Below are positions 1 through 34,623 of a stretch of DNA of 34,623 bases, piece after piece. The notes under the pieces were generated by a model. It was not told where the DNA came from and made no database searches. It was given only the letters and a program-made list of their open reading frames with translations. The first letter of the stretch is position 1. Each line of letters opens with the position of its first letter. A program made the translations under genes and the position numbers. The stretch is from an uncultured Oscillospiraceae bacterium (GTDB lineage: Bacteria > Bacillota > Clostridia > Oscillospirales > Oscillospiraceae). Where the stretch lies: contig CAJFUI010000076.1 of the NCBI GenBank assembly GCA_904420145.1, positions 1-34,623 of the forward strand. Reading direction: 5' to 3'.

Positions 1-819
1 ATGCAGCGTGCGGCCCGTGCCACCGCCGGAAGCCACGGAGAAGTAATGCTTCCCGGCTTCCCAGCACTCCTTCTTGTAGGTGCCGGCCACGGGATGCTGG
101 AAACGGGTGGGGTTGGTGGAGTTGCCGGTGATGGACACATCCACGCCCTCGTGCCACATGATGGCCACGCCCTCACGCACGTCGTCCGCGCCGTAGCAGC
201 GAACCTTGGAACGCTCGCCATCGGAATACTTGGTTTCGTTCACAACGGTCAGGGCATGATCCTGCTTCACGTCGGCAGACAGGTAATCATACTTGGTCTG
301 CACATAGGTGAAGCCGTTGATGCGGCTGATAATCATGGCAGCATCCTTGCCCAGGCCGTTGAGGATCACCCGCAGGGGGTTCTTGCGGACCTTGTTGGCG
401 TTGCGGGCGATACCGATGGCGCCCTCGGCGGCGGCGAAGGACTCGTGGCCGGCCAGGAAGGCAAAGCACTCGGTCTTTTCATCCAGCAGCATGGCGCCCA
501 GGTTGCCGTGGCCCAGGCCCACCTGACGCTGATCCGCCACGGAGCCGGGAATGCAGAAAGCCTGCAGGCCTTCACCGATGCACTTGGCCGCCTCGGCAGC
601 GGTCTTGACGCCCTTCTTCAGCGCGATGGCCGCGCCTACGCAGTAGGCCCAGCAGGCGTTTTCAAAGCAGATGGGCTGGATGCCCTTGACGATCTCATAG
701 GGGTCAAAGCCCTTGTCCTGGCAGATCTTGCGGCACTCCTCCACAGAGGAAATTCCATACTGAGCGAGGACACCGTTAATCTTGTCAATTCTTCTCTCGT
801 AGCTTTCAAACAGAGCCAT
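1..819 (-). CDS. GGGtGRT-motif family protein (partial, C-terminus beyond the left window edge)
   Basis: Reverse-strand reading from ATG at 819 is open for 273 codons to position 1: MALFESYERRIDKINGVLAQYGISSVEECRKICQDKGFDPYEIVKGIQPICFENACWAYCVGAAIALKKG...SVASGGGTGRTLH. It contains the literal GGGTGRT motif, has an SD (GAGAGGAGG) upstream, and lies 20 bp after the NifU-like gene. Not in the ORF track because it has no stop in the window. Confidence 0.88.
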   Translation of the reverse strand, partial: MALFESYERRIDKINGVLAQYGISSVEECRKICQDKGFDPYEIVKGIQPICFENACWAYCVGAAIALKKGVKTAAEAAKCIGEGLQAFCIPGSVADQRQVGLGHGNLGAMLLDEKTECFAFLAGHESFAAAEGAIGIARNANKVRKNPLRVILNGLGKDAAMIISRINGFTYVQTKYDYLSADVKQDHALTVVNETKYSDGERSKVRCYGADDVREGVAIMWHEGVDVSITGNSTNPTRFQHPVAGTYKKECWEAGKHYFSVASGGGTGRTLH

Positions 820-839
820 ATTTTTTGTCCTCCTCTCAA

Positions 840-1532
840 TTACTCGTGGCGGGGGTCGATGTACTTGGCGGCGCTGTCAAACTGGCCGTAGCGGCCCTTG
901 GCCTTCTCCAGGGCTTCGTTGGCGTCCATGCCGCCTTTGATGGCGTCCATCATCTTGCCGAGGTTGACAAACTCATAGCCGATGATCTCGTCGTCCTTGT
1001 TCAAGGCGATGCGGGTGCAGTAGCCCTCAGCCATCTCTAAGTAGCGGGGGCCCTTGGCCTTGGTGGCAAACATGGTGCCCACCTGAGAGCGCAGGCCCTT
1101 ACCCAGGTCCTCTAAACTGGCGCCCACGGCCAGGCCGTCCTCAGAAAAGGCGGACTGGGTGCGGCCATAGACGATCTGCAGAAACAGCTCCCGCATGGCG
1201 GTGTTGATGGCGTCGCACACAAGGTCGGTGTTCAGCGCCTCGAGGATGGTCTTGCCGATGAGGATCTCGCTGGCCATGGCGGCGGAATGGGTCATGCCGG
1301 AGCAGCCCAGGGTCTCCACCAGAGCCTCCTCGATGACGCCGTTCTTCACGTTCAGCGTCAGCTTGCAGGCCCCCTGCTGGGGAGCGCACCAGCCCACGCC
1401 GTGGGTGAAGCCGCTGATGTCCTCGATCTGCTTGGCCTGAACCCACTTGCCCTCCTCGGGAATGGGAGCGGGGCCGTGATAGGCGCCCTTGGCGACGGGA
1501 CACATGTTCTGCACTTCGGTAGAATAGATCAT
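840..1532 (-). CDS. Iron-sulfur cluster assembly scaffold (NifU/IscU N-terminal)-like protein, divergent
   Basis: 230 aa; KLTLNVKNGVIEEALVETLGCSGMTHSAAMASEILIGKTILEAL resembles the IscU core ([41 protein letters not shown]). Paired with the GGGtGRT gene. Confidence 0.85.
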   Translation of the reverse strand: MIYSTEVQNMCPVAKGAYHGPAPIPEEGKWVQAKQIEDISGFTHGVGWCAPQQGACKLTLNVKNGVIEEALVETLGCSGMTHSAAMASEILIGKTILEALNTDLVCDAINTAMRELFLQIVYGRTQSAFSEDGLAVGASLEDLGKGLRSQVGTMFATKAKGPRYLEMAEGYCTRIALNKDDEIIGYEFVNLGKMMDAIKGGMDANEALEKAKGRYGQFDSAAKYIDPRHE

Positions 1533-1666
1533 GGCAATTCTTCCTTTCCTTTTCTCGTTTTCAGACGCGCCTCAAATCACGTCTGTATGCACGCTGCCGG
1601 AACGCCTCCATGCCCGCCCGGCAAAATCGCTTTTCCTTCTGAAGACAAAGCGGGAAAATCCCTGTC

Positions 1667-1678
1667 TATGTCGACATA
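1667..1678. promoter_or_regulatory. 12-bp perfect palindrome TATGTCGACATA at the predicted transcription start (putative operator)
   Basis: Perfect inverted repeat immediately downstream of the -10 of the minus-strand promoter. Confidence 0.5.
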
Positions 1679-1679
1679 A

Positions 1680-1708
1680 ATTATAGGGACTCCACACCGC
1701 TTTGTCAA
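1680..1708 (-). promoter_or_regulatory. Consensus sigma-A promoter for the NifU-like/GGGtGRT operon
   Basis: On the minus strand: TTGACA (1708-1703), 17-bp spacer, TATAAT (1685-1680); both hexamers match consensus. Confidence 0.8.
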
Positions 1709-1888
1709 GGCAACAAGGGAAGTTAAGTGGCAAAACCGTGATAATAATGGAGGAAAAGCAATCTTTTCTTCCCTTTTTGTGCATAGATCACCAATTAGCA
1801 AGAAAAATTTTGGGAAGTGCTCCTCAGCCGCGTCCCCGCCTGCAGGGAGCACGGCTGAAGAAAGCTGTTTGACATTGCTTTGCAGCGA

Positions 1889-1917
1889 TTGATTTTTCAT
1901 GAAAAATGCGGTATATT
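1889..1917 (+). promoter_or_regulatory. Putative sigma-A promoter of pfk
   Basis: TTGATT-17 bp-TATATT upstream of the AAAGGAG SD and ATG at 1970. Confidence 0.5.
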
Positions 1918-1969
1918 GCTGCTTGAGGAGTTTTCCCAACAGGGATTTTTCAAAAGGAGCTATAAGAAT

Positions 1970-3055
1970 ATGAAAAGAAAGACAAGGATCGGCCTCGTTA
2001 CCAGCGGCGGCGACTGTCAGGGGCTCAACGCCGCTATCCGCGGCGTAGGGAAGGCCCTGTTCCAGTATGTGGACAACATCGAGATCTTCGGGATGTACGA
2101 CGGCTACCGGGGACTGATTGAGCGGGACTACAAATTTATGGAGCCCAAGGACTTCTCCGGCATCATCGCCACCGGCGGCACCATTCTCGGCACCTCCCGC
2201 CAGCCCTACATTCCCGGCAAGGCCATCGTGGACAAGGACGGCAACGATGTCATGCCCCAGATGCTGGATACATACAACCGCCTGAATCTGGACTGTCTGG
2301 TGGTTTTAGGCGGCAACGGCACCCAAAAGAGCGCCAAGCTCCTGCAGGATGCGGGGATGAACGTGATTACCCTGCCTAAGACCATTGACAACGACATCTA
2401 CGGCACGGAGGAGACCTTTGGCTTCCAGTCCGCGGCGGATATCGCCACCAATGTCATCGACTATATTCACACCACCGCCCTGGCCCACAGCCGGATCTTC
2501 TTGGTGGAGGTCATGGGCCGGGACGCCGGCTGGCTGACCCTCACCGCCGGGATCGCCGGCGGCGCCGACGTGATTTTGATTCCCGAGATCCCCTACGACA
2601 TCGAGAAGGTGGCCGAGGTCATCGAGGCCCGGAAGAAGACGGGGCGTACCTTCTCCATTGTGGCGGTGGCCGAGGGGGCCATCTCCAAGGACGACAAAAT
2701 CCTCTCCGAGGAGGAGCGGCGGCGGAAGAAGGAGGCCAACCCCTACTCCACCATCTCCTACGACATCGCCGCCCAGCTGGAGAAAATTACCGGACAGGAG
2801 GCCCGGGTCACCGTTCCCGGACACTATCAGCGGGGCGGTCCGGCCTGCCCCTACGATCGGGTTTTAGCCACCCGCTTCGGCACCGCAGCGGCCCGGCTGA
2901 TCATGGAGCAGAAGTACGGCTACATGGTGGGCATCGAGGGCAATCAGATCATCTATGTCCCTCTGGAGGAGGCCGCCAGCAAGACCAAGTTCCTGCCGGT
3001 GGACCATCCCCTCATCCAGACCGCCCGGGACACAGGCACCGTCTTTGGGGACTGA
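1970..3055 (+). CDS. pfkA: 6-phosphofructokinase
   Basis: MKRKTRIGLVTSGGDCQGLNAAIRG..., GGNGTQ, PKTIDND, MGRDAGW and GHYQRGG motifs. SD AAAGGAGC before ATG 1970; the longer ORF start at 1880 is not favoured. Confidence 0.92.
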   Translation: MKRKTRIGLVTSGGDCQGLNAAIRGVGKALFQYVDNIEIFGMYDGYRGLIERDYKFMEPKDFSGIIATGGTILGTSRQPYIPGKAIVDKDGNDVMPQMLDTYNRLNLDCLVVLGGNGTQKSAKLLQDAGMNVITLPKTIDNDIYGTEETFGFQSAADIATNVIDYIHTTALAHSRIFLVEVMGRDAGWLTLTAGIAGGADVILIPEIPYDIEKVAEVIEARKKTGRTFSIVAVAEGAISKDDKILSEEERRRKKEANPYSTISYDIAAQLEKITGQEARVTVPGHYQRGGPACPYDRVLATRFGTAAARLIMEQKYGYMVGIEGNQIIYVPLEEAASKTKFLPVDHPLIQTARDTGTVFGD

Positions 3056-3073
3056 GGGCTGTCATTTTTCAAA

Positions 3074-3111
3074 AACAAAGGCGTCAGGTTAACATGCCTG
3101 ACGCCTTTGTT
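3074..3111. terminator. Bidirectional intrinsic terminator between convergent pfk and the PLP enzyme gene
   Basis: Perfect 15-bp stem AACAAAGGCGTCAGG/CCTGACGCCTTTGTT, 8-nt loop, T-rich flank. Confidence 0.8.
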
Positions 3112-3150
3112 CTGTTGTTCTCCGCTGGGCTGGTTCCTTTTATCTGTCAC

Positions 3151-4125
3151 TTACTCCGGCAGTTCCACGGCGAACAGGCCGCCGGCGCCGCCGCTGTGGA
3201 GGAAGAGGATGTTCTCCTCCCCGTCAAAATAGCCCTTTCTGAGGAGCTCCAGGAAGAGGGCGAAGGCCTTTCCGGTGTAGACAGGGTCCAAAAAGATTCC
3301 CTCGCTTTGGGCCATCTCCTTCACGGCGGCGGTATCCTCCACGCCGGCGAGGCCGTAGCCCGCCCCCACGTGGAAGAGAATATCTACATCCCCTTTCTCC
3401 ACCGTCAGAGGGCTCTCCAAGAGGCCGAGAGTCTCCTCCATCAGGCGGGGGACGATCTCCTCAAAGGGGTCGTCGTCCACGGCGATGCCCAGCACCTTGG
3501 TGCCCGGGGAGTAGAGCTTGGTACCCACAGCCGTCCCCGCCGTGGTGCCGCCGGAGCCGCAGACGCAGACGGTGTGGTCAAAGCGCACCCCCATCTCTTT
3601 GCTCTGGGCGTAGGTCTCCTCCATGGCGGCCACATAGCCCAAGGCGCCAAGGGCCGTGGACCCGCCTACGGGGATGTAGTAGGGAGTGTGGCCCTCTGCC
3701 TGCAGTTCATCGCCCATCCGGCGCATTTCGGCATAGACCTGGTCGTAGCTGTCGGTATCGATAAAGTGTACCTCGGCGCCCAATAGATGGTCCAAAATCA
3801 GGTTGCCCTTGGTCTCAGTCACCCCCCGTTTTTTCAGAAGCAGAACGGCCCGCATGCCCAGCTTATTGCAGCAGGCGGCGGTGAGCATGGCGTGGTTGGA
3901 CTGGGCGCCGCCGGTGGTAAAGACCACATCCGCCCCCTTGGCTTGGGCGTCCGCTAAAAGGTACTCCAGCTTGCGCACCTTGTTGCCGCCTAAGCCCACG
4001 CCGGTCATGTCGTCCCGCTTGATGTAGAGGTTTTTGCCGTACCGCCGGCTCAGGTTCTCCAGCTTGTGCAGCGGCGTGGGGGTGATGCCCAGCGCCGCCC
4101 GGGGGAAATCGTGTATGGTTTTCAT
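3151..4125 (-). CDS. D-cysteine desulfhydrase / ACC deaminase-family PLP enzyme
   Basis: MKTIHDFPRAALGITPTPLHKLENLSRRYGKNLYIKRDDMTGVGLGGNKVRKLEYLLADA...GGAQSNHA; PLP fold II hallmarks. Confidence 0.88.
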   Translation of the reverse strand: MKTIHDFPRAALGITPTPLHKLENLSRRYGKNLYIKRDDMTGVGLGGNKVRKLEYLLADAQAKGADVVFTTGGAQSNHAMLTAACCNKLGMRAVLLLKKRGVTETKGNLILDHLLGAEVHFIDTDSYDQVYAEMRRMGDELQAEGHTPYYIPVGGSTALGALGYVAAMEETYAQSKEMGVRFDHTVCVCGSGGTTAGTAVGTKLYSPGTKVLGIAVDDDPFEEIVPRLMEETLGLLESPLTVEKGDVDILFHVGAGYGLAGVEDTAAVKEMAQSEGIFLDPVYTGKAFALFLELLRKGYFDGEENILFLHSGGAGGLFAVELPE

Positions 4126-4341
4126 AGTCGGTCCTCCCTTGTTCAATCTGCCTCCACTATACCAGATGCTGTACCGCGGCGCAAGGGGAAGAAGGGAGGC
4201 GGAAGCGGTATGGGATTTCCGGCGGCTTCCGCCTTTTTTCTGTTTACTTTTCTCTTGAAAAATGGTATAGTGTCTCTGTTGTTATGTTTACTTGGAGGGG
4301 CGTCCCTGCTCAGCTTCCGATGAAATGCGAAGGAGATCACT

Positions 4342-7300
4342 ATGAAGAACCTGCGAAAACCCTTGTCTATGCTGCTCGCTGTGCTGCTGCTGGTATCAGC
4401 ACTTCCCCCTATAGCCTCCGGCGCCTACTCCGACGCCTATGGGGAACAGCTGGTCCAGCGGGAGATTCCTCTTCAGGAGGGTGTCGACCTACATAGCGAG
4501 ATCTATTGGAGCAACTACTATTCCGACCTGCGTCAGGAATTTTATGTGACCTATACGCCGGGAGGCGGCGCCACGCCCATGGTCTCCTTCGGCGGCTATG
4601 TAACCAATCGGTCTACGGTGATGTCCGCCGCGCAGACCCTGGAATCCTCAGGGTACCGGGTTCTCGCCGGCTTTAATGCCGACTTCTTTGACAGCAACGG
4701 CACCCCCACCGGCCTTCTCATCTCCGACGGCGCACTGATCAGCAGTGACGGCGGGAACTACGCCGTGGGCTTTAAGGCCGACGGCTCCGCTGTCATCGGC
4801 TCCCCGGGGCTGAGTCTCTCCGGCAGCGTAAACGGCGGCAGCAGCTTTTCGATTGCCGGGCTGAACAAGGCCCGCAGCTCCTCCGGCGGCATCTACGCCT
4901 ATACCTACGACTTCAATGCAGCCCACACCACCGGCACTACTGAGGCCGGTATCGATGTGGTTTTAGAGCCGGTGACCGCAGAGGAGGTTGCCGAAATTTT
5001 GGAGACTGCGGCATTGGAGGAGATGGCGGCCTCCCTCTCCATCACGGTGGAGGAGCTCAGTACATCCCAGCGCCGGGAGGCGCTGGAGGACCTTACGCTG
5101 CCGGAAACGGTCAACTCCACCCCCATGATCGGGGAATCTGCCCTCTATCAGGTGGTCAGCATCACGGAGCGCACTTCCGGGGCCACCCCCGTAGCGGAGG
5201 GGCAGCTTGTACTTTCGGTCAACGCCAAGGCCTCCTCCACTGAACTGGACATCCTGCGGAATATGGCGGAGGGGGATCTCTTCGCCCTCACCATTACCGC
5301 CAGAGATGAGGAGTGGAATGAGGTGGTGGAGGGCGTAGGCGGACTGTACCTGCTGGTAGAGGACGGTCAGGCCAAGACAAACCTCGGCACCACCAGCGCA
5401 CCCCGCACCGCCATCGGCGTCACGGCCGACGGTGAAGTGGTAATTTACGCCGTGGACGGGCGGCGGAGCGGTTATTCCATCGGCAGCTCCCTCAATGTTC
5501 TCGCCCAGCGCATGGAGGAGCTGGGCTGCGAGACGGCCATCTGCTTTGACGGCGGCGGCTCCACCACCGCCGTGGCCACCTTGCCTGACGATTCCTCCGT
5601 CTCCCTGCTCAACCTCCCCTCGGACAACAGTGAGCGGGCGGTAACCAACGCCCTGTTTCTTGTCTCCAACGAGGAGGCCACCGGCCGGGCGGACCAGGTC
5701 TATCTCGACATCGAAAATCCCTATGTCCTCGCCGGCAGCACCGTAACCCTGCGGACAGCCCTGCTGGATACGGGCTACTATCCCATGTCTGAGGAGGTGG
5801 AGCTCTCCGCCGAGGCGGGAACCGTCTCCGGCTATACCTTTACGGCCCCAGAGGAGGGCGGCACGGTGCGCATCACCGCCAGCGCCGGTAGGGAGTCCGC
5901 CTCGCTGGATGTAGAGGTGGTTGACCGTCCGGACGAGCTGTGCCTGCTGAACGGCAGCACCGAGATCACCTCCCTGTCCGTCCAGCCCGGAGGCAGTGTG
6001 GACCTGACCGCCTCCGCCTACTACAACCACCTGCAGCTGACCAGCGCGGATACCGACTTTACCTGGACGGTAAGTGACGGCATCGGCACGGTGGATGAAA
6101 ACGGCGTCTTTACCGCCGCCCAGCTCAGCGGCAGCGGCACGCTGACCCTCTCGAAGAACGACGTCTCCGTCACCATCCCCGTCACGGTGACCACCAAGGC
6201 CCTCCAGACCTTGGAGGACTTTGAGGGCGACATCAGCGGCTATGATGGCTACGGCGTCACCTTAAGTCAGGTGACCGGCGGCGACTACGTCCGCTACGGC
6301 AGCAGCGCGCTGCGGATCGACTATGCCCTCGATGAATCCGGCTCCGCCGTGGAGCTGGGGCTGACCCCCGCCTCGGGGTATAACTACCTCACCTTCTCCG
6401 TCTACGGGGACGGCAGCGGCAACACCCTTTCCCTCTACGACAACAGCGGCGTCACCACGCCTCTGACCACCCTCGACTTCACCGGCTGGAAGCAGATCTC
6501 TCTGACCCTTCCCTCCACCTGTACTACCATCAGCGCTCTGGTCATCAGCGGCGACACGGCGGAGGGGACCATCTACCTCGACCAGTTTGTGGCCTCCTAC
6601 GGGAGCATCGTAGACAATACCGCCCCGGTAATCCATGCGGCTTTGGAGAACGGTATCCTCACCGGCACGGCCCAGGACGCGGTGGACGGCTATTTGGGCG
6701 CCGACCGCCTGTCTCTCACCTGTGACGGCGTCGATGCAGCCTTTACCGTAGACAGCGCCTCCGGCACCATCAGCGCCGACCTCTCCACCCTCCTCTCCGA
6801 CGGGAAGGCCCACCGGATCTCCTTGACCGCGTGGGACGCCAGCGGCAACCGCAGCCGCACCTCCTGGGATATAGAGGCCACAACGGAGGGAGAGAGCCCC
6901 TTCACGGACAATGTCAACCCTGACGGCACCCCCCACTGGGCGGCCTCCTTTATTGAATACTTCTACGATCAGGGAATCATCACCGGCTATGAGGAGAACG
7001 GCCAGTTTATGGTCAAACCGGACAACAACATGACCCGGGCGGAGTTCGCCGTAATGGTGTTCCGCTACCTGGGACTGGACGAGGCGGACTATCAGGATTT
7101 AACGGTACCCTTTGCGGACCTCGACAGCATCGACGCGTGGGCCCTCCCCGCGGCCAAGGCCATGTACGCCCTCGGCATTATGAACGGCAACGGCACATCC
7201 GACGGCAAGGTCTACTTCTCCCCTAAGGACACCATCACCCGGGCCCAGGCCATCACTATGCTGGGCCGGCTGCAGGAAAAAGGCTATGAGAGCGCCTCCA

Positions 7301-7461
7301 TCGACCAGTTCTCCGACAGCGCCGACGTGCCCAGCTGGGCCCTTTCCCACGTGCAGACCATGGTGGCCCAGGGGATCCTCACTGGCAGCGACGGCCTGCT
7401 GAACCCCAACGGCTACATGACCCGTGCCCAGGCCGCCAAGGTGCTGTACATGATGCGCTGA
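4342..7461 (+). CDS. Secreted phosphodiester glycosidase (NAGPA-domain)-like protein with Ig/CBM-like region and three C-terminal SLH repeats
   Basis: Signal peptide MKNLRKPLSMLLAVLLLVSALPPIASG; TAIGVTADGEVVIYAVDGRR...CFDGGGSTTAV...RAVTNALFLV is typical of NAGPA domains; SLH motifs MTRAEFAVMVFRYLG, ITRAQAITMLGRL, MTRAQAAKVLYMM. Confidence 0.87.
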   Translation: MKNLRKPLSMLLAVLLLVSALPPIASGAYSDAYGEQLVQREIPLQEGVDLHSEIYWSNYYSDLRQEFYVTYTPGGGATPMVSFGGYVTNRSTVMSAAQTLESSGYRVLAGFNADFFDSNGTPTGLLISDGALISSDGGNYAVGFKADGSAVIGSPGLSLSGSVNGGSSFSIAGLNKARSSSGGIYAYTYDFNAAHTTGTTEAGIDVVLEPVTAEEVAEILETAALEEMAASLSITVEELSTSQRREALEDLTLPETVNSTPMIGESALYQVVSITERTSGATPVAEGQLVLSVNAKASSTELDILRNMAEGDLFALTITARDEEWNEVVEGVGGLYLLVEDGQAKTNLGTTSAPRTAIGVTADGEVVIYAVDGRRSGYSIGSSLNVLAQRMEELGCETAICFDGGGSTTAVATLPDDSSVSLLNLPSDNSERAVTNALFLVSNEEATGRADQVYLDIENPYVLAGSTVTLRTALLDTGYYPMSEEVELSAEAGTVSGYTFTAPEEGGTVRITASAGRESASLDVEVVDRPDELCLLNGSTEITSLSVQPGGSVDLTASAYYNHLQLTSADTDFTWTVSDGIGTVDENGVFTAAQLSGSGTLTLSKNDVSVTIPVTVTTKALQTLEDFEGDISGYDGYGVTLSQVTGGDYVRYGSSALRIDYALDESGSAVELGLTPASGYNYLTFSVYGDGSGNTLSLYDNSGVTTPLTTLDFTGWKQISLTLPSTCTTISALVISGDTAEGTIYLDQFVASYGSIVDNTAPVIHAALENGILTGTAQDAVDGYLGADRLSLTCDGVDAAFTVDSASGTISADLSTLLSDGKAHRISLTAWDASGNRSRTSWDIEATTEGESPFTDNVNPDGTPHWAASFIEYFYDQGIITGYEENGQFMVKPDNNMTRAEFAVMVFRYLGLDEADYQDLTVPFADLDSIDAWALPAAKAMYALGIMNGNGTSDGKVYFSPKDTITRAQAITMLGRLQEKGYESASIDQFSDSADVPSWALSHVQTMVAQGILTGSDGLLNPNGYMTRAQAAKVLYMMR

Positions 7462-7490
7462 GACGCCCTTTTCCATGAATTTGACCTGTC

Positions 7491-7523
7491 AAAAGGCCCC
7501 GTTCTGCAGGAACGGGGCCTTTT
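7491..7523 (+). terminator. Intrinsic terminator-like hairpin
   Basis: AAAAGGCCCCGTTC-TGCAG-GAACGGGGCCTTTT, 14-bp perfect stem after the SLH gene. Confidence 0.75.
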
Positions 7524-7670
7524 GCGCGGTGTTACATAAATTTTTCGTTAAGTTTTTTCCACTTTTTGTGGCTTTCTCCATTGACTGGAGCAGGGCGCGG
7601 TGCTATCGTACAGACGGTTCAACAGAAGGCTTTTTTGACAAGCAAAAAAGTAAGGAAGAGGGAGTATAAA

Positions 7671-8936
7671 ATGGAAGTGCTGTTGTGTTTGTCGATCTCT
7701 CTGATTGGCGGACTTTTGATGTCCCGGGTGGCGAAGAAGCTGAACCTCCCCGCTGTCACCGCCTATCTGATCACCGGACTGCTCCTCGGCCCCTTCTGCG
7801 TGGGGGCGCTGGGCATATCCGGTCTGGGCTTTATCAGCCTGGACGCGGTGGCGGATTTAGACGTCATCTCCAATGTAGCCCTGGGCTTTATCGCCTTCAC
7901 CATCGGCAACGAGTTCCGTCTGACTCAGCTGCGCCAGATGGGCCGCCAAGCTATTGTGGTGGGGATCTTTCAAGCGCTGATTACCACTGTTGTGGTGGAT
8001 ATTGCCCTTGTGGCTCTCCATTTCCTCAAGCCTGAGGTGATCTCCCTCTCCTCCGCCATCACCCTCGGCGCCGTGGCCGCTGCCACCGCTCCCGCCGCTA
8101 CGCTGATGGTGGTGCGCCAGTACAAGGCGGACGGCCCCATGACCCGGCTGCTGCTGCTGGTGGTGGCTATTGACGACGCGGTGGGGCTGATGGTATTCTC
8201 CGCCTCCTTCGGCGTAGCCCTCGCCTTAGAGAGCGGCTCGGTCAATATTGTCACCGTGGTGGTGGAGCCCATCGTGGAGATTGTGCTCTCCCTTGGCCTT
8301 GGTGCCGCGGCGGGTCTTGTGCTCTACTGGGTGGAGCGCTTCTTCCACTCCCGCAGCAAGCGGCTGTCCATCTCCATCGGCTTTGTGCTGCTGACGGTGG
8401 GCCTGTCCATGGTGGAGTTTGACGTGGCCGGTATCCACTGCGGCTTCTCGCTGCTGCTGGTGTGCATGATGACCGGCACGCTGTTCTGCAATATCTGCGA
8501 TTTCTCCGAGGAGCTCATGGGCCGGGTGGACAGCTGGACCGCGCCGCTGTTCGTGCTGTTCTTCGTCCTCTCCGGGGCGGGGCTGGACCTGACAGTCCTC
8601 AGCAGTGCGGCGGTGCTGCTGGTGGGCGGCGTATATATCGTGTTCCGCTCTCTCGGCAAGTATGTGGGCGCCTACAGTAGCTGCGCCATGACCGGCTGCG
8701 ACGAGAAGATCACCAAGCACCTGGGCATCACCCTGCTGCCCCAGGCGGGGGTGGCCCTGGGCATGGCGCTGACCGCCCAGGCCCTCAGCGACGGCGCTGT
8801 GGTGCGCAACGTGATTTTGCTCTCGGTGCTGGTCTACGAGCTCATTGGACCGACCCTGACTAAGATCTCCCTCCAAGCGGCGGGGGAGATCAATCCCGCG
8901 GGACGGACCTCCGCCCGGCAGAAGAACGCCTCGTAA
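7671..8936 (+). CDS. Cation:proton antiporter (CPA2-like, multi-TM)
   Basis: MEVLLCLSISLIGGLLMSRVAKKLNLPAVTAYLITGLLLGPF...; polytopic membrane protein with CPA-like N-terminus. SD GGAAGAGGGAG before ATG 7671. Confidence 0.82.
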   Translation: MEVLLCLSISLIGGLLMSRVAKKLNLPAVTAYLITGLLLGPFCVGALGISGLGFISLDAVADLDVISNVALGFIAFTIGNEFRLTQLRQMGRQAIVVGIFQALITTVVVDIALVALHFLKPEVISLSSAITLGAVAAATAPAATLMVVRQYKADGPMTRLLLLVVAIDDAVGLMVFSASFGVALALESGSVNIVTVVVEPIVEIVLSLGLGAAAGLVLYWVERFFHSRSKRLSISIGFVLLTVGLSMVEFDVAGIHCGFSLLLVCMMTGTLFCNICDFSEELMGRVDSWTAPLFVLFFVLSGAGLDLTVLSSAAVLLVGGVYIVFRSLGKYVGAYSSCAMTGCDEKITKHLGITLLPQAGVALGMALTAQALSDGAVVRNVILLSVLVYELIGPTLTKISLQAAGEINPAGRTSARQKNAS

Positions 8937-8967
8937 GCGCACCTTTCTCCAGTTCCAACAAAACAGC

Positions 8968-8994
8968 AACACCACCGGCCCAGCCGGTGGTGTT
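8968..8994. terminator. Hairpin 1 of a tandem terminator pair
   Basis: AACACCACCGGC-CCA-GCCGGTGGTGTT, 12-bp perfect stem. Confidence 0.6.
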
Positions 8995-9009
8995 CCTTTA
9001 TAGAAAGGA

Positions 9010-9044
9010 GGGGCCCGGCGGAGAGAAAATCTCCGCCGGGCCCC
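9010..9044. terminator. Hairpin 2 of a tandem terminator pair
   Basis: GGGGCCCGGCGGAGA-GAAAA-TCTCCGCCGGGCCCC, 15-bp perfect stem. Confidence 0.55.
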
Positions 9045-9173
9045 TTGTATCGCTCTGTCTCAGAATCTCTCTCCATCTGCCGCCTCTGGTGATCCGGGCA
9101 CTGCGGAAGTATCTGCGCTCTGCCGAGGTGCGCCAGGAGAAGTCCTCCGTCAAGCGCCCCCTCGGGGAGACTA

Positions 9174-10052
9174 TCAAGCCCCTCTTAATTTCTTCTTGTA
9201 AAACACATAAGAAATCACACCCGGAATGCCAATCCACGCTGCCATCGCGCAAAAAGTAACTGCTTCAAAGTTGGAAATTGTTAAGCTGCAAGCGATATAG
9301 AGCAATGCAATGGGAAGTGCAGTATATCCTAAAATCCTATGCGCCACATCCCATGTCTCCTCATCCTGTACGGTCCACGGCAGCCGCAGCCCGGTGTGCT
9401 TGCTGTACGGTAGTTTCGGGGACACAATCCCAGAAAAGACTATCACACAGAACACCAATGCCATATCAAGCATTTTCTCACCATTCTCCGAAAATGCGAT
9501 AACATCAAAGGCAGACAAGAGAACAAAGGCAATCCCCACGATGAAAACGACAATATTAAAAATGGTCGTGACACGCAGAACTCCTATTTTCAAATCATCA
9601 GTCGTTATGCTTGTCAATAAGGCTAAATTGCGGTACAAAACCATCAATGCCGCAGCCATGCAAACCCCTACTATCGCGATGGAGACGATTTCATTCTTGA
9701 TAATCATAGCAGTTAGCATAGCCGCCATCGAGAAGGAAAGTATCAAGCCTCTTTTTTTATTTGCCTGTTGGAGCAGCTTTTCGCGCTGATTTTTCTTGGC
9801 CAGCTGCTCATTCAGGTTTTCCAATTCCTCGGATAACTCCTTGGTTGATTTACCTTCCGCCTCCATCCCCAAAAGTTGGCTGACGGACACCCCAAGGACC
9901 TCTGCCATGCGGATGAGCGCTTCTGCATCTGGAACCGATAAACCATTTTCCCATTTGGAAACCGTCTGCCGGACGACATTTAGCTTTACTGCCAATTCCT
10001 CTTGGCTCATTCCCTTGGCCTTGCGGAAATGCTTGATAGTTTCATTGATCAT
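9174..10052 (-). CDS. XRE-family HTH regulator fused to an SdpI-like transmembrane domain
   Basis: N-terminus MINETIKHFRKAKGMSQEELAVKLNVVRQTVSKWENGLSVPDAEALIRMAEVLGVSVSQLL (HTH_3); C-terminal multi-TM region with SPKLPYSKHTGLRLPWTVQDEETWDVAHRILGY (SdpI-like signature). SD AAAGGAG before ATG 10052. Confidence 0.87.
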   Translation of the reverse strand: MINETIKHFRKAKGMSQEELAVKLNVVRQTVSKWENGLSVPDAEALIRMAEVLGVSVSQLLGMEAEGKSTKELSEELENLNEQLAKKNQREKLLQQANKKRGLILSFSMAAMLTAMIIKNEIVSIAIVGVCMAAALMVLYRNLALLTSITTDDLKIGVLRVTTIFNIVVFIVGIAFVLLSAFDVIAFSENGEKMLDMALVFCVIVFSGIVSPKLPYSKHTGLRLPWTVQDEETWDVAHRILGYTALPIALLYIACSLTISNFEAVTFCAMAAWIGIPGVISYVFYKKKLRGA

Positions 10053-10220
10053 TGTTGCGCTCCTTTCTGCTGCGGTAAATGCACCGCCATTATACAGGCA
10101 GGCTTCTTCTGATACAAGCAACGAAAATTAACACAGCCCTCAAATAGGCTGAAAACACCGGAAGGGTCAAATAATAGCGCTGGAAGGGCGCGAGCGCCCC
10201 CTTGCTTTTTTCTCCCGTCT

Positions 10221-10302
10221 CTGCTATGATACCCTGCGGTGAGTTCGGAACCATCCTCACCGAACCGCTTTGCAAGCGGGGAAAAAACAAAACTAAGGAG
10301 AA
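10221..10302 (+). promoter_or_regulatory. Probable preQ1 riboswitch (preQ1-III-like) upstream of queT
   Basis: GCTATGATACCCTGCGGTGAGTTCGGAACCATCCTCACCGAACCGCTTTGCAAGCGGGGAAAAAACAAAACTAAGGAG: overlapping GGTGAG/CTCACC and GTTCGG/CCGAAC pairings, a CCGCTT/AAGCGG side hairpin, an A-rich linker, and TCCT able to pair with the AGGA of the SD. Context is queT. Confidence 0.68.
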
Positions 10303-10309
10303 ATGCAAC

Positions 10310-10801
10310 ATGAAGCAAACCACCCCTGCTCGCACCCTGTGTCAGGGTGCCGTCATCGCTGCGCTGTATGTGGCGCTGACCTATGCCGCCTCCCTCTTAG
10401 GGCTGTCCTCCGGCGTGATCCAGCTCCGGCTCAGCGAGGCGCTGTGTATTCTGCCGCTGTTTCTGCCTGCCGCCGTGCCGGGGCTCTTCGTGGGCTGTCT
10501 GCTGGCCAATTTGCTCACCGGCTGCGTGGCGCTGGACATCGTCTGCGGCTCTATGGCCACTCTGATCGGCGCTGTGGGCACCTATGCCCTCCGCCGCCAC
10601 TACCTGCCCTCCCTGCTGCCCCCCATCCTGGCTAACACCCTCATCGTGCCCTGGGTGCTGCGCTTTGGCTACGGCGCTCCCGACGCCATCTGGTACATGA
10701 TGCTCACTGTGGGCACGGGAGAGGTTCTCTCCGTGGGGGTGCTGGGTACCCTGCTTTATTTGGCCCTCCGGCGCAGCGCCGTCCACCGGCTGGCCCAGTG
10801 A
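10310..10801 (+). CDS. queT: QueT family queuosine-precursor transporter
   Basis: MKQTTPARTLCQGAVIAALYVALTYAASLLGLSSGVIQLRLSEALCILPLFLPAAVPGLFVGCLLANLLTG...; QueT-type ECF S-component. SD AAGGAG. Confidence 0.88.
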   Translation: MKQTTPARTLCQGAVIAALYVALTYAASLLGLSSGVIQLRLSEALCILPLFLPAAVPGLFVGCLLANLLTGCVALDIVCGSMATLIGAVGTYALRRHYLPSLLPPILANTLIVPWVLRFGYGAPDAIWYMMLTVGTGEVLSVGVLGTLLYLALRRSAVHRLAQ

Positions 10802-10920
10802 CCGCTTTCAGCGGCACGGCCATGAGAGTAAAGCGCGTGGGCCATGACGGCCCCCATGCGCGAAACTTCACGCGCCGCGTTCTTTTGCCTGTTATCGCGG
10901 CGCGCCCGTTCCATGTACAA

Positions 10921-10956
10921 AAAGCCTCTGCCTATCAAAAGATAGGCAGAGGCTTT
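10921..10956. terminator. Bidirectional intrinsic terminator
   Basis: AAAGCCTCTGCCTATC-AAAA-GATAGGCAGAGGCTTT, 16-bp perfect stem, then CGTTTTT; between convergent queT and the radical SAM gene. Confidence 0.85.
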
Positions 10957-10985
10957 CGTTTTTCCAGCGAAAACATCTGAGGAGA

Positions 10986-11858
10986 CTACACACCCCGAAG
11001 ATCAAAGATGGGGGTATAGGAGGACTGGGCGGCGTCCAGCTCCTGGGTGTAGCCGTGGGTGATGCCCACATTCTCCATATAGGCCTTGGCCGCCCGGAGC
11101 TCCGCGCCGGTGATCCGCCGGGCCAGCAGCCCCTCCGCCCCAGCCTGCGGGGTGTACTGGGCCATCAGGGAGAAGAGGACCTCCCCAGGGGCAAAGGTAC
11201 GGGCGACATAGTCCATGACGGCCCTGGTGTTCTCGATCGCGCCGGGCAGCAGCAGATGGCGGATGACCACGCCCCGCCGGAGGAGCCCATGGTCATCAAA
11301 CACGCAGGGGCCCACCTGGCGCACCATCTCCCGGATGGCGGCCGCGGCCACAGGGAAGTAGTCCGCCGCGCCGCTGCAGCGCTGGGCCAGGGCGCTGTCG
11401 GCATACTTCAGATCGGGCAGGTAGATCTGGACCCGGCCCTCCAGCAGCCGCAGAGTCTCCACGCGCTCATAGCCGCCGGTGTTCCACACCACCGGCACCT
11501 GCGGCGGTTCCTCCAGCGCCTCCCGGATGGGCAGGGTGAATTGGGTGGGGCTGACCAAGTTGATGTTGTGGGCCCCTTGGGCGATGAGCTCCTGAAAGAT
11601 CTCCCGCAGCCGCTCCACAGAAATGGTTCGCCCAAATCCGCCGTGGCTGATGCTTCCGTTTTGGCAGAAGACGCAGCCTAAGGGGCAGCCGGAGAAGAAC
11701 ACCGCGCCGCTGCCCCGGCTGCCGCTGATGCAGGGTTCCTCCCAGTGGTGGAGGGCCGCTAAGGCCACTACCGGTTCTGAGGGCGCGCCGCAGCGCCCCT
11801 CCCCCCGCTCCTTTGTCCGCACCGCGCCGCACATGCGGGGACAGAGATTGCAGATCAT
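10986..11858 (-). CDS. Radical SAM protein, pyruvate-formate-lyase-activating-enzyme-like
   Basis: MICNLCPRMCGAVRTKERGEGRCGAP...FFSGCPLGCVFCQNGSISHGGFG; CxxxCxxC cluster motif plus an extra N-terminal Cys motif. Confidence 0.88.
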   Translation of the reverse strand: MICNLCPRMCGAVRTKERGEGRCGAPSEPVVALAALHHWEEPCISGSRGSGAVFFSGCPLGCVFCQNGSISHGGFGRTISVERLREIFQELIAQGAHNINLVSPTQFTLPIREALEEPPQVPVVWNTGGYERVETLRLLEGRVQIYLPDLKYADSALAQRCSGAADYFPVAAAAIREMVRQVGPCVFDDHGLLRRGVVIRHLLLPGAIENTRAVMDYVARTFAPGEVLFSLMAQYTPQAGAEGLLARRITGAELRAAKAYMENVGITHGYTQELDAAQSSYTPIFDLRGV

Positions 11859-12445
11859 CGCTCACCCCGCTTTTTGAAGTCCGGCCCCAAGTCCCCCGCC
11901 ATCCAGTGGCGGCGGCAGAGACTGACATACCGCTCGTTGGCCCCAAGGAGCACCTGCTCCCCCTCCCGGAGGACCCGCCCCTCCCCGTCAAAGCGGGCGT
12001 TGAAGGTGGCCTTTCTGCCGCACCAGCAGATGGTCTTTACCTCCTCGATCTTGTCCGCCATCACCAGCAGCTCATAGCTGCCGGGGAAGAGCTCCCCCCG
12101 GAAGTCCGAGCGCAGCCCATAGCAGATTACCGGGATGTCCCAGTCGTCCACCATATGGACCAGATAGCGGACCTCCTCCCGGGTGAGAAACTGGGCCTCG
12201 TCCACGATGACGCAGTCATAGGCCCGCAGGTCCGCCTCCTCCATGGCGCGCATCTCATCGAAGTACACGCAGGGACAGGACAGTCCGATGCGGGAGCAGA
12301 TGACATGCTCCCCGTCCCTATTGTCCATGCGGGGCTTGACCATCAGGGCCCGCTGGCCCCGCTCCTCGTAGTTGAAGCGGGCCATCAGGGCGTTGGCCGT
12401 CTTGCTGGAGCCCATGGCCCCGTATTTGAAATACAGCTGTGCCAT
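11855..12445 (-). CDS. tdk: Thymidine kinase
   Basis: MAQLYFKYGAMGSSKTANALMARFNYEERG...VIVDEAQFLTREEV...CWCGRKATFNAR; type II TK with Zn-binding Cys. 4-bp overlap with the next gene. Confidence 0.92.
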   Translation of the reverse strand: MAQLYFKYGAMGSSKTANALMARFNYEERGQRALMVKPRMDNRDGEHVICSRIGLSCPCVYFDEMRAMEEADLRAYDCVIVDEAQFLTREEVRYLVHMVDDWDIPVICYGLRSDFRGELFPGSYELLVMADKIEEVKTICWCGRKATFNARFDGEGRVLREGEQVLLGANERYVSLCRRHWMAGDLGPDFKKRGER

Positions 12446-12449
12446 CTTC

Positions 12450-13535
12450 TTATCCTCCCTGCTCCGCCATGGGTCCGCCGTCAAGGCAGCGGCGGACCTC
12501 GGAGAGAAATTTTCCAAAGGCGGAGGGCACCGCCAGCTGCTCAAGGGCCTCGGCGTCCGCCCAGAAAAAGTCCGGCGCCTCCCCCCGCACGTCGAGGAGA
12601 TAGCCGGTCATGTGCCACTCCACATGGGTAAAAATGTGCTTTGCCTGCAGCTTCTGCCGCCAGTCCACGGTTTTCAGCCCCCAGGCCTCCACCGGCCAGC
12701 CCGCCTCCGCATCCTCTAAAGCGCCGGACACATGGGGAAACTCCCACAGTCCCGCCAGCAGTCCCTCCTCCGGCCGCTTGCGCAGGGCGACCTTCCCCTC
12801 CCGCAGCATCAGATAGACTGTCATCGATTCAATGCGGCGCTTAGCCTTTTTCCGGCGGAGGGGCAGCAGCTCCTCCACGCCGCCGGCGTGGGCGGCACAG
12901 AGATGGCTGACGGGACAGCGGGCGCAGTCGGGCTCGCCGTTTGGCAGGCACACCGTAGCCCCCAGGTCCATCAGCGCCTGATTGTAGGCACCGGGCCGCT
13001 CCTTAGGCATGGCCTCCGCCACCATGGTGCGAAAGGTCCTGCGGACCTTGGGGTCCATAATGTCCTCCCGGATATCCGCTACACGGGCCACGATGCGCAG
13101 CGCGTTGCCGTCCACGGCGGGAACACACTGGTCAAAGGCGATGGAGGCGATGGCCCCGGCGGTGTAGTCCCCCACGCCGCTGAGGCGGATCAGCTCCTCA
13201 TAGGTGCGGGGAAAGACACCGCCGTAGTCGGAGAGGATGGTGCGGGCAGCCCTCTGGAGATTTCGGGCCCGGCTGTAGTAGCCAAGGCCCTGCCACAGCT
13301 TCATCAGCCGCTCCTCCTCCGCGTAGGCCAGAGCCGCCACGTCGGGCAGCTCCACCATCCACCGCTCATAGTAGGGGATCACTGCCGCCACCCGGGTCTG
13401 CTGGAGCATGATCTCCGACACCCACACCCGGTAGGGATCCCTGGTCCCCCGCCATGGCAGCGTCCGCTTGTGGACGTCGTACCATGCCAAAAGGGGGGCG
13501 GCTATGGCGTTCAGCCGCTGTTGTTTCTCGTCCAT
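12450..13535 (-). CDS. mutY: A/G-specific adenine glycosylase
   Basis: MLQQTRVAAVIPYYERW, LSGVGDYTAGAIASIAF, VDGNALRI, CLPNGEPDCARCPVSHLC Fe-S motif; C-terminal NUDIX-like domain. Confidence 0.93.
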   Translation of the reverse strand: MDEKQQRLNAIAAPLLAWYDVHKRTLPWRGTRDPYRVWVSEIMLQQTRVAAVIPYYERWMVELPDVAALAYAEEERLMKLWQGLGYYSRARNLQRAARTILSDYGGVFPRTYEELIRLSGVGDYTAGAIASIAFDQCVPAVDGNALRIVARVADIREDIMDPKVRRTFRTMVAEAMPKERPGAYNQALMDLGATVCLPNGEPDCARCPVSHLCAAHAGGVEELLPLRRKKAKRRIESMTVYLMLREGKVALRKRPEEGLLAGLWEFPHVSGALEDAEAGWPVEAWGLKTVDWRQKLQAKHIFTHVEWHMTGYLLDVRGEAPDFFWADAEALEQLAVPSAFGKFLSEVRRCLDGGPMAEQGG

Positions 13536-13549
13536 GATTTCCTCCTGCT

Positions 13550-14392
13550 CTATCCAAACCGCTTGGCATAGCCGCACCGGCGGCACAGGGCCTCCGAGGG
13601 CTGCCGGCGGGAAAAGCCGTCGTAGAGGGCCTTGGCCCGCGGGCTCTGCAGAATGGCCGGCAGCTCCTCCAAAAAGATATTTCCAAGGGGGATGTCCCCC
13701 TCGTGGTCCAGGCAGCAGGGCACCACCGTGCCGTCCACAAGCACCGCCACCTGGGAGCGCAGAGCCTGGCAGAAGGCGGCGCCGGTCTCCTGGGCGGCAA
13801 GATCCGGCCAGTCGAAGCGCTCCGCCAGCTCCAGATACAGCCTCTCCCCCAGCCGCCAGCTTCCCCGCCTGGGCTGAGGACAGCAGAGCGGCGGCTGGCC
13901 GATCCGCTCCTCCAAAAAGGAGAGGATTTCCCCGTTGCGTGACTCGGCGCCGCCGAGGTTCCACAGCCGCAGGGCGCAGATGATCCCCCGCTCTGCCGCG
14001 GCGCAGGCAAAGGACCATGCCTCGCCAAGATAGTCCGTCAGCGCCATGGCACCGTTGCCCTCCATGCTGTGGAGGGAGACACTCACCTTGTGGAGGGCCG
14101 CCGGGGCGGCAAGGAGCGTCTCCCGCCGCGCCGGCAGGAGGGTACCGTTGGTGGTGAGGCAGACCTTGGCGTCCAGCTCACTGCAGATGGCTAAAATTTC
14201 TCGCAGCTCCGGGTGGAGCAGGGGCTCCCCCATCACGTGGAGATAGAAGTAGCCCACATAGGGCCGCAGCCGCTCCCCGGCGGTGCGAAAGTCCGCCGCC
14301 GTCATCTCCCCCAGAGTCCGCCGGGTACCCGGACAGAAGTCGCAGCGGAGGTTGCAGCGGTTGGTAATCTCGATGTAGGCTTTTTTCAGCAT
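13550..14392 (-). CDS. Radical SAM/SPASM-like protein
   Basis: MLKKAYIEITNRCNLRCDFCPG (CxxxCxxC), HVMGEPLLHPEL, C-terminal CCLDHEGDIPLGNIF...CRRCGY. Confidence 0.87.
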   Translation of the reverse strand: MLKKAYIEITNRCNLRCDFCPGTRRTLGEMTAADFRTAGERLRPYVGYFYLHVMGEPLLHPELREILAICSELDAKVCLTTNGTLLPARRETLLAAPAALHKVSVSLHSMEGNGAMALTDYLGEAWSFACAAAERGIICALRLWNLGGAESRNGEILSFLEERIGQPPLCCPQPRRGSWRLGERLYLELAERFDWPDLAAQETGAAFCQALRSQVAVLVDGTVVPCCLDHEGDIPLGNIFLEELPAILQSPRAKALYDGFSRRQPSEALCRRCGYAKRFG

Positions 14393-14425
14393 AGTGTACT
14401 CCCGGTGGTTATAGAGGTGATATGG

Positions 14426-15526
14426 CTACAGCACAAGGGGCTCCGGCGTCACGCTCCGGTGCCAGCGAAAGAGCTCCGCGTCGATCTCCTCTGTCCCCGG
14501 CGGCACCGGCACCTCCACCACCGCCGCCCGCAGGGGCAGGCCGTGGCGGCCGGCCTCCTGGTCGGCCTTGGCCAGGAAAAGCATGCTGGAGGCGGAGGAG
14601 ACCACAGGGCCGCCGCCGGACTGGCTGACCGATGGGGTGGGAGGCGGTCCATCCAGCACGGACCTCGCCCGGATGTCGAGGGACAGCCCCTCCGCCGTCT
14701 CATACTCCACCACCGGCAGCAGCATCCCCTCGGGGCAGACAGAGGGCAGCAGCTCATAGAGACTCTCCTCCGCCCGGTCCGCCGCGGTGCGCTCCTCCGC
14801 CGTCAGTCCCGGACGCGCCCGGTACTGCCGGTACATCTCCCGGTAGGCCTCATAGGGGTCGTAGAGGTACGCCCGGTGGAGATAGACCGCGTGCTCCGCT
14901 CCGTCGCCGCCGAAGGTCACAGCCTCCCCCCTGCCGTCCCCCACTTGGAGGCGCAGAGGCTTCTGGACCAGATAGCTCTCCACCCGCCGCGCCGACATCA
15001 AGACCACAGGGCCCGCCGTAGAGATGTCTCCAAGGCTGGGCAGGCTCCGGCCGATCTCCGCCTCCAGCAGGAAGCACCGCTCCAGGGGCGTCTCGGTCAA
15101 TATCCCCTCCGGCCGCCACCCGGCGCGCAGAAAGGTCTCCAAAAGCAGAATCCCCTCCCAGTCGGTCCCCTCTACCGCTCTATAGGAGGAGCCGGACACC
15201 GGATAGGCAACGCCGCCGATCTCCACAGACCGGAGGTGCTCCACCGTCAGGCGGGGCTCTGTCTGCCGCTGGCTCTGCTCCTGCTCCACCAGCTCCTCCC
15301 GGAGGGTGGCCGGCGGCTTGGGAGGATTGTCCATGGCCGAGAGCTCCGCCTCCTCCAGCCGCTCGCCGTAGGTGTCGTCATACTGGAGAAAGTAGAGCTT
15401 CGCCTGCTCCCCCTGCCGGGTCAGGCCTATCACGCAGCCGGTGCAGCTGCCCGAGGCAAAGGGGCGGCCGAGCACAAGACACTCCTCGATAGAGGGTATA
15501 CCCTCCCGCAGCTCCTGTAAATTCAT
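14426..15526 (-). CDS. Protein of unknown function (366 aa)
   Basis: Long ORF, favoured start MNLQELREGIPSIEECLVLGRPF with SD-like GGGGGAGG; no family recognised. Confidence 0.7.
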   Translation of the reverse strand: MNLQELREGIPSIEECLVLGRPFASGSCTGCVIGLTRQGEQAKLYFLQYDDTYGERLEEAELSAMDNPPKPPATLREELVEQEQSQRQTEPRLTVEHLRSVEIGGVAYPVSGSSYRAVEGTDWEGILLLETFLRAGWRPEGILTETPLERCFLLEAEIGRSLPSLGDISTAGPVVLMSARRVESYLVQKPLRLQVGDGRGEAVTFGGDGAEHAVYLHRAYLYDPYEAYREMYRQYRARPGLTAEERTAADRAEESLYELLPSVCPEGMLLPVVEYETAEGLSLDIRARSVLDGPPPTPSVSQSGGGPVVSSASSMLFLAKADQEAGRHGLPLRAAVVEVPVPPGTEEIDAELFRWHRSVTPEPLVL

Positions 15527-15639
15527 CGTCCTCCCCCTTCCAAAGGTTTTCCCCATTGTAGCACATCCCCCGTCCCGCCGCAATCCAAAACACGCCGCCG
15601 GCGGGGTCGGCACAGGCCAAAGCTCCATACCGCAGGGCC

Positions 15640-16089
15640 CTACCGCTCCTTCTCCATGACAAAGTTGGTCAGCTTGACGCCGCGGCGCTCCACCTGCTGC
15701 TCCCGCACCACCCGGTAGCCCCGCTTCTCGAAGAAGGGCCGGGCCGTGAGGGAGGCGTGGGTTACAATTTTCCCCGGAATCCTCCCCTCCAGCCGATCGC
15801 AGATGGCGGAGGCGATCCCCTGCCCCTGATAGGCGCGGTGGACGTACAGCCGGTCGAGATAGCCGGAGGCATCCATGTCCCCGAACCCCACGATGATCCC
15901 GTCCTCCACCGCCACCACCGTATCGTGCTCCTGAAAGGAGCGGTCCCACGCCGCGAGATCCACTTCTCCCGTAGCCCAAGCCCGCAGCTGCTCTGTGGTA
16001 TAGTCCGCGGCGTTGATGGTGTGGACCGTCTCATAGAACAGCGCCGCCATCTCCCCGCAGTCCGACGGCTGATATGCCCGAAGCTCCAT
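15640..16089 (-). CDS. GNAT family N-acetyltransferase
   Basis: MELRAYQPSDCGEMAALFYETVHTIN...LDRLYVHRAYQGQGIASAICDRLE; GNAT acetyl-CoA motif. Confidence 0.88.
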   Translation of the reverse strand: MELRAYQPSDCGEMAALFYETVHTINAADYTTEQLRAWATGEVDLAAWDRSFQEHDTVVAVEDGIIVGFGDMDASGYLDRLYVHRAYQGQGIASAICDRLEGRIPGKIVTHASLTARPFFEKRGYRVVREQQVERRGVKLTNFVMEKER

Positions 16090-16195
16090 AGGCCCTCCTG
16101 CTTCCTGCCGTTTTCCGGCGACAGTTTGATCTTATTATACAGCGGCTCCCCTCCTTTGGGAATAGCCAAAGGGATGCCACAGGAAAAAGTCCCTG

Positions 16196-16224
16196 TTGAC
16201 AAGGGGACCTATTCTTTTTATAAT
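16196..16224 (+). promoter_or_regulatory. Perfect-consensus sigma-A promoter for metK
   Basis: TTGACA (16196-16201), 17 bp, TATAAT (16219-16224). Confidence 0.85.
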
Positions 16225-16260
16225 GATAAATGGACCTTATCAGGTTCTTACAATTTCATC

Positions 16261-16355
16261 CCTTATCAAGAGTGGCGGAGGGAACGGCCCGATGAAGCCA
16301 CGGCAACCTGCTTTCGGCAAGGTGCCAATTCCGGCGGAAACGCAAGATGAGGAAA
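16261..16355 (+). promoter_or_regulatory. SAM-I (S-box) riboswitch
   Basis: CCTTATCAAGAGTGGCGGAGGGAACGGCCCGATGAAGCCACGGCAACC...GGTGCCAATTCCGGC...GATGAGG is the canonical S-box core; upstream of metK. Confidence 0.95.
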
Positions 16356-16366
16356 CCAAAAGTTTC

Positions 16367-16389
16367 GACACGCTCCGCCGGAGCGTGTC
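16367..16389 (+). terminator. Riboswitch-associated terminator hairpin
   Basis: GACACGCTCC-GCC-GGAGCGTGTC followed by TTCTCATTTTG. Confidence 0.75.
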
Positions 16390-16438
16390 TTCTCATTTTG
16401 CCCAGAAATTTCAGAAAGGAAAAGAAAGGAAGCAAACT

Positions 16439-17593
<1,155 letters not shown>

Positions 17594-17631
17594 CGGTGCG
17601 CCTCCGCTCTCTTTGATCTGCAGTCATAAAG

Positions 17632-17692
17632 CCCCCCTTCTGTGCCGAGAAGCGTCCTTTATGAAAGGGCGCTTCTCGGCACAGAAGGGGGG
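17632..17692. repeat. Long near-perfect palindrome (about 28-29 bp stem)
   Basis: CCCCCCTTCTGTGCCGAGAAGCGTCCTTT-ATG-AAAGGGCGCTTCTCGGCACAGAAGGGGGG. Confidence 0.85.
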
Positions 17693-17855
17693 TGCTGTTC
17701 ATTTTAGAAAAGCGGAAGTCCCAAATTTTGTTCAAAAATGACCAAAACAGGAGAAAATTTCCCTTCTCTTTAGCTTTTTCCGCCCTTGACAGACGCTCTG
17801 CACTGGTATATTCTCTAAACGAATATAAATTTGCTGCATTTTTAGGAGATTTTTC

Positions 17856-18707
17856 ATGAAACCCTTAATTTTTCAAACTGATTTCGGCCTGCAGGACGGC
17901 GCGGTCTGCGCCATGTACGGCGTGGCCTACTCCGTCTGCCACGACCTGACGGTTCATGATCTGACCCACGACATCCGCCCCTACGACATCTGGGAGGCCA
18001 GCTACCGCCTGACCCAGACGGTGAACTACTGGGAGGAGGGCACGGTGTTCGTCTCTGTGGTGGACCCCGGCGTGGGCTCCACCCGGCGGAGCATCGTGGC
18101 CAAGACCGCCGCAGGGCAGTATATCGTCACCCCGGACAACGGCACGCTGACCCATATCAAGCGCCACGTGGGGCTTGTGGCCGCCCGCAGCATCGACGAG
18201 AGCGTCAACCGCCTGCCCAACTCCGGGGAGAGCTACACCTTCCACGGCCGGGATATCTACGCCTACACCGGCGCCCGCTTAGCCGCCGGCGTCATCACCT
18301 TTGAGGAGGTGGGTCCCGAGGTGGAGGTGGACTCCGTCATCGAGCTGCCCACCACCCCCGCCCAGCGCACCGCCGACGGCGGCGTCACCGGCACCATCGA
18401 CGTGCTGGACGTGCGCTTTGGCAGCCTGTGGACCAACATCCCCAACACCCTCTTTAAGGAGCTGGGGCTCCAGTTTGGGGAAAAGGCGGAGATTTTAGTG
18501 GAAAACGACACCCGGACCCTCTACCGCAACATCCTCACCTACGCCAAGAGCTTTGCCGACGTCTATGTGGGCGAGCCGCTGATCTATATCAACTCCCTGG
18601 ACTGCCTGGCCGTGGCCATCAACCAGGGCTCCTTCGCCAAGGCCTACAACATCGGCACCGGCAACAGCTGGCACATCACCGTGCGCAAATTCAAGGGGTA
18701 TCTGTAA
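17856..18707 (+). CDS. S-adenosyl-L-methionine hydroxide adenosyltransferase (SAM hydrolase, DUF62 family)
   Basis: MKPLIFQTDFGLQDGAVCAMYGV...VVDPGVGSTRRSIVAKTAAGQYIVTPDNGTLT...FHGRDIYA; DUF62 motifs. SD AGGAG. Confidence 0.9.
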   Translation: MKPLIFQTDFGLQDGAVCAMYGVAYSVCHDLTVHDLTHDIRPYDIWEASYRLTQTVNYWEEGTVFVSVVDPGVGSTRRSIVAKTAAGQYIVTPDNGTLTHIKRHVGLVAARSIDESVNRLPNSGESYTFHGRDIYAYTGARLAAGVITFEEVGPEVEVDSVIELPTTPAQRTADGGVTGTIDVLDVRFGSLWTNIPNTLFKELGLQFGEKAEILVENDTRTLYRNILTYAKSFADVYVGEPLIYINSLDCLAVAINQGSFAKAYNIGTGNSWHITVRKFKGYL

Positions 18708-18760
18708 GCGTATATCCGCGGCAACAATCCGCTGATAGAATCAATTTAGGAGGAAAGAAC

Positions 18761-19315
18761 ATGAACAAAAAGTTTTCCGTGAAGACCATTGTGGCCATCG
18801 GCATCGGTGCCGCCCTGTTCTTCGTCTGCGGCCGTTTTGTGGTCATCCCCAGCCCTGTGCCCAACACCAATATCAGCATCCAGTACGGCGTCCTCGGCTT
18901 TATGGCTGCGGTGTTCGGCCCCATCGCCGGCTTGCTGACCGGCCTGATCGGCCATACGCTTATTGACCTCAGCTGGGGCTGGGGCGTGTGGTGGAGCTGG
19001 GTCATCGCCTCCGGCGTCTTCGGCCTGCTGATGGGTCTTGCCTGCTGGAAGTTCCCCATTTCCGACGGCATCTTCGGCGGCAAGCAGGTGGCCCAGTTCA
19101 ACATCGCCCAGGTGATCTGCCACGTGATCTGCTGGGGCGTGGTGGCCCCTGTCCTGGACATTCTCATCTACTCCGAGCCCATTGAGAAGCTCTTTGCCCA
19201 GGGCCTCATGTCCGGCGTGGCCAACGCTGTCACCACCGCCATCGTGGGCACCCTGCTGTGCGTGGCCTACGCCGCCGCCAAGCCCAAGAAGGGCAGCCTC
19301 ACCAAGGAGGACTAA
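18761..19315 (+). CDS. ECF transporter S component, UPF0397 family
   Basis: MNKKFSVKTIVAIGIGAALFFVCGRFVVIPSPVPNTNISIQYGVLGFMAAVFGPIAG...LDILIYSEPIEKLFAQG...KKGSLTKED; UPF0397-like throughout. SD AGGAGG. Confidence 0.9.
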   Translation: MNKKFSVKTIVAIGIGAALFFVCGRFVVIPSPVPNTNISIQYGVLGFMAAVFGPIAGLLTGLIGHTLIDLSWGWGVWWSWVIASGVFGLLMGLACWKFPISDGIFGGKQVAQFNIAQVICHVICWGVVAPVLDILIYSEPIEKLFAQGLMSGVANAVTTAIVGTLLCVAYAAAKPKKGSLTKED

Positions 19316-19362
19316 CGTTAAAATCTGCCGCAAGAGACTGTGGGCCTTCTGCGGCAAGCTGA

Positions 19363-19387
19363 GGGACTGATGCCCGGCATCAGTCCC
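19363..19387 (+). terminator. Intra-operon hairpin between ECF S and ATPase genes (possible attenuator)
   Basis: GGGACTGATGC-CCG-GCATCAGTCCC, 11-bp perfect stem followed by TGTTCTCTCTTTC. Confidence 0.5.
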
Positions 19388-19429
19388 TGTTCTCTCTTTC
19401 CCACCAACCCCACCAGGAGGTACGCTGCA

Positions 19430-21139
19430 TTGAAGACGCCCGCCATCACCTTTGACCACTTTTCTTGGCAGTACAACGCCCAGATGGAGCCCACGCTCCG
19501 GGACCTGAACCTGACCATCTATCAGGGGGAGAAGGTCCTGATCTGCGGCCCCTCGGGCTGCGGCAAGAGCACCATCGCCCACTGCCTCAACGGCCTGATC
19601 CCCTTCTCCTACCGGGGGGAGATCCAAGGGAGCCTCACCATCTTCGGCAAGGAGACCAAGGAGCTGAGTCTCTTTGACGTGTCCAAAATGGTGGGCACGG
19701 TGCTTCAGGACGCCGACGGACAGTTTGTGGGCCTCACGGTGGCGGAGGATATCGCCTTTGCCCTGGAGAACGACTGCGTCCCCCAGGAGGACCTCTTTCG
19801 CCGGGTAAAAGAGGTGGCGGGGGAGGTCAGCATCCAAAACCACCTCTCCCACGCCCCCAATGAGCTCTCCGGCGGCCAGAAACAGCGGGTGTCCCTGGCC
19901 GGTGTCATGGTGGACAACGTGCCCATTCTGCTCTTTGACGAGCCCCTGGCCAACCTGGACCCCGCCACCGGCAAGCAGGCCATTGAGCTCATCGACGACA
20001 TCCAAAAGCGCACCGGCGCCACGGTGGTTATCATTGAGCACCGTCTGGAGGACGTGCTCCACCGGGATGTGGACCGGGTGATCCTCATGCAGGAGGGACA
20101 GATTGTGGCGGACCTGACGCCGGACGAGCTCCTCTCCTCCGATCTGCTCCAGCGCCACGGCATCCGGGAGCCCCTGTACATCACAGGCCTCAAGCACGCC
20201 GGCGTGGCCATCACCGCCGATATGGCCCCCCACAGCATCCGCACTATCCGCCTGAGCGAGGCGGACAAGGCCGCGGTGCGGCGGTGGTTCACCACAACGC
20301 CCCCCGCCCCGGAGTCCCCTGAGGCGCCGCCCCTTTTGGAGGCCGGGCACATCACCTTCGCCTACCCCAACGGCAAGGAGGCCCTCTCCGACGTCTCCGT
20401 CACCGTGCGCAAGGGGGAGATGCTCTCCATCGTGGGACGAAACGGCGCGGGCAAGTCCACTTTCTCCAAGGTGGTCTGCGGCTTTGAGCGCCAGCAGCAG
20501 GGCAGCCTCCGCTTCAACGGACAGAATCTGATGGAGCTGTCCATCAAGGAGCGGGCGGACCACATCGGCTATGTGATGCAAAATCCCAATCAGATGATCT
20601 CCAAGGTGCAGATCTTTGACGAGGTGGCCCTGGGCCTTGTGACCCGGGGCGTGGAGGAGAGGGAGATCCAGGAGCGGGTGGAGAAGGCCCTGACCATCTG
20701 CGGCCTCCACCCCTTCCGCCGGTGGCCCGTCTCCGCCCTGAGCTTTGGCCAGAAGAAGCGGGTGACCATCGCCTCCATTCTGGCCCTGGACCCGGAGATG
20801 ATCATTTTGGATGAGCCCACCGCCGGGCAGGACTTCCGCCACTACACCGAGATCATGGAGTTTCTCCGCTCCCTCAACGCCCAGGGGGTCACGGTGGTGA
20901 TGATTACCCACGACATGCACCTGATGCTGGAGTACTGCCACCGGGCTGTGGTCTTTGCCGACGGGAAGAAGATTGCCGACTCCACCTCCGCCGACGTGCT
21001 CACCGATCCCGACGTGATTGAGCGGGCCAGCCTGAAGGAGACCAGCCTCTACGACCTGGCCCTCCTCTGCGGCATCGAGGACCCCAAGGCCTTTGTCCAG
21101 CGCTTCATCGACTACGACCGGGAGGTGCGCAGCAAATGA
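19430..21139 (+). CDS. Energy-coupling factor ATPase with two ABC domains in one chain; TTG start
   Basis: Walker A GPSGCGKST and GRNGAGKST; signatures LSGGQKQRV and LSFGQKKRV. TTG at 19430 preceded by AGGAGG. Confidence 0.9.
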   Translation: MKTPAITFDHFSWQYNAQMEPTLRDLNLTIYQGEKVLICGPSGCGKSTIAHCLNGLIPFSYRGEIQGSLTIFGKETKELSLFDVSKMVGTVLQDADGQFVGLTVAEDIAFALENDCVPQEDLFRRVKEVAGEVSIQNHLSHAPNELSGGQKQRVSLAGVMVDNVPILLFDEPLANLDPATGKQAIELIDDIQKRTGATVVIIEHRLEDVLHRDVDRVILMQEGQIVADLTPDELLSSDLLQRHGIREPLYITGLKHAGVAITADMAPHSIRTIRLSEADKAAVRRWFTTTPPAPESPEAPPLLEAGHITFAYPNGKEALSDVSVTVRKGEMLSIVGRNGAGKSTFSKVVCGFERQQQGSLRFNGQNLMELSIKERADHIGYVMQNPNQMISKVQIFDEVALGLVTRGVEEREIQERVEKALTICGLHPFRRWPVSALSFGQKKRVTIASILALDPEMIILDEPTAGQDFRHYTEIMEFLRSLNAQGVTVVMITHDMHLMLEYCHRAVVFADGKKIADSTSADVLTDPDVIERASLKETSLYDLALLCGIEDPKAFVQRFIDYDREVRSK

Positions 21140-21963
21140 CCAACCTGTTCAACTATATCGACCGCCCCTCGCCCATCCACCGCCTCACCGGCGCCACGAA
21201 GCTGGTGTGCCTGCTGCTGTGGTCCTTCGCCTCCATGGTGACCTACGACACCCGGATCTTGATTTTTATGCCGGTAGTGTCCTTTGCCCTGTTCTCCGTC
21301 TCCAAGATCCGGCTGAAGGACGTATCCTTTATGCTGTGGGCCACCGTCGTGTTCATGGTGCTCAACAACGTGATGGTGTTCGTGTTCTCCCCCCAGCATG
21401 GCGTCAGCCTCTACGGCAGCCGGACGGTGCTCTTTACCATTGCGGGGCCCTATGTGGTGACGGCGGAGCAGCTGTTCTACCATCTGAATCTGGTCCTCAA
21501 GTACTTAGCGGCCATCCCCATGGTACTGCTGTTTGTCTGCACCACCAACCCCAGCGAATTTGCCGCCTCCCTCAACCGCATCGGCGTCAGCTACAAGATC
21601 TCCTACTCGGTGGCCCTGGCCCTGCGGTATATCCCCGATATCCAGCGGGAGTACCACGACATCTCCCAGTCCCAGCAGGCCCGGGGCATTGAGATGAGCA
21701 AGAAGGAGTCCCTTGTCAAGCGCTTGAAATCGGCCTCCGCCATTTTGATCCCCCTGATTATGTCCAGCATGGACCGCATCGAGGTGATCTCCAACGCCAT
21801 GGAGCTCCGGGGCTTCGGCAAAAACAAAAAGCGCACCTGGTACATGGCCCGGCCCTTCGCCAAGACGGACATCGCGGCTATGGCGGTGTGCGCGCTGCTG
21901 CTGGTTGCGGTCATCTGCGACGCGATTGTGATGGGCAGCCGGTTCTATAACCCCTTTGTGTAA
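21136..21963 (+). CDS. ECF transporter T component (transmembrane)
   Basis: ATGA overlap with ATPase; MTNLFNYIDRPSPIHRLTGATKLVCLLLWSF...SQQARGIEMSKKE...AMELRGFGKNKKRT; EcfT coupling motifs. Confidence 0.9.
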   Translation: MTNLFNYIDRPSPIHRLTGATKLVCLLLWSFASMVTYDTRILIFMPVVSFALFSVSKIRLKDVSFMLWATVVFMVLNNVMVFVFSPQHGVSLYGSRTVLFTIAGPYVVTAEQLFYHLNLVLKYLAAIPMVLLFVCTTNPSEFAASLNRIGVSYKISYSVALALRYIPDIQREYHDISQSQQARGIEMSKKESLVKRLKSASAILIPLIMSSMDRIEVISNAMELRGFGKNKKRTWYMARPFAKTDIAAMAVCALLLVAVICDAIVMGSRFYNPFV

Positions 21964-21980
21964 AAAATGAAACTCTGCCG

Positions 21981-22008
21981 AAAAGGCGGGACTTGCGTCC
22001 CGCCTTTT
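21981..22008 (+). terminator. Intrinsic terminator of the ECF operon
   Basis: AAAAGGCGGGAC-TTGC-GTCCCGCCTTTT followed by T-run. Confidence 0.88.
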
Positions 22009-22014
22009 TTTGCG

Positions 22015-22645
22015 CCCCTTCGGCGGAGGAGCTTTTTGGCAGTCCCTGCCGCGGGAGGTTTCGTGCCAACAGGCGCGGGAAGCTTTTGGGGCCTTTCGCG
22101 CCCCCTGGCGCGAGTGACTTTTGTCTCTGAACAAAAGTCACCAAAAATCAGCTTAGGGGCAAGCCCCTAAGAACCCCATGGGATTAGGCGGGGGCTGTTA
22201 GTCATCGCGAAATTTTTTTACCTCGTAGGTTCCGCCAGTCCCGGTGCAACACTGTATTGACCGCCGTCCTCTACCCGCCCTTTCCGCTGCGCTAAGGGCT
22301 CCTGCGGCGGGTTAGTGGAGAGCGGTGTTCGATCGCTTTCGCACACTGCACTTCCCCACACCACCGCAGCAGGCGCTCCCCATAGGGACAGAAAGTGCAA
22401 AGTGTCCCGCCGCAGCAGGGCGTAACGCCCGGGGCAGGTGCGGCAGTCCTCTCGGTGGCAACGCGCCGGTGATAGAAGAGAGCCGTACAGCGGGCATTAG
22501 GGAGTTCTTAGAACCGCAGGTTCTAAGCGGCTTTTTGCCTCCTTTTTGGCCGACCAAAAAGGAGGCCGCCCCGAGGGGCGGAACCTCTCGGCTGCCGAAA
22601 GCGGCAAAAAACCGCGTGGGCGGCAGAAACACTCCTCACTGAGTC
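22015..22645. repeat. Non-coding hairpin-rich island (possible repeat element or structured RNA)
   Basis: About 630 bp without a credible ORF; hairpins at 22097-22112, 22114-22141, 22152-22171, 22507-22527, 22537-22566 and 22566-22581. Confidence 0.5.
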
Positions 22646-22654
22646 GGAAAAAGG

Positions 22655-22682
22655 TTGTTTTTTCCAAATTTTGTGGTATACT
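22655..22682 (+). promoter_or_regulatory. Putative sigma-A promoter of ppa
   Basis: TTGTTT-16 bp-TATACT. Confidence 0.45.
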
Positions 22683-22711
22683 ATGCTTACTATATACAGG
22701 AGGGTCTCTCT

Positions 22712-23245
22712 ATGAACCTGTGGCACGATATCAAGCCCTCCCGCATGCAGCCTGAGGACTTTCTCGCTGTCATTGAGATTGAAAAGGGCTCGAAAAACAA
22801 ATATGAGCTGGACAAGGAGACCGGCGCCCTGCGTCTGGACCGGATTCTCTATACCTCCACCCACTACCCCGCCAACTACGGCTTTATTCCCCGCACCTAT
22901 GCCGACGACGGGGACCCGCTGGATGTGCTGGTGCTGTGCAGCGAACCGATTCGTCCCATGAGCCTGGTACGGGTCTATCCCGTGGGCTACTTCACCATGC
23001 GGGACGGCGGCGCCTTGGACGACAAAATCTTGGCGATTCCCTATGAGGACCCCATGTACAACGGCTACCGCGATCTCCGGGAGCTGCCTCGGCATGTGGC
23101 GGACGAGATCAGCCACTTCTTTAGCGTCTACAAGCATCTGGAGCCGGACAAAAACGCCGAGGTGGACAGTGCCCACGGCCGGGCCGAGGCGGTGGAGGTC
23201 ATCCGCCGGGCATTGGACCGCTACATCGAAATATTCTGCCGATAG
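22712..23245 (+). CDS. ppa: Inorganic pyrophosphatase (type I)
   Basis: MNLWHDIKPSRMQPEDFLAVIEIEKGSKNKYELDKETGALRLDRILYTSTHYPANYGFIPRTYADDGDPLDVLVL. Confidence 0.95.
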   Translation: MNLWHDIKPSRMQPEDFLAVIEIEKGSKNKYELDKETGALRLDRILYTSTHYPANYGFIPRTYADDGDPLDVLVLCSEPIRPMSLVRVYPVGYFTMRDGGALDDKILAIPYEDPMYNGYRDLRELPRHVADEISHFFSVYKHLEPDKNAEVDSAHGRAEAVEVIRRALDRYIEIFCR

Positions 23246-23255
23246 CGCTTTTGTG

Positions 23256-23294
23256 CGCCGCGGGTCTCCATTGAGGGAGAGGAGGCCCGCGGCG
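23256..23294 (+). terminator. Terminator-like hairpin after ppa
   Basis: CGCCGCGGG...CCCGCGGCG with inner TCTCC/GGAGA stem, then TTTCTT. Confidence 0.5.
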
Positions 23295-23432
23295 TTTCTT
23301 ATTTGCTGAAAATTTTGAATAATATGAAAATTTGCCCAACTCGCCCTTTACCAGCTTCAATTCTGTGCTATACTATTATCGTGAATTATTGTGGATAATT
23401 GTGCCCAATTTCACTACAAAGGAGGATATAAC

Positions 23433-23759
23433 ATGGAAAACCGCATCACTGTCAGCATCTGTGGGGAGGAGTATACCTTTACGGCGGAGGAATCCCCCTC
23501 CTATATGCAGAAGGTGGCCGCCATGGTGGACGAAAAAATGAGCGATATTCTCCGCAGCAGTCATGTCAGCCGTACCGACGCCGCCGTCTTGGCTGCCGTC
23601 AACCTGGCGGATGAATACTTAAAAAACCAGAGCAGCGGCGAAAACCTCCGCGGCCAGCTCAAGGGCTATTTGGACGAGGCCAACCGGGCCAAGGCAGAGG
23701 TGTCCGAGCTCAAGCGGGAGATCTTTAAGCTTCAGCAGCAGCTGGAGAAGGGCAAGTAA
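23433..23759 (+). CDS. zapA: Cell division protein ZapA-like
   Basis: MENRITVSICGEEYTFTAEESPSYMQKVAAMVDEKMSDILRSSHVSRTDAAVLAAVNLADEYLK + coiled coil. SD AAAGGAGG. Confidence 0.88.
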   Translation: MENRITVSICGEEYTFTAEESPSYMQKVAAMVDEKMSDILRSSHVSRTDAAVLAAVNLADEYLKNQSSGENLRGQLKGYLDEANRAKAEVSELKREIFKLQQQLEKGK

Positions 23760-23782
23760 GCAAGGAGAAGCAGGGACGCCGA

Positions 23783-25873
23783 ATGGAACTACTCTCACCC
23801 GCTGGCCACTGGGAGTCCATGGTGGCCGCCGTGCAAAACGGCGCGGATGCGGTTTACATGGGCTTTGGCGACTATAATGCCCGGCGCGGCGCCAAAAATT
23901 TTTCTGAGGAAGAATTTTTGGCGGCGGTTTCTTATTGCCATCTGCGGGGGGTGCGGGTACATCTGACACTCAACACCCTCCTCACTGACCGGGAGCTGCC
24001 TCAGGCGGAGGCCATCCTCCGTCTCGCCTCCCGGGCCGGGGTGGACGCGGTGATTGTCCAGGACTGGGGCGTCCTCTCCCTTTGCCGGGAGATCGTCCCC
24101 GACCTGCCGGTCCACGGCAGCACCCAGATGACGGTGCACACCCTGTCCGGGGTGGAGGAGCTCTCCCGCTTAGGGCTCTCCTGCGCCGTCCTCTCCCGGG
24201 AGCTGAGCCGGGAGGAGATCCGCTTTATCTGCGAAGGAAGCCCCATCGCCATCGAGGTCTTCGGCCACGGGGCCCTGTGCATGTGCTACTCCGGCCAGTG
24301 CGCCATGAGCGCCCTTATCGGCCAGCGCAGCGGCAACCGGGGCAAGTGCGCCCAGCCCTGCCGCCTTCCCTACCGCGTGGACGGCGGCAAGTCCGGCTAT
24401 CCCTTGAGCCTCAAGGACGTCTCCCTGGCCGACCATCTTGGCGAGCTGCGGGAGATGGGGGTAGCCAGCCTGAAGATCGAAGGGCGGATGAAGCGGCCGG
24501 AGTATGTGGCGGTGGTCACGGACATCTACGCCCGGCTCCTGCGGGAAAACCGGCAGCCCACGGCGGAGGAGCGGCAGGCGCTGCTTGCCGCCTTCTCCCG
24601 CAGCGGCTTTACCGACGGCTACTATGGGGGCAAAAAGGGCCCGGCCATGTTCGGCGTCCGCCCCAAGGGCGAGGGGGAAGACGAGGCTCTCTTTGCCGCC
24701 GCCCGGGCCAGCTATGAGCGCCAGGAGAGCCGTCTGGTCCCTGTCTTTTTTCACTGCCGCGCCGCCGCCGGAGAAGCGGTGCAGCTGACGGCGGAGGACG
24801 GGGAGGGACACAGGGTCTCTGTGTCCGGTCCGGTGCCCGAAGCGGCTCGAAACCGCAGCCTGACGGCGGAGGAGCTGTCAGCGCGGCTGGGCAAGACCGG
24901 GGGCACCGCCTTCTCCTGCGCCGCTGTCACGGCGGAGGTGGAGGACGGTCTCGCCCTGAGCGCGGCCTCCGTCAACGCCCTGCGGCGGGAGGCCCTGAGC
25001 GCCCTCACCGAGGTGCGCACCGCCCCGCCCAAGCGGCGGAAATTTAGAGCCGCCTCCCTCCCCCCTATCGCCAACGGCAAGGAGCCGCCGGAGCTGACTA
25101 TCTCCCTGCTGCGCCCTGAGCAGCTGACAGAGGCAGTAATGGCCTGTGAACCGGCGGTGGTGAGCATTCCAATCCATCTCATCGAGGCGGTGGATATTGC
25201 ACCCTATCGGGAGCGGACCATGTTCTCCGCCGAGCTCCCCCGTGTCTGGCGGGACAAAGACGAGCCGGTACTGGGCCGGCTGCTGGAGCTGGCAAGAGAG
25301 TGCGGATATACCTGTGTCAGCCTTCATAATATAGGACAGCTAACCATGGCCCGGGAGAGCGGTCTGCTCCTCCGGGGGGACTTCGGCCTCAACGTATTCA
25401 ACTCCCGCAGCGTGGAGTTCTGGCGGAAGGAGGGTCTCACCGCCCTGACCCTCTCCTTTGAGCTGCGCTCCGAACAGATCCGGGATCTCCGCAAGAGTCT
25501 CCCCTGCGAGGCCATTGTCTACGGCCGCCTGCCCCTAATGCTGACAGAGAACTGTCTGGTGGCCAACGCATACGGCTGCAAGCAGAAAAATCTCCATGGT
25601 CCCTGCACCGCCGGCCATACCCTGACAGACCGCATGGGGGAGGCCTTCCCCATCTGCCAGGTCTTCGGCTGCCGCAGCGAGGTGGAAAATGCCAAAACCC
25701 TCTTCTTAGCCGACAAGCCTGCCTACCAGAGCCTTGGCCTGCGCTACGCCCGCCTCCGCTTTACCACGGAGGACCCGGCGGTCTGTGCCGCCGTGGCGGC
25801 ACGGTACGCAGGGCGAGGAAATTATCTGCCGGAGAACTTTACCAGAGGTCTTTTTTTCCGAGGAGTGGAATAG
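23783..25873 (+). CDS. U32 family peptidase (with DUF3656-like C-terminal region)
   Basis: MELLSPAGHWESMVAAVQNGADAVYMGFGDYNARRGAKNF...FGHGALCMCYSGQCAMSALIGQRSGNRGKCAQPCRLPY. Confidence 0.92.
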   Translation: MELLSPAGHWESMVAAVQNGADAVYMGFGDYNARRGAKNFSEEEFLAAVSYCHLRGVRVHLTLNTLLTDRELPQAEAILRLASRAGVDAVIVQDWGVLSLCREIVPDLPVHGSTQMTVHTLSGVEELSRLGLSCAVLSRELSREEIRFICEGSPIAIEVFGHGALCMCYSGQCAMSALIGQRSGNRGKCAQPCRLPYRVDGGKSGYPLSLKDVSLADHLGELREMGVASLKIEGRMKRPEYVAVVTDIYARLLRENRQPTAEERQALLAAFSRSGFTDGYYGGKKGPAMFGVRPKGEGEDEALFAAARASYERQESRLVPVFFHCRAAAGEAVQLTAEDGEGHRVSVSGPVPEAARNRSLTAEELSARLGKTGGTAFSCAAVTAEVEDGLALSAASVNALRREALSALTEVRTAPPKRRKFRAASLPPIANGKEPPELTISLLRPEQLTEAVMACEPAVVSIPIHLIEAVDIAPYRERTMFSAELPRVWRDKDEPVLGRLLELARECGYTCVSLHNIGQLTMARESGLLLRGDFGLNVFNSRSVEFWRKEGLTALTLSFELRSEQIRDLRKSLPCEAIVYGRLPLMLTENCLVANAYGCKQKNLHGPCTAGHTLTDRMGEAFPICQVFGCRSEVENAKTLFLADKPAYQSLGLRYARLRFTTEDPAVCAAVAARYAGRGNYLPENFTRGLFFRGVE

Positions 25874-28006
25874 ATGCTGAGACGACCCAAAAGCGGGGGG
25901 GCCGCAGACCGCGGCCACCTGGAAATGACAAAGGAATACAACATCCGCCTGTGGGTGCTCTACGGCATCCTGCTGCTGTGCCTCGCCCTCTTTGTGGGGA
26001 TTCTCTATGAGGCGCAGGCTGTCAACGGGGCGGACTACTATGAGCAGTCGGCCAGCCGCATCCCCACCTCCGAGACGGTGGAGGCCAGCCGGGGGGTCAT
26101 CACCGACCGCAACGGCAAGGTGCTGGTGAGCAACCGCCAGGTCTACACCATCACCTTTGACAGCTCCGAGCTGCCGGAGGGCGCCAACCCCAACGAGGCC
26201 ATTCTGCGCCTGATTCACCTGTGCGAGGACTATGGCATCACTTGGGAGGACAACCTGCCCATCAGCGCCGAGTCCCCCTACTCCTACACCACAGACGCCA
26301 CCACCGACAGTCTCCGCAGCCGCTTTGGGAGCTTTCTCACCAGCTGCGGCTGGATCGACGGTGAGCTGACAGAGGAGAGCCCCTATCCCGTGCTCAATGC
26401 GGCCACTATGGAAAAAGAGGGCCTCTCGGACGGCAATGTCAGCGCCTACCGCCTGCTGGAGATGATGCGGGACTACTTTGCCATCGATCCCGATCTCTCC
26501 ATGGCGGAGGCCCGTAAAATTATCGGCGTGCGCTATGAATTGGCTGTGCGCACCTTGGTCAACACCACCGCCTATGTATTCGCCTCCGACGTCCCGGTGG
26601 AGCTGATCTCCATTCTCACCGACGGCAACTACGCCGGCGTGGTGGTGGGCACCAGCTCCATCCGCCAGTACAACACCGACCGGGCCGCCCACATTCTCGG
26701 ATACATCGGGGCGATCGGCCCTGATGAGTACGACGCGCTGATCGCCGAGGGCTACAGCGGCGACGATTTAGTGGGAAAGGACGGGGTGGAGCAGGCCTTT
26801 GAATCCTACCTGCGGGGCACCGACGGCAAGCGGGTCATCACCACCGATGAGAACGGAAAGATTACCGGGGAGCTCTACACCAAGCAGCCCATTCCCGGAG
26901 GCACCGTAACGCTGAGCATTGACATCGATCTGCAGGCGGCGGTGGAGGACGCTCTGGCCGCGGCTGTCACCGCCATGAACGAGGAGGACGGCCTGACCAC
27001 CCGGGGCGGCGCTGCCGTGGTGGTGGGGGTGGGCACCGGGGAGGTGCTGGCCATGGCCTCCTACCCCACCTACGACTTGGCCAGCTTCAGCAGCAATTAC
27101 AATGAATATGCCGCCGATCCCGCCAATCCCCTGTGGAACCGCAGCACCAACGGCCTGTATGCCCCTGGCTCCACCCTCAAGCCCCTGACGGCTATCGCCG
27201 CCTTGGAGGAGGGGGTGACCACCATCAGCGAGCGCCTGTACGACACAGGCCGCTGGATCTATCCTGGCACCGGAATGGGCCCCGCCTGCTGGCGGCGCAG
27301 CGGCCACGGCTGGGTGAACGTCACCAGCGCTGTTGCCAATTCCTGCAACTACTACTTCGCCGAGATGGGCTACCGGCTGGGCATGGACACGCTGCGGGAA
27401 TACCTGTCCGCCTTCGGTCTTGGCGAGAGTTCGGGTATTGAAATCGGTGATGCCGCTGGGCGGCTGCCGGAAAATCCGCCTGGAGAGGATCAGGCTCCGT
27501 GGGCCGCTTTTGGTCAGTCCAATCAGCTTTACACCCCCCTGCAGCTGGCCAACTATATTGCCACCTTAGCCGCCGGCGGGGACTACTATCAGCCCCATCT
27601 GCTGAAAACCGTGCGCAGCTATGACAACTCGGAAATTCTATATTCCGCGACAAATACCGCGCCCACAAGGACGATTAACCTGGATCCGGAGAACCTCAGC
27701 GCCGTGCTGGAGGGCATGCTGGACTACACCCAGCCCGGCGGCCAGATCTATACCTATTTCCGCGACTGTGTGGTCACCGCCGGCGCCAAGACCGGCACGG
27801 CTCAGCTGGGCGGTGACAGTGAGAACAACGGCGTTTTTGTCTGCTTCGCCCCCTATGAGGACCCGGAAATTGCCGTTTCAGTGGTGATCGAGAAGGGCGG
27901 CAGCGGCGCCGCATTGGCCTCCACGGCGGTGGAGATTCTCAATGCCTACTTCTCTGATTCCGAGATAGGCGCGGCGATTATCCCCGAGGACACTCTGCTC
28001 CCATAA
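25874..28006 (+). CDS. Class B penicillin-binding protein (PBP2/MrdA-like)
   Basis: N-terminal TM; SRGVITDRNGKVL; APGSTLKPL (SxxK), SCN (SxN), KTGTAQ (KTG). Starts immediately after the U32 stop. Confidence 0.9.
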   Translation: MLRRPKSGGAADRGHLEMTKEYNIRLWVLYGILLLCLALFVGILYEAQAVNGADYYEQSASRIPTSETVEASRGVITDRNGKVLVSNRQVYTITFDSSELPEGANPNEAILRLIHLCEDYGITWEDNLPISAESPYSYTTDATTDSLRSRFGSFLTSCGWIDGELTEESPYPVLNAATMEKEGLSDGNVSAYRLLEMMRDYFAIDPDLSMAEARKIIGVRYELAVRTLVNTTAYVFASDVPVELISILTDGNYAGVVVGTSSIRQYNTDRAAHILGYIGAIGPDEYDALIAEGYSGDDLVGKDGVEQAFESYLRGTDGKRVITTDENGKITGELYTKQPIPGGTVTLSIDIDLQAAVEDALAAAVTAMNEEDGLTTRGGAAVVVGVGTGEVLAMASYPTYDLASFSSNYNEYAADPANPLWNRSTNGLYAPGSTLKPLTAIAALEEGVTTISERLYDTGRWIYPGTGMGPACWRRSGHGWVNVTSAVANSCNYYFAEMGYRLGMDTLREYLSAFGLGESSGIEIGDAAGRLPENPPGEDQAPWAAFGQSNQLYTPLQLANYIATLAAGGDYYQPHLLKTVRSYDNSEILYSATNTAPTRTINLDPENLSAVLEGMLDYTQPGGQIYTYFRDCVVTAGAKTGTAQLGGDSENNGVFVCFAPYEDPEIAVSVVIEKGGSGAALASTAVEILNAYFSDSEIGAAIIPEDTLLP

Positions 28007-28066
28007 GATTTATTGATTCCTTTTCGTATATTTTTATTCATTTATTGCAATTAGTTGAGGTTTTCC

Positions 28067-28660
28067 ATGGCAAAATTGATTTTAGCCTCCCAATCCCCCA
28101 GGCGGCAGGAGCTGCTGCGCCGGATTGGGGTGTCCGATTTTACAGTTCTCGTCCCCCATGCGGACGAGAGCTATGACCCCTCCCTCTCCCCGGAGGAGAT
28201 CGTCTCCCATATCAGCCGCGCCAAAGCGGCGGCAGCAGCGGCTCTGGCCGGACCGGCGGATCTGGTCATCGCCGCCGACACTATGGTCTTTTTAGGGGAC
28301 AGACGTCTGGGCAAGCCCCACAGCGAGGAGGAGGCCTTTGACATGCTCTCCGCCCTCAGCGGACGCGTCCATACCGTGTGCACCGGCGTCACCGTGCGGC
28401 GGGGGGATGTGGAGTGCTGCGAGGCGGAGCGCACGGCGGTCCGCTTTCGTCCCCTGACAGCGGCGGAAATCCACAGCTACATCCGCACCGGCGAATGTAT
28501 GGACAAGGCGGGGGCCTACGGCATTCAGGACCGGGGTGCCCTACTGGTGGAGGGGATTGAAGGGGATTTCTTCAATGTAATGGGGCTTCCGGTGCTGCGG
28601 CTGGCCCGCATGCTGGAGCGCTTTGGTCTGGATCTATTGGGCAAGGAGTCCGTGCCATGA
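28067..28660 (+). CDS. maf: Maf family nucleotide pyrophosphatase
   Basis: MAKLILASQSPRRQELLRRIGV...ADTMVFLGDRRLGKP...KAGAYGIQDRGALLVEGIEGDFFNVMGLP. Confidence 0.94.
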   Translation: MAKLILASQSPRRQELLRRIGVSDFTVLVPHADESYDPSLSPEEIVSHISRAKAAAAAALAGPADLVIAADTMVFLGDRRLGKPHSEEEAFDMLSALSGRVHTVCTGVTVRRGDVECCEAERTAVRFRPLTAAEIHSYIRTGECMDKAGAYGIQDRGALLVEGIEGDFFNVMGLPVLRLARMLERFGLDLLGKESVP

Positions 28661-29496
28661 AACGCTTTTTTACAAAATATGGCATTATCGTGCTGGCTGT
28701 CTCCGCCACTGTGGCGGTGGCATTGAGCCTGCTTACCTTTTTTTCCAGCAACACCGACGTGCTCACCAACCTGGTCAACACCATCTCCTCCCCCTTCCGC
28801 ACCGTCGGCACGGAGATTGCCAACTGGGTGGCCGACCAGCGGCGTTTTGCCTCGGACTATGACGCACTGAAGGAGGAAAACGAGACGCTGAAAAATGAAA
28901 TAGCAGATTTAGAGGCCGCCCTGCGGCAGGCGGAAAAGGACAGCGAGGAGAACCGTACTCTGCGCCGGCTGCTGGATCTGCGGGAGCAGCGGCGGGATCT
29001 GGACTGGGAATCGGCCCTGATCGTCGAGCAGGATGTCTCCAACTGGGCCTCCACCCTGCGGCTGAATATCGGTACGGACTACGGCGTCGCCATCGGCGAC
29101 AGCGTCATCACCGAGGCGGGGTATCTGGTGGGGATCATCACCGATGCAGGGACTAACTGGTCCACCTGTACCACCGTTTTGGATACGGAGTTCTCCATCG
29201 GGGCCCGAATCTTCCGCACCGATGAGGTGGCCGTGGCGGAGGGGGATTTCTCCCTCATGTCTCAGGGCAGCCTCAAGCTCAGCTACCTCTCCGCCGACGC
29301 GGTCCCCATGGTGGGAGATCTGGTGGTCACCTCGGGTCTTGGAGGTTACTACCCCTCCGAGCTGACCATCGGCTATGTGCAGGAGATCATGACCGATGAC
29401 GACGGTCTGGCCCAATACGCGATCCTGCGGCCCGCCGTAGAACTGAGTGAATTGCGGCAGGTCTTTGTTGTGGTGGACTTTACCATCGTGGAGTAG
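28657..29496 (+). CDS. mreC: Rod shape-determining protein MreC
   Basis: N-terminal TM, coiled coil, MreC beta domain (DYGVAIGDSVITEAGYLVGIITDAG...); ATGA overlap with maf. Confidence 0.9.
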   Translation: MKRFFTKYGIIVLAVSATVAVALSLLTFFSSNTDVLTNLVNTISSPFRTVGTEIANWVADQRRFASDYDALKEENETLKNEIADLEAALRQAEKDSEENRTLRRLLDLREQRRDLDWESALIVEQDVSNWASTLRLNIGTDYGVAIGDSVITEAGYLVGIITDAGTNWSTCTTVLDTEFSIGARIFRTDEVAVAEGDFSLMSQGSLKLSYLSADAVPMVGDLVVTSGLGGYYPSELTIGYVQEIMTDDDGLAQYAILRPAVELSELRQVFVVVDFTIVE

Positions 29497-29538
29497 CTGC
29501 GGTCTGCGGAATAGTCTCTCAAGAAAGGAGGCAGCTCT

Positions 29539-30048
29539 TTGCCCAAGCGGTATATTGTCTTAAAGTGGCTGGCCTATGGCGGTGCCACAGCTGTGCTGCT
29601 GCTCTTACAGACCGGCGTGTTCCACTATATCCGGCTGTGGGGCGTGGTTCCCTTTCTCGCCCCTATGGTGGTAGGAGTAGCCGCCTCCTTTGAGGACGGC
29701 ATCCCCTCCTCCCTTTTCGCCCTTGTCTTCGGCATCCTCTGCGACTTAGGCGGCGCCACGCCGGTCATGGGCTTTTTTACCTTTCTCTTTCCCCTGGCCG
29801 CCCTTACCGCCTCCTTCTTGGCGGAAAATCTCTTCTCCCCCGGTTTTCCCTGCAGTCTGGTCTCCTCCTTTTTCTGTTATCTCATAGTGGCCGGCGGGCG
29901 GATTATTCTGTTTTTGATAGACGGTGAGACGGGAGTTTGGGACATGTGGTACCTCGCCCTCCGGGAGTTTCTCGTTTCCCTGCCCCTGTTGGCGGTGGTC
30001 TTTCCTCTCTTCCGCTGGGTTCACCGTCGGACCACCTTTGACTACTGA
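29539..30048 (+). CDS. mreD: Rod shape-determining protein MreD (TTG start)
   Basis: Small multi-TM protein following mreC; TTG at 29539 preceded by AAAGGAGG. Confidence 0.82.
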   Translation: MPKRYIVLKWLAYGGATAVLLLLQTGVFHYIRLWGVVPFLAPMVVGVAASFEDGIPSSLFALVFGILCDLGGATPVMGFFTFLFPLAALTASFLAENLFSPGFPCSLVSSFFCYLIVAGGRIILFLIDGETGVWDMWYLALREFLVSLPLLAVVFPLFRWVHRRTTFDY

Positions 30049-30055
30049 TTTTTCC

Positions 30056-30087
30056 GGCCGCCGCCCTTCGGCGAGCGGCCATTTTTT
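30056..30087 (+). terminator. Intrinsic terminator after mreD
   Basis: GGCCGCCGCC-CTTC-GGCGAGCGGCC followed by ATTTTTT; one bulged A. Confidence 0.8.
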
Positions 30088-30104
30088 ATGAACAGGAGCT
30101 TTTT

Positions 30105-31982
30105 ATGCTGGATCGCAGTGTTTATTTTTCCAGGGACAGCGCCTTCAAATCCCCCTTCGGCGCGGCAAAGGCCGGCGAGACCGTCACCTTCACCCTGCGC
30201 CCCCACGTCTGGGAGGGCGTCTCCGCCTGTACCCTGGTGGCTTGGGCGGACTTCTCCGGCCAGCGGTGGGAGGTCCCCTTTTCCCCCTGCGGCGCCGAGG
30301 GGGACCACGCCCTCTTTCGCGGCACCTTCTCCGTTCCGGAGGAGGGGGAGCTGATCTGGTATGTCTTCCGTCTGCAGAAGCAGGGGGATAACTGCGTCTA
30401 CCTGGGACAGAACGGCTATTGCGCCGAACACGAGGCCGCCGCCTTTCAGCTGACGGTCTACGAGGCCCTCTCCCCCGCGCCGGACTGGTTTGGCAGGGGC
30501 GTCACATACCAAATTTTTCCAGATCGCTTCTGCCGCACCCATGTCCCCGATCCATCCGGAATGGTAGGAGACCGCATTGTCCACCAGAAGTGGGACGAAC
30601 TGATGGAGTACCTCCCTGACGAGGCGGGGGAGATTCGCAACCGGGACTTCTTCGGAGGGAATCTCCATGGGGTCATGGAAAAATTGGACTACTTGGCGGA
30701 CCTGGGTGTCTCCACCCTTTACTTCTGCCCCCTCTTTGAATCGGACAGCAACCACCGCTACAACACCGGGGACTACAGTAAGATTGACCCCATGCTGGGC
30801 ACGGAGGAGGACTTTGTCCGGCTCTGTCAGGAGGCCCACCGCCGGGGAATCCGCATTATGTTAGACGGCGTGTTCAACCACACCGGCAGCAACAGCCGCT
30901 ATTTTAACGCCGAGGGCTTCTATCCCACCGTGGGCGCGGCCCAGAGCATGGACAGCCCCTACTACAGCTGGTATCACTTCTCCCACTGGCCGGACCAGTA
31001 CGACTCCTGGTGGGGGATCCGCACCCTGCCGGCGGTAAACGAGTCCCACCCGGACTATATTCAGTATATCATCGAGGGGCCGGACTCCATCGTCCGGCGC
31101 TGGCTGCGGCTGGGGGCAGACGCTTGGCGCCTGGATGTGGCAGACGAGCTGCCCGACGAGTTTATCGCCCGGATCCGCCGCGTCATGGAGGAGGAGAAGC
31201 CGGACAGCTTCCTCCTTGGTGAGGTCTGGGAGGACGGCAGCAACAAGATCGCCTACAGCAGGCGGCGGCGCTATCTGCTGGGCCGGGAAACCCACGGCCT
31301 GATGAACTACCCCTTCCGCACGGCGGCCTTGGCCTATATCCGCGGCGGCACCGGCCGGGACTTCATGGAGGCCATGGAGACCATCCGCGAGAACTATCCA
31401 TTCCCCGCCTTTTACAGCGCCATGAACATGCTGGGCACCCACGACAATCCCCGTATCCTTACCATGTTAGGCGCCTCCCCTCAGACGCCCCTGGAGACCC
31501 GCACCCAGCGGGCCAACTACCGCATGAGCGAGGCGGAGCGAAACGCAGGCCGCCAGCGGCTGATGATGGGCAGCCTCCTGCTGTACGGCTTCCCCGGCTC
31601 CCCCACCTTATTTTATGGGGATGAGGCGGGCATGGAGGGCTTTGAGGACCCCTTCAACCGGGGCACCTTCCCATGGGGGCATGAGGACAAGATTCTGCTG
31701 GAGCACTTCCGCCGGCTGGGGAAGCTCCGCCGAGAGCGGCCCTCCCTCCAGGAGGGGGACATCCGCTATCTGTACTGGGAGGGGCAGGGGCTGGCTTTCT
31801 CCCGCACCTGTGGAGAGGAGACCACCATCGTGGCCCTCAACTCCGGTTCAGAGCCCATCAACATGACCTTTGACTGGGACGGCCCCTTTGCCGTCGACCC
31901 TATCTGCCGTCAGCAGTTTAATGCCCGCTTCGGCAAGCTCCGCATTACGGTTCCGCCGGCGGAGGGGCTCTTTTTGATCTGA
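30105..31982 (+). CDS. Glycoside hydrolase family 13 (alpha-amylase/neopullulanase-like)
   Basis: GVTYQIFPDRFCR, RIMLDGVFNHTG, DAWRLDVADELP, LLGEVWED, MLGTHDNPR; N-terminal Ig-like domain. Confidence 0.92.
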   Translation: MLDRSVYFSRDSAFKSPFGAAKAGETVTFTLRPHVWEGVSACTLVAWADFSGQRWEVPFSPCGAEGDHALFRGTFSVPEEGELIWYVFRLQKQGDNCVYLGQNGYCAEHEAAAFQLTVYEALSPAPDWFGRGVTYQIFPDRFCRTHVPDPSGMVGDRIVHQKWDELMEYLPDEAGEIRNRDFFGGNLHGVMEKLDYLADLGVSTLYFCPLFESDSNHRYNTGDYSKIDPMLGTEEDFVRLCQEAHRRGIRIMLDGVFNHTGSNSRYFNAEGFYPTVGAAQSMDSPYYSWYHFSHWPDQYDSWWGIRTLPAVNESHPDYIQYIIEGPDSIVRRWLRLGADAWRLDVADELPDEFIARIRRVMEEEKPDSFLLGEVWEDGSNKIAYSRRRRYLLGRETHGLMNYPFRTAALAYIRGGTGRDFMEAMETIRENYPFPAFYSAMNMLGTHDNPRILTMLGASPQTPLETRTQRANYRMSEAERNAGRQRLMMGSLLLYGFPGSPTLFYGDEAGMEGFEDPFNRGTFPWGHEDKILLEHFRRLGKLRRERPSLQEGDIRYLYWEGQGLAFSRTCGEETTIVALNSGSEPINMTFDWDGPFAVDPICRQQFNARFGKLRITVPPAEGLFLI

Positions 31983-32028
31983 TTTTGCGGCGGGACCTGC
32001 CGGCGAGCGTCCATAGGAGCCTTTGACT

Positions 32029-32072
32029 GGGTCTGGAATGTTTCACGTGAAACATTCCAGACCCTCTTTTTT
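32029..32072 (+). terminator. Palindromic terminator-like hairpin containing a parS site
   Basis: 36-bp perfect palindrome GGGTCTGGAATGTTTCACGTGAAACATTCCAGACCC followed by TCTTTTTT. Confidence 0.8.
32039..32054. promoter_or_regulatory. parS centromere site 1
   Basis: TGTTTCACGTGAAACA, matching the bacterial parS consensus; upstream of parA. Confidence 0.93.
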
Positions 32073-32105
32073 AGAAAATTTTTCAATTTTTTTGTTTTGC
32101 GGTCT

Positions 32106-32133
32106 TTGCAACAGGGAGAAACTATGATATACT
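32106..32133 (+). promoter_or_regulatory. Putative sigma-A promoter for parA
   Basis: TTGCAA-16 bp-TATACT. Confidence 0.45.
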
Positions 32134-32182
32134 ATTCGAAATGATTAAACTGGGTTCTTAGGGTTTTGCTGGAGGTGTCAGC

Positions 32183-32944
32183 GTGGCAAAGGCTGTGGCA
32201 ATCGTAAATCAAAAGGGTGGCGTGGGAAAGACTACCACCTGTGTCAACTTAACGGCTGCGCTGAAGGAGCTGGGAAAACGGGTGCTGCTCTGTGACTTTG
32301 ATCCCCAGGCTAACGCCACCTCCGGCATGGGTGTGGACAAGACCCTATCCCTCGGCGTCTACGACGCCCTAATCAACGGTGTCGCGCCGGACAAGCTGGT
32401 GGTCTCCACACGGTACGGAGACGTTCTCCCCTCCAGCAAGGGCTTGGCAGGAGCGGGGATCGAGATGATCTCCATGGACAACCGGGAATTTCTCCTGCGG
32501 GATATTCTGAAAGCCTTGGAGAGCCGCTACGATTTCATCATGATCGACTGTCCTCCCTCTCTGGAGCTGCTGACCCTCAACGCCCTGTGCGCCGCGGACA
32601 CCCTGCTGGTGCCAGTGCAGGGGGAGTACTACGCCTTGGAGGGCCTCAGCGATTTGATGAACACCGTCCGGCGGGTAAAGCGGAACATGAACCCCCGGCT
32701 GGAGCTGGAGGGGGTGCTCCTCACCATGTTCGACAGCCGCACCAATTTGGCCATTCAGGTGGCGGAGGAGGTCAAGCGCTATTTCCCCGGCAAGGTCTAT
32801 ACCACGGTGATCCCCCGAAATGTGCGCCTCAGCGAGGCCCCCAGCCACGGAAAGCCCATCAATGTCTATGATCGAACCTCCCGCGGCGCCGAGGCCTATC
32901 GCCTCCTTGCGGAGGAGTTTTTACGCAAGAACCGGGGAAAATAA
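32183..32944 (+). CDS. parA: Chromosome partitioning ATPase ParA/Soj (GTG start)
   Basis: MAKAVAIVNQKGGVGKTTTCVNLTAALKELGKRVLLCDFDPQANATSGMG; GTG at 32183 with GGAGG SD. Confidence 0.96.
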   Translation: MAKAVAIVNQKGGVGKTTTCVNLTAALKELGKRVLLCDFDPQANATSGMGVDKTLSLGVYDALINGVAPDKLVVSTRYGDVLPSSKGLAGAGIEMISMDNREFLLRDILKALESRYDFIMIDCPPSLELLTLNALCAADTLLVPVQGEYYALEGLSDLMNTVRRVKRNMNPRLELEGVLLTMFDSRTNLAIQVAEEVKRYFPGKVYTTVIPRNVRLSEAPSHGKPINVYDRTSRGAEAYRLLAEEFLRKNRGK

Positions 32945-32991
32945 TATCCCTGCACCAACGCTCTACATACTCTTAGAAAGGAAGCTGCCCT

Positions 32992-33870
32992 ATGGCGAAG
33001 GCCACCGGTTTGGGAAAGGGGCTGGACGCCCTTTTAGGCGAGGAGTTCACCGCCGCCGACGGCGCCGTTGTCTCCTCCCTGCCGATCTCACAAATTGAAA
33101 ACCACGCGGGTCAGCCCCGCAAGCACTTTGATGAAGCTGCTCTGGAGGAACTGGCGGAGTCCATCCGCGCCCATGGCATTCTCCAGCCTCTGACGGTCCG
33201 CCGCCTCGGCTCCGGCTACTATCAGATTATCGCCGGGGAGCGGCGGTGGCGGGCCGCTAAGTTAGCCGGCCTGCGGGAGGTCCCCGTCATCATCATCGAG
33301 GCCGATGACCGCAAAGCCATGGAGTTAGCTATGATTGAAAACCTCCAGCGAGAGGATCTCAACCCCATGGAGGAGGCCGACGGCTACCATATGCTCATGG
33401 AGCAGTACAGCATGACCCAGGAGCAGGCCGCCGAGCGGGTGGGAAAATCCCGCAGCGCCGTGGCCAACGCCCTGCGCCTGCTGCGCCTCTCCCCTGCCCT
33501 GCGGGAGCTGGTGGAGGGAGGCGAACTCTCCGCCGGCCACGCCAGGGCCCTGCTGCCCCTGGGGGAAAAGCTGCAGGAGCAGGCAGCTCAAACCGTCCTG
33601 CGGGAGGCCCTCAGTGTCCGGCAGACGGAGCAGCTGGTTAAGCGGCTGCAGTCCCAGGGCGCGGACAAGCCCCCCCGCAAAAAGCCCGCGGTGGACTATG
33701 TGGCGGAGGCGGAGCGCAGCCTCTCAAGCCAGCTGGGCCGGGCCTGCCACATCGCCCACGGCCGCAAGCGGGGAAAGGTTGAAATTGAGTACTACGGCGT
33801 AGACGATCTGAACAATCTCTTGGATGCCCTGGCCACTCTTCAGCTGAAAAAGCACGAGGAACAGAGCTGA
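32992..33870 (+). CDS. parB: Chromosome partitioning protein ParB/Spo0J
   Basis: MAKATGLGKGLDALLGEEF...QPRKHFDEAALEELAESIRAHGILQPLTVR...AGERRWRAAKLAGL. Confidence 0.96.
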   Translation: MAKATGLGKGLDALLGEEFTAADGAVVSSLPISQIENHAGQPRKHFDEAALEELAESIRAHGILQPLTVRRLGSGYYQIIAGERRWRAAKLAGLREVPVIIIEADDRKAMELAMIENLQREDLNPMEEADGYHMLMEQYSMTQEQAAERVGKSRSAVANALRLLRLSPALRELVEGGELSAGHARALLPLGEKLQEQAAQTVLREALSVRQTEQLVKRLQSQGADKPPRKKPAVDYVAEAERSLSSQLGRACHIAHGRKRGKVEIEYYGVDDLNNLLDALATLQLKKHEEQS

Positions 33871-33924
33871 GCCTCCGGGAGGCGTCGAGCTTATTTTCCC
33901 AACGAAAAATGGATCATTCCCCTG

Positions 33925-33940
33925 TGTTTCACGTGAAACA
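33925..33940. promoter_or_regulatory. parS centromere site 2
   Basis: Second perfect TGTTTCACGTGAAACA, in the parB-serS intergenic region 23 bp before the serS start codon. Confidence 0.93.
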
Positions 33941-33963
33941 TCGGGTTATAAGAGGTAAGTATC

Positions 33964-34623
33964 ATGTTGGATATTAAATTGATTCGCGATAACCCTGAGC
34001 TGGTAAAGGAAAACATCAGAAAGAAATTTCAGGACGCCAAGCTGCCCCTGGTAGACGAGGTGCTGGCGCTGGATACAGAGAACCGCGCAGCCATGGCGGA
34101 GGCCAGCGAGCTGCGGGCCAGCCGCAACGCCCTCTCCAAGCAGGTGGGCATGCTCATGGGACAGGCCAAAAAGGACCCCTCCAAGCTGGAGGAGGCCGAG
34201 AAGGTCAAGGCCCAGGTCAAGGCCAACGCCGACCGTCTGGCGGCTTTAGAGGCCAAGGAGACAGAGCTGGCGGAAAAAATTCGTCACATTATGCTCCAGA
34301 TCCCCAATATCATCGACCCCTCGGTGCCCATCGGCCCCGATGACAGCGCCAATGTGGAAGTGGAGCGCTTCGGTGAGCCCGTTGTGCCCGACTTCCCTAT
34401 CCCCTACCACACGGAGATTATGGAGTCCTTCAACGGTGTTGATATGGACGCCGCCGGCCGGGTGTCCGGCAACGGCTTCTACTACCTGATGGGGGACATC
34501 GCCCGGCTCCACTCGGCGGTGCTGGCCTACGCCAGAGACTTTATGATTGACAAGGGCTTTACCTACTGCATCCCCCCCTTCATGATCCACGGCAACGTGG
34601 TGGAGGGCGTCATGAGCCAGACC
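33964..34623 (+). CDS. serS: Seryl-tRNA synthetase (partial, runs off the right edge)
   Basis: MLDIKLIRDNPELVKENIRKKFQDAKLPLVDEVLALD...IMLQIPNIIDPSVPIGPDDSANVEVERFGEP; open to window end. Confidence 0.94.
   Translation, partial: MLDIKLIRDNPELVKENIRKKFQDAKLPLVDEVLALDTENRAAMAEASELRASRNALSKQVGMLMGQAKKDPSKLEEAEKVKAQVKANADRLAALEAKETELAEKIRHIMLQIPNIIDPSVPIGPDDSANVEVERFGEPVVPDFPIPYHTEIMESFNGVDMDAAGRVSGNGFYYLMGDIARLHSAVLAYARDFMIDKGFTYCIPPFMIHGNVVEGVMSQT

Follow-up and report, generated by a model that had tools for sequence, protein, structure and literature searches.

What is the non-coding island that separates ecfT (ending at 21963) from the pyrophosphatase gene ppa (starting at 22712) in the window, the 34,623-nucleotide stretch of DNA analyzed here? 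The window is part of a metagenome-assembled genome (G000) that comprises 2.28 Mb in 173 contigs and is 83% complete. A first-pass annotation, made from the sequence alone, had described the island as lacking a credible ORF and as bounded by hairpins in mirrored order, and had left three readings side by side: a non-autonomous mobile element with subterminal hairpins, a dispersed intergenic repeat, or a large structured RNA. The hairpins it quoted are all present, at 22114-22141, 22152-22171, 22507-22527, 22537-22566 and, for CCGCCCC/GGGGCGG, 22567-22581, and no listed ORF in the island resembles a gene. The mirror order is more complete than was claimed, as an outer hairpin 1 (CGCGCC..GGCGCG, 22098-22113) is found on the left too; from outside to inside, both sides read as a GC hairpin, a CTTTT/AAAAG hairpin and a CTTAG hairpin. 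The island also folds far more strongly than its dinucleotide shuffles, with z = -6.7 as RNA and z = -5.9 for the bottom strand as DNA.

Comparison of the island with its own genome by blastn returned 98 matching pieces in many places, with resemblance to other copies running from ~22034 to ~22611. The ~90-nt end module is present in this genome in at least 110 copies, mostly as inverted pairs around a centre of 0.3-0.8 kb. A covariance model, R1, was built from 70 of these modules (alignment A1), the two in the window included, and its only two strong hits in the window are modules that face inward. Together, the blastn and covariance-model searches show directly that the island is a dispersed intergenic repeat, as the annotation had proposed. 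The parts of the element and its upstream neighbor are as follows.

21981..22012, + strand: intrinsic terminator of the upstream ecfT, a 12-bp perfect hairpin (21981-22008) followed by a T-run, adjacent to the element and probably not part of it
22034..22616, no strand: whole repeat element; limits approximate, the outer boundary not being base-exact
22088..22177, + strand: left end module (R1, 95.0 bits)
22098..22113, + strand: left hairpin 1, CGCGCC..GGCGCG (alignment A1, helix 1)
22114..22141, + strand: left hairpin 2, 11 bp, loop CTCTGA (helix 2, covarying)
22127..22130, + strand: left pseudoknot strand 1, CTGA inside the hairpin-2 loop, pairing with TCAG (helix 3 and register test)
22148..22151, + strand: left pseudoknot strand 2, TCAG (helix 3)
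22152..22171, + strand: left hairpin 3, CTTAGGGG..CCCCTAAG, L type (sequence; helix 4)
22178..22500, no strand: centre with its own inverted repeats (alignment A5, consensus fold)
22501..22589, - strand: right end module, inverted (R1, 95.6 bits)
22507..22527, - strand: right hairpin 3, CTTAGAACC..GGTTCTAAG, R type, which always pairs with L (sequence; helix 4)
22528..22531, - strand: right pseudoknot strand 2, GCCG on the minus strand, pairing with CGGC of the hairpin-2 loop
22538..22565, - strand: right hairpin 2, 11-bp core, loop ending in CGGC (inverted repeat and R1)
22567..22581, - strand: right hairpin 1, CCGCCCC..GGGGCGG (sequence; R1)

Each module consists of hairpin 1, hairpin 2, an A-rich linker and hairpin 3. 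Four bases immediately preceding the inner hairpin pair with the six-base loop of hairpin 2; the resulting H-type pseudoknot has a constant geometry, with an 11-bp stem, a 6-nt loop, a 6-nt linker and 4 bp of pseudoknot pairing. When this structure is drawn on A1, 96.8% of cells are paired, compared to 76.2% in shuffles, and the covariation score is 0.527 compared to 0.157, a value that none of 500 shuffles reaches; sliding the partners by 1-3 columns lowers the score to 0.13 or less. The structure was drawn from the A1 sequences themselves and is therefore favored over its slid versions. The size of the score gap and the four-way variation of column pair 43-65 (G-C 31, C-G 19, U-A 10, A-U 9) are independent of its having been read from A1. 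The pseudoknot register was tested by applying one rule, with stem, loop and linker fixed at the 11 bp, 6 nt and 6 nt given above, to all collected loci. Pairing at the predicted register is Watson-Crick in 92.6% of cases in the own genome (n = 68), 98.6% in the genus (n = 52), 70% in Burkholderiales (n = 5) and 78.1% at other loci (n = 159, mostly from other genera), the last sample not being unbiased since it was gathered partly with the pattern of one hairpin-2 type; the other registers tried gave roughly 0-39%. The hairpin-2 loop is complementary to the bases preceding hairpin 3, and the two covary as the 4 bp of the pseudoknot. At some loci, longer sequences (e.g., CAGAGCGCAACCGGGCAAAGCCCGGCTCTTAGCGCGGAGG) replace or interrupt hairpin 2 (L017 1876-1960, L002 1480-1545, L142 1039-1188, L007 1430-1530).

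The modules are organized as pairs of unlike ends. All 24 plus-minus neighboring pairs lying 250-700 bp apart in the own genome combine one L-type and one R-type end. In the related genomes G003, G005 and G006, 24 of 25 loci, chosen for containing a module, carry an inverted pair, although the left copy of one (L142) scores only ~32 bits; at the twenty-fifth (L076) only a weak, partial match was seen on the right. Hairpin-2 types are largely end-specific (V = 0.84), and free shuffling of these types between ends is not supported. Tandem arrays of modules exist too, and at one locus G007 has one unit more than G004; tandem duplication or recombination changes copy number as well. Within the element the centre is conserved among the genome copies, but its covariation is low, with double changes in eight of the 67 pairs predicted by the consensus fold.

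Sites of the element vary between related species. For 15 elements the flanking sequences were located in G003, G005 and G006, and where both flanks lie on one contig most sites hold an element in two or more species, at differing lengths. For two elements of G006 (L135 and L049), G005 has the same gene pair but no element, the convergent genes being separated only by terminator hairpins; the difference would reflect either gain or loss, and loss in G005 is a possible cause of both empty sites. No target-site duplication was identified, the empty sites being available only between species at ~88-90% identity, where the ends are not resolvable. Many sites are common to species at 88-93% identity, which indicates that movement is slow or old. 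For the window copy, the annotation had suggested a search for an empty site between ecfT and ppa orthologs, but gene order around ecfT-ppa is not conserved in relatives and so no clean empty site was obtained. There is no module near ppa in G006, which retains ppa-zapA-U32. As a separate observation, ppa adjoins zapA/U32-peptidase genes in G006 and is missing from the corresponding place in G003 (L117 1500-2030 versus L120), at ~93% identity. The annotation had named a single-copy sequence lacking covariation, expression and variable insertion as the outcome that would count against it; instead, the element has many copies, strong covariation and varying insertion sites.

The module is widespread in the genus and beyond it. 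R1 modules occur in all 11 genus members, with 9 to 90 in each of the ten others (70 in G009, 66 in G005). In an evenly drawn sample of the family, R1 detects modules in 86 genomes out of 301, from 43 of the 106 genera, and none in the other 215 genomes; copy number is highly variable. In a sample of the class it does so in six of 391 genomes, four of them outside the family. The E-values behind these counts are rough and most of the genomes searched are incomplete. The module design is common to many gut Oscillospiraceae and, less closely, to some proteobacteria. In the literature library searched, no paper describing these repeats was found. The module core was also seen at a contig end in a MAG labeled Rikenellaceae (L237 4660-4692), which may be a binning error, and the module pattern is present in two putatively viral IMG/VR contigs (L289, L290).

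A search with the hairpin-2 pattern identified, among many Oscillospiraceae, Pelomonas sp. Root405 and Root1237 and a Burkholderiales MAG, and R1 finds inverted pairs in these Betaproteobacteria (e.g., L240, 269-344 on the plus and 730-803 on the minus strand). A related hairpin is present at least ~40 times per replicon in several Paraburkholderia records, with two inverted copies flanking ~500 bp in one stretch, and also occurs in Burkholderia, Aeromonas, Pseudoalteromonas and Pasteurella. Loop-linker complementarity can be seen by eye in Paraburkholderia, Aeromonas and Pseudoalteromonas. R1 scores are weak in Aeromonas (23.2 bits), Burkholderia (19.4 bits) and Pseudoalteromonas (15.0 bits), and the Paraburkholderia copy has none; common ancestry of the clostridial and proteobacterial modules is therefore plausible, but not proven. 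In Pseudoalteromonas, a match to the Rfam motif TwoAYGGAY (RF01731) begins ~14 nt after the module (65.1 bits), and in Aeromonas such a match falls just below threshold (41.5 against 43). In both records the motif thus adjoins a module of the same hairpin-2, linker and pseudoknot design, but the Pseudoalteromonas match does not overlap the end module. TwoAYGGAY has no match in the island at E <= 2, and at the curated threshold none of 20 clostridial loci matches it. Its discoverers considered it probably an RNA, but not cis-regulatory (PMC2864571). One Pseudoalteromonas stretch (L294 1754-3438) consists of ~750-bp repeat units that each contain a module together with a TwoAYGGAY match.

The proximity of the module to this motif, along with the strong folding and covariation, would be consistent with a transcribed structured RNA, with pseudoknots at the ends of its one or two divergent transcripts. 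We consider this quite unlikely, and the large structured RNA named by the annotation finds no support in our data. Across hairpin 2 and the pseudoknot, read on the module strand, there are 13 G-U and 24 A-C cells. Wobble pairs are thus no more frequent than A-C mismatches, and since a selected RNA would favor G-U, this speaks for DNA over RNA, although the argument rests on few cells and the A-C excess is not strong evidence for the opposite strand. The two modules are in opposite orientation, so that a single transcript would carry one sense and one antisense copy, the covariation of the centre is low, and the window copy lies after a terminator. At the curated threshold, Rfam has no family matching the island (in a search of the whole window) or the 20 clostridial loci, and at E <= 2 nothing relevant matches the island. 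A passive role at gene 3' ends, in which the hairpins block transcription or exonucleases between neighboring genes and the repeat spreads by recombination only, seems less probable still. Of 40 elements, 37 flank at least one gene 3' end and many, as judged by eye, come after a T-run; the neighboring gene pairs are codirectional in 26 cases, convergent in 11 and divergent in three, as raw counts from simple codon-usage gene calls with no intergenic background set. However, simple insulation requires neither a pseudoknot of fixed geometry nor a constant L/R polarity, and in the cases read the neighboring genes already have their own terminators.

Another alternative takes its evidence from the position of the elements on the chromosome. 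In G161, a one-contig genome whose record begins at dnaA, 17 of the 29 modules are no more than 50 kb from dnaA. Six genomes of five genera, G161 included, have 29 elements near dnaA compared to 3.0 expected. Since G161 prompted the origin hypothesis, the count without it is the fairer test: windows on the dnaA contigs of the five further genomes hold 16 elements compared to 2.2 expected, with a combined p of about 1e-7, this and the other p-values being approximate because the element totals of G009 and G005 were estimated from module counts, genome sizes were rounded, and window sizes follow the dnaA contig, up to 50 kb per side. The count covered genomes with a complete module list, which left out others with a located dnaA contig, such as G062 and G072. 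Immediately upstream of dnaA, elements are found in both G005 and G209. For the own genome the evidence is indirect: one element is found 4 kb from dnaA on contig C150, and in the window parA and parB (32183-33870) are about 10 kb from the element, their G161 homologs being ~19 kb from dnaA. These positions would suit a chromosome-organizing or replication-linked DNA site that shapes the origin domain, serves in cohesion or acts as a protein-binding array, and that is kept by selection rather than by its own spread. This appears unlikely, if less so than an RNA, as regions distant from the origin hold copies as well, copy number differs greatly between genomes, with no modules detected in 215 of 301 family genomes, and a gene-content test of origin proximity at the other element loci of the own genome was not significant (10:5 versus 17:16). 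If the origin bias holds, the repeats would be a natural tag for the interplay of replication and mobile DNA in poorly studied gut bacteria.

On balance, the island is probably, though far from certainly, a copy of a non-autonomous, propagating DNA element that is MITE- or REPIN-like in its logic and whose ends are recognized as folded single strands. The mobile-element reading of the annotation is the best mechanistic one, given the inverted pairs of ends, the variable sites and the lack of an ORF. We infer that a host or helper enzyme would recognize the ends when each is folded as a single strand of DNA, as could happen on the lagging strand while the chromosome replicates; that the loop tetranucleotide may act as a guide by base-pairing with the tetranucleotide beside hairpin 3; and that copying or movement would then bring the element to new sites, with origin-proximal DNA strongly favored. 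The mobilizing enzyme was not found, and no transposase is linked to the element. A RAYT/Y1 transposase was rejected as a general mobilizer: PF01797 occurs in only three of the 11 genus genomes, though these are incomplete, and has no match in the own, 83%-complete genome.

A comparison of the element with known systems shows likenesses and disparities. REPINs and BIMEs are extragenic, many-copy, inverted pairs of palindromes with predicted single-stranded DNA folds, of several types and with tandem clusters (PMC3116915, PMC8266576), and are associated with a Y1 transposase, RAYT (TnpA-REP). Like these, the element has an inverted module pair as its unit (24 of 25 loci; 24 L-R pairs). Unlike the REP, a palindrome of 20-50 nt with GTAG, the module has a consensus of ~90 nt with three hairpins, a pseudoknot and no conserved GTAG; the spacing of 0.3-0.8 kb and the origin-proximal bias also differ, and RAYT was not found in most carrier genomes of the genus. 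As in MITEs, the element is short, non-coding, bounded by inverted terminal repeats, dispersed between genes and variably present, but it is without a known parent transposase, its ends are conserved more in structure than in sequence, and no target-site duplication was seen at the identities given above. In IS200/IS605 elements the two ends are not inversions of each other, and a transposase gene is present in those that are autonomous, whereas the element described here has inverted copies as ends and no ORF. In IS608, of this same family, a short guide beside a hairpin pairs with the cleavage-site tetranucleotide (PMC8266576), to which the loop-linker pairing of the element is comparable by analogy only.

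Tentatively, and with more doubt than attaches to the mobile-element reading itself, these repeats could represent an undescribed, widespread class of DNA elements in Clostridia and Proteobacteria, defined by inverted pseudoknot ends of fixed geometry with covarying, guide-like tetranucleotides and spreading by a new origin-near, replication-tied, single-stranded route, of which TwoAYGGAY would be an unrecognized fragment. The element may account for an orphan Rfam motif. Compared with the simple hairpins at REP and IS200/IS605 ends, recognition would go a step further here, relying on a folded DNA end in which the pseudoknot is conserved while its pairing sequences vary yet stay matched. Many copies sit at contig ends, and the element may explain part of the assembly breaks in such genomes. 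Elsewhere in the window, at 16260-17593, a SAM riboswitch lies immediately 5' of metK, and a SAM-hydrolase-like gene follows at 17856-18707, an ordinary arrangement.
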